Source: Thermoanaerobaculia bacterium (GTDB lineage: Bacteria > Acidobacteriota > Thermoanaerobaculia > Thermoanaerobaculales > Sulfomarinibacteraceae). Taken from it: 42,959 bases of DNA. How positions within the stretch are numbered: the stretch's first letter is position 1; every line of letters begins with the position of its first letter. Location of the stretch: NCBI GenBank assembly GCA_027061805.1, contig JAMOWA010000038.1, positions 1 through 42,959 on the forward strand, in the 5' to 3' direction. Position numbers and translations under genes: made by a program. Of this stretch, positions 1 through 42,959 are shown one piece after another. The notes under the pieces are model-generated. The model was not told the origin of the DNA, made no database searches, and worked only from the letters and a program-made list of their open reading frames with translations.

Positions 1-28
1 TCGCCCATCTGATCCTCATGAACAAGAC

Positions 29-58
29 GGGACGGCGCGCCCTGTGGCGCGCCGTCCC
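29..58. terminator. Strong hairpin, terminator-like
   Basis: A perfect 13-bp inverted repeat (29-41 paired with 46-58) with a 4-base loop. Read on the minus strand it is followed by a moderately T-rich stretch (gtcttgtt), and on the plus strand by ggatgtctgtcc. It could end transcription of a gene lying to the left of the window or of a leftward transcript. No gene is recognisable between it and the promoter at 244. Confidence 0.55.
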
Positions 59-243
59 GGATGTCTGTCCTCCCGGGCGAATCCACGACCTCCGGTCATG
101 CTCCGGGGCCCCACCCCCGGCCGGGTTCGTGTTTCCCATGAACCGTCCTCACTGCCGGAACGCGAGGATTCCCCACCCCGTCAGCCCGGATCGTGCGGCC
201 CGGTGCCCGGCCGGGCCACCATCCCCGGCCCGGAACACCCTCC

Positions 244-272
244 TTGACACCCCCCCTCCCCGGCCCCATACT
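244..272 (+). promoter_or_regulatory. Sigma70-like promoter of the riboswitch-receptor unit
   Basis: TTGACA at 244-249, a 17-bp spacer, and CATACT at 267-272. Transcription should start near 279, giving a leader of about 215 bases that contains the TPP riboswitch and ends at the receptor start codon at 495. The match to the consensus is seen in sequence; activity is inferred. Confidence 0.7.
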
Positions 273-312
273 TTCCGTGGTTCTTTGAGCTGACGTCTCG
301 ATTTCGTGCGTC

Positions 313-420
313 TCCATTGGGGGTGCCCCCGTGCCGACCCGGTCCGGAAGGACCTGGCCCGCGGGGCTGAGAGCAGACCCCTCGAACCTGATCCGGATCA
401 TGCCGGCGGAGGGAAATGGA
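313..420 (+). promoter_or_regulatory. TPP (THI-box) riboswitch
   Basis: All conserved THI-element segments are present in order: GGGGGTGCC near 320-328, GGGGCTGAGA at 363-372, ACCC then TCGAACCTGATC at 382-393, GGATCATGCCGGCGGAGGGAA at 394-414 (quoted in pieces of the family consensus). The closing P1 helix is a 6-bp pairing of tccatt (313-318) with aatgga (415-420). A variable arm, ggtcc-ggaa-ggacc at 341-354, fits the P3 extension. In the Rfam TPP family thiamin pyrophosphate binding turns the downstream gene off. Here the downstream gene is a TonB-dependent receptor, so the likely substrate is thiamin or a thiamin precursor. No terminator with a T-tract follows, so control is probably at translation. 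Confidence 0.95.
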
Positions 421-451
421 AGCACGGCGCCGCACCCTCTTCCCGTCCGGC

Positions 452-488
452 CCCCGTGCCCTCCTCCCTCCCCACGGGCATGGGGAGG
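452..488 (+). promoter_or_regulatory. Competing hairpins over the receptor ribosome binding site
   Basis: The Shine-Dalgarno GGGGAGG (482-488) lies 6 bases before the ATG at 495 and pairs perfectly with CCTCCCC at 467-473 across an 8-base loop. A second, mutually exclusive 10-bp stem pairs 452-461 with 476-485 (one G-T wobble) and leaves the AGG of 486-488 and the start codon open. The two folds look like the expression platform of the riboswitch just upstream. Pairings are read from the sequence; the regulatory switch is inferred. Confidence 0.6.
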
Positions 489-494
489 TCCCAC

Positions 495-2939
495 ATGAGC
501 GCCGTGCGCAGGTTGCTCCTCGTTCTCACCATCGCCGCCTCGATCCCGGCCGTGTCCACGGCCGCGGAAGCGGTCCTCACGGGCCGTGTCCTCGACACCA
601 CCGGCCGCCCCGTGCCGGGGGCCCTCGTCGTCCTCGACGTTCCCGGACAGGCCCTCCGCACCGTCAGTGGGGGGGACGGAACCTTCTTCCTCCCCACGCC
701 CCCCGGAGCCCGGCCGCCCCTGGAGCTTCGGGTGGAGGCCCCCGGCTTCGAATCCCTCACGGTCGAGGTCGGGGCCCCCGGCCGACCCGTGGAGGTCGTG
801 CTGGTCCCACGGGCCACCTTCGCCGACACGGTGGAGGTCACCGCCGGCCGTGCCACCGCCGGCGAGACGCCCGTCACCTTCTCCAACGTCACCCGGGAGC
901 GGATCGACCGCAGCTACTGGGGCCAGGACGTTCCCATGCTGCTCACGCAGGTCCCGGGGTTCAACGCCACCAACGACAGCGGCAACGGCATCGGCTACTC
1001 CTACTTCACGCTCCGGGGCTTCGACATGCGCCGGACCTCGGTCCAGCTCAACGGCGTGCCCCTCAACGACGCCGAGTCCCACGGCGTGTTCTTCATCGAC
1101 CTGGCCGACTTCCTCTCCACCACCCAGGACATCCAGATCCAGCGGGGCGTCGGCCTCAACGCGTACGGGACCAGCGCCATCGGGGGCACCGTGGACCTGA
1201 GGACCCGTCCCCCCCTGGCCGAACGGCGCCTGCGGTTCTCCTCCATGGGAGGCTCCTGGGGTACCAGGCGCTTCACCCTGGAGTACGACACGGGCCTGTC
1301 GAAGGACGGCTGGGCGGCCACCTTCCGGCTCTCGAAGGTGGACAGCGACGGCTACCGGGAGCAGTCCTGGGTGGAGATGTGGAACTACTTCGCCACCGTC
1401 CGGCACCTGGGGGAGCGCTCGATCCTCACCCTCACGCTCTTCGGCGGCCCGGAGGACACCCACCTGGCCTACTACGGCGTGCCGAAGGCCTATCTGGAGG
1501 GCGAGATCACGGGCGACCGGCGGCACGACCGGCGCTTCAACCCCCTCACCTACCCCGACGAGGTGGACCACTTCTTCCAGCCCCATTACCAGCTCACCCA
1601 CGCCTGGCAGGTGACTCGGGACCTCAGTCTGGAGAACACCCTCTACTTCTTCCAGGGCGATGGCTACTTCAAGCAGTACAAGACGGACCGCTGGATGCCC
1701 GAGTACAACCTTCCCCCCTACGAGCTGCCCGACGGCACCCCGGTGGACCGGACTGACCTGGTGCGGAAGCGGTCGGTTGACGAGTGGGACGCCGGCTGGA
1801 TCGGCCAGGCCGTCTGGAGCCACCTCGGGGGGAGGGCCTCGCTCCGCGGCGGTCTGGCGCTGCGGTTCCACCAGGGGCACCACTGGGGCGAGGTCGTGTG
1901 GGCGGAGTTCTATCCACCCGGTCTACCCCCCGACCAGCGCTACTACGACTACCGGGTGGACAAGCGGACCGTCCAGCCCTTCGTGGAGGAGACTGTGGAC
2001 CTGGGGCGGGACTGGACGCTCATGGGTGGGGTCACCCTGACCACGCACCGCTACGAGCTCGGGAGGGACCGGCGCAAGGGGGTGGCCTTCGACGAGTCCT
2101 GGACCTTCCTCCTCCCCCGCCTCGGCCTGACCTGGCGTCCCTCCGGCGGCTTCAGCGTGTTCGCCAACATCTCCAGGGGGGCCCGCGAGCCCGCCTTCCG
2201 GGACATCTACGACCCACAGGACTACTGGTCGCAGCGGGTGGACCTGGACCCCGAGGAGCTCACGGACTGGGAGCTGGGGGCCGAGCAGCGCTGGGACACC
2301 GGTTTCGCCCGGCTGAACCTCTACTGGATGCACTTCACCAACGAGATCGTCTGGGCCGGCTCCCTGGACGACAACGGCGTTCCCGTGACCGCCAACGGCG
2401 CCCGTTCGAACCACCGGGGCATCGAGCTCGAGGCGGGGTGGACCCCCGTGCCGAGGTGGGGCGGACGCCTGGCACTCTCCTGGTCCCGCAACACCTTCTC
2501 CGACTTCGTGGAGTACGGATGGGACGGCGAGCCCGTGGACCACTCCGGCAACCGTATCGCCGGCGTGCCCGACTGGCTGGCCAGCCTCCAGCTCACGGGG
2601 GGCGCCGGGCCGATCGACGCCCTGCTCACCTTCCGCTACGTGGGCGAGTTCTACCTGGACAACACCGAGGACCTCCGCAAGGACCCCGGTGGCCGGGAGG
2701 AGCCCGGCCACATCCACCGGACCAACGACGACTTCCTGACGGTGGACCTCTCGCTGCGGGCCGACCTGGGCCGGCGGGCGGCCCGGGCCATCGCCGCCCG
2801 CCGCATCCTCCTGGACCTCCGGGTGGACAACCTCCTGGACGAGCTCCACACCACCTTCGGGTACATGGACTGGACCGAGCCCGCCTGGATCCCCGCCGCC
2901 ACCCGGAGCGTCTACGCCGGGGTGACTGTGGCGTGGTGA
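495..2939 (+). CDS. TonB-dependent outer-membrane receptor under TPP riboswitch control
   Basis: A protein of 814 aa. Residues 1-24 are a signal peptide (MSAVRR, hydrophobic core, then STAAEA). Residues about 25-105 form a carboxypeptidase-regulatory-like domain (LTGRVLDTTGRPVPGA). The TonB plug follows at about 110-240 (LLTQVPGF, FTLRGFD, QLNGVPLNDAES, GTSAIGGTVDL), then a 22-strand-type barrel with ELGAEQRW and NLLDELH and a terminal aromatic residue (TVAW). The protein imports a ligand across the outer membrane using TonB energy. The THI-box in its leader makes thiamin, its phosphate or a pyrimidine/thiazole precursor the best guess for the substrate. The start at 495 is chosen for the GGGGAGG six bases upstream; an ATG at 480 in the same frame lacks a site. 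No thiamin synthesis gene adjoins it, so it looks like a single-gene transcription unit. Confidence 0.93.
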   Translation: MSAVRRLLLVLTIAASIPAVSTAAEAVLTGRVLDTTGRPVPGALVVLDVPGQALRTVSGGDGTFFLPTPPGARPPLELRVEAPGFESLTVEVGAPGRPVEVVLVPRATFADTVEVTAGRATAGETPVTFSNVTRERIDRSYWGQDVPMLLTQVPGFNATNDSGNGIGYSYFTLRGFDMRRTSVQLNGVPLNDAESHGVFFIDLADFLSTTQDIQIQRGVGLNAYGTSAIGGTVDLRTRPPLAERRLRFSSMGGSWGTRRFTLEYDTGLSKDGWAATFRLSKVDSDGYREQSWVEMWNYFATVRHLGERSILTLTLFGGPEDTHLAYYGVPKAYLEGEITGDRRHDRRFNPLTYPDEVDHFFQPHYQLTHAWQVTRDLSLENTLYFFQGDGYFKQYKTDRWMPEYNLPPYELPDGTPVDRTDLVRKRSVDEWDAGWIGQAVWSHLGGRASLRGGLALRFHQGHHWGEVVWAEFYPPGLPPDQRYYDYRVDKRTVQPFVEETVDLGRDWTLMGGVTLTTHRYELGRDRRKGVAFDESWTFLLPRLGLTWRPSGGFSVFANISRGAREPAFRDIYDPQDYWSQRVDLDPEELTDWELGAEQRWDTGFARLNLYWMHFTNEIVWAGSLDDNGVPVTANGARSNHRGIELEAGWTPVPRWGGRLALSWSRNTFSDFVEYGWDGEPVDHSGNRIAGVPDWLASLQLTGGAGPIDALLTFRYVGEFYLDNTEDLRKDPGGREEPGHIHRTNDDFLTVDLSLRADLGRRAARAIAARRILLDLRVDNLLDELHTTFGYMDWTEPAWIPAATRSVYAGVTVAW

Positions 2940-3060
2940 CAGAAAAAGAGAGTGAGAACCTGAAGAGGACAGAGCAACGGGCAAGGAGTGAAGCGTTGTC
3001 CCGCCGTGTGGGCCTGACCTGAACGAGGCGGGCGGAGGGGCACGGGACCAGGTCCGTCAG

Positions 3061-3150
3061 ATCCGTGCAATCCGCGGCTCACTCTCCCGGGCCGGTGGGG
3101 GCCGGTATCGCGGAAATCCACCTCGATCCAGGACTCTTGCAATCGGTTCA
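3061..3150 (+). repeat. 90-bp dispersed intergenic repeat, copy 1
   Basis: This segment aligns without gaps to the reverse complement of 32741-32830, with 75 of 90 positions identical; most differences are transitions. It holds ATCCGTGCAATCCGCGG at the left, CTCCCGGG and GGTGGGGGCC in the middle, and a fully conserved CCTCGATCCAGGACT followed by TTGCAA on the right. It lies between the convergent ends of the receptor gene and pyruvate kinase and has no coding capacity. The remaining sequence of the 2940-3174 gap shows nothing else recognisable. Confidence 0.85.
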
Positions 3151-3174
3151 CCATTCACGCGGTCGATCAGGGAT

Positions 3175-4587
3175 TCACGCCACCTCCACGACCTTCACCA
3201 GGTTGGTGGTCCCTGGAGTGTTGAGGGGTGTGCCGGCCACCACGATGACGCGATCACCGGGCTCGGCGAGGCCGTGCTCGAGGACCCACGCGCGGGCCAG
3301 GTCCCAGGCGGCATCGGTGCCCGGAAAGGCCTCCACGGCGGCGGGGATCACACCCCAGCTCAGACCGAGCTGGCGCAGTACCTCGGGGCGGGGAGTCAGC
3401 GCGACCACGGGAACGGGTGGCCGGTATCGGGCCACGAGCCGGGCCGTCGCCCCCGATGCGGTGGCGGCGACGATGGCCCGGCCTTCCAGATCACCGGCCA
3501 GCCGGCAGGCCACGTTGGCGATGGCGTCGGCGGTGGTCCATGGTGCTCCCCCGGGCCCGGCCTCCAGGAACCGTGCCGTGTCGAGCGAGGGCTCCACGGT
3601 CCGGGCAATGCGGTCCAGAGTGCCCACGGCCTCCACGGGGTACCGCCCCACCGCGGTCTCCTCGGAGAGCATCACGGCGTCGGAGCCGTCCAGGATGGCG
3701 TTGGCCACGTCACTCGCCTCGGCCCTCGTGGGCCGTGGGCTCGCCACCATGGAGCCCAGCATCTGCGTGGCGGTGATCACGGGTTTCGCCGCGGCGACCG
3801 CCGCCCGGATGATGCGCTTCTGGATGAGGGGGACCTGTTCCGGGGGGAGCTCCACGCCAAGATCACCCCGGGCCACCATGAGGCCGTCCACCTCCCCGGT
3901 GATCTCCTCCAGATTCTCCACGGCCTGGGGCTTCTCGATCTTCGCCACCAGGAGGGGGGGCGCTCCGCCGCCGGAGAGGGCCTCCCGGACCGGCAGGAGG
4001 TCCTCCACCGTGCGGACGAAGGACAGGGCCACCACGTCCACGCCCTCCTCCAGGCCCACCTGGAGGTCGAGCCGGTCCTTCTCCGTGAACGCCGGGATGC
4101 TCAGGGCGCTGTGGGGGAGGTTGACACCCTTGTGGGAGCCGAGGCGCCCCCCCACCAGGACCTCGCACACCACCACGTCCCCCTCCACGCGGGAGACCCG
4201 GAGCTCCACGGCTCCATCCGCGAGGAGGATGGGATCGCCCGGGCTGACATCGTCGGCCAGGCGCGGGTAGGACACCGGAAGTGTGCCCGGTGGCGGGAAT
4301 GCCACTCCCGTCAACCTCACCTGGTCTCCCGGAGCCACGAGGACGCCTTCGGGAGGCAGCTCGCCCAGCCGGATCTTCGGGCCGCCGAGGTCCTGAAGGA
4401 TCGTGATCTCGCGCCCCATGTCTGCCGCAACAGCGCGGAGGCGCCGGATGGTCTTCCGGTGGATCTCCCGGTCACTGTGGGAGAAGTTCAGGCGAATCAC
4501 GTCGGCACCCGCGTCCAGGAGGGCGCGGATGCCTTCTTCGGACGAGGTGGCCGGCCCCAGCGTGCAGACGATCTTGGTTCTTCGCAT
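3175..4587 (-). CDS. pyk: Pyruvate kinase
   Basis: A protein of 470 aa, the usual length for a bacterial enzyme. It transfers phosphate from phosphoenolpyruvate to ADP, giving pyruvate and ATP, the last step of glycolysis, in the cytosol. The N-terminus RRTKIVCTLGPA and LNFSHSD give the barrel start with the nucleotide and K+ ligands. LVAKIEKPQAVENL carries the catalytic Lys, and MVARGDLGVELP is the Mg2+/PEP signature. ITATQMLGSM and DAVMLSEETAVGRYP are also canonical. The C-terminal alpha/beta domain (ALTPRPEVLRQLGLSWGV, VAGTP) is complete. A GGGGGCG stretch about 7 bases before the ATG serves as ribosome binding site. The gene stands alone: the upstream gap holds no gene on this strand, and the downstream neighbour is convergent. 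Confidence 0.97.
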   Translation of the reverse strand: MRRTKIVCTLGPATSSEEGIRALLDAGADVIRLNFSHSDREIHRKTIRRLRAVAADMGREITILQDLGGPKIRLGELPPEGVLVAPGDQVRLTGVAFPPPGTLPVSYPRLADDVSPGDPILLADGAVELRVSRVEGDVVVCEVLVGGRLGSHKGVNLPHSALSIPAFTEKDRLDLQVGLEEGVDVVALSFVRTVEDLLPVREALSGGGAPPLLVAKIEKPQAVENLEEITGEVDGLMVARGDLGVELPPEQVPLIQKRIIRAAVAAAKPVITATQMLGSMVASPRPTRAEASDVANAILDGSDAVMLSEETAVGRYPVEAVGTLDRIARTVEPSLDTARFLEAGPGGAPWTTADAIANVACRLAGDLEGRAIVAATASGATARLVARYRPPVPVVALTPRPEVLRQLGLSWGVIPAAVEAFPGTDAAWDLARAWVLEHGLAEPGDRVIVVAGTPLNTPGTTNLVKVVEVA

Positions 4588-5105
4588 GATGTGACGCCCC
4601 CGGTGGCCATGCTACACCGGGCCGCCGTCCCGGTGGCACGCCGCTCCTGCAGGATGGCTCCATCAGATTCCGGCTGTGCCGCCGATGCTCGTGACCACCG
4701 GATGTGCCGGGAACCTCGTCTCCGGGACGGTGGCGGGGTTCGGGACTCATTTTCTCGGACCGGACGCTCCGTGTGGACACCTGAGGTACGTGCCAGCCCG
4801 GATCATTCATGTTCACGCATGTTCACGATGCCTCGACCGTGCGATGCGATCCGCCATTCCTGGCGGCGGTTTCTCGACTCTGTCGCTCCCCCGCCTTGCG
4901 AGAACACCACGAGCAACGGCGCCTCGCACCGGACCGGACGATCTCGGTGATCCTCCCCTCCTCGGTGTCCGCGATGATGACCACCGTGGTCCATGGTGAC
5001 ACGATCCGAGACCCCCCGCCGGACGGAGAAAACGATTTCAGCGAAAGGCTGTACCATGGTCCCGACACGAACCGGCCCGGGAGCCGGCGCCGAGGACCAT
5101 CGCAC
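4588..5105. other. Gene-poor interval upstream of the broken kinase gene
   Basis: About 520 bases with no ORF of convincing composition on either strand. A minus-strand reading near 4935-5000 gives TTVVIIADTEEGRITEIV, which looks protein-like but runs out of frame on both sides; it may be decayed coding sequence and is not called. No promoter or repeat was found. Confidence 0.5.
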
Positions 5106-6646
5106 GTGGAAGACCACACCGCCAGCTGGACCCCATCCGAAGCCGGGTGCGGGGGACATGCCTCCCGTCCCGGGATGCCGGTGGTGGGGGATATCCTCGC
5201 CGGACGGTTCCTCCTGGCCGCGGTCCTTGGCAGGGGCGGGTCCGGGACCGTCTTCGCAGGCAGATCCATTTCTATCCCACGGTCATCCTCGTCTACTGGC
5301 CGGCGAGGGACCAGTGGCAGGTCCCCCTGGAGCATCCCGGCCATCTCCGCATCATCCAGGGCATCCCCGATCCGATCCGGCCCTCGATCCGCTTTGCAGG
5401 GGTGACCAACCGGCCCCTCATGACCCCCGTGGCGGGCGTGATCACCCTCGACCCCACCGTCAGGCTCTTTGGGCCGGAGCGACTCCAGCCCACCGGCATC
5501 AGGACGGTCTCCGGCGCCTCCTGGAACTGGTACACGCTCCTGTCTCCGGAGAACCGGTGGTTCTTCAATTCCCAGGCTCGCCTGGCTCCCACCGTGGATG
5601 GTGGCTGCACGCTTGTCTCCACCGATGGCACCTGGATCGGGCTGGACCGCTGGGGCAACCCGGTCGGGGGACCCAACGCAGGAAGAGACCTCCGGAACTC
5701 CAGATTCATCTTCCTCTCCGGCCTGTACCGGCTCGAAAAGAACTGCACCCTTGCCGCGAGAAGTGACGTGGTCGCGGAGCTGACAGCGGAGCTACGGCGT
5801 ACCACCGCGACCCTCCTCCAGGAACCGGCCTATCGGATCTCGCTGGCTCTGGTGGAGGCGCGGGCCTGGGCCCACACAGGAAGCCTGCAGGAGGGGATCG
5901 CCGTCCTCGAGAATACCCTGCGGGAGCACCGGAACGAGGACCTGGTGTTCCGGCTCGGGCACCTCCTCGCGCTCTCCGGTGCACTGCACCGTGCCGTCCA
6001 GATTCTCGAGCCCATGGTCAGCACGCCATTCTCGCCCAGAAGCGACTTCGACTGCCGCCTGCTCCTCCATCGGGTGGCCATCGAGCTCGGGGACACCGAG
6101 CTCGCCGACCGGTGCATTCTCGGCCTCACGATGAACCGCACGAGGGATCCGGAGCTCGGCGCCCATGCGGCACTCCGGGCCCGGGCGCACCTGTGGTGGG
6201 ACCTGATCACGGAGACCGACTGCCGCGTCCGGTCATGGAGTCACGAACCCGCGGGTGGAGCGCTGGCCTGTCTCGCCCGGTGGCGCAGGGGATGGACACT
6301 CCCCGGGGACCCGGAGGCCATGAGGAACGAGGCCCGGACGAATCCGGACGCCCCCTTCGAGTTTCCCATCGCCGAGGCTGCAGCCATGCTCGGACTCGAC
6401 CGGATCGATGACGCCATCGTCCGCCTGGAGACCCTCGACCCCGCCCTGAGGGCGGCCTCACGGGACGACTTCGGCAACCACCAGCTCCTGGACCTGAGCC
6501 GGGCGCTTCATGCGGTGGCGCTCGCCCGGTCAGGGAACGTCACGAAGGCCCGAGCCGAGGCAGCCTCATTGCTGAATGCACTGACTCCTGGCCTCCTCCC
6601 CGCCTCCCTCGCCCGGGAGGTGCTGGAGGGACGGTGGACCGAGTGA
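5106..6646 (+). pseudogene. Broken Ser/Thr kinase gene: glycine loop joined out of frame to a TPR-like tail
   Basis: From the GTG at 5106 one frame encodes MPVVGDILAGRFLLAAVLG and then RGGSGTVFAG, the start and glycine-rich loop of a bacterial Ser/Thr kinase. After about 5265 the coding character moves to another frame, which runs open to 6646 (FYPTVILVYWPARDQW onward). No VAIK Lys, HRD or DFG motif exists in any frame, so the catalytic core is absent, consistent with a deletion and frameshift. The remaining 450 aa include a segment of unknown type (SPENRWFFNSQ, DGTWIGLDRWGNPVGG). After it comes an alpha-helical, TPR-like region (ALVEARAWAHTGSLQEGIAV, LGHLLALSGALHRAVQILEP). The tail could still be translated from the GTG at 5147, giving a 499-aa protein whose first 40 residues would be out-of-frame kinase sequence. 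I favour a pseudogene. Confidence 0.65.
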
Positions 6647-6736
6647 GACGTGAAACGAATGAGGCACTTACGTCGTGCCTGTCAGGGGTGGATGCGGCAG
6701 AATGGAGAGCATCGGCTCTTGCGCTCCCCCTCCCCC

Positions 6737-6763
6737 CTGCTCCCCTGCTCCCCTGCTCCCCTG
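6737..6763. repeat. 8-bp tandem repeat (CTGCTCCC), 3.4 copies
   Basis: Three full copies and a partial copy of CTGCTCCC in the gap between two convergent genes. The same unit occurs inverted (GGGAGCAG, 2.4 copies) at 29445-29467. Both places also carry a GACGT-rich stretch and short GTGAAGA-like runs, so they look like members of one intergenic family. Confidence 0.75.
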
Positions 6764-6787
6764 CCAACGTTGCCGCACAGCACAGAA

Positions 6788-6807
6788 CCCCCTCCTCGCG
6801 GAGGGGG
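6788..6807 (-). terminator. Intrinsic terminator of the ccm operon
   Basis: On the minus strand an 8-bp perfect stem (ccccctcc / ggaggggg) with a 4-base loop is followed by ttctgt. It lies 45 bases after the ccmF stop codon and is the natural end of the leftward ccm transcript. Confidence 0.7.
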
Positions 6808-6851
6808 CCCCTCACTTCTTCACTTCTTCACGCCCTGACGTCCCCGCGTTC

Positions 6852-9389
6852 TCATTCATCCCCGCCAACGGGGATGGAGGCCACGTCGCGACGCCTCAGG
6901 AACAGCGCCATGAACATGCCCAGCAGGGCCAGGAGCGTCCCGAGCCACACCAGTGAGATGAGGGGCTTGGTGGAGACGTCCAGGACCAGGCTCTCCGGTT
7001 TCGGGGGGGCGGGTGCCATGTCGGGGTCGAAGAGCAGGACCTCCACCGATCCACCCTCGGCGTCGATACGGCCCACCTCGAGCGTCATCCCTCCGCTGCC
7101 CGGAATGGTGACGGGACCGGAGACGGTCCCCCCCCTGACGTGCTGGACGATCTTCGTGGTCTCGCCACCCGCCTCCACGGTGAAGGGGATGTCGAAGTCG
7201 ATCTTCCCCGCCTCGGGGTCGAAGCCGGACATGTCGAAGCCGTCAAAGGTGATCTTCACGCCCCTGTAGGCCAGGAACTCTCCGGTGTGGACCCTCACGT
7301 GCCGTGCGATGCCGCCTCCGAGCCCCAGGAGCTCCAGCCGCACGATGCCCGCCGAGGCGTTCATGCCGCCCACCCGGATCTTCCCACCGGAGGTACCCGG
7401 GATGTCCACGGCCACGGCCTGGACCCCCTGGTCCGTGGAGACGATGGAGGGTTCCAGCTCCACGGGCGGCTCACCCGGCCGCTCGAGCTTCACGAGCACA
7501 CCAACGGTGATGGCACCGGGCACCGCGTCCTGGCGCGAGAGGTCGAAGCCCTCGAAGGTGAGCGTCCAGTCCTTGAAGGCCTGGCTCTGGCCCCTGGTCA
7601 GGGTCACGCTGCCGCTCACCGGCGCCTCCTCGGCGGGGTTGAACTCCACGGGGGCCACGTAGAGATCCGTGGTGAGGAAGTTCTTGATGTCCGGGTTGGC
7701 CACCAGCTGGTTGCTCTTGCGGTTCACCCACATCTTGGGCCTGAGCACGAACTGCCTTCCTCGCGGTGTGCTCACCTCCACCACCATGGCGTCCCGCGCG
7801 TCGGGGGTGGGCTTCTCCACCCCCTTGAAGGTCAAGGTGTAGCCCAGCACCTCGGTGGGCTCGTCCCGGGTGAGCCGGATCTTCTCGCTCTTCCCGTAGA
7901 GCCCCGCCGTCAGGAAGGCGAGCAGCATGATGCCCAGCCCGAGGTGGGTCACGTAGGCGCCCGCACCCCGCCACTGGCCCCGCCGGATGCGGACCAGCAC
8001 CTCCCAGCCGTTGGAGAGCATGGCGAAGACCGCCGCCGCCACGTACACCACGTCCACCGGGCGCCGGACCCCGAGGGCGACCGCCACGGCCACCAGGACG
8101 GCCACGGCCGCCAGGATCCCCACAAGACGCTTCCTCGCCGAGGCGATGGTGCCCTTCCAGGCCAGGAAGGGGATCACCCCGATGAAGAAGCCCAGGACGA
8201 TGGCCAGGGGCAGGCCGACCCGGTTGTAGAAGTCCGGCCCCACCTGGGCCGGCTTCTCCATCCACAGGCGGGTGATGAGCGGCGACGAGGTCCCGAGCGT
8301 CACCATGATGCCCAGGGCGGCCAGCAGGATGATCCCGATGACGAAGAACACCGTCCGGGAGAGGAACGGCTCGTCACCCTCCTCACCCGGAATCTCCCGC
8401 CACCGGAGGGCCAGGAGGAACAGAGAAACGAGCGTGAAGAAGGCCATGTTGAACACCAGCCACCCCGTGATGCCCAGGTCCACGAAGGAGTGGACGGAAA
8501 AGTCCGCCAGCACGCCCGACCGGGTCAGGAAGGTGGCGTAGACCACGAACATGTAGCCCGAGATGGCCAGGATGAGGTTCGTCTTGCGGAAGCGCTTGCG
8601 GCCCCTCTGGAGCAGCATTCCGTGGGCCAGTGCCGCCGTGAAGAGCCAGGGCACCAGCGAGGCGTTCTCCACGGGGTCCCACCCCCAGTATCCGCCCCAG
8701 CCCAGCGTCTCGTAGGCCCAGTAGCCACCCAGCATGATGGCGGCACCGAGCGTGATCAGCGAGAGCAGGACCCAGGGCAGCGTCGCCTTCGTCCACTCGT
8801 CGTACTTCCGCATCCACAGGGCCGCCAGGGCGAAGGCGAAGGGGATGGCCGTGGCGGCGTAGCCCAGGAACATCACCGGCGGGTGGATCACCATCCAGGG
8901 GTTCTGGAGCAGGGGGTTGAGCCCCTGCCCGTCCATGGGGATCATGCCGGCGGTCAGCCCCTCGTGGAAGCGGAACGGGTCCTGCCGGACCAGGAGCATG
9001 ATGAGCGACAGCACCGTCAGGTTGTAGAAGATCATCACCCGGGACTCGTAGTACCGCGAGAAGCGGATCAGGAAGAGCCCCAGGATCGAGGAGCAGAGCA
9101 CCCACAGCAGGAAGCTCCCCTCCTGCCCCGCCCAGAAGGTGGAGATCAGGTAGTTGAGCGGGAGCGAGTTGTCCGAGTAGGCCGTCACGTAGAAGAGCCT
9201 GTAGTCGTGGGTGAGCAGCAGGTACATGAGGAGACCCGAGGCCACGATGGTGGCCAGGGTCATGAGCACGTAGGCCTGCCGTGCGGGCTTCCGCCAGGCG
9301 TCGCCCCTCAGGGACAGGGCATAGGCCACGGTGGAGCCCAGGCCGAAGAGAAACGCGATCCACAGCAGCGCGGTTCCCGGCAGGTACAT
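6852..9389 (-). CDS. ccmF: Cytochrome c haem lyase subunit CcmF
   Basis: A protein of 845 aa in the inner membrane with about 15 hydrophobic segments. CcmF receives haem from CcmE and attaches it to the CXXCH motif of apocytochrome c on the periplasmic side. WGGYWGWDPVENAS is the WWD haem-handling signature. IHPPVMFLGY and THLGLGIMLL carry the conserved flanking His residues. At 845 aa it is longer than the usual 620-680 aa: a periplasmic beta-rich region of about 270 aa (from TRDEPTEVLGYTLTFKGVE, with internal duplication) precedes the last membrane helix, as in other long CcmF forms. A GGAGGA lies 5 bases before the ATG. It is the last gene of the operon and follows a 77-base gap with a terminator-like hairpin. 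Confidence 0.95.
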   Translation of the reverse strand: MYLPGTALLWIAFLFGLGSTVAYALSLRGDAWRKPARQAYVLMTLATIVASGLLMYLLLTHDYRLFYVTAYSDNSLPLNYLISTFWAGQEGSFLLWVLCSSILGLFLIRFSRYYESRVMIFYNLTVLSLIMLLVRQDPFRFHEGLTAGMIPMDGQGLNPLLQNPWMVIHPPVMFLGYAATAIPFAFALAALWMRKYDEWTKATLPWVLLSLITLGAAIMLGGYWAYETLGWGGYWGWDPVENASLVPWLFTAALAHGMLLQRGRKRFRKTNLILAISGYMFVVYATFLTRSGVLADFSVHSFVDLGITGWLVFNMAFFTLVSLFLLALRWREIPGEEGDEPFLSRTVFFVIGIILLAALGIMVTLGTSSPLITRLWMEKPAQVGPDFYNRVGLPLAIVLGFFIGVIPFLAWKGTIASARKRLVGILAAVAVLVAVAVALGVRRPVDVVYVAAAVFAMLSNGWEVLVRIRRGQWRGAGAYVTHLGLGIMLLAFLTAGLYGKSEKIRLTRDEPTEVLGYTLTFKGVEKPTPDARDAMVVEVSTPRGRQFVLRPKMWVNRKSNQLVANPDIKNFLTTDLYVAPVEFNPAEEAPVSGSVTLTRGQSQAFKDWTLTFEGFDLSRQDAVPGAITVGVLVKLERPGEPPVELEPSIVSTDQGVQAVAVDIPGTSGGKIRVGGMNASAGIVRLELLGLGGGIARHVRVHTGEFLAYRGVKITFDGFDMSGFDPEAGKIDFDIPFTVEAGGETTKIVQHVRGGTVSGPVTIPGSGGMTLEVGRIDAEGGSVEVLLFDPDMAPAPPKPESLVLDVSTKPLISLVWLGTLLALLGMFMALFLRRRDVASIPVGGDE

Positions 9390-9435
9390 CAGTTCCTCCG
9401 AATCATTCCCGGTCGCAAGACGACCGGTTGGAAAA

Positions 9436-9456
9436 CGCCGGGGCCCGGCCCCGGCG
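9436..9456 (-). terminator. Attenuator-like hairpin between ccmE and ccmF
   Basis: A 9-bp perfect stem (cgccggggc / gccccggcg) with a 3-base loop. On the minus strand it is followed directly by TTTTCC. It has the form of a weak intrinsic terminator and would lower ccmF transcription relative to ccmABCDE. Confidence 0.6.
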
Positions 9457-9466
9457 GAATGTGGCG

Positions 9467-9877
9467 TCAGGCCTCAGAGCCGTCCTCCGAGCCCTCGATG
9501 CCCTGGTACTTGGACGGGCACTTCACCAGGAGCTGCTCCGCGTGGAACACCCCGTCCCTGGAGCTCCCGATGGCCACGATCTGGGTGGCCTCCTCGAAGT
9601 TGCCCGGCTTGGTTCCCGAGTAGACCACGGGGAGCCGGACACCGTTCTCGTCCACCATGGTGAAGGCCAGCTCCTGGGAGTCCTCCAGCCAGCGCGTGGA
9701 ACCCTCCACGAGGCTCCCGGCCACCTGGACCTTGTGGCCCGTGGCCATGGCCTGGTCGAACGAGACGTAGGCGGTCAGGTTCGACTTGAACGAGCTGGCG
9801 CCGTAGATCAGGAACGCCACGATGAGGACCCCCCCCACCGCGTACCACAGGCGGCGTTGCATCCTGTTGCCGCTCAT
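9467..9877 (-). CDS. ccmE: Haem chaperone CcmE, Cys-type (CXXXY)
   Basis: A protein of 136 aa with an N-terminal membrane anchor (residues 9-28) and a periplasmic OB-fold. CcmE holds haem covalently and passes it to CcmF. In the classical protein the haem-binding residue is the His of HXXXY. Here the motif is C120-P-S-K-Y124, so Cys replaces His. This is the variant known from archaea and some bacteria with a modified System I that lacks CcmH, and no ccmH or ccmG is present in this operon. VAGSLVEGS, FTMVDENG and VVYSGTKPGNFEEA are the usual fold motifs. Its ATG overlaps the ccmD stop codon (ATGA), so the two are translationally coupled. Confidence 0.95.
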   Translation of the reverse strand: MSGNRMQRRLWYAVGGVLIVAFLIYGASSFKSNLTAYVSFDQAMATGHKVQVAGSLVEGSTRWLEDSQELAFTMVDENGVRLPVVYSGTKPGNFEEATQIVAIGSSRDGVFHAEQLLVKCPSKYQGIEGSEDGSEA

Positions 9878-9987
9878 GACCCCCCCCTCTCCAGCCGGCG
9901 GACCTTCCGGTCCAGCCGGAACACGTACAGAAACAGTCCCGCCCAGATGATGAGCGTGACCAGCATGATGCCACCGAGATCGCTCAT
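9874..9987 (-). CDS. ccmD: Small membrane protein CcmD
   Basis: A protein of 37 aa: MSDLGGIMLVTLIIWAGLFL is one transmembrane helix, and a short basic tail (RLDRKVRRLERGG) follows. Size, topology and position between ccmC and ccmE fit CcmD, which helps release holo-CcmE from the CcmABC complex. Its start overlaps the ccmC stop (ATGA) and its stop overlaps the ccmE start in the same way. It has little sequence signature, so the call rests largely on context. Confidence 0.88.
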   Translation of the reverse strand: MSDLGGIMLVTLIIWAGLFLYVFRLDRKVRRLERGGS

Positions 9988-10667
9988 AGGAGCTCCTCCT
10001 GTTGCCGGCGCCGCCGGATCCTCTCCAGCCGCACCTCGATAGAGTACAACCACCCCGCGAACACGGAAAATCCCGCCAGGGAGGCCATGAAGACCTGGAA
10101 CATGCGCGAGTCCATCTTGATCTTGCCCTGGGTGTTGATGAAGGTGTCCGGATGGAGCGACCAGTAGATCCTGGGCACCACGAACACCAGGAACGGCACC
10201 GTCACGAAGGCCAGGACCGAGTACACGGCGGCCATGGTGGCCCGCCGCTCGGGATCCGGGATCGCCGCCCGGAGTGCGAAGTAGGCCGCGTAGATGAGCA
10301 GCAGGAAGGTGATGGAGGTCTCGCGGGGGTCCCAGTTCCAGTAGGAGCCCCACATGATCTTCGCGAAGATGGATCCGGTGACCGTGGCCAGCACGGCGAA
10401 GGTCAATCCCAGGGAGTTGGCCGCCTCGGCCCGGATGTCGTCCTCCATGTTCCGCCTGCGAAGGTAACGGATCGAGGCGATGCACGACCCCAGGAAGGCC
10501 ACCGTGGCCACCCAGGCCATGGGCACGTGGAAGAACACGATCCGGCTCGACTGTCCCTTGAAGTTGGCCGCGGCCGGGGCCCACAGGAAGGCCGCCCAGA
10601 TCACCAGGGCCAGCCAGGCGAACAGCAGCCAGGGCCAGACGGCCCGGAACCCGCCCTCCCTACTCAT
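9984..10667 (-). CDS. ccmC: Haem transporter/handling protein CcmC
   Basis: A protein of 227 aa with six membrane helices. CcmC places haem on CcmE at the outer face of the inner membrane. WGSYWNWDPRETS is the WWD motif, FFHVPMAW carries the first conserved His, and YWSLHPDTFIN the second. The ATG at 10667 overlaps the last 8 bases of ccmB. An earlier TTG in the same frame at 10691 is less likely because it would lie deep inside ccmB. The tail is strongly basic (RIRRRRQQEELL), on the cytosolic side. Confidence 0.95.
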   Translation of the reverse strand: MSREGGFRAVWPWLLFAWLALVIWAAFLWAPAAANFKGQSSRIVFFHVPMAWVATVAFLGSCIASIRYLRRRNMEDDIRAEAANSLGLTFAVLATVTGSIFAKIMWGSYWNWDPRETSITFLLLIYAAYFALRAAIPDPERRATMAAVYSVLAFVTVPFLVFVVPRIYWSLHPDTFINTQGKIKMDSRMFQVFMASLAGFSVFAGWLYSIEVRLERIRRRRQQEELL

Positions 10668-11340
10668 GCCACACCGCCGGAAACAGCACAACGGACAGGA
10701 TCGTCATGATTCCTCCAAGCGAGATCACCGCCCTCAGGGCTTCCATCACCCCCTCGGGCGACCCCTCCGCTGCGGCCCGTGTTCCCTGGATCACGAAGAT
10801 GAGGAGCGGGAGCAGCAGGGGCAGGGAGAGCACCGAGAAGAGCGCCCCCCGCGTCATGGCCCTGGCGATGATGGCGGCCACCATGGTGGTGGTCACCGCA
10901 AGAGTATACCCTCCCGCCGCCAGGATCCCCGCGAACCCCCACAGAGAGACCGGCCGGAAACCCATCAGCATGCCGTACAGTGGCACGAGGATCGCCATCA
11001 GGACAGCCAGGAGCGCAAGGTTGAAGGCCAGCTTGCCCGCCCAGACCACCAGGGGCGAGGCCGAGAGGCGCAGCAGGGGTGCCGTCTGGGTGTCCTCCTC
11101 CTTCACGAAGGAGCGGTCCAGCCCGGCCATGGACGCGAAGAAGATCACGATCCACAGGAGCGCCGACAGGAGGAAGGGCCGGTCGGCCTCGGCGATGCGG
11201 TACGGACCGATGGTGTACGAGACCGCCGCCAGCGTGGTCACCGCGAAGAGGCCCAGCGCGTTCAACGCCACGCGAGTCCGGAACTCGGTCCGGAGGTCCT
11301 TGACGAACACGGCGCCCGCCTCAGCCAGGAAGCGCCACAT
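10660..11340 (-). CDS. ccmB: Haem exporter-type ABC permease CcmB
   Basis: A protein of 226 aa with six membrane helices and the typical opening FVKDLRTEFRTR. FASMAGLDRSFVKEEDTQTA and LLRLSASPLVVWAGKL match the conserved cytosolic loop of CcmB (RSFxxExED). With CcmA it forms the ABC complex that uses ATP to release holo-CcmE from CcmC. Its start lies inside the end of ccmA (20-base overlap), which indicates coupled translation. Confidence 0.95.
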   Translation of the reverse strand: MWRFLAEAGAVFVKDLRTEFRTRVALNALGLFAVTTLAAVSYTIGPYRIAEADRPFLLSALLWIVIFFASMAGLDRSFVKEEDTQTAPLLRLSASPLVVWAGKLAFNLALLAVLMAILVPLYGMLMGFRPVSLWGFAGILAAGGYTLAVTTTMVAAIIARAMTRGALFSVLSLPLLLPLLIFVIQGTRAAAEGSPEGVMEALRAVISLGGIMTILSVVLFPAVWHE

Positions 11341-11953
11341 GCTCCGTCCCCCACTCCATCTCGCGCCGGTCGTTGGTGGCCAGGATCACCGTGGTGCCTC
11401 CCTCCCTCTGCCGCTCCACGAGCCCCTCCAGCCAGTCCTGGCCCGCGGGATCCAGGTTGGAGCCCGGCTCGTCCAGGAAGAGCACCTCCGGCTCGTGGAG
11501 CACGGCCTGGGCGATCTTGAGGCGCTGGTGCATCCCCGTGGAGAAGCCCGCCACCGGTGTCGTCCTGTCGGGATCGAGGCCCACCTCCCGGAGCAGAGCC
11601 CGGCACCGCTCCTCGTCGAAGCCCAGGCCCCGCACCGTGGAGAAGAAGCGCAGGTTTTCCATGGCGTCCAGCTCCCCGTAGAGCCCCATGGCGGGGGCCA
11701 CGATGCCCAGGTGCTCGCGCCAGGCGTGCCGCGGCACCTCCCCGCCGCCGGCCCTCAGGTACCGTATGGTGCCACGGGTGGGCCGCACCAGGCCGCACAG
11801 GATTGTCATGAGGGTGGACTTGCCCGAGCCGTTGGGTCCGGTGATCACCAGCACCGAGCCGGGCTCCGCGCGTCCCGACACCCCGCGGAAGACGACCCTC
11901 AGGTCGAACCGCTTGGCCAGCTCCTCGAACTCGACTCGGACCCCCCCAACCAT
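11321..11953 (-). CDS. ccmA: ABC transporter ATP-binding protein CcmA
   Basis: A protein of 210 aa. Walker A is GPNGSGKST, the signature is FSTGMHQRLKIA, and Walker B is VLFLDEPGSNLD. The H-loop reads ILATNDRREME, with Asn where most ABC ATPases have His. It supplies ATP hydrolysis to the CcmAB complex. The ATG at 11953 is chosen because the protein then begins with the usual strand (VEFEELAKRF). TATCTT lies 7 bases before it with no Shine-Dalgarno, which suggests a leaderless transcript. It is the first gene of ccmABCDEF and is divergent from the sensor kinase gene. Confidence 0.94.
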   Translation of the reverse strand: MVGGVRVEFEELAKRFDLRVVFRGVSGRAEPGSVLVITGPNGSGKSTLMTILCGLVRPTRGTIRYLRAGGGEVPRHAWREHLGIVAPAMGLYGELDAMENLRFFSTVRGLGFDEERCRALLREVGLDPDRTTPVAGFSTGMHQRLKIAQAVLHEPEVLFLDEPGSNLDPAGQDWLEGLVERQREGGTTVILATNDRREMEWGTEHVALPG

Positions 11954-11960
11954 GGCCGGG

Positions 11961-11966
11961 AAGATA
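11961..11966 (-). promoter_or_regulatory. Probable -10 box of the ccm operon
   Basis: TATCTT on the minus strand, 7 bases before the ccmA ATG. No clear -35 element. Its spacing resembles the -10 boxes found directly before four other starts in this window. Confidence 0.45.
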
Positions 11967-12097
11967 GCACAGTGGCACACATGTGACGCCGGGGGGTCGT
12001 GGTCAGGACGTGAGGGGGTAAGGACGTTCCTCGCCATCCCGGAGAGGGACCCATGACCGTGACCCTGTCGGTGTCCGGGGGCCTCTGGCGGCACGGC

Positions 12098-12103
12098 TAT
12101 ACT
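12098..12103 (+). promoter_or_regulatory. -10 box of the sensor kinase operon, leaderless
   Basis: TATACT followed by 6 bases (cgatcc) and then the ATG at 12110. A start of transcription 7 bases after the hexamer would be the A of the ATG. No Shine-Dalgarno is present. Confidence 0.6.
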
Positions 12104-12109
12104 CGATCC

Positions 12110-13447
12110 ATGCGCCGCCAGGGCCCGCTCACCATGCGCCACCTCACCGTCGCCGTGCTGGCCGTGGTGCTGGTCAACGCCCAGCTCACCTGGTGGATCA
12201 TCTACACCCTCAGGGAGAACCGGACGCGGCTCGAGCTCGAACGCGCCACCCTCACCGCCACCGCGCGGCTGGCGGCCGCCCGGGTCGCCCTCGGAATGGA
12301 GCACGCCCGGGACGTGCTGGAGAGCGCCGTCCTCGCCGGGAAGGCGCCCCCGGAGCCCCCCCCGCCACCGTTCCAGGTGCTGGTGGTGCGGGACGGGCTC
12401 TCCTGCCGGGCGGGCTGGGTGGACAACAGCGGGTTCCTGGAGCTCAGGATCCCGGTTCCCGGGGGGTGCCTGGTGGCCTCACCCTCGCCGGAGTGGCTCG
12501 ACACCCTGCTGGCCCCCCCCGAGCGTTTCGAGCTGGTCGCTGCAGGGTCCGGGGAGATCCCCGGGGCCACCCTGCCGGCCCCACTCTTCCACTGGGTCTT
12601 CCGTCCCCGGCCCAGCGTCTGGGAAGGCATCCTCTCGAAGTACCGGCGCCGGATCGTGATGGTGGTCGGCGAGGGTTCCTTCTTCGCGGTGCTGCTCCTG
12701 GGCATGATGTGGCTCCTGTGGCAGACCCTCCGGCGGGAGGTGGAGCTCGAACGGCAGCACCAGAACTTCCTCTCGGCCATCACCCACGAGCTCAAGTCCC
12801 CCCTGGCCTCCATGAAGCTCGCCCTGGAGACGGTGCTGCGGGGCCGTGCCGGACGCGACACCAGCATGCGCTTCCTGGCCAACGCCCTTCAGGACACAGA
12901 GCGCCTGGAGTCCCTGGTCCAGAAGGTGCTGGAGGTCACCCGGTACGCCCCGGGCCACCGGTCCCTGGAGCTGCGATGGTCCGACCTCGGAGCCCTGGTG
13001 CAGGCCTCGGTGGACACCTTCTCGCGGCGCGCCACCGCGGTGGGTGCCTCCGTCACCACGGATATCGAGCCGGGTGTGGGGGCCATGGTGGACGAGGAGG
13101 CCTTCCCCATCGTCGTCTCGAACCTGCTGGAGAACGCGGTCAAGTACGGCGGCACGCCGCCGTCCGTGGAGGTGACCCTGAGGCTTGAGGGCCACCACGC
13201 CGTCCTCACGGTGCGCGACAATGGACGGGGGATTCCCGAGGAGGACATGCCGCTGGTCTTCGACAGGTTCTTCCGCAGTGGGGACGAGATGACGCGGACC
13301 ACCCAGGGCACGGGGCTCGGTCTCTACCTGGTGCAGCAGATCGTGTCGGCACACCGGGGTACGGTCCGGGTCCGGGAGACCGGGCCGGAGGGCACCACCT
13401 TCGAGGTGGTGCTGCCCGAGGCCCGGCGCACGGAGGAACCCGGATGA
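12110..13447 (+). CDS. Membrane sensor histidine kinase
   Basis: A protein of 445 aa. TM1 spans about residues 9-31 and TM2 about 182-205; between them lies a periplasmic domain of about 150 aa with no recognised fold. HisKA carries the phosphate acceptor His226 (ITHELKSPLASMKLALE). The HATPase_c boxes are N (NLLENAVKYG), G1 (VRDNGRGIP), F (VFDRFFR) and G2 (GTGLGLYLVQQI), all intact. It should sense an envelope signal and phosphorylate the regulator encoded next, whose ATG overlaps its stop (ATGA). The start at 12110 sits 6 bases after a TATACT box; 12134 (ATG) is an alternative. A cytochrome c operon diverges from it, but functional coupling is not shown. Confidence 0.92.
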   Translation: MRRQGPLTMRHLTVAVLAVVLVNAQLTWWIIYTLRENRTRLELERATLTATARLAAARVALGMEHARDVLESAVLAGKAPPEPPPPPFQVLVVRDGLSCRAGWVDNSGFLELRIPVPGGCLVASPSPEWLDTLLAPPERFELVAAGSGEIPGATLPAPLFHWVFRPRPSVWEGILSKYRRRIVMVVGEGSFFAVLLLGMMWLLWQTLRREVELERQHQNFLSAITHELKSPLASMKLALETVLRGRAGRDTSMRFLANALQDTERLESLVQKVLEVTRYAPGHRSLELRWSDLGALVQASVDTFSRRATAVGASVTTDIEPGVGAMVDEEAFPIVVSNLLENAVKYGGTPPSVEVTLRLEGHHAVLTVRDNGRGIPEEDMPLVFDRFFRSGDEMTRTTQGTGLGLYLVQQIVSAHRGTVRVRETGPEGTTFEVVLPEARRTEEPG

Positions 13448-14151
13448 AGCGGCACATCCTGATCGTGGAGGACGAGGCGCACCTGGCCGAGGCCCTGGCC
13501 CACAACCTCCAGTTCGAGGGGTATGCCACCACGGTGGCCCACGACGGCGAGGAGGGCCTGAAGCTTGCCAACACCATGCAGTTCGACCTGATCCTCCTGG
13601 ACATCATGATGCCCCGCATGGACGGCCTCGAGGTGTGCCGCCGCCTCAGGGCGGCCGGAAGCCGGGTCCCCATCCTCTTCCTCACGGCCAGGGCGTCCGA
13701 GGCCGACCGGATCCTGGGCCTGAAGGTAGGGGCCGACGACTACATCCCGAAGCCCTTCGTCCTGGAGGAGCTCATCCTCAGGATCCAGGGAATCTTCCGG
13801 CGGCAGGAGTGGTACTCGAGCCCCGTCACCGAGGGCGACGTCTTCCGGTTCGGCGACAGCGAGATCAACTTCTCCACCTTCGAGGCCCGGAACCGCGAGG
13901 GCACGGTCCGGCTCACCGAGAAGGAGTGCATGCTCATGAAGCTCCTGGTGGAGCGGCAGAACCAGGTGGTCTCGCGGGAGGAGATCCTCCAGCGCGTGTG
14001 GGGCTACAGCTTCTCGGCCTCCTCCCGCACCATCGACAACTTCATCGTCCGGCTGCGGCGCTACTTCGAGCCCGAGCCGCGCCGGCCCCGCCACATCCAC
14101 TCCGTGAGGGGCGTGGGCTACCGGTTCACGCCGGAGCCCGAGGGACCATGA
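13444..14151 (+). CDS. OmpR/PhoB-family response regulator
   Basis: A protein of 235 aa. The receiver domain (1-120) has the acidic pair E9-D10, phosphoacceptor D53 (LILLDIMMPRMDG), the LTA Thr and the KPF Lys. The C-terminal winged helix (about 135-232) has LTEKECMLMKLLVERQ and the recognition region RVWGYSFSASSRTIDNFI, ending with HSVRGVGYRF. It is a DNA-binding transcription regulator partnered with the kinase just upstream. Coupled by ATGA overlaps to both neighbours, so its targets may include this operon, which contains a polysaccharide ligase-like gene. Confidence 0.95.
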   Translation: MKRHILIVEDEAHLAEALAHNLQFEGYATTVAHDGEEGLKLANTMQFDLILLDIMMPRMDGLEVCRRLRAAGSRVPILFLTARASEADRILGLKVGADDYIPKPFVLEELILRIQGIFRRQEWYSSPVTEGDVFRFGDSEINFSTFEARNREGTVRLTEKECMLMKLLVERQNQVVSREEILQRVWGYSFSASSRTIDNFIVRLRRYFEPEPRRPRHIHSVRGVGYRFTPEPEGP

Positions 14152-15506
14152 TCCACACCCTGCGCCTCCACCGGGTCCTGCTGGCCGTGGTCCTCGTGGG
14201 CAACATGCTCGCCTTCGGCGGCGTGGACGCCGTCACCAGGGCCGTCACCGCGATCCTCGCGGTCATCCTGGTGGTGGATCTCCGGCGCCTGCCCGGGGTC
14301 CCCCGCCTCCACCGCGCGGCCACCGTCGCGCTGGCGATCCTGGTGCCGGTGCAGCTGATCCCCTGGCCCGCGGTGGTCCGGAACCTGCTCGAACCGGGCC
14401 TCGCCCCCTTCCTTCCCGGTGGTCTCCAGCCCCTCACGGTGGCACCCTGGGCCACGCTGGAGGCGGCCGCCACCCTGGCGGTGGCCGGCGCCGTCGCCCT
14501 CACGGCCGCCCGGATGGCCTCCACCCGGACGGGGCTCCCCGCCCTGCTTCTGCTGCTCGGTGTCACGGGGGCCCTGGCCGCCATGCTCGGCCTCGTCACG
14601 GAGCCGGGCCTTCCGGCACGGGTGCTCATGATCCGGGACAACACCGGTGGCGGCAGCCCCTACGGCCCCTTCGTCAACCGGAACCACTTCGCCCTGGCCA
14701 TGGAGCTCACGGTGCCGGCGCTCCTGGCCGTGCTGGCCGCCGCCGCACGGCACATCCGGATCCCGGGCGAGGGCAGGAGGGCTGCCACCGTCGCCATCCT
14801 GGCCGCCGGAAGCGGCACCGTCATCGCCGTGGCCGCCCTCCTCCGGAGCGGCAGCCGCGGTGGCGCGCTCTTCCTGGCCGCCGCGCTGACCGTCACGCTG
14901 CCCCTGTGGGTCCGGAGACGCCGGCGGACCCCGTGGCGGCGCGTCGCCATCCTGGCGGCCGTCATCGGTGTGGGAGCGGTGGCCCTGGCGTGGTACCAGC
15001 TCCCGGCCCTCGGGGACCGCTTCCAGGAGCTCATCGCCCTGGAGGGCGTGGACGGCAACACCCGCCTGGACCTCTGGGACGGCGCCGTGCACCTCTGGCA
15101 CCGGAGCCCCGTTGTCGGGTGCGGGCTCGGCGCCTTCCCCTTCGCCAACGGCCTTGACAAGCCCCCCACCGCCCAGCTGGTGCTGCGTCATGTTCACAAC
15201 GACTGGCTGGAGCTCCTCGCCGACGGGGGGCTCCTGGGGGGGCTCGTCCTGCTGCTCCTCGTGGGCGGCCTCGCCACCGCCCTCTGGCCAGGCCGGCTCC
15301 GTGAGCGGAGGTTCGAGCACCGTTACGCCCTGGCGGCGGCCGCCGCCGCACTGGTGGCTGTCGGCCTCCACGAGGCCGTGGGGTTCGGGCTCCGCACACC
15401 CATCAACGGGCTGCTGGCCGCCGTGTGGCTGGGCCTCGTCTGGGGGATTGCGGCCGGCGGCACGGCGGCCCGACACGGGGCAGACCCCACCGGAGGCAGG
15501 TCATGA
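14148..15506 (+). CDS. O-antigen ligase / polymerase-like membrane protein
   Basis: A protein of 452 aa with about 11-12 membrane helices. GPFVNRNHFALAMEL is the conserved loop of the Wzy_C/O-antigen ligase family. The large periplasmic loop with WDGAVHLWHRSPVVGCGLGAF and HVHNDWLELLADGG contains the family's Arg/His active region. Such proteins join or extend lipid-linked glycans in the periplasm (O-antigen ligase WaaL, polymerase Wzy, or exopolysaccharide polymerases); the exact substrate cannot be read. No glycosyltransferase is nearby. The start at 14148 overlaps the regulator stop (ATGA), and the end overlaps the next gene in the same way. Confidence 0.85.
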   Translation: MIHTLRLHRVLLAVVLVGNMLAFGGVDAVTRAVTAILAVILVVDLRRLPGVPRLHRAATVALAILVPVQLIPWPAVVRNLLEPGLAPFLPGGLQPLTVAPWATLEAAATLAVAGAVALTAARMASTRTGLPALLLLLGVTGALAAMLGLVTEPGLPARVLMIRDNTGGGSPYGPFVNRNHFALAMELTVPALLAVLAAAARHIRIPGEGRRAATVAILAAGSGTVIAVAALLRSGSRGGALFLAAALTVTLPLWVRRRRRTPWRRVAILAAVIGVGAVALAWYQLPALGDRFQELIALEGVDGNTRLDLWDGAVHLWHRSPVVGCGLGAFPFANGLDKPPTAQLVLRHVHNDWLELLADGGLLGGLVLLLLVGGLATALWPGRLRERRFEHRYALAAAAAALVAVGLHEAVGFGLRTPINGLLAAVWLGLVWGIAAGGTAARHGADPTGGRS

Positions 15507-15973
15507 ACCAGGTGGCCGTCCAGCAGCTCCTCCCCGGACACCTCCGGAGGATGCGCCTGACCGCGGCCGCATCCGTGGCGGTGCCGCTCCTCGCTGCCGT
15601 CGCCTCCTTCCGGCTCCCCCGCATCGCCACCGGTCTGCCGCCCCTGGCGGTGAGCTTCCTGGCGTTGGCCGGGAGCCTGTGGATCGGGTTCTCCGCGGAC
15701 CGTCACGCCCGGAAGCTCATGGAGAGGATCCGGCGCCGCCACGAGGAGCACGGGGACACGGCACGGCTCCTCGCCGACCACCGGCGCGTGCTCGTGGCGG
15801 TGCTCCTCCGGCTCCAGGTGGTCACCCTCCTGGGCCTGGCCACCGCCGTCTCGGGCACGGGGCCCACCGCGGCCCTCCTCCACTTCGCCCTGGCGGTGAT
15901 CCTCATGGGGCTCGCCTGGCCCACCGAGCACAAGACGCTGCTCCTCCTCCGGAGGACCGGCGTGCTCCACTGA
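15503..15973 (+). CDS. Four-helix membrane protein of unknown function
   Basis: A protein of 156 aa with four hydrophobic segments (about 20-40, 46-65, 95-117 and 122-142). A basic-acidic cytosolic loop (DRHARKLMERIRRRHEEHGD) lies between the second and third. I do not recognise a family. The start at 15503 overlaps the stop of the ligase-like gene (ATGA), making it the last of four coupled genes. The position suggests an accessory role for the glycan-ligase-like protein or the signalling pair. It ends 58 bases before a convergent gene. Confidence 0.8.
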   Translation: MNQVAVQQLLPGHLRRMRLTAAASVAVPLLAAVASFRLPRIATGLPPLAVSFLALAGSLWIGFSADRHARKLMERIRRRHEEHGDTARLLADHRRVLVAVLLRLQVVTLLGLATAVSGTGPTAALLHFALAVILMGLAWPTEHKTLLLLRRTGVLH

Positions 15974-16031
15974 GGCTCCGGCCGGGAGTCCGGCACGCCC
16001 CGTCCGGCGGATCCCAGCCCCCGCCCGGTCC

Positions 16032-19000
16032 CTACTCCAGCTCCACGGCGGGCAGGTACACGGGATCGCCTGACACGTTGTCCACCACCGAGGCGTAGGC
16101 GAGCAGCCTGCGGAAGTAGTATCGGGAGCTCAGGATGGCGTACCCCCCCACCACGCTGCCCGCCCCCACCTGCCGGAAGACCCTGTTGAGCTGCACGTAC
16201 TCGTAGGGACGCAGCGTCACCTTGATCTCGCCCAGTCGCATGCCCTCCGCGGTGTAGAGCCCCACGGTGATGTAGGAGGTGCTCCCCCCCACCTCCAGGA
16301 GCCCGATGTTCGTCCTGAACCCGTGGGTATCGGAGGGTGACCCCGCGAGCTGGATCAGCCGGCTCCGGTGGCCCCAGGGCTTCCCGTCGGGCCTCGGTAC
16401 CGCGGGAATGAACTGGCCGTACGTTCCTCCCGGCACGTCGTTGTAGGTGCGGGAGGTGGCCATGATGGTCCCCGAGGAGGGCCGGATCCTGAGGGCCGCC
16501 GCCCCCGAGAACCCGAACACGCCGTGGAGCACGTCGGCCAGGCGCAGGCTCCGGCCCGGTCCGAGCGTGAAGGATGCGGACTCCGGGGACGTGTTCTGCC
16601 GGTCCCGTTCCAGCACCTCCACGGTGAAGGACGCGGTGGTGGTGCCAGGGTTGTGCACCTCGAGGTCCGTCCGCCAGCTGGTGCCCGCCGCACCACCCAC
16701 GTGGGCGGCCGCCGGGACGTACAGGGGGGTCCCGGAGCTGGCCTCCACGGGGAGGATCAGCACGGGGTCGCCCGAGTGCTCGTCCACCACCGAGGCATAC
16801 GTGAAGAACCTCGCGCCGGGGGTCTGTGAACGCACCACGGCGTAGGCGTCCTCCACGTCGGCTCCGCCACCGAAGATGTCGGTCTTCTGGTAGTACCCCC
16901 ACGCCGGAACGCCAAAGCTCCTGCTCCCCAGTGGGGTGCCGTCGGCATCGTGGAGCTCCACCTGCACGGTGATGCTGGATCCCGAGGCGTTGGCGAAGCC
17001 GATGTTGGTGCGGTAGTCCGCGGTCCGGATGAGCTGGATGAGGCGTGCCTCCTCGCCGCGCTCCAGGGCCCGCAGCACGGGCGAGCCGGGAATGAACTGG
17101 CCGTAGGTCCCCCCGGGCACATCGTTGTAGGTGCGGGAGGTCACCTGAAGGGGCTCGTCCGAGGCCACCAGGATGGCTCCGGCGCCGCTCTCCAGCCCGA
17201 ACAGGCCGGCCACCACGTCGTCGAGCACCAGCGAGGCCTGGCGCTCCACCGTGATCCTGTGACCCACGGCATCGCTGTTGTCCCGCCCCCTGGCCAGGAA
17301 GTAGAGCACCACGGAGGCATCCCGCGTCCCCGGGTTGTGGAGCACCACGTCGGTCCGCCAGTTGGTTCCCTCCTGGCCCGAGGCGTGAGCCGCGGCCGGG
17401 ATCATGGAGAGCTCCAGGGAGCCCTCCAGCTCCGTGACGGGCGGCGCGGAGGACGCCACCACGTGCACCGGCGTCCTGGCGAAGCAGGCCGCACCGTTCA
17501 CCGTGATCTCCAGGGGCACCCAGCCCAGGCGGGAACCCGAGGTGAAGGTGGCCCGGTAGCTCCCGTCGCCCAGATCCGTGAATGCGGTGAGGCTCCCGTC
17601 GGCAGCCGTTCCGGAGACCGCCTGGCCCGGCATGGGATCGCCCACGAGGTCCCTCACCGTCATCGTGATGGTGGAGACATCCCCTCCGGGAGCGATCTGC
17701 CGAGGGCTGGCCACAGCCTCGAGCCCGGCACAGGTGACACACCCCAGGTCCACGCTCTCCAGGAAGATGGCGGTTGGCATCCAGGCCGTGCGGGTGGCGC
17801 GGTCCACCGCCACGGCCCACGGAGTCCGCCGCATCTGGATCGACCGGACGAGGACCGGGCTCCAGGGGTCCGAGACATCCACGATCTCCAGCGACTTGAG
17901 ACGGACGTGGTCGACCACGCAGTAGACGACCTTTCCCACCACCTCCAGGTTCCAGAACTCCCCGATCAGGACTCCGGCGGGACGGGGGTGGACGGGATCT
18001 GCAATGTCGATCACCTGGAGGCCCCCGTTCCGGTCGGCCACGTAGGCGAAGTCGCCCTCCACGGCCACCTTCATCGCGAGCCAGCGCGTGTCGCACCTCC
18101 CGATCATGTGCGGGTTCCGGGGGTCCGCCAGGTCCACGACCGCCAGGCCCTCCATCCAGTCGGCCACGTAGGCCCGACTTCCCTTCACGGCCACACCGTA
18201 GGCTGCACCCGGTGAGCGCAACGTGGAAAGGAGCCGCGGATCCCCGGGGTCGGAGACATCCACAACGTGGAGCCCCATCCCTCCGCTGGCCACGAGGACC
18301 GTGGAGCCCGACACGGCGATATCCTGCACGCCACCGTTCAACCTGATCTTGCCCAGGAGGACCGGGTTCGCGGGTCTCGAGACATCGAGCACGTACAGGT
18401 CACCCAGCAGCCCCCCCACGTAGGCCCTGCTCCCGGAGACCTCCACCGCCAGGGCGTTGTCGATGGCCTCGTACCGGCCCACGACCGAGGTGTGGTCCGG
18501 ATCCGAGACATTCACGATGAGCAGGCCGGCCAGGCCATCCGCCACCCAGGCGTGGCCACCGGCCACGGCAACGTCACGGGCCTGCCCCTCGGAGCCCGCC
18601 CATCCCAGCGGCTGGGGGTCGGAGCCGTCGGACACGTCCACCACCGAGAACCCCTCCCAGTCCCAGGCCACGTACGCCGTCGTGCCCACCACGTCCACCC
18701 CCCTGGCGTACCAGTGGCTCCGGTCGCTGCCATGGAGAACAGGGGCCGTGGGGTCGGACACGTCCATGATCCGGAGGCCCGAGGCCCAGCTGGCGAGGTA
18801 GAGGCGGTCGTTCCGCGCCTCCAGGTCGTACGCGATGCCGCCCACGGAGGTGGTGCTCACCAGCCTCGGGGTCCGCGGATCGGACACGTCGATACCCCTG
18901 AGCATGCCGTCCCACAGCCAGGCCACGCCGCCGCCCACGGTGAGCGACCACCCGCTGGTGCGAAGCCCCCCCAACGCTCCGATCTCGACGGGCGAGGTGG

Positions 19001-19601
19001 GGTCCGACAGGTCCACGACCCTGAAGGTGGCCGTGCCATCCAGGAGGTAGGCGTACCGCCCCGACATCGCGCACGCCCCCATGGCCGAGGGGGGATCGAA
19101 GGCGCCCAGCAGCTCCGGGTGTGCCGGGTCGGAGGCGTCCAGGATCAGGACGCCCGCGTACCTGTCGGCCACGTACACCAGGGTGCCGTCCACCACAACC
19201 TCGAAGGCGAGGTTCTCCGTGGCGTGGCTCCCGAGCTCCTCCGGGTGCTCGGGATCGGAGACGTCCACGCTCCGGAGGCCGCCGAAGCCGTCCGCGACCC
19301 AGGCCACACCGTCGGCCACGTCGATCCCGTAGGCCTCCTCGGGAAGGCCGAGCTCCCCGATCTTCACCGGCGAGCGGGGGTTGCCCACATCGTAGACGGC
19401 GAGCCCGTGGACCCCTGCCGTGTAGGCGAGATTCCCCACCACCTTCACCGCCCTGGGCGCGGTGTTGAGGCCCCCGAAATCCTCGTGGGCCGCGTCGAGC
19501 CCCGGACAGACCTGGGCGGAGAGTGGCTGCCCGCTCCAGAGCAGGACAACGGTGACCAGAGAGATCAGGAATGACCCTGGAAAAAATGGCCTGCCGCGCA
19601 T
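16032..19601 (-). CDS. Secreted LVIVD-repeat beta-propeller protein with Ig-like and duplicated C-terminal domains
   Basis: A protein of 1189 aa. Residues 1-31 are a signal peptide (MRGRPFFPGSF, hydrophobic core, LSAQVC). Residues about 35-620 hold 13 LVIVD repeats (LAVYDVGNP, LRSVDVSDP, VLILDASDP ... LEIVDVSDP) and a degenerate fourteenth (FLESVDLG), which would suit two seven-bladed propellers. Residues about 622-715 look like a bacterial Ig-like domain (SPRQIAPGGDVSTITMTVRD). Two tandem copies of a domain of about 225 aa follow (732-955 and 961-1189). Each has PAAAH, WRTD, HNPGT, TSRTYNDVPGGTYGQFIP, RTNIG and YASVVD...SGDPV. No membrane anchor is seen, so it is probably exported. The start at 19601 has GGGAGGTG 5-12 bases upstream. 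Function unknown; propellers of this type usually bind ligands. Confidence 0.88.
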   Translation of the reverse strand: MRGRPFFPGSFLISLVTVVLLWSGQPLSAQVCPGLDAAHEDFGGLNTAPRAVKVVGNLAYTAGVHGLAVYDVGNPRSPVKIGELGLPEEAYGIDVADGVAWVADGFGGLRSVDVSDPEHPEELGSHATENLAFEVVVDGTLVYVADRYAGVLILDASDPAHPELLGAFDPPSAMGACAMSGRYAYLLDGTATFRVVDLSDPTSPVEIGALGGLRTSGWSLTVGGGVAWLWDGMLRGIDVSDPRTPRLVSTTSVGGIAYDLEARNDRLYLASWASGLRIMDVSDPTAPVLHGSDRSHWYARGVDVVGTTAYVAWDWEGFSVVDVSDGSDPQPLGWAGSEGQARDVAVAGGHAWVADGLAGLLIVNVSDPDHTSVVGRYEAIDNALAVEVSGSRAYVGGLLGDLYVLDVSRPANPVLLGKIRLNGGVQDIAVSGSTVLVASGGMGLHVVDVSDPGDPRLLSTLRSPGAAYGVAVKGSRAYVADWMEGLAVVDLADPRNPHMIGRCDTRWLAMKVAVEGDFAYVADRNGGLQVIDIADPVHPRPAGVLIGEFWNLEVVGKVVYCVVDHVRLKSLEIVDVSDPWSPVLVRSIQMRRTPWAVAVDRATRTAWMPTAIFLESVDLGCVTCAGLEAVASPRQIAPGGDVSTITMTVRDLVGDPMPGQAVSGTAADGSLTAFTDLGDGSYRATFTSGSRLGWVPLEITVNGAACFARTPVHVVASSAPPVTELEGSLELSMIPAAAHASGQEGTNWRTDVVLHNPGTRDASVVLYFLARGRDNSDAVGHRITVERQASLVLDDVVAGLFGLESGAGAILVASDEPLQVTSRTYNDVPGGTYGQFIPGSPVLRALERGEEARLIQLIRTADYRTNIGFANASGSSITVQVELHDADGTPLGSRSFGVPAWGYYQKTDIFGGGADVEDAYAVVRSQTPGARFFTYASVVDEHSGDPVLILPVEASSGTPLYVPAAAHVGGAAGTSWRTDLEVHNPGTTTASFTVEVLERDRQNTSPESASFTLGPGRSLRLADVLHGVFGFSGAAALRIRPSSGTIMATSRTYNDVPGGTYGQFIPAVPRPDGKPWGHRSRLIQLAGSPSDTHGFRTNIGLLEVGGSTSYITVGLYTAEGMRLGEIKVTLRPYEYVQLNRVFRQVGAGSVVGGYAILSSRYYFRRLLAYASVVDNVSGDPVYLPAVELE

Positions 19602-19895
19602 GAGAGCACCTCCCGTTCCCGATGCTCCGGGCCTCCGGCGGCACACCCGTGGGAGACGAATCTCACCCCCGCCATCCATGGAATTCCACGAGAAAGGCGC
19701 CGGAAGGCGGTATTCCGGAGGCTCCGGTATTCCAGACAAGAACCTAGCCCCCGGTTCATTCCCCGTCAAGGCCCACCGGAGATTCCCGGTGAGGGCCAGC
19801 GTGTCGGGGTCCGTGACCGGATCAGAGGCCAGGCCCGCCTCGTCCTTCACTCCTCACCCTCGACCCTCCACCCTTCCCCTCTCCCGTGCGGATCC
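19602..19895. other. Divergent intergenic region with a 9-bp direct repeat
   Basis: Upstream of the LVIVD gene (leftward) and the GntR gene (rightward). CGGTATTCC occurs at 19708-19716 and 19725-19733, 17 bases apart, and the sequence between includes the palindrome ccggag-g-ctccgg (19715-19727). It may be a regulator site for the leftward gene. No ORF; no clear sigma70 promoter for the leftward gene. Confidence 0.4.
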
Positions 19896-19924
19896 TTGCA
19901 TCTCGTATACACATTGTATACAAT
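19896..19924 (+). promoter_or_regulatory. GntR promoter with overlapping palindromic operator
   Basis: TTGCAT at 19896-19901, a 17-bp spacer and TACAAT at 19919-19924. The perfect 12-bp palindrome ATTGTATACAAT (19913-19924) covers the -10 box, and a further half site GTATAC is at 19905-19910. TTGTATACAA-type palindromes are typical of FCD-type GntR operators, so autoregulation is likely. The GTG at 19931 is 6 bases after the -10 box, so the mRNA should be leaderless. Confidence 0.8.
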
Positions 19925-19930
19925 CCTGCC

Positions 19931-20638
19931 GTGGCCCGGATCCGCCCCGTACCCGCCGCCTCGAGGCAGACCGTCACGGAGTCCGTCTACCAGGCGCTCC
20001 GGCGCGACATCATCACGCTCCGGCACCGTCCGGGAGCCTCGCTCACGGAGGCAGAGCTCGCCGCGGCCTACGGCTCGAGCCGGGTCCCGGTCCGGGAGGC
20101 CTGCCGGCGCCTCCAGCAGGAGGGCCTGCTCACCGCCATCCCCTACAAGGGGTACTTCGTCAGCCAGATCTCGTCCAGGGAGATCGCCGACTGCTTCGAC
20201 CTGCGCGAGGTGCTCGAGACCGGCGCCGTCCGTCGCGCCGTGGAGCTGGTCACCCCCGGCGAGATCCGGGATCTCGAGAAACTGGCGCAGGTGGAGTACA
20301 CCTACCACGACTGGGACTCCTACGCGGAGTTCCTCGAACACAACCGCGAGTTCCACGTGTGCCTGGCCGCTCTGGGGGGCAACGACCGTCTCGTGGGTGT
20401 CCTGGACGACCTGCTGGGCACCATGCAGCGGTTCTTCTTCCTGGGGCTCGACCTGGGTGACTTCGGCACCCAGATGCGGCACGAGCACGAATGTCTCGTG
20501 AACGCCCTGCGTTCGCGTTCCGCCGACGAGGCCGTGACCTGCATCAGGGAGCAGATCGCCGCCTCCCGCCGGAGGATCCAGCGGGCCCTGGTCCGCGATG
20601 GGATCCCCCTCCCCCTGGAACTGGACGCACCCCACTAA
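19931..20638 (+). CDS. GntR-family transcription regulator, FCD type
   Basis: A protein of 235 aa. The N-terminal winged helix (about 10-75) has VTESVYQALRRDIITLRHRP and the recognition helix GSSRVPVREACRRLQQEGLL. The C-terminal all-helical FCD domain (about 85-220) has DLREVLETGAVRRAVEL, LEHNREFH and HECLVNALRSRSADEAV, with the His/Asp residues that usually bind a metal and a small carboxylate. The GTG at 19931 is chosen because the -10 box ends 6 bases before it; an ATG at 19886 lies before the promoter. The aminotransferase-like gene begins 31 bases downstream on the same strand and is the obvious candidate target. The ligand is unknown. Confidence 0.92.
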   Translation: MARIRPVPAASRQTVTESVYQALRRDIITLRHRPGASLTEAELAAAYGSSRVPVREACRRLQQEGLLTAIPYKGYFVSQISSREIADCFDLREVLETGAVRRAVELVTPGEIRDLEKLAQVEYTYHDWDSYAEFLEHNREFHVCLAALGGNDRLVGVLDDLLGTMQRFFFLGLDLGDFGTQMRHEHECLVNALRSRSADEAVTCIREQIAASRRRIQRALVRDGIPLPLELDAPH

Positions 20639-20669
20639 GAGGAGGCGTCCGATCGGATCGAGGTGTGAC

Positions 20670-21845
20670 ATGCCCGATTTCATCTACCTGGACAACGCCG
20701 CCACCACCTTCCCCAAGCCTGCCGAGGTCATCGACGCCATGTCGGAGTTCTGCCGCAGGCGCGGGGTCAATCCCGGCCGCACGGGCTTCGACCTGGCCCT
20801 GGAGGCCGAGGAGACGGTGGCCGCCACACGGACCGCACTCACGAGCCTCTTCGGGGGCACCGATCCCAACCGGCTGGTGTTCACCCACAACGTCACCGAC
20901 GCCCTGAACCTGCTCATCAACAGTGTCCTCGAGCCCGGTGACCACGTGATCTCCACCTGCCTGGAGCACAACTCCGTGCTCCGTCCCCTCCACTACCACG
21001 CGGAACGGGGCGTGTCGGTGGACTTCGTCCCCTTCGACGGGAACGGCCACGTGGACCCGGGAGACATCGGGGCGAGGATCCGGCCCGACACGAAGCTCGT
21101 CATCATGAACCACGGATCGAACGTCCTTGGAACCCTCCAGCCCGTGGCCGACGTGGGCGCCATCTGTCGCCGCCACGGTGTGATGTTCGCCGTGGACGCG
21201 GCCCAGACCGCCGGGGTCGTGGACATCGACATCGGCGCCATGAACATCGACGTGCTCTGCTTCACCGGGCACAAGTCGCTCTACGGCCCGACCGGTACCG
21301 GCGGGATGTACGTGGCCGAGCACGTGGAGATCCACCCCTGCCGGTCGGGCGGCACCGGCGTGAAGAGCGCCCTGAGAACGCAGCCTCGCGAGTACCCCTG
21401 GCGGATGGAGTTCGGCACGTTGAACACCGTGGGCATCGCGGGCCTCCTGGCGGGCCAGCGGTGGATCATCTCCCACGGGGGTGTGGGAGCCATCCTCGCC
21501 GAGGAGATGGAGCTCGCACGCCGGCTTCGCGACGGCCTGGCAACCACGGAGGGCGTGACCCTGTACTGCGCCGACATGGACCGCCCCCACCTTCCGGTGC
21601 TGGCGTTCAACGTGGACGGCCTCGTGGCGGAGCAGGTGGGCCAGCTCCTCGACGTGGATCACGAGGTGATCACCAGGACAGGCCTCCACTGTGCTCCTCT
21701 CGTCCACGAGGGAATCGGCACCGCGGAGAGAGGAGGAAGCGTCCGCTTCTCGGTGGGTGCGTTCAACTCGGATGCCGACGTGGACCGCGCCCTCGGCGCC
21801 GTGGCAGAGATCGCCGCCTACGCCCTGGAGGGCACCGCGACCTGA
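20670..21845 (+). CDS. Class V aminotransferase, cysteine desulfurase type
   Basis: A protein of 391 aa, a cytosolic PLP enzyme. YLDNAATTFPKP is the family opening. K202 (FTGHKSLYGPTG) should form the PLP aldimine; DAAQTAGVVDIDI holds the cofactor Asp. RTGLHCAPLVH with C341, then GSVRFSVGAFN, is the active-site loop of the EF2568-like subgroup of cysteine desulfurases, which takes sulfur from cysteine as an enzyme persulfide. The ATG at 20670 has GAGGTG 5-10 bases upstream. No isc, suf or selenium gene is close. The only partner is the GntR/FCD regulator 31 bases upstream, so the physiological substrate could differ from cysteine. ORF and family are certain, substrate less so. Confidence 0.9.
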   Translation: MPDFIYLDNAATTFPKPAEVIDAMSEFCRRRGVNPGRTGFDLALEAEETVAATRTALTSLFGGTDPNRLVFTHNVTDALNLLINSVLEPGDHVISTCLEHNSVLRPLHYHAERGVSVDFVPFDGNGHVDPGDIGARIRPDTKLVIMNHGSNVLGTLQPVADVGAICRRHGVMFAVDAAQTAGVVDIDIGAMNIDVLCFTGHKSLYGPTGTGGMYVAEHVEIHPCRSGGTGVKSALRTQPREYPWRMEFGTLNTVGIAGLLAGQRWIISHGGVGAILAEEMELARRLRDGLATTEGVTLYCADMDRPHLPVLAFNVDGLVAEQVGQLLDVDHEVITRTGLHCAPLVHEGIGTAERGGSVRFSVGAFNSDADVDRALGAVAEIAAYALEGTAT

Positions 21846-21924
21846 GGTGCGGTTGCGGGCCGGTTCTCGATCGGACCGGTGACCGTGGCCGTGCCCCCGG
21901 CGTCGGCTCACTGTCCCTTCCCCG

Positions 21925-21953
21925 TTGACACCCGCACACCCCTGGTCTAGCCT
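21925..21953 (+). promoter_or_regulatory. Sigma70 promoter of the Ser/Thr kinase gene
   Basis: TTGACA (21925-21930), 17-bp spacer, TAGCCT (21948-21953). Transcription should begin near 21960. This rules out the TTG at 21925 as the start codon of the kinase gene, although the frame is open from there. Confidence 0.75.
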
Positions 21954-22008
21954 GAGGGCACCGGCTGGGACGGACAGCGGGCGGGACGTGGCCAGGGAGA
22001 GTGCACAG

Positions 22009-24768
22009 GTGGCGGAACCCCTTCGAAGGCTGGAGGAGAAGTACGAGATCCTCGGCAAGCTCAGCGAGGGGGGCATGGGGTCCATCTACAAGGTCCGTCA
22101 CCTCCTCCTGGACGAGGTGCGGGTCATCAAGGTCATGCACTCCCAGCTGGGGCAGAAGGAGGGGTTCGAGGAGCGGTTCCGCCGCGAGGCCAAGATGGCC
22201 ATCCGGCTCCGTCACGACAACATCGCCCAGTTCTATGACTTCTCCGTCGATCAGGAAGGGAACGCCTACATCGTGATGGAGTACATCGACGGTGTGAACC
22301 TCCTGGACCTGCTCAGGCGACACGGGATCCTGCCCCTGGGGTTCACGCTGGAGGTGGCCCGTCAGGCGCTGAAGGCGCTCGGGTACCTCCACGGCAAGGG
22401 CATCGTCCACCGCGATGTCTCCCCCGACAACCTCATGCTCACCCGCGACGACGACGGCAACCCGCTGGTCAAGCTCATCGACCTCGGTGTCGCCAAGGCG
22501 CTCGAGGGCGGCGGGGAGCTGACCACGACGGGTATCTTCGTGGGCAAGCTGAAGTACTGCTCCCCGGAACAGCTCCGGCAGTATGAGGGCGCGGAGATCA
22601 GCGCACGGTCCGATCTCTACTCGCTCTCGGTGGTCCTGTACGAGCTCCTCACCGGACGCCTCCCCATTCGCGGGGAAAATCTCACCTCCATCATGGCGGG
22701 TCACCTCTTCGAGCCCCCTGTCCCGTTCACGGAGAGCGATCCCGACGGGTGCATTCCCGAGGACCTCCGCCGCGTGGTGCTCCGGTCGCTGGCCAAGGAT
22801 CCCGAGGCGCGGCACGAGTCCGCCCGGCACATGTCCCGGGAGCTGGCCAGCGTCCAGGCCCGGTTTCCCTTCGTGGCCGAGGACTTCGTGCGTCTCCTGA
22901 TTCCGGAGGAGACACATCACGCTGGCAGAGGTTCCGGCCGGAGAGTCTCCGGACACGGATCCGCCATCGGCGACCGGCATGGCCTCTCGAAGGGGGCCGC
23001 CCCGGACCGGCCGGCCGAGGAGGCCGGCCGGAAACAGGGTTCCCGGGCAACTCCGGAACCGGTCCGCGCCGCAGCCGAATCCAACCAGAGGCGGTGCGAG
23101 GCCCTGTACGCCGAGGCCAGGAGGCTGGCGGCCGAGGGACACCTTCCGCAGGCGGCCTCCCAGGCCCGCGTCCTCCTCCAGCTGGATCCCGGGAGCAGAA
23201 GGGCCACGGAGCTTCTCGAGCAGCTCGAGCGGGAGATGGCCAGGCGGAACCGAGAGCGGGAGCACGCCGCCTCCCTGAGCTCCGTCGTGGACCTGATCTC
23301 CAACCAGCTGGAGGCCGGGGACCTCAACGCCGCCATGGAGAGCCTCCGCGAGGCGCGGGACCGTTTCGACGGAGAGCAGCGCCTCGACGGGCTCGAGGAG
23401 AGGATCCACTCTGCCGAGAACGCCACACGGAAGCAGCAGGCCCAGAATCTGCTGGCCGAGGCCCGCGTCATGGCCGAGGTCTACCAGTTCGACGAGGCCG
23501 TGGCCGTCCTCGCCGGGGCCATCGAGCTCGACCCCCGGGACACGGCCCTCCGCCGGGAGCTGGAGAATCTCGAGCGGCTGCGGACCGAGCACAGGGAACG
23601 GGCCGCCCACGAGGCCGCCGTGGCCCGGGCCGCCGGCGAGGTGGAGTCGCTCCTGGACCGGTCGCTCTTCGACGAGGCCCGGGCGGCCCTGGATCGCGCC
23701 GAGGAGGCGCTGGGCGCTGCCGATGTCTTCACCGCACTGAGGGGCAGGGCGGACGCCCTGGAGCAGCACCAGAGGGAGCAGAAGGTGGCCGGTCTCCTGG
23801 CCCGCGCCCGCGAGGCCGTGGACCAGGGCCGGTTCGTCACGGGGGTCCGGGCCCTGGAGGAGGCCCTCGAGCTCTGTCCGGACGACCTCCTGGTCCAGCA
23901 GGTGCTTGCGGAGACCCGCGAAAGGGCGGAACGTCATGCGGAGGAGGCCCGCCGCAGGGCCGCGCTCCAGTCCCTGGAGGGCGAGGTGCTCGACCTCATC
24001 CGGGACGAGCGGTGGGGGGATGCCGCCGCACGCCTCGGCGAGGCTCGCGACGAGCTCGGCGAGGCACCGGAGCTGGCCTCGCTCGAGCAGCGGCTGGAGG
24101 AGGCCAGGAGTCTGGCCCTCCGCCTCGGAAAGGCCCGTGGCCTGCTGGACCGGGCCGAGGCCGCCCTGGAGGCGGACGACCTCGCCCTGGCCCTGGACGC
24201 CCTCGGCAGCGCCCGGGAGCTGGAGATCATGGATTCGCCCCTCGGCGACCGCCTGCGGGAGCTGGACGGGAGGCTCCGGCAGGCCGTCGCGGAACAACAG
24301 CGTCAGCGGGAGCTCGCCGCCGCCGTGGAGCGCGTGGAGTCCTGCCTCGACTCGGGGGACCTGGAGGGGGCAGACCGGGCCCTCGAGGTGGCGGAGAAGC
24401 TCTTCCCCGGCGAGACGGCCCTCCGGTCACTCCGGCAGCGGGTGGAGACGATGGCGTCGGCTCCCGGGCCGGGGCCGGCCGCGGAGATCCTGTCGGAGGT
24501 GCGATCCGCCATGGACGGCGGGCACTGGGAACAGGCGCTGGGGCTCCTCAATCAGGCTCGCTCGCTGGAGCCCGGGAACCCCGAGGTGCCCCTCCTCCTG
24601 CGGGAGGCCCGCATCTCCCAGGCCATCGCCACCATCGAGTCCAGTCTCCAGCAGGGTGACGTCGAATCCGCCGCGAGGGCCGTGGAGCTCGCCCGCCGCC
24701 TCGTGGGGGACGATCCCCGCCTCGACGAGATCTCCCGGCGGATCGACGAGGCCGGCGGCTCAGACTGA
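22009..24768 (+). CDS. Ser/Thr protein kinase with long helical-repeat tail
   Basis: A protein of 919 aa. The kinase domain (about 12-280) has the glycine loop LSEGGMGSIYKV, K41 (VRVIKVM), the helix-C Glu in RFRREAKMAIRL, HRDVSPDN with D136, and DLG in place of DFG with D158. It looks active. A low-complexity linker follows (about 300-355), then about 560 aa of alpha-helical repeats. The units recur as ARxLAAEGHLPQA, LEAGDLNAAMESLREA and ALEADDLALALDALGSA, which resemble TPR or coiled-coil repeats. There is no transmembrane segment, unlike PknB, so it should act in the cytosol, with the tail binding partners. The GTG at 22009 is chosen for the GGAG 9 bases upstream; GTG 21988 is possible. The last 9 bases overlap the end of the convergent methyltransferase gene. 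Confidence 0.9.
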   Translation: MAEPLRRLEEKYEILGKLSEGGMGSIYKVRHLLLDEVRVIKVMHSQLGQKEGFEERFRREAKMAIRLRHDNIAQFYDFSVDQEGNAYIVMEYIDGVNLLDLLRRHGILPLGFTLEVARQALKALGYLHGKGIVHRDVSPDNLMLTRDDDGNPLVKLIDLGVAKALEGGGELTTTGIFVGKLKYCSPEQLRQYEGAEISARSDLYSLSVVLYELLTGRLPIRGENLTSIMAGHLFEPPVPFTESDPDGCIPEDLRRVVLRSLAKDPEARHESARHMSRELASVQARFPFVAEDFVRLLIPEETHHAGRGSGRRVSGHGSAIGDRHGLSKGAAPDRPAEEAGRKQGSRATPEPVRAAAESNQRRCEALYAEARRLAAEGHLPQAASQARVLLQLDPGSRRATELLEQLEREMARRNREREHAASLSSVVDLISNQLEAGDLNAAMESLREARDRFDGEQRLDGLEERIHSAENATRKQQAQNLLAEARVMAEVYQFDEAVAVLAGAIELDPRDTALRRELENLERLRTEHRERAAHEAAVARAAGEVESLLDRSLFDEARAALDRAEEALGAADVFTALRGRADALEQHQREQKVAGLLARAREAVDQGRFVTGVRALEEALELCPDDLLVQQVLAETRERAERHAEEARRRAALQSLEGEVLDLIRDERWGDAAARLGEARDELGEAPELASLEQRLEEARSLALRLGKARGLLDRAEAALEADDLALALDALGSARELEIMDSPLGDRLRELDGRLRQAVAEQQRQRELAAAVERVESCLDSGDLEGADRALEVAEKLFPGETALRSLRQRVETMASAPGPGPAAEILSEVRSAMDGGHWEQALGLLNQARSLEPGNPEVPLLLREARISQAIATIESSLQQGDVESAARAVELARRLVGDDPRLDEISRRIDEAGGSD

Positions 24769-25872
24769 GGTCCCGGCCCCGAGGAGCCGGGCCGCCACAC
24801 CCGCGACCCTCCCCTTCCCCTGGACCAGCATCCTCAGATCCGTGCCCATGCCGTCGGGATCCAGGAGCCTCTTGATCTCCTGGCGCGCGGAATAGGACGC
24901 GGCATCCACCTCCCGTTCGAGGCCCAGGCCGGCCTCGTCCACCAGGGAAGCGAGCCCGCCACGGACCATCAGCTCCGCCAGGGGCCACAATCCCAGGTCC
25001 TCCCAGCCACCCTCGCGCCCGGCCCTGCACAGGTCGTCGAAGTTCACGTGGGCCGTGATGTCCCGTTCGCCCGGATCCTTCAGGGGGTCCCGGTCCAGGC
25101 CGTGCCGGTGGAAGGTGGCCAGGGAACCGCCACGCCGCCCCCGGGGGTTGTAGAGGCGGGCCGCCGGGTACCCGTAGTCCAGCACCATCACCAGTCCGCC
25201 GGAGGCGGCCCACCCGAGCAGCCCGGCGTGCAGCGGCCCGGTCTCCAGGCCGATCTCGGCCACCTGCCCGGGGGCCAGCTCCACGCCATGACCACGGAGG
25301 TAGGCGGCAAGCTCCTCCCGGGCGGGCCGCTCCTCCCAGCCGAGGCCCTCACCGGTGGCCACCACCCAGTACTCCCGGAGCCCCTCCGGCCGCAGGACAA
25401 CCCTGTGCACGGGCAGCGCATCGTAGAGCTCCGAGGCGTGGAGCAGCGCCGGACCGGCGGGCGGGGAGGCCTCGTCCAGGCGGGCCACCACCTCCACCTC
25501 CGGCCCGAGGCGCCGGCGCTGCAGCTCGCGGAGCGCCGGCGAGCGCTCCACCGAGATCACCCGGACCACCACCCCACCCCCCCCGCCCCCTCCGATCGCC
25601 CCCAGCAGACCCTCGAGGAAGCTCCCGTCACCCGAGGCCACGTCCACCACCGTGAGCCCGCCGATCCCCCGGCCCAGCTCGACCGCGACACGGGCGACCA
25701 CGCGCGCGTACCAGGTCGAGGCCGTGGGTGCGGTCAGGTAGTCCCCCTGCCGGCCGTGGCGGGGCCGGGGGGAGCTGTAGTACCCGTGCTCCGGGTGGTA
25801 GAGCGCCAGCTCCATGAAGTCCCGGAAGGACACGGCCCCGCCCCGGCTCCGGATCTCGTCGACGATCCACAT
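24760..25872 (-). CDS. MidA-like (DUF185) SAM-dependent methyltransferase
   Basis: A protein of 370 aa. FRDFMELALYHPEHGYYS is the family opening. VVDVASGDGSFLEGLL is the SAM-binding glycine motif, ISVERSPALRELQRRRL follows it, and ASELYDALPVHR matches the NE(L/F)xDALPVxR signature. VMVLDYGYPAARLYNPRGR and ITAHVNFDDL are also typical. Family members include NDUFAF7/MidA, an arginine methyltransferase needed for complex I assembly; the bacterial role is not settled. TATACT ends 6 bases before the ATG and no Shine-Dalgarno is present, so translation is probably leaderless. A run of eight Gly residues (near 107) is a local low-complexity feature. Confidence 0.9.
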   Translation of the reverse strand: MWIVDEIRSRGGAVSFRDFMELALYHPEHGYYSSPRPRHGRQGDYLTAPTASTWYARVVARVAVELGRGIGGLTVVDVASGDGSFLEGLLGAIGGGGGGGVVVRVISVERSPALRELQRRRLGPEVEVVARLDEASPPAGPALLHASELYDALPVHRVVLRPEGLREYWVVATGEGLGWEERPAREELAAYLRGHGVELAPGQVAEIGLETGPLHAGLLGWAASGGLVMVLDYGYPAARLYNPRGRRGGSLATFHRHGLDRDPLKDPGERDITAHVNFDDLCRAGREGGWEDLGLWPLAELMVRGGLASLVDEAGLGLEREVDAASYSARQEIKRLLDPDGMGTDLRMLVQGKGRVAGVAARLLGAGTSV

Positions 25873-25878
25873 CGGAGG

Positions 25879-25884
25879 AGTATA
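25879..25884 (-). promoter_or_regulatory. -10 box of the methyltransferase gene, leaderless
   Basis: TATACT on the minus strand, then cctccg, then the ATG at 25872. No -35 match at the expected distance. The 6-base spacing is the same as before the sensor kinase, GntR and CLC genes. Confidence 0.6.
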
Positions 25885-26077
25885 GCCCGGCGGGGAGCGT
25901 CCGCGGAAGGGTCAGCGCGGCAGGCGGCCGGAGAAGCGCCAGTGACACCCCGCGAGGACCACTCCAGGCACGTCACCTCGCGCCACTTGCCACGAACCCT
26001 CCCGGACAATCCGGGCTGCCAGGCCCCTCCCGGCCCACGCCAGCCGTCGGGTCATTCCCGGAGATGGAGTCACGCCG

Positions 26078-26719
26078 CTACGGGCAGACGGGCGGCAGGC
26101 CGAAGCTGGTCCGGAGGTCCTGGAGGTCCACCTGGGCGATGCGGACCGCCTCCCGGGCCCTCTCCACGGTCTCGATCTCGGGATCCATCTCCACGAGGGT
26201 GGGCAGCAGGGCCTCCAGCTTCTTCTGCCTGTGCTGGTCGGCGCGCACCAGGATCTCCAGCCAGAGCGCGGCCAGGCGCTCCTCGGCCCCCCCCTTCTTC
26301 CGCGCGCGCTTGACGTGCCAGAGCGCCTCCCTGTGCCAGCACTCGATCAGGGCCATCCAGCCAGCAAAGCACTCCTCCCCCACCTGCCTGTGGAACTCCT
26401 CCAGCCGGGCCTCCCGGGCCATGCGCTCCCGGCGGTCCATCTCGCTGCCGGCTGCCGCCCCCGCGGCGGCACCCGTGGCACCGCCCCACACGGCACCCTC
26501 GAAGGCGGCCTCGGCGGGATCGCCACCGGACAGCAGGGCGTTCACGAAGCCGATCACCGCACCCATCATGGCCCCCGTGGTGCCGCCCCGGACCGCCTCC
26601 TCCTGCGCGTGGCGTCCCATGTCGCCGCTGGCGCACCCCGCCGACGCGGCGGCCAGCGACACCACGGCCAGAACGGCACCTCCGGTGCGAAGGCGTGTCC
26701 ACCCGTGTCGGCAGATCAT
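26078..26719 (-). CDS. Glycine-zipper lipoprotein
   Basis: A protein of 213 aa. The signal peptide ends with a lipobox-like AASAGC, so the mature protein should be lipid-anchored. Residues about 45-90 form a glycine zipper (GGTTGAMMGAVIGF, GGATGAAAGAAAG), which can insert into or pack against membranes. The remaining 120 aa are helical and charged (EEFHRQVGEECFAGWMALIE) with no family I can name. The ATG at 26719 has GGAAGG about 11 bases upstream; a GTG at 26737 is possible. It begins 29 bases after the bacterioferritin stop on the same strand, so the two are likely co-transcribed. Confidence 0.8.
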   Translation of the reverse strand: MICRHGWTRLRTGGAVLAVVSLAAASAGCASGDMGRHAQEEAVRGGTTGAMMGAVIGFVNALLSGGDPAEAAFEGAVWGGATGAAAGAAAGSEMDRRERMAREARLEEFHRQVGEECFAGWMALIECWHREALWHVKRARKKGGAEERLAALWLEILVRADQHRQKKLEALLPTLVEMDPEIETVERAREAVRIAQVDLQDLRTSFGLPPVCP

Positions 26720-26748
26720 GGCCACGACCCTTCCCACGCCACGGCCGG

Positions 26749-27231
26749 CTACTCCTCGGCGCCCGGCTCGCCCTGGAACGACTGGAGGGCCAGGTACCGC
26801 TCACCGAACCGGGCGATGAAATCCGCCTGCCGCTCGAACTGGTCCCAGTGCCCCTCCTCCTCGGCCACCAGCTCCTCGAAGAGCTTCCTGGTGCCCGAGT
26901 CGGCAGCCTGGGCCGCCTCCATGGCGAAGCCGTTGTACATGGCGATGGCGCCCTGCTCCAGCTCCCGCGCCCTGGCCAGCATGGCCTCCGCCTCGTGGAT
27001 CTTCTCCACCGGGAAGGCCAGCTCCATCTCCACCTCACCCCCCAGGAAGAGGATCCGCTCCGCGATGCGCTCCGCGTGGAGCATCTCCTGGATGGCCGTC
27101 ATCTTGAGCAGGTTCGCCAGGGGCACGTACCCCAGGTCGTCCAGCCGGAAGTGGAAGTACATGTACTGGTGGATGGCCGCCAGCTCGTCGGCGATGGCCC
27201 GATTCAACAGCTCGATGCTCTTCTCGTACAT
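26749..27231 (-). CDS. bfr: Bacterioferritin
   Basis: A protein of 160 aa, the standard size. It forms a 24-subunit cage that oxidises Fe2+ and stores iron in the cytosol. The ferroxidase ligands are present: E16, E49 and H52 (QEMLHAERIAERILFLGG), a mid-protein Glu, and the late EEEGH pair. M50 corresponds to the haem-binding Met52 of the E. coli protein, so it should bind haem between subunits. GAGGAG lies about 9 bases before the ATG. It is between a CLC transporter gene (40 bases upstream) and a lipoprotein gene on the same strand, a possible three-gene unit. No bacterioferritin-associated ferredoxin is present. Confidence 0.95.
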   Translation of the reverse strand: MYEKSIELLNRAIADELAAIHQYMYFHFRLDDLGYVPLANLLKMTAIQEMLHAERIAERILFLGGEVEMELAFPVEKIHEAEAMLARARELEQGAIAMYNGFAMEAAQAADSGTRKLFEELVAEEEGHWDQFERQADFIARFGERYLALQSFQGEPGAEE

Positions 27232-27270
27232 CCCGTGATCTCCTCTCGTCCCTCCATGGTACTCCCTCCC

Positions 27271-29325
27271 CTACCCCTCCGCCTCCAGGCGCCGGATGTG
27301 CTCCTCCGCTCCCAGCACCAGGAGGTGGTCCCCCTCCTGCACGGTGTAGGTGGCGTCGGGCACCCGGTCCACGATGCACTCCTCGCCGTTGTCGCAGTGT
27401 TTCACCAGCAGGACCGTCAGCCCGAACCGGCGCCTGAGGTCCAGCTCGCCCAGGGTCTTTCCCACGAAGCTGGGGGGAGCGGGGACCTCGGCCAGGTTCA
27501 TCCCCTCGACCCCGGGAAGCGTCTGGATCCGCCGGTGGTCGGTCACGGTGAGCGCCATGGTGGAGGCCATCTCCCGCTTCAGCACCTCCGCGTTGTAGCG
27601 CTCGATCACGTCCTCGGGCCAGAGGGAGCCCACGATCACGCCGCGATCGTCCACCACCGGGCAGCTGTGGTGGTGGGTGGCGAAGCGGCGCATGGCGGCG
27701 TCCAGGGAGTCTCCCGGCCGGAACACCGGAAAGCCCGTCTCCAGCATCATGTCCCGGGCGACGATCAGGCCCCCCAGCTCGGCCAGCTCCGCCATGATGG
27801 GCCGCACCTCGTCGATGGTGATCACCCCCAGCAGCCTCCGGTCTCCATCCACCACGAAGACGGCATCTCCGGGCTGCTCCATGAAGCGCGACACCACCCG
27901 CATCACCTGCTCCCCCGGATCGATGGTCAGGAAGGTGTCCCGCATGACGTCCTCGACCTTCACGGAACGCAGGACGTTCACCGTCTGGCCTCCCCGGATG
28001 TCGATCCCCCGCCGGAGCAGCTTGAGCGTGTAGATGGAGGCCTTCTGGAGCTGTGTCGCCAGCAGGGTGGCCACGATGCAGGTGACCATGAGGGGCAGGA
28101 TGATGGTGTACTCGTTGGTGAGCTCGAAGATGATCAGGATGGCCGTGATGGGCGCGTGGGTGGCGGCGCCCACCACGGCGCCCATGCCCACCAGGGCGTA
28201 GGCTCCCGGGCCGCCGGTGGCCCCGGGCCACGCGGCATGGACCACGGTCCCCACGCCGCCGCCCAGCATGGCCCCGATGAACAGCGACGGGGCGAAGATC
28301 CCTCCGGACCCCCCGGAACCGATGGTGATGGAGACGGCCAGGATCTTCACCAGCACCAGCACCAGGAGCACGCGGAGGAGCAGCCCCCCCTGGAGCGCCT
28401 CGTTGATGGCCTCGTACCCCACGCCCAGAACCTCGGGGAACCTGAGGGCCACGAGCCCCACCAGCGCTCCGCCCAGGGCCGGCTTCAGGGGCCCGGGGAT
28501 CCGGAGGCCGTCGAACAGGTCCTCGGCCCCGTAGAGCACCCTCGTGAAGAGGAGCGCGACCAGGCCCGCCAGGAGGCCCAGGACGGTGTAGGCCAGCAGC
28601 TCGAACGGGCTCTGGAGCGAGTAGGCGGGCACCTCGAAGGCCGGGAAGTCCCCCAGGAAGTGCCGGCTCACCACCGTGGCGGCCACGGAGGAGATCACGA
28701 TGGGCGAGAACTGGGTGACCCCGAAGTCACCGAGGATGATCTCCACGGAGAACAGGGCCCCCGCCACCGGGGCGTTGAAGGTTCCGGCGATACCCGCCGC
28801 CGCGCCGCACCCCACCAGGGTCCGCAGGCGCCGCTCCCCCACCCCCAGCCACTGTCCCACGGTGGAGCCGATGGCCGAGCCGATCTGCACGATGGGCCCC
28901 TCGCGACCCACCGAGCCGCCCGAGGCGATGCTGATCCCCGAGGCGAACATCTTGGCCAGCACCACCCGGGGGCGGATCCGCCCCCCGCGAAGGGCCACCG
29001 ACTCCATCACCTCGGGGACACCGTGCCCCCTGGCCTCGGCCGCGAAGAAGTGGATCACCAGGCCCACCAGCAGCCCACCCACCGCGGGTGCCGTGACCTT
29101 CCACCAGGGCGGGAGGCCGTGGATGTAGTCCAGCGAGTACTCGCCCATCCTCCAGAACACCAGCTGCCCCAGGCGGATGAGCTCGCGGAACGCCACCGCC
29201 CCGAGGCCGCCCAGCAGGCCGATGCCCACCGAGATCAGCACCATGTACATCTGCTCGGACTGCCGCAGGCGCGCGTTCAGCTCGTGGAGGGCCGAGCGGA
29301 GGCGGCGGAGCGGCGGGGTGGTCAT
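27271..29325 (-). CDS. CLC-family chloride channel/transporter with CBS and TrkA-C domains
   Basis: A protein of 684 aa in the inner membrane. The CLC core (about 25-430) has the gating motif GREGP with E142 and the anion-site motif GSGGSGGIFAPSLF. The first pore motif, normally GSGIP, reads G-H101-G-V-P-E-V, with His at the position of the anion-coordinating Ser. Two CBS domains (about 455-570; VEDVMRDTFLTIDPGEQVMR, LIVARDMMLETGFPVFRPG) bind nucleotides in related proteins. A TrkA-C-like domain closes the chain (TLGELDLRRRFGLTVLLV, VQEGDHLLVLG). The gating Glu suggests an H+-coupled antiporter or a gated channel; selectivity is open. TACAAT ends 6 bases before the ATG with no Shine-Dalgarno. 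Confidence 0.93.
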   Translation of the reverse strand: MTTPPLRRLRSALHELNARLRQSEQMYMVLISVGIGLLGGLGAVAFRELIRLGQLVFWRMGEYSLDYIHGLPPWWKVTAPAVGGLLVGLVIHFFAAEARGHGVPEVMESVALRGGRIRPRVVLAKMFASGISIASGGSVGREGPIVQIGSAIGSTVGQWLGVGERRLRTLVGCGAAAGIAGTFNAPVAGALFSVEIILGDFGVTQFSPIVISSVAATVVSRHFLGDFPAFEVPAYSLQSPFELLAYTVLGLLAGLVALLFTRVLYGAEDLFDGLRIPGPLKPALGGALVGLVALRFPEVLGVGYEAINEALQGGLLLRVLLVLVLVKILAVSITIGSGGSGGIFAPSLFIGAMLGGGVGTVVHAAWPGATGGPGAYALVGMGAVVGAATHAPITAILIIFELTNEYTIILPLMVTCIVATLLATQLQKASIYTLKLLRRGIDIRGGQTVNVLRSVKVEDVMRDTFLTIDPGEQVMRVVSRFMEQPGDAVFVVDGDRRLLGVITIDEVRPIMAELAELGGLIVARDMMLETGFPVFRPGDSLDAAMRRFATHHHSCPVVDDRGVIVGSLWPEDVIERYNAEVLKREMASTMALTVTDHRRIQTLPGVEGMNLAEVPAPPSFVGKTLGELDLRRRFGLTVLLVKHCDNGEECIVDRVPDATYTVQEGDHLLVLGAEEHIRRLEAEG

Positions 29326-29331
29326 GGCCGC

Positions 29332-29337
29332 ATTGTA
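29332..29337 (-). promoter_or_regulatory. -10 box of the CLC gene, leaderless
   Basis: TACAAT on the minus strand, then gcggcc, then the ATG at 29325. No -35 match. Same geometry as the GntR gene (TACAAT, 6 bases, start). Confidence 0.6.
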
Positions 29338-29403
29338 CGCGCCCTCGCGAGCCCCCCGGCCACCCGGCAGGGGTGCAGGGGTGCGGGGGCGCAGAGGAGA
29401 GGA

Positions 29404-29467
29404 GGTGGGGACGTCGGGACGTGAGGACGGCCCCAGCCCACCGGGGGAGCAGGGGAGCAGGGGCGAG
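29404..29467. repeat. GACGT-rich unit and 8-bp tandem repeat, second copy
   Basis: GGGGACGTCGGGACGTGAGG at 29407-29426 is followed by GGGAGCAG repeats (29445-29467). Both parts match, inverted, the stretch 6737-6850. Related GACGT units occur at 12003-12027 and 32692-32726. The gap 29338-29628 holds no gene and nothing else recognisable. Confidence 0.65.
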
Positions 29468-29628
29468 GGAGAGACCGTCGGAGAAGGCGGCGCGCGGGAC
29501 CGTCGCGGCCACCGGTTCTTCTCCGGGCGGGAAACGTGTTCATCCTTTCACCCCCCGGGAGACGTTCATGGACCTTCACCGGCGCGTGTTCTTCTTCGCC
29601 TTCCAGGAGTCCACCAGCCGGATGCCGC

Positions 29629-30789
29629 TCAGTAGGGTGAACCCTGGCCGAACTGCATCTCGACCCCGATCATGACCCCCACGCTGGCCTTCCGCCGCTC
29701 CCAGGGGTGGTCCCGGATCCAGGAGATCCCCGTCCCCACCTCCCCGAAGAACCAGTCCCGGAACATCCGCTGCCGGCAGACCAGGTAGTAGCCGTACTCC
29801 CTCGTCCCCACCGGGGCACCGGTGGCTCCCTTGATCCAGGCCCTGACATAGGCAGCCCTTGCCACGTCGAACTGCTGGAAGACGGTGATACCCGTGTACC
29901 ACGCCACCCCTTCCGTGGCCTCCGACAGCGTTCCACTGGAACCCCAGCGCAGGAGGAACTTCCTGGAGAAGCGCTGCTCCAGGTCCAGGTTCGTGGTGGT
30001 GCCGAAGCCCTCCCGGGATCTCCAGAACACGGTCTGACGGAAGCGCCCCAGACCCCCCGATCCCAGCGGGAGGTAGAGACGGTACCGGCCCTTGGCATAC
30101 AGGCCGGGTGACGTGGACACCGTGGCACCTCCGCTGAAGGTCAGCCGCGAGGGGGATTCCTTCAGTGGAGAGAAGCCCAGGCCCACCACCCAGTTGAGCT
30201 CTCTGTCGGCCGGGCGGACCCCGGCCAGGTTCTGTTCCGCCGAGTCCTTCAGGTAGGTGTCCTCGGCCTCCCTCCGGATGAAGCCCTTGAACCTCCGGTC
30301 CAGGTTGGGAAAGTCGAAGCGCAACCGGAAGCGGAGGCGGGGCCAGAGCGCGTCGTGCTCCGACCAGTTGAGACGGAGCCCCACAAGTCCGCTGGGCAGG
30401 GACTTCTCCTGCTCCGCCCGCTCGTCACCGAAGAAGCCGTCGAAGCCCAGGACCGTGGCGCAGATGACACGGGAGGTCCACCGCTGGAAGCGGTCCAGCC
30501 ACTCGCCGGAGGCACCGCGGTACGGGGCACAGGGATCTGTCAGGGACTCGGGGGGCACCCCCGGGTTCGCGAAGGTCCGTCCGGGAAAATGCCGGTCACG
30601 CTCCTTCGTTGCGGCTCCCGGACCAGCCTCGGCCGGTGGCCCCGACCGGCCGGGTCCACCCGCCTCCCTGGAGGAGGCACACCCGGCCAGCCCGAGAGCC
30701 AGGGCCACGAGCGCCCAGCCGCACATGATTCTGGTACTTCCCACGAATCCAGTTCCCCCGATGACGCGGACAGGGTGTTCCGGCTCCAT
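29629..30789 (-). CDS. Outer-membrane beta-barrel protein with lipoprotein-like N-terminus
   Basis: A protein of 386 aa. Near the N-terminus a hydrophobic stretch ends in a lipobox (ALGLAGC) followed by a Gly/Pro-rich linker. From about residue 130 the chain alternates polar and hydrophobic residues and has many aromatic residues (LRFRLRFDFPNL, YRLYLPLGSGGLGRFRQTVFWRS, NLDLEQRFSRKFLLRWG, EYGYYLVCRQRMFRDWFF). It ends in a short strand-like segment (VGVMIGVEMQFGQGS). This is a barrel pattern of about 10-12 strands; no enzyme motif is visible. The start at 30789 has GGGAGAGG 6 bases upstream. GTG 30744 or ATG 30726 would give a more normal lipoprotein signal length and are real alternatives. Its role is unknown. 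Confidence 0.75.
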   Translation of the reverse strand: MEPEHPVRVIGGTGFVGSTRIMCGWALVALALGLAGCASSREAGGPGRSGPPAEAGPGAATKERDRHFPGRTFANPGVPPESLTDPCAPYRGASGEWLDRFQRWTSRVICATVLGFDGFFGDERAEQEKSLPSGLVGLRLNWSEHDALWPRLRFRLRFDFPNLDRRFKGFIRREAEDTYLKDSAEQNLAGVRPADRELNWVVGLGFSPLKESPSRLTFSGGATVSTSPGLYAKGRYRLYLPLGSGGLGRFRQTVFWRSREGFGTTTNLDLEQRFSRKFLLRWGSSGTLSEATEGVAWYTGITVFQQFDVARAAYVRAWIKGATGAPVGTREYGYYLVCRQRMFRDWFFGEVGTGISWIRDHPWERRKASVGVMIGVEMQFGQGSPY

Positions 30790-31206
30790 CCGGCCCCTCT
30801 CCCGTCGACCATACCAGAGGCGCAACAATTCCAGTGCTCCGATGGTCACCCACCTCGCACCACGGAAATCCGATGCCAATGTCCGTCCGGTACCCTCTCT
30901 GCGTACCGATCCGGAATCCGCCCCACCATCCAGTCACACACCATCAGCACACCGGCACGATCGACCCCGAGGCGGACGGGACCCGGAACCACCTCCTCGA
31001 GGACCTCCTGATCCCGGAACACGTGGCGGCGACCGGACACGTCAGGGAGACCGGAGGGGCCTCACACGCCGGGCCGCGCGACACCCTCACGGGAGATCCC
31101 GACCTCATGGACGGGCCGCGGGCGGTCATCGTCGTCCCGGAGGAGGTCGTACCCTTTCCAGATGTGGACATCCTCCCCCTGGAACCCCTCGGGGAATGAT
31201 CCGACA
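30790..31206. other. Interval with a possible small ORF or gene fragment
   Basis: No recognised gene. On the plus strand an open frame runs to a stop at 31199 (candidate ATG 30879, 106 aa). From about 30950 its third codon positions are strongly G/C (about 80%) and the translation (HLLEDLLIPEHVAATGHVRE, VIVVPEEVVPFPDVDILPLE) looks protein-like. No ribosome binding site or family was found. It could be the tail of a decayed gene. It ends 7 bases before the convergent DUF4136 gene. Confidence 0.3.
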
Positions 31207-31722
31207 TCAGCGCGGGGGATACCTGTCGAAGATCAGCGCGATGGCGTCCTCCAGGATGCGGGCGTTCCTCCGGGGGTCCGCCGAGAGCCCCACCCTGGCG
31301 AGCCCCCTCCACACGAGCTGGTTGGTCCGGGCGTCCACCAGGTCGATCACCAGGGAGCCCACCGGCACGTCGCTCACGTAGGAGGTGGCACCCCCAATAC
31401 CGCCATACCACCCCCACCCGTAGCCCCACCCCCAGTTCACCGTGTTGATCTGCCTGTGGACGCGGGTCCTGGCGACGATGGCCACCAGGAGGTCGGGGTT
31501 CGTGTCCGTCCTGTGGAGCCCCCGTGCCGTGAGACGGTTCAGGACCGCCGCGCGCGCCCTCTGCTGCATGAAGGCATCCAGGCCCCTGGGGCGCCCGATG
31601 AAATCGAAGGTGGCGTATCTCGAGAAATCCACGGACGGATCGAAATCCGAGTACGCCTTGATGGTGTTGCATCCCGCGGCCAGTAGAACCATTCCCAGCA
31701 CGACCGGAATCAACCGTCTCAT
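31207..31722 (-). CDS. DUF4136 lipoprotein
   Basis: A protein of 171 aa. MRRLIPVVLGMVLLAAGCNT is a lipoprotein signal with lipobox LAAGC. The rest matches the DUF4136 pattern: SDFDPSVDFSRYATFDF, a helical segment AAVLNRLTARGLHRTDTNPD, LLVAIVARTRVHRQ, VGSLVIDLVDARTNQLVWRG and the closing IALIFDRYPPR. An aromatic-glycine loop (WGWGYGWGWYGG) is typical of the family. The function is unknown; members are periplasmic-facing lipoproteins. GGGAGGG lies 3-9 bases before the ATG. The next gene upstream on this strand is the SYLF protein, 121 bases away, with a strong inverted repeat between them. Confidence 0.9.
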   Translation of the reverse strand: MRRLIPVVLGMVLLAAGCNTIKAYSDFDPSVDFSRYATFDFIGRPRGLDAFMQQRARAAVLNRLTARGLHRTDTNPDLLVAIVARTRVHRQINTVNWGWGYGWGWYGGIGGATSYVSDVPVGSLVIDLVDARTNQLVWRGLARVGLSADPRRNARILEDAIALIFDRYPPR

Positions 31723-31749
31723 GAACCCTCCCCGGGAGCTTTCTCCCCT

Positions 31750-31807
31750 GCCAGCCGGATCACGGGTCGCCACTCCCTCCGTCTCGACGGAGACCCTTCC
31801 GGCTGGC
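31750..31807. terminator. Nested inverted repeat between SYLF and DUF4136 genes
   Basis: Outer arms are a perfect 10-bp match (31750-31759 with 31798-31807). Inside lie ctccgt-ctcg-acggag (31777-31792) and gggtc/gaccc (31764-31768 with 31792-31796). The structure follows the SYLF gene on the minus strand by 36 bases. There is no T-tract, so it may be a Rho-linked or processing structure rather than a classical terminator. Confidence 0.5.
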
Positions 31808-31843
31808 TGACACCCCGACCCGCCTCACCTGGCGATGGGAATG

Positions 31844-32437
31844 TCACCTGTTGAGCTTGTCGTTCTTCCAGTACCTGGTCCCGGCGATGTCCACGTGAGC
31901 CATCAGCCCGGCCTCCGTGAGCTGGTACACCGCCATGCCGTTCCGGAAATCGGTCTTCGCATTGGCTCCTTCCGTCCCCGCGACCGCCTGGGCGGTGGCA
32001 TCCGCCTCCCACCCCCTGTTCACGAAATTGTCGAAGGTCGCCCTGTCCGCGAAGAGGAACACCACCTGGTACTTCTGGCCGCCGAGCCCCAGGCCGATTC
32101 CCACGGTGCCCATCTTCATGTAGATCCGCTCGCCGGTATCCTTCCGGACGGCCACCCCGTTCCCACCGCCGCCCGAGATGCCAAGCGCCAGCTTGAGACT
32201 GTCGAAGACCGCATAGCCATAGGCCTTCTCGTACAGGGACTCCGCCTTGGGGCTCCTCTCGAGCAGCCTCCGGAGCGTCTCGGCAGCCATCGCATCGATG
32301 ATGTCCTTCTTGGCCTTCAGCTTGATCTCCTTCTTGGTCGGAGTCTCGCCGGCGTTCACGGGACCGGCAATGCCGGCAAGTACCACCATCGATGCCACGA
32401 GTACACCAGTGACAACCATTGTCGTCCGATCCGTCAT
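31844..32437 (-). CDS. SYLF-domain (YSC84/DUF500) protein
   Basis: A protein of 197 aa. A signal peptide (about 1-29, ending VNAGE) directs it out of the cytosol. The rest is a SYLF domain: SLYEKAYGYAVFDSLKLALG, SGGGGNGVAVRKDTGERIYM, GTVGIGLGLGGQKYQVVFLF, TFDNFVNRGWEADATAQAV and a closing GLMAHVDIAGTRYWKND. Eukaryotic SYLF domains bind phosphoinositides; bacterial members are exported and of unknown function. GGAGG lies 6-10 bases before the ATG at 32437. A TACAAT at 32487-32492 (minus strand) may be its -10 box, giving a leader of about 40 bases. An upstream in-frame ATG at 32500 is less likely because it overlaps that box. Confidence 0.9.
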   Translation of the reverse strand: MTDRTTMVVTGVLVASMVVLAGIAGPVNAGETPTKKEIKLKAKKDIIDAMAAETLRRLLERSPKAESLYEKAYGYAVFDSLKLALGISGGGGNGVAVRKDTGERIYMKMGTVGIGLGLGGQKYQVVFLFADRATFDNFVNRGWEADATAQAVAGTEGANAKTDFRNGMAVYQLTEAGLMAHVDIAGTRYWKNDKLNR

Positions 32438-32740
32438 GCTGAACCTCCATCGGCCCTGAAGCCGTTCCAGCTCGTGGAATGCAGGCATTGTACGGGCCAT
32501 TCCCCCACTCCAGTGGGAGCAACATCACGTTTCCCCCGGTATTCCCACCGGAACACGCCAGCAAAGGGCCGACCGACCCGCGATCGGCAGAGATGTGTCC
32601 GGCACCGGGAAAGGGCGAGGAGGTGAAGAGTGAAGAGAAAGGCCCGGGCGGACCGCCGTACCCCGCAAGCCTGCGCAGGATCGCGGAGGGGCGTCCCGAC
32701 GTCCTCCCGTCCTGACGTCCTCACCCTCCTTCGTTTCACC

Positions 32741-32830
32741 TGAGCCTGTTGCAAAAGTCCTGGATCGAGGAGGATTCCCGCGGCATCGGCCCCCACCCAC
32801 CCGGGAGAATGAACCACGGATTCCACGGAT
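32741..32830 (-). repeat. 90-bp dispersed intergenic repeat, copy 2 (inverted)
   Basis: Its reverse complement aligns without gaps to 3061-3150, 75 of 90 identical. The ATCCGTGGAATCCGTGG end and the CCTCGATCCAGGACT-TTTGCAA end are both present. A partial echo of the latter end, GGTTTTGCAAGCGGCTGA, is at 32911-32928 in the opposite orientation. The two therefore bracket about 190 bases in an inverted-terminal arrangement. The whole gap 32438-33011 has no gene. It also holds a GACGT-rich stretch at 32692-32726. Confidence 0.85.
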
Positions 32831-33011
32831 TTGCTGGATTATGAAGAAGATAGAAAAACCCGGAAATACGTTCGATTTCACGCCTGATCGGTGGGCATGT
32901 ACCCTCAGAGGGTTTTGCAAGCGGCTGACGTTTCACGACAGACCGGCCAGGCACACGGCGGCCGGAACGTCACGGGAGGGTGGGCGAGCGGCGCACCCGG
33001 CTCGCCCGGGG

Positions 33012-34292
33012 CTACCGCACCGGGGGATGCTCCGCAGCGGGCCCTTCCATGGCGGCGATGATCGCCGTACCGCAGGAGTCCGAGAGCACGTTCACCGAGG
33101 TCCGCGCCATGTCCAGGATCCGGTCCACCACGAGGATGAGCCCCACGGCCTCCATGGGAAGCCCCACCGCCGCCAGGATCACCGTGATCGCCACCAGGCT
33201 CGCCGAGGGGATCCCCGCCACACCGATGGAGGTGAGCAGGGCGATGAGCACCATGGTGAACTGCACCCCGAAGCCCACGTGGAGCCCGTAGGCCTGGGCG
33301 ATGAACATGGCGGCCACGCACTCGTACAGCGCGGTGCCGTCCATGTTCACGGTGGCACCCAGGGGCAGCACGAAGGCCACGACCCGGTTGGGCAGCCCGG
33401 CCCGCTTCTCGGCACACTCCATGGTGAGCGGCAGCGTGGCCGAGGAGGAGCTGGTGGAGAAGGCCATGAGCAGCGCCGGGGCCATGGCGCGGTAGAAGGT
33501 GAACGGGTTCTTCACGCCACCGGCAACCCGGAGCAGGATCGGGAGGGTCACGAAGGCGTGGACCAGGAGCGCGACAAGCACCGTGAAGAAGAACCGCAGC
33601 AGCGGTCCGAAGGCCCCGAATCCGGTGGTGGCCACAACCTTGGCCACCAGGCCGAACACGCCCAGCGGGGCAAAGCGCATCACCAGCTCCGTGATCCGCA
33701 TCATCACGTCGAGAACCCCCTGCCAGAAGGAGGTGACCGTTCCCCTCCCGGGCTCGGCGATCCGCGTCAGGAAGTACCCGAACAGCAGGCTGAAGAAGAT
33801 CACCGCGAGCATCTGGCGGTTGTCCGAGGCCGCCGCCAGCACGTTCTCGGGAACCATGCGCAGCAGGATGCCCACCACGTCGCCGGCACCCCGCTCGCCC
33901 ACACGGGCCAGGGTGTCGGCGCTCGCACCCTCCAGCCCGATGACCTCCCCGAGCGGCCGTCCTCCCACGATTCCGGGCCGGACCAGGTTCACCAGCACCA
34001 GGCCGGTGAGGATGGCCAGGAGGCTGGTGGTGAGGTAGTACACGAGCGTGCGGAGCCCCAGGCGCCCCACGGCACCCTCCTCGCCCATTCCGGCCATGCC
34101 CATGATGATGGAGGAGGCGATGAGGGGAACGATGAGCATCTTCAGGGCGTTGAGGAACAGGTCACCGATGAACCCGTAGACCTCCACCAGGGGAACGCCC
34201 AGGACCGCGCCCTCGGGACCGCCGAGCCATCCCGCCAGCACGGCGAGTCCGAGCCCGATCAGGATCTGCCAGTGGAGTGCAAGTCGCTTCAT
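33012..34292 (-). CDS. Dicarboxylate/amino acid:cation symporter (DAACS, GltP/DctA type)
   Basis: A protein of 426 aa in the inner membrane. It should take up glutamate, aspartate or C4-dicarboxylates with Na+ or H+. The re-entrant hairpin HP1 carries AFSTSSSSATLPLTM, and TM7 has NMDGTALYECVAAMFIAQ. HP2 has SIGVAGIPSASLVAIT, and TM8 has VDRILDMARTSVNVLSDSCG. VDRILDMxRTxxNVxGD-type residues with Asp and Arg in TM8 are those that bind the substrate carboxylates and amino group. Loop 3b is long (VRPGIVGGRPLGEVIGLEGA). GGAG lies about 10 bases before the ATG. It is a single gene; its upstream neighbour is a patatin remnant on the other strand. Confidence 0.95.
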   Translation of the reverse strand: MKRLALHWQILIGLGLAVLAGWLGGPEGAVLGVPLVEVYGFIGDLFLNALKMLIVPLIASSIIMGMAGMGEEGAVGRLGLRTLVYYLTTSLLAILTGLVLVNLVRPGIVGGRPLGEVIGLEGASADTLARVGERGAGDVVGILLRMVPENVLAAASDNRQMLAVIFFSLLFGYFLTRIAEPGRGTVTSFWQGVLDVMMRITELVMRFAPLGVFGLVAKVVATTGFGAFGPLLRFFFTVLVALLVHAFVTLPILLRVAGGVKNPFTFYRAMAPALLMAFSTSSSSATLPLTMECAEKRAGLPNRVVAFVLPLGATVNMDGTALYECVAAMFIAQAYGLHVGFGVQFTMVLIALLTSIGVAGIPSASLVAITVILAAVGLPMEAVGLILVVDRILDMARTSVNVLSDSCGTAIIAAMEGPAAEHPPVR

Positions 34293-34370
34293 GCCTCGTT
34301 CTCCCTCGGGGAACCCGCGTACCGGTCCCGCAGATCATCTCAGGCTACCACGGGAGCATACCGCCGGTCC

Positions 34371-34660
34371 CGTGCCGCCGTCCTGTACTCCGCTCTCACT
34401 GTCCTGCTCCCCCGTGTCGTCTCCGCCGCCGGCCCACCGTCCGGAGCCGGGAAGACGAGGAGGTGCCCGCGTCGCGGCCCACGCTGGGATCCTCAAGGTC
34501 CTCGACGAGCTCCGGATCCCCGTGGACGTGATGGCGGGGACCAGCATGGACGCGCTGGTGAGCACGGTCATGGCTGGCGACACGACACTCCAGAGCGCCA
34601 CCGACGGCTCCATCTCGCACTTCCCCGTGGGCGGCTGGCTTCCTGCACCTCCCGGCTCCA
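34371..34660 (+). pseudogene. Remnant of a patatin-like phospholipase gene
   Basis: From about 34453 one frame reads RRGGARVAAHAGILKVLDEL and then RIPVDVMAGTSMDALVS. This is the GGGARGxxHxGVLKxLEE - GTSMGA region of patatin-like phospholipases. The catalytic serine motif GxSxG reads GTSMD and the oxyanion glycines are reduced. A possible signal-peptide piece (VLYSALTVLLPRVVSAAG) lies just upstream in another frame (34374-34430). The frame soon loses homology and the catalytic Asp domain is absent. It is a truncated, frameshifted relic. Confidence 0.7.
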
Positions 34661-34840
34661 CCAACTGGTACGACGAGATCACCGTGGAGATCCTCCCCAT
34701 CGCCCGCCGAGGTTCCCCATCGCTCGCAGCGCTGTGCAAGTGTCTCATTGTATTCCGTCATGGTAATATTTCTGTTGCCGGTCCGATCCGGCCCGGCATT
34801 CCCGGAGGATCCAGCCGGACGAGGTGCGAGGAGGGATGCC

Positions 34841-36226
34841 ATGCGGGAGATTGCCGAGCGTTACGACGTCATCATCGTGGGCGGGGGGCCGGCCTCCCGC
34901 ATCCTCAACAGGTACCTCCACATGTTCCTGCCCGGGATCACCACCCTGGTGATCCGGGACGAGGAGCGGATCGTCAACCACTGCGGTACGCCCTACATCG
35001 TCGAGGGAACCATCCACTGGGAGAAGGGCCTCATCTCCGAGGAGCTGGTGACGCGCTTCGGGACGCCGATCCTCGTGGACCCGGTGGTGGGAGGTGATCC
35101 GGAGGCCCACGTGGTCACGACGGCCTCCGGACGGACCATCGGCTACGGTACGCTGGTCTTCGCCACGGGGACGGACCAGGTGCTCCCCCCCATCCCCGGC
35201 ATCACGCTCGACCGGGTCCTGAAGGTCCGGCGGACCCGGGACCTGGTGACCACGATCCAGAGGTTGAAGGAGGTCGAACACGTGACCGTCCTGGGGGCCG
35301 GGTACATCGGCCTCGAGTTCGCCGTGGCACTCCATCGGCTCGGCAAGCGGGTCACGGTGGTGGAGATGGCCGACCACGTGATGGGGGGCCGCATCGACGT
35401 GGCCATGGCGGAGGCCATCGAGGCCGAGCTGGACGGCATGGGCATCCGGATCCTTCCCGGGCGGAAGGCCACCTGCCTGGAGGGCGAGGGGGCCGTCTGC
35501 GCCGTGGAGATCGAGGATGGAACCCGCATTCCCACCGACGCCGTCCTCTCCGCCGTTGGGGTCCGCCCCCTGGTGGACTACGCCCCCGCCTTCGGCCTCC
35601 AGACCACCCCCGACGGCATCGTCGTGGACGAGTACTTCGCCACCGGTGTGGAGGACGTCCACGCCATCGGGGACTGCATCGAGACGCGCTCGGCCATCAC
35701 GGGGCGGCCCGTCCCGGGCAAGCTGGGCTCCAATGCGGGCCAGATGGCCCGGTTCCTCGGGCTCGGCCTCGCCGGACGGAAGAGGCCCTATCCTGGCGTG
35801 GTGAACGCCGCCGTGACCGTGGTGGGCGACCTCGCGTACGGCGGTGCGGGCCTGTCCGAGGCCGACGCCGAGGCGGAGGGCATCCCCGTGCTCACCACGC
35901 GGGCCACCTCCACCTCCACCTACGAGAACATGCCCCACCCCGAGCCCGTGGAGGTCAAGCTCGTCTACCGCGCCGGGGACCTGCGCCTGCTGGGCGGGGA
36001 GATCCTGGGCCGGTTCAACCCCGCCGGCTTCGTGGAGACCCTGGCCCAGCTCATCGAGCGGGAGGCGACGCTGGAGGACGTGGTCACCATGACCTACTCC
36101 TCCCACCCCGAGCTGACACCGAAGACCTCCAGGCCCTACTTCGTGCGGGCCTCCGAGCCCCTGCTCCGGAACCTGGCCCGCACGGGCAACCTGGATCGAG
36201 ATCATCCCCTGGAGGAGGAACGATGA
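34841..36226 (+). CDS. Pyridine nucleotide-disulfide oxidoreductase (CoA-disulfide reductase/NADH oxidase-like)
   Basis: A protein of 461 aa. YDVIIVGGGPASRIL is the FAD site, with Ser in place of the third Gly. VTVLGAGYIGLEFAVAL is the NAD(P)H site with intact GxGxxG. LVFATGTDQVLPPIPG and VEDVHAIGDCIE are standard FAD-contact motifs. NHCGTPYIVEG has a single Cys placed like the redox Cys of CoA-disulfide reductases and NADH oxidases (xxCGxPY), so a thiol/persulfide or O2 reductase role is likely. The dimerisation domain is at the C-terminus (LKLVYRA..LLGGEILGR). GAGGAGGG precedes the ATG at 34841. TAATAT at 34764-34769 is a possible -10 box. The stop overlaps the next start (ATGA). Confidence 0.88.
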   Translation: MREIAERYDVIIVGGGPASRILNRYLHMFLPGITTLVIRDEERIVNHCGTPYIVEGTIHWEKGLISEELVTRFGTPILVDPVVGGDPEAHVVTTASGRTIGYGTLVFATGTDQVLPPIPGITLDRVLKVRRTRDLVTTIQRLKEVEHVTVLGAGYIGLEFAVALHRLGKRVTVVEMADHVMGGRIDVAMAEAIEAELDGMGIRILPGRKATCLEGEGAVCAVEIEDGTRIPTDAVLSAVGVRPLVDYAPAFGLQTTPDGIVVDEYFATGVEDVHAIGDCIETRSAITGRPVPGKLGSNAGQMARFLGLGLAGRKRPYPGVVNAAVTVVGDLAYGGAGLSEADAEAEGIPVLTTRATSTSTYENMPHPEPVEVKLVYRAGDLRLLGGEILGRFNPAGFVETLAQLIEREATLEDVVTMTYSSHPELTPKTSRPYFVRASEPLLRNLARTGNLDRDHPLEEER

Positions 36227-36786
36227 GCACACCCATCGCACTGATTGCCGGCATCGTGGCAGGCACCGTTCTGACGGGCGCCGTGGTCGTCTGGCTCATG
36301 AGGACCCGCATGCTGGTGGCCCGCCGGAGCCGCCGGAGCTTCGAGGACACCTGTGCCGCCATCGAGACCGTGGTGCTCTCCCACAGGGGCTGGGGGTTCC
36401 CCATCGAGACCTGGAACTTCTTCCGGACCTTCGAGAAGAAGAACGTGGTCCCGGAGAACATCCGGAAGATCAAGGTCTTCTTCGTCTGCAACGCCTCCCA
36501 CGCCTCTCGCGTGATCACCGCCGATCCCTCCATGGCGGGAATGATGCCCTGCTCCTGGGCCGTCTACGAGCTCGACGACGGCAGCGTCTGGGTTTCCAAG
36601 ATGAACATCGGTATGATGGCCGGGATGTTCTCCGGCGTCATCGGCAGGACCATGAAGGAGGTCGCCGAGGCCGACGAGATGTTCCTCCGGCCCGTCCTGG
36701 GGGAGGAGGAGCTCGACCTCGAACGGCTGGAGGCGGCCCCGGAACAGCCAGAGGATGAGACAAGAAATCAGAAGGAGGCCTCATGA
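36223..36786 (+). CDS. DUF302 membrane-anchored protein
   Basis: A protein of 187 aa. One N-terminal transmembrane helix (residues 4-26) is followed by a DUF302 domain (about 38-165). Its features are FEDTCAAIETVVLSHRGW, FFVCNASHASRVITADPSMAG, MPCSWAVYELDDGSVWVSKM and NIGMMAGMFSGVIGRTMKEV. In the family the Cys-x-His and PC motifs are conserved; the function is unknown though these genes often neighbour redox or sulfur genes. Here it lies in a coupled operon after a disulfide-reductase-like flavoprotein and before peptidase T, with ATGA overlaps on both sides. It probably faces the periplasm or sits against the inner membrane. Confidence 0.88.
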   Translation: MSTPIALIAGIVAGTVLTGAVVVWLMRTRMLVARRSRRSFEDTCAAIETVVLSHRGWGFPIETWNFFRTFEKKNVVPENIRKIKVFFVCNASHASRVITADPSMAGMMPCSWAVYELDDGSVWVSKMNIGMMAGMFSGVIGRTMKEVAEADEMFLRPVLGEEELDLERLEAAPEQPEDETRNQKEAS

Positions 36787-38066
36787 GCCAGGTGATCACG
36801 CTCGACATCGACGACCGCAGGAAGCTCCTGGAGCGATTCCTCAGGTACGTGAAGATCGACACCCAGTCCGACGAGAGCTCCACCGCGAGCCCGTCCACGG
36901 AGAAACAGAAGGACCTGGCGCGGGTCCTCGTGGAGGAGCTCCGGGAGCTGGGCGTGGAGGACGCCGCCATGGACGAGTGGGGCTACGTGACGGGAACCGT
37001 CCCGGCCAACCTCCCGGAAGGCGTCACCGGCGTGCCCACCATCGGGCTCATCGCCCACATGGACACCTACTTCTCCACCCCGGGCGGCGGCGTGAAGCCC
37101 CAGGTCATCGAGCGCTACGAGGGCGGCGACATCCCCCTGCCCGGTGACGCCGGTCAGGTCATCACCGTGGCCGAGAACCCCAACCTGGAGCGCTGCATCG
37201 GCGAGACCATCGTCACCTCCGACGGCACCACCCTGCTGGGCGCCGACGACAAGGCCGGCATCGCCGAGATCATGACCGCCGTGGACTGGATGCTGCGCCA
37301 TCCGGAGTTCCACCACCCGAAGGTCCGCATCGCCTTCACCACCGATGAGGAGGTGGGCCGCGGCACCGAGCACTTCGATGTCGAGGCCTTCGGCGCCGAC
37401 TACGCCTACACCCTGGACGGCTCCGACCTGGGCGAGATCGAGGACGAGACCTTCTCGGCCGACTCGGCCGTCGTCACCGTCGAGGGCCACGACGTCCACC
37501 CCGGCTACGCCAAGGACATCCTGGTGAACGCGGTCCGCGTGGCCTCGGCCATCGTGGAGGGGCTGGACGAGCGGTACCTCCCCGAGACCACCGAGAAGCG
37601 CCAGCCCTACCTCCACCCCTACACCATCGCGGGTGACGTCTCGAAGGTGGAGCTCAAGCTCCTGGTCCGGGCCTTCACCGTGGAGGAGCTCCACGAGCGC
37701 GAGGACGCCCTGCGCGAGGTCATCGCCGCCGTGGGCGAGCGCTTCCCCGGCGCGAAGATCGACCTCGCCATCGAGGAGTCCTACCGCAACATGGCCTACA
37801 AGATCGCCGAGGACCCGAAGGTGCTCGAGTACGCGCTGGAGGCCGTGAAGCGCCAAGGCATCGAGCCGAAGCGCCAGGCCATCCGCGGCGGCACCGACGG
37901 CTCACGCCTCTCCTTCATGGGCCTGCTGACCCCCAACATCTGGGCCGGCGGCCAGGCCTTCCACTCGGTGAAGGAGTGGGTCTGCCTGGACTGGATGGCC
38001 AAGGCGGCCGAGACCACGCTGCAGCTCCTCGCCGTCTGGGTGGAGCGGTCGCCGGAAACATCCTGA
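36783..38066 (+). CDS. pepT: Peptidase T (tripeptide aminopeptidase)
   Basis: A protein of 427 aa, a cytosolic M20 di-zinc enzyme that removes the N-terminal residue from tripeptides. Metal ligands appear as AHMDT (His, with Met where HVDT is usual), LLGADDKAG (bridging Asp), TTDEEVGRG (catalytic and ligand Glu), LDGSDLGEIEDETFSA (Asp) and GGQAFHSVKEW (His). RYVKIDTQSD and RGGTDGSRLSFMGLLTPNI are the PepT-specific stretches. The gene starts inside the DUF302 stop codon (ATGA) and GGAGG lies 5-9 bases upstream. It is the last of three coupled genes. Confidence 0.96.
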   Translation: MSQVITLDIDDRRKLLERFLRYVKIDTQSDESSTASPSTEKQKDLARVLVEELRELGVEDAAMDEWGYVTGTVPANLPEGVTGVPTIGLIAHMDTYFSTPGGGVKPQVIERYEGGDIPLPGDAGQVITVAENPNLERCIGETIVTSDGTTLLGADDKAGIAEIMTAVDWMLRHPEFHHPKVRIAFTTDEEVGRGTEHFDVEAFGADYAYTLDGSDLGEIEDETFSADSAVVTVEGHDVHPGYAKDILVNAVRVASAIVEGLDERYLPETTEKRQPYLHPYTIAGDVSKVELKLLVRAFTVEELHEREDALREVIAAVGERFPGAKIDLAIEESYRNMAYKIAEDPKVLEYALEAVKRQGIEPKRQAIRGGTDGSRLSFMGLLTPNIWAGGQAFHSVKEWVCLDWMAKAAETTLQLLAVWVERSPETS

Positions 38067-38089
38067 AGGCACCCGGCCGGCCGGAATCG

Positions 38090-38116
38090 GACAGGGACAC
38101 GATCCCGGTCCCTGTC
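38090..38116. terminator. Hairpin between convergent pepT and repeat-protein genes
   Basis: A 9-bp perfect stem (gacagggac / gtccctgtc) with a 9-base loop in the 69-base gap between two convergent stop codons. No T-tract on either side. It could serve both transcripts. Confidence 0.5.
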
Positions 38117-38135
38117 ACGAATGCGTGCCCGCCCA

Positions 38136-41100
38136 TCAGGAGCCGAGGACCACCTCCGCGGTACCGCCCGCCGGAACCTCGACGGTCCTGGTCTCGCTCG
38201 CCCCGTCCGGAGAAACGGCCTCGACGGTCCAGGCTCCGGCGGGAACCCGCAGCTCCGCCCCCCCCGCCGGCACGGGCACCCACTCCCCGCCGGCGGGGTT
38301 GAGGTAACGGTGAACGGGCAGGGGCAGGCCCGTGGCACCGTCGATGGCACGGATCCGCCACGCTGGCCCCTCGCCACGGGGTGCCGTCACGCGAAGCCTG
38401 CCGACGGGACGGAGGGTCACGGGCACCTCGGGGCCCGGGTTCCGGACACGGACCAGTGCCGCCTCGCTCCCTTCCCCCACCAGCAGGATCCAGTCGCCGC
38501 CGGGTAGATCTTCCAGTGTGCACCGTCCACCGCCGTCACAGGCCGTCTGGCGGAGTGTGCCCACCACTCCACCTCCCAGGGGGAGCGCCCAGATACTCGC
38601 GGCGGGGGCACCTCCACCGGTCCGCACCACCAGGGTCACCCCGCCCCCCGGTTCCAGTTCCACGTCCAGGGGGGTGAACAGCCCCTCCCGGACGGCGGCC
38701 GGCACCCTCTCGGAACGGTACCCCCGGGCCTCCATGGTCACCGCGTACTCGCCGTCGGGAAGCTCTCCGAGGCGGTACCGGCCGTCCTCCCCGGAACTCG
38801 CCCGCCGCACCATCTCCGGGATGCCCACCCGGCGGGCCTCCACGGCCGCGCCGGCCAGCGGCAGACCGGTCTCCCGGTCCAGCACCCGTCCCTCCAGGCC
38901 CCCGGCGGGGACCTCCAGGTCCAGCCGGAGATCGCCTTCCAGGACCAGGTGCTGCCCGGTGAGCACCTCCGCCCCCGGGGTCCGCACCTGGACCTGGTAT
39001 TCACCCGGCTCCAGGCCCTCCACCCGCCAGGCGCCGTCCTCGCCCGTGGTGGTGCTGGCCCCTTCCGTTCCCCCCACCGCGATGACGGAGACCGCCAGGC
39101 CCGGCACGCCGAGGCCCGCCCGGGTCACCGTCCCCGTGAGGGTGGCGCCTCCTCCGAAGTCGATCTCCACCCATGCGGGCTCCGCGGGGTCCGGCAGATC
39201 CACCACCACGCTCCGCGCCCGACCGCCGGGAACCACCATGGCCCTCACGGTCACCCGCCCGGGGCGGACACCCTCCAGCCGGAAACTGCCGTCCGGTTGC
39301 ACCCGCGTCTCCGCCCCGCCGCCCAGCACCCTGCACCGGTCGAGCTCCGAGCCCTCCAGGCCCCGGACCACCCCCTCGACGACCCCTCCCCTCTCCAGCC
39401 GGAGTTCCACGACGGAGTCCTCCCCGGCCTTCACCTCGACCTCCCGGGCCGGGCTCCCGGCGAAGCCCTCGGCCCGGGCCGAGAGTCTCCAGGTACCCGG
39501 CTCTGCCTCCTCCACCGAGAAGCCGCCGTCGGCGCCTGTCTTCAGCGGGCCGCGGCTGAAGTCGTCCGGACCGAATTGCATCACCGAGGCCCCGGCCACC
39601 GGCGACCCCTCGGGGTCCAGCACACGCCCCACGATCCGCCCCGGCCGCTCCAGCCTCAGGACCACCTCCTCCCCGCTCCCGGCCCGGGCCGCCGCCTCCC
39701 CGCGCAGGCCACCGGAGGCCGTCGCCACGAGGCGAAGCTCGCCGGGGGCCAGCCCCTCGAGGACGAAGGTCCCGTCCGCGGCGGTCTGCGCCATCTGCCG
39801 GGATTCTGCACCGGTGGCCTCCACGGTGGCTCCGGCCACCGGGCCCCCGTCGGGGCCCAGGACACGCCCCCGGAGCGTCTCGCCCGGCTTCAACCGGACG
39901 GTGACGGGCTCCGGGTCACGGTCCTCGGGGACGCTCACCTGGAGCTCCGCCGGCTGATACCCCCCGCCCGACACGTTCAGCACCACCGTGCCGGGCTCGA
40001 GATCCTCCACGCGGAAGGTCCCCCCCTGGCCCGAGGTGGTCTTGCCGGCGGGCATCACGCTCATGGCCGAACCCATGCCCGCCACCGCGACCTTCCTGCG
40101 GGCGAAGAGCTCCACGTCAAGTCCCTCGAGGCCCTCGCCGCTCTCTGCGTCCACCACCCTCCCCGTGAGGGTCCGCCCCTCGCGCACCGGGACCTCCACC
40201 TCGCCCTCGGGAGGCAGTGTCACCTTCACCGGCGGGCCGGGGATCCATCCCGCGGCACGGGCCCTGAGGTAGATCTCCCCTCGGGGATCCAGCCCCTCCA
40301 CCACGAAACGGCCGTCCTCGCCGGCCGTCAGGTCTCCCTTGAAGTGGAGAATCTCGGCGTTTCGGGTGGCCATCACCTCGGCACCCGGCACCGGCCGGCC
40401 CTCCGGGTCCACGACCCGGCCCTGCACCGAGACGGCCCGGTGCAGCTCCTGGTCGCCGAGGTCAACCCCCTCCGGCGGGACCTCCAGGTCCGGAATGGTC
40501 CGGACCACCCAGTCCTCCGCGGAGAGGGCCAGGTCCACCGTCCCCACGGGTACGGCCTCCAGAACCACCCGCCCGTCCTCACCGGTCACTCCCGAGGCCA
40601 GCGGCTCACCCGGAGGGGCACTCTCCACGCCGCCCGCAAACAGGAGGGAGCCCGCATCCCGCACCGAGGGCACGTGGGCCTCCACCGTGACGCCGGGTAC
40701 CGGCTCGCCCGCGGGGTCCAGCACCCGCAGCGAGACCGCGGCCCCCTGCACCAGCTTCAGCGTCACCTCCACGGCGCCGCCGGGCTCCGGCTCCAGCGTC
40801 CCGCTCCTGGCGGGAGGATACCCCTCTGCCCGGGCCACCAGCTCCAGCGGTTCCGCGGGCAGCGATCCGATCCGGAAGGAGCCGTCCGGGCCGGTGATGG
40901 CCAGGGGCTCGCCCAGCTCCACCAGCCCCCCGGACCCGGGGGAGCGCCGGGGCAACATGATGCGCCACCACTCCGCAACCCTCGCCCCGAGGCGGACTCC
41001 CTCCACGCCCTCGCCCGCCGGACCGATGACCCGGCCACCGATGGACGCCGCCCCCCGGAGAGGAACCACGACCTCTTCCTGGCCCGGCGCCACCGGAAGG

Positions 41101-42140
41101 AGGCCCGGCGTCAGATCCGGACCCCAGATCCTGAGCCCCTCCTCCTCCGCAGGGCGGGGCAGGAACAGCTCCCCCTCGCGAACCCCCTGCACCGCACCGG
41201 GAAGAGACGGCGGAATCCATCCGGCCGAGACCACCACGGGCCCCGGCGCCCCACGGAAGACCAGGTGCACCACGGGAGGCATCTCCAGCCGGAGTTCCAG
41301 CTCCTCCGCGGGCGCCCCGGACCCCTCGAGCCGGGCCATCCGCCCGTCGGAGGAGGCCACCACCACCCCCCCCCCCCGCCGCGCCACCCGGAGCACCGCC
41401 CGCCCGTCCTCCCCGGTCCGCACCACCGTCCCCGGCGGGCCTGCGGCCGACGCCACCAGGGCGCCCGCGGCGGGCTCACCCGTGGGTGTCACCACCCTCA
41501 CGGTCAGCTCGCGGCCGCCTGGCACCAGGTTCACCGCCGCGGGAAGCGGGGCCCTGCCCTCCCAGGTGGCCCACCGTCCCTCCGGCCCGAGAACGTGAAG
41601 CTCCACCGCGGCGTCCCGCGCGGGCACCGTGGCCTCCACGACGCCACTCTGGTCCGTCAGAGTCCGGGTCACCGAGGGCACCCAGCGCCCGGGAAGCCGG
41701 CCCCAGGGCCCCTCCTCGCACCGCCCCCACACCAGGGCTCCCGCCACGGCACCGCCCCCGCCCCGGACCCGCAGCTTCACCGTTCGCCCCGGCGGCAGCC
41801 ATGCCAGGGGCAGCTCCGCCTGTTCCGGCACCACGACCAGGAAGGACCGCCCCACGTGTCCCGCGGCGCTCGCCTCCACCGAGACGGGCAACGCCTCCGC
41901 GGGCACCTCCAGCGAAAAGGCTCCCCCCGCCCTCACCGTGGTCTCCGCCACGGGCCGGAAGCGGTCCTCGGGGTGATCCAGCAGCCAGGAACCCACCGCC
42001 CAGGCCCTCACCTCGGCCGTGACCGGACCGCCCTCGGCCCGGACCGTACCCGCCACCCGCAGGATCCCGCCCGAAGCCACCGGCCCGGAGCCGGCCAGGA
42101 GCCCCGCGATCAACGCCCCATGGAGCAACACCTGCCGCAT
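38136..42140 (-). CDS. Large exported protein of carboxypeptidase-regulatory-like repeats
   Basis: A protein of 1334 aa. Residues 1-24 are a signal peptide (MRQVLLHGALIAGLLAGSG). The rest is a chain of beta-sandwich repeats of 80-100 aa, each with G-R-V-x-D-P-x-G-x-P-V-x-G-A then DG-x-F-x-V-E-x-L-x-P-G. At least nine are clear from about residue 370 on (for example VQGRVVDPEGRPVPGAEV, LRGRVLGPDGGPVAGATV, IVGRVLDPEGSPVAGASV). The N-terminal third has degenerate versions (LTVRVVTPTGEPAAGALV). No catalytic motif, sorting signal or C-terminal anchor is seen. It is probably a surface or secreted structural/adhesive protein. GGGGAGG precedes the ATG at 42140. It lies 120 bases after the Cys-rich secreted protein gene on the same strand. 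Confidence 0.88.
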   Translation of the reverse strand: MRQVLLHGALIAGLLAGSGPVASGGILRVAGTVRAEGGPVTAEVRAWAVGSWLLDHPEDRFRPVAETTVRAGGAFSLEVPAEALPVSVEASAAGHVGRSFLVVVPEQAELPLAWLPPGRTVKLRVRGGGGAVAGALVWGRCEEGPWGRLPGRWVPSVTRTLTDQSGVVEATVPARDAAVELHVLGPEGRWATWEGRAPLPAAVNLVPGGRELTVRVVTPTGEPAAGALVASAAGPPGTVVRTGEDGRAVLRVARRGGGVVVASSDGRMARLEGSGAPAEELELRLEMPPVVHLVFRGAPGPVVVSAGWIPPSLPGAVQGVREGELFLPRPAEEEGLRIWGPDLTPGLLPVAPGQEEVVVPLRGAASIGGRVIGPAGEGVEGVRLGARVAEWWRIMLPRRSPGSGGLVELGEPLAITGPDGSFRIGSLPAEPLELVARAEGYPPARSGTLEPEPGGAVEVTLKLVQGAAVSLRVLDPAGEPVPGVTVEAHVPSVRDAGSLLFAGGVESAPPGEPLASGVTGEDGRVVLEAVPVGTVDLALSAEDWVVRTIPDLEVPPEGVDLGDQELHRAVSVQGRVVDPEGRPVPGAEVMATRNAEILHFKGDLTAGEDGRFVVEGLDPRGEIYLRARAAGWIPGPPVKVTLPPEGEVEVPVREGRTLTGRVVDAESGEGLEGLDVELFARRKVAVAGMGSAMSVMPAGKTTSGQGGTFRVEDLEPGTVVLNVSGGGYQPAELQVSVPEDRDPEPVTVRLKPGETLRGRVLGPDGGPVAGATVEATGAESRQMAQTAADGTFVLEGLAPGELRLVATASGGLRGEAAARAGSGEEVVLRLERPGRIVGRVLDPEGSPVAGASVMQFGPDDFSRGPLKTGADGGFSVEEAEPGTWRLSARAEGFAGSPAREVEVKAGEDSVVELRLERGGVVEGVVRGLEGSELDRCRVLGGGAETRVQPDGSFRLEGVRPGRVTVRAMVVPGGRARSVVVDLPDPAEPAWVEIDFGGGATLTGTVTRAGLGVPGLAVSVIAVGGTEGASTTTGEDGAWRVEGLEPGEYQVQVRTPGAEVLTGQHLVLEGDLRLDLEVPAGGLEGRVLDRETGLPLAGAAVEARRVGIPEMVRRASSGEDGRYRLGELPDGEYAVTMEARGYRSERVPAAVREGLFTPLDVELEPGGGVTLVVRTGGGAPAASIWALPLGGGVVGTLRQTACDGGGRCTLEDLPGGDWILLVGEGSEAALVRVRNPGPEVPVTLRPVGRLRVTAPRGEGPAWRIRAIDGATGLPLPVHRYLNPAGGEWVPVPAGGAELRVPAGAWTVEAVSPDGASETRTVEVPAGGTAEVVLGS

Positions 42141-42260
42141 GACTACCTCCCCGAACATGCGAATGTTGTTCCGTTGTGTGCCATTATATCCGGCCCGCGC
42201 CGGGATCTGGCAACCGGGGCGGACCTCGGCGCCGACGGGAGTCCAGACGGACTGGAAGCC

Positions 42261-42902
42261 TCAGTGTGTCTTCGTGATGTAGGTCTTTTCGGACGGCTCC
42301 CCGGCCGTCAGGACCACGTCCCGGGTGCCGAAGCGCCTGGCCCCCTCACGGGTGGTCACCGACCAGCTCACCCTGGCCACGGGCCCCGGTCCGTCCCTGG
42401 GCTCCATCCGCCGCACCTCGAACTCGGCCCGGCCCCAGCCCTCCACGTCCAGCTCGTACCGTTCCACGCCACCCTCCGCCCGGAGCACGAGCGTGAAGTC
42501 GCGGGGTTCCCCACCGATGACGACTCCACCGGACAGCGTTCCCGCGGGCACCCCGGGCCGGCCGAGACGTGTGGCGTCACCCTGGTACTCCCAGATGTCC
42601 ACGAGAAGCCGCGCCACCTCCGGCCCCACCATCTCCACCACCAGCTCCTCGGGAAGCGCCGTCCAGCCCGCCGCCGGAGCCGCACCGGTTGAGGAAGCCG
42701 TGCAACTCACGCCCCAGCACGTGCTCACCTCGGCGTGGCAGTCCTCGAGAACCAGGCCGGCCCTGCACTCGTAGAGGTGCGCCCGCTTCACGTAAACGCA
42801 CCGGTAATTGCAGGATGCACGGGCTGCCGGCACCATCGAGAAGAGCCCCCCGGCCACAACGGCGAGGAACCCGGACCACTTTCGAAGCCCGAATCTGCTC
42901 AT
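42261..42902 (-). CDS. Small Cys-rich exported protein
   Basis: A protein of 213 aa. A signal peptide (about 1-29, RKWSGFLAVVAGGLF ... ARAS) is followed by a 40-residue stretch with six Cys (CNYRC, YEC, EDC, STCWGVSC), which may form disulfides in the periplasm or outside. The rest is a mostly beta domain (VIGGEPRDFTLVLRAEGGVE, YELDVEGWGRAEFEVRRMEP). I recognise no family. GGAGG lies 6-10 bases before the ATG. The upstream 57 bases to the window edge are AT-rich, with TACGAT (minus strand) as a possible -10 box. It is probably the first gene of a unit with the large repeat protein downstream. Confidence 0.82.
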   Translation of the reverse strand: MSRFGLRKWSGFLAVVAGGLFSMVPAARASCNYRCVYVKRAHLYECRAGLVLEDCHAEVSTCWGVSCTASSTGAAPAAGWTALPEELVVEMVGPEVARLLVDIWEYQGDATRLGRPGVPAGTLSGGVVIGGEPRDFTLVLRAEGGVERYELDVEGWGRAEFEVRRMEPRDGPGPVARVSWSVTTREGARRFGTRDVVLTAGEPSEKTYITKTH

Positions 42903-42959
42903 CGTTCACCTCCAGTCCGATGATCCACGAGAATCGTACATCAACAATAACTTATGGTC

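Follow-up and report, generated by a model that had tools for sequence, protein, structure and literature searches.

Transcription appears to begin on the first base of the start codon at about one gene in ten of a Thermoanaerobaculales acidobacterium

Leaderless genes are known from several bacterial groups. Their mark in a genome is the TA-led gene, which takes the form of TAnnnT upstream of the start in high-GC groups (Zheng et al. 2011, PMC3160421). In that work, all three of the Acidobacteria counted had leaderless genes, at 9.7–19.4% of their genes. Leaderless starts have been mapped in mycobacteria, where it is both necessary and sufficient that the transcript begins with ATG or GTG (PMC3898074, PMC4633059). 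In our literature search we found no study that combines Acidobacteriota with transcription start sites and dRNA-seq, nor any account of leaderless genes in Thermoanaerobaculum or Thermoanaerobaculales.

Here we analyzed a 42,959-nt stretch of DNA (the window), which is contig 38 of a 3.10-Mb assembly (68 contigs, 96.9% complete). Judged by the sensor kinase described below, the nearest named relatives are assemblies of Acidobacteriota that carry the label Thermoanaerobaculales; Candidatus Sulfomarinibacter is among them, as is, further off, Thermoanaerobaculum. The original prediction named five starts in the window that lack a Shine-Dalgarno (SD) sequence and have a TANNNT hexamer ending 6–7 nt upstream of the start codon; all five were confirmed. 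On the forward strand, the -10 element TATACT (12098–12103) is separated by 6 nt from ATG 12110 of a sensor histidine kinase with HisKA and HATPase_c domains (12110–13447), and TACAAT (19919–19924) is separated by 6 nt from GTG 19931, the predicted leaderless start of a GntR/FCD regulator (19931–20638). On the reverse strand, TATCTT (11961–11966), with an upstream TG as in an extended -10, lies 7 nt from ATG 11953 of the ABC ATPase gene ccmA (11321–11953). The other two hexamers on this strand also have 6-nt spacers: TATACT (25879–25884) to ATG 25872 of a SAM-dependent methyltransferase (Methyltransf_28; 24760–25872), and TACAAT (29332–29337) to ATG 29325 of a CLC channel/antiporter with CBS and TrkA-C domains (27271–29325), both starts being predicted as leaderless. 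Domain assignments are from Pfam. The further claim of a good GGAGG at most other genes is a little strong as worded, with an SD match of at least 5 nt at 11 of the other 24 genes, 4 nt at 7, and none at 6.

A hexamer that fixes three bases only, in five examples picked by eye near starts from about 29 genes, could reflect chance matches. However, the probability of finding TANNNT at -12 or -13 in 5 of 29 window genes is about 5e-6 given the background measured, 0.44% per position; assuming 1.2% for AT-rich upstream regions raises it to about 6e-4. The genome-wide test used 763 kb of stretches from the same genome (L003–L022, L173–L192, and the window; approximately 25% of the genome), with a G+C content of 69.6%, in which a simple codon-usage caller gave 546 genes. 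The TANNNT peak that had been predicted genome-wide is present in this quarter of the genome; it is sharp, falls at exactly -12, and occurs only before in-frame ATG/GTG. At that position TANNNT precedes 45 of 2132 candidate in-frame ATG/GTG starts, whereas positions -40 to -21 average 7.8 each. No TANNNT peak was seen in the 763-kb sample upstream of ATC/GTC, CTG, or GCG codons, or of out-of-frame ATG/GTG. With the 546 starts called from coding potential only, using neither SD nor -10, TANNNT was found 30 times at -12 and 6 times at -13 against a mean of about 2.4 elsewhere; since the peak persists for these starts, the start model is not its source. With both SD and -10 terms included, a start model assigned 55 of the 546 genes (10%) as TA-led, compared to 4–13 at decoy offsets, and 277 genes of the sample have an SD match of at least 5 nt. 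Over the whole genome, TAYAMT-N6-ATG occurs 46 times and the same pattern with an N9 spacer 13 times. Together with the conservation among orthologs described below, the position-specific peak, its codon and frame controls, and the decoys refute chance matching, to which we assign a negligible probability. By this count, transcription appears to begin on the first base of the start codon at about one gene in ten of this uncultured acidobacterium, and the 10% agrees with the 9.7–19.4% of PMC3160421.

The logo of the TA-led genes indicates a hexamer of the type T-A-(C/T)-N-(A/C)-T with a G at -2 of the hexamer, and contains no information at -35 in the own-genome sample. Possible sigma-70-type features are the G at -2 overall, the TGn of ccmA, and a TTG approximately 17 bp upstream in gntR. 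TA-led genes mostly head transcription units: a same-strand neighbor lies 50 nt or less upstream of 6 of 51 TA-led genes vs 172 of 343 SD-led genes (P 1e-7), although AT-richer intergenic DNA may explain part of this. The base after the start codon also differs among the 546 starts, with G in 53% of TA-led and A in 50% of SD-led genes. A C at -1 is favored at start sites in mycobacteria; as additional evidence here it was set aside, since SD genes have it nearly as often (73% vs 63%).

Orthologs were taken from up to 60 related genomes, and because of shared ancestry the counts given here are not of independent events. The kinase set, drawn from two families at 40–65% protein identity, comprises 28 sequences in which the start is covered, and that of the window is one of them. 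All 28 have TANNNT upstream of an in-frame ATG/GTG, at -12 in 24 and at -13 in 4. The hexamer is TATACT in 23 of the 28, mostly preceded by GC, and besides the hexamer and this GC almost no upstream column is conserved. The kinase could instead be translated from an in-frame ATG at 12053–12055 (forward strand), 19 codons upstream of 12110, which would make TATACT coding sequence. This ATG follows the purine-rich, SD-like run GGAGAGG, and the frame is open from 12053. However, it is peculiar to its own genome, in several orthologs the ATG/GTG linked to TATACT has no start codon in frame ahead of it, and the proteins are similar from residue 1 onward as counted from 12110, so that translation from 12053 is very improbable. 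The kinase start, which is kept in two families and predicted to be leaderless, is likely 12110 rather than 12053. This is a likely point of misannotation, where automatic annotation may wrongly pick the SD-preceded ATG. The next gene, a response regulator (13444–14151, forward strand), overlaps the kinase stop and is SD-led.

The other four genes follow the same pattern. The hexamer falls within -12 to -15 in 28 of 29 methyltransferase orthologs, where its middle bases vary as TANNNT permits, in 29 of 30 ccmA orthologs, usually as TGnTAnnnT, in 12 of 12 GntR orthologs, and in 5 of 5 CLC family members. For three of the five genes the arrangement of hexamer and start is seen across two families. 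Apart from a 4–5-nt match in a few, there is no SD at the TA-led ortholog starts. In some CLC, ccmA, and methyltransferase orthologs and in two GntR orthologs the hexamer is at -14/-15, and where spacers reach 8–9 nt, leaders of approximately 1–3 nt are likely. Such offsets would also suit real promoters with leadered transcripts, of several nucleotides or more, translated by an SD-independent route. A leadered gene would need no fixed distance between the -10 element and the start, and so the kinase offsets, all at -12 or -13, and a genome-wide peak essentially one base wide count against this explanation, which we consider improbable. We instead favor the leaderless interpretation, with two coexisting modes of initiation, as first proposed; it withstood every sequence-based test applied, the -12 peak and the orthologs support it, and its accurate wording would be "leaderless or nearly so". 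Selection for transcripts that begin at the start codon would lead one to expect this nearly fixed distance from -10 to start amid upstream turnover. That leaderlessness itself is selected at particular genes of this order, with the kinase hexamer in 28 of 28 as the basis, is possible but doubtful.

The gntR start is embedded in a putative operator, GTATACACATTGTATACAAT (19905–19924, forward strand), whose tandem GTATAC repeats overlap the spacer and the -10 element and are kept in 12 of 12 orthologs. No second copy of the tandem repeat was found in the genome, even at one mismatch. The overlap raises the question of whether the conserved hexamers are sites for a regulator, or translation enhancers, rather than -10 boxes. 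However, the middle of the hexamer varies exactly as TANNNT, the hexamer marks operon heads, and TACAAT in the GntR orthologs is preceded at approximately 17 bp by TTG, as in a sigma-70 promoter; we regard a role other than the -10 as very improbable. With the -10 box inside the only tandem GTATAC operator of the genome, autoregulation is likely, and GntR likely represses its own predicted leaderless promoter; a class-V aminotransferase gene lies downstream. The position of this gene (20670–21845), following gntR, suggests a self-contained autoregulated operon. The arrangement may resemble the autoregulated GntR promoter of the FadR/FCD type, in which the promoter of a GntR-FCD gene is covered by a palindromic GTATAC operator. 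Here, in contrast, the promoter is predicted to be leaderless and the operator is present as a single copy in the genome. Because the promoter would be leaderless, the operator, -10 element, and start codon fit in approximately 30 bp.

The putatively leaderless ccmA is at the head of a ccm cluster (6852–11953) that contains ccmA, ccmB, a ccmC-type gene, ccmE, and ccmF by Pfam. This cluster is divergent from the two-component system formed by the kinase and response regulator.

We also screened whole genomes by pattern counts, comparing TAYAMT-N6-ATG to the N9 spacer; this screen is coarse, covering ATG only and one hexamer class. N6/N9 counts are 124/34 for the organism's own family (three genomes) and 233/42 for a second family, f31 (13 genomes). 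There is no excess in family f29 (221/252, nine genomes) or family f38 (108/140, four genomes). Among named genomes, the sum for five Thermoanaerobaculales-type assemblies (L104, L106, L097, L101, and L108) is 138/52; the counts are 47/53 in three Vicinamibacteria (L136, L138, and L149) and 33/35 in Acanthopleuribacter (L172). The predicted leaderless signal is patchy within the phylum.

Very probably, then, TANNNT promoters place the transcript start at or near the start codon and yield leaderless mRNAs, with SD sequences serving most other genes. The promoter would be of the housekeeping type: its -10 is TANNNT, in most cases with a G at -2 of the hexamer, and its -35 would be weak or absent. 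From it, RNA polymerase would start at, or within approximately 3 bases of, the A/G of the start codon. The leaderless mRNA would presumably be initiated by ribosomes that recognize the 5'-terminal AUG/GUG without SD pairing, and most other genes, above all those inside operons, would use an SD. The patterns described here are firm evidence, at the level of sequence, that leaderless and SD initiation are mixed in Thermoanaerobaculales. If leaderlessness itself is selected at particular genes, the leaderless route would give some regulators and assembly genes a second channel of initiation, patchily gained or lost within the phylum. Gene families that appear leaderless across the order, set against acidobacterial families without the signal, offer a natural comparison for why genes stay leaderless.

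Leaderless genes with TAnnnT were already known from bacteria, three Acidobacteria genomes among them, and we therefore consider this a well-supported case of an already known kind. In M. tuberculosis and M. smegmatis, TANNNT promoters place the transcript start on an ATG or a GTG (PMC3898074, PMC4633059), and the organism appears to do likewise, accepting GTG besides ATG; the mycobacterial work draws on mapping of transcription start sites, ribosome profiling, and reporters, whereas ours draws on sequence alone and finds a lower share of genes. There is also a match to the TA-led genes of Actinobacteria and Deinococcus-Thermus (PMC3160421), which likewise have TAnnnT approximately 10 bp before the start, no SD, and high GC, and coexist with SD genes. 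Compared to the TA-led genes of that work, those described here belong to a MAG of the Thermoanaerobaculales, their hexamers are conserved order-wide at named genes, and the signal is absent in some other acidobacterial families. What is added here, at the level of predicted promoters, is that the arrangement stays constant at named genes throughout the order, in contrast to those other families.
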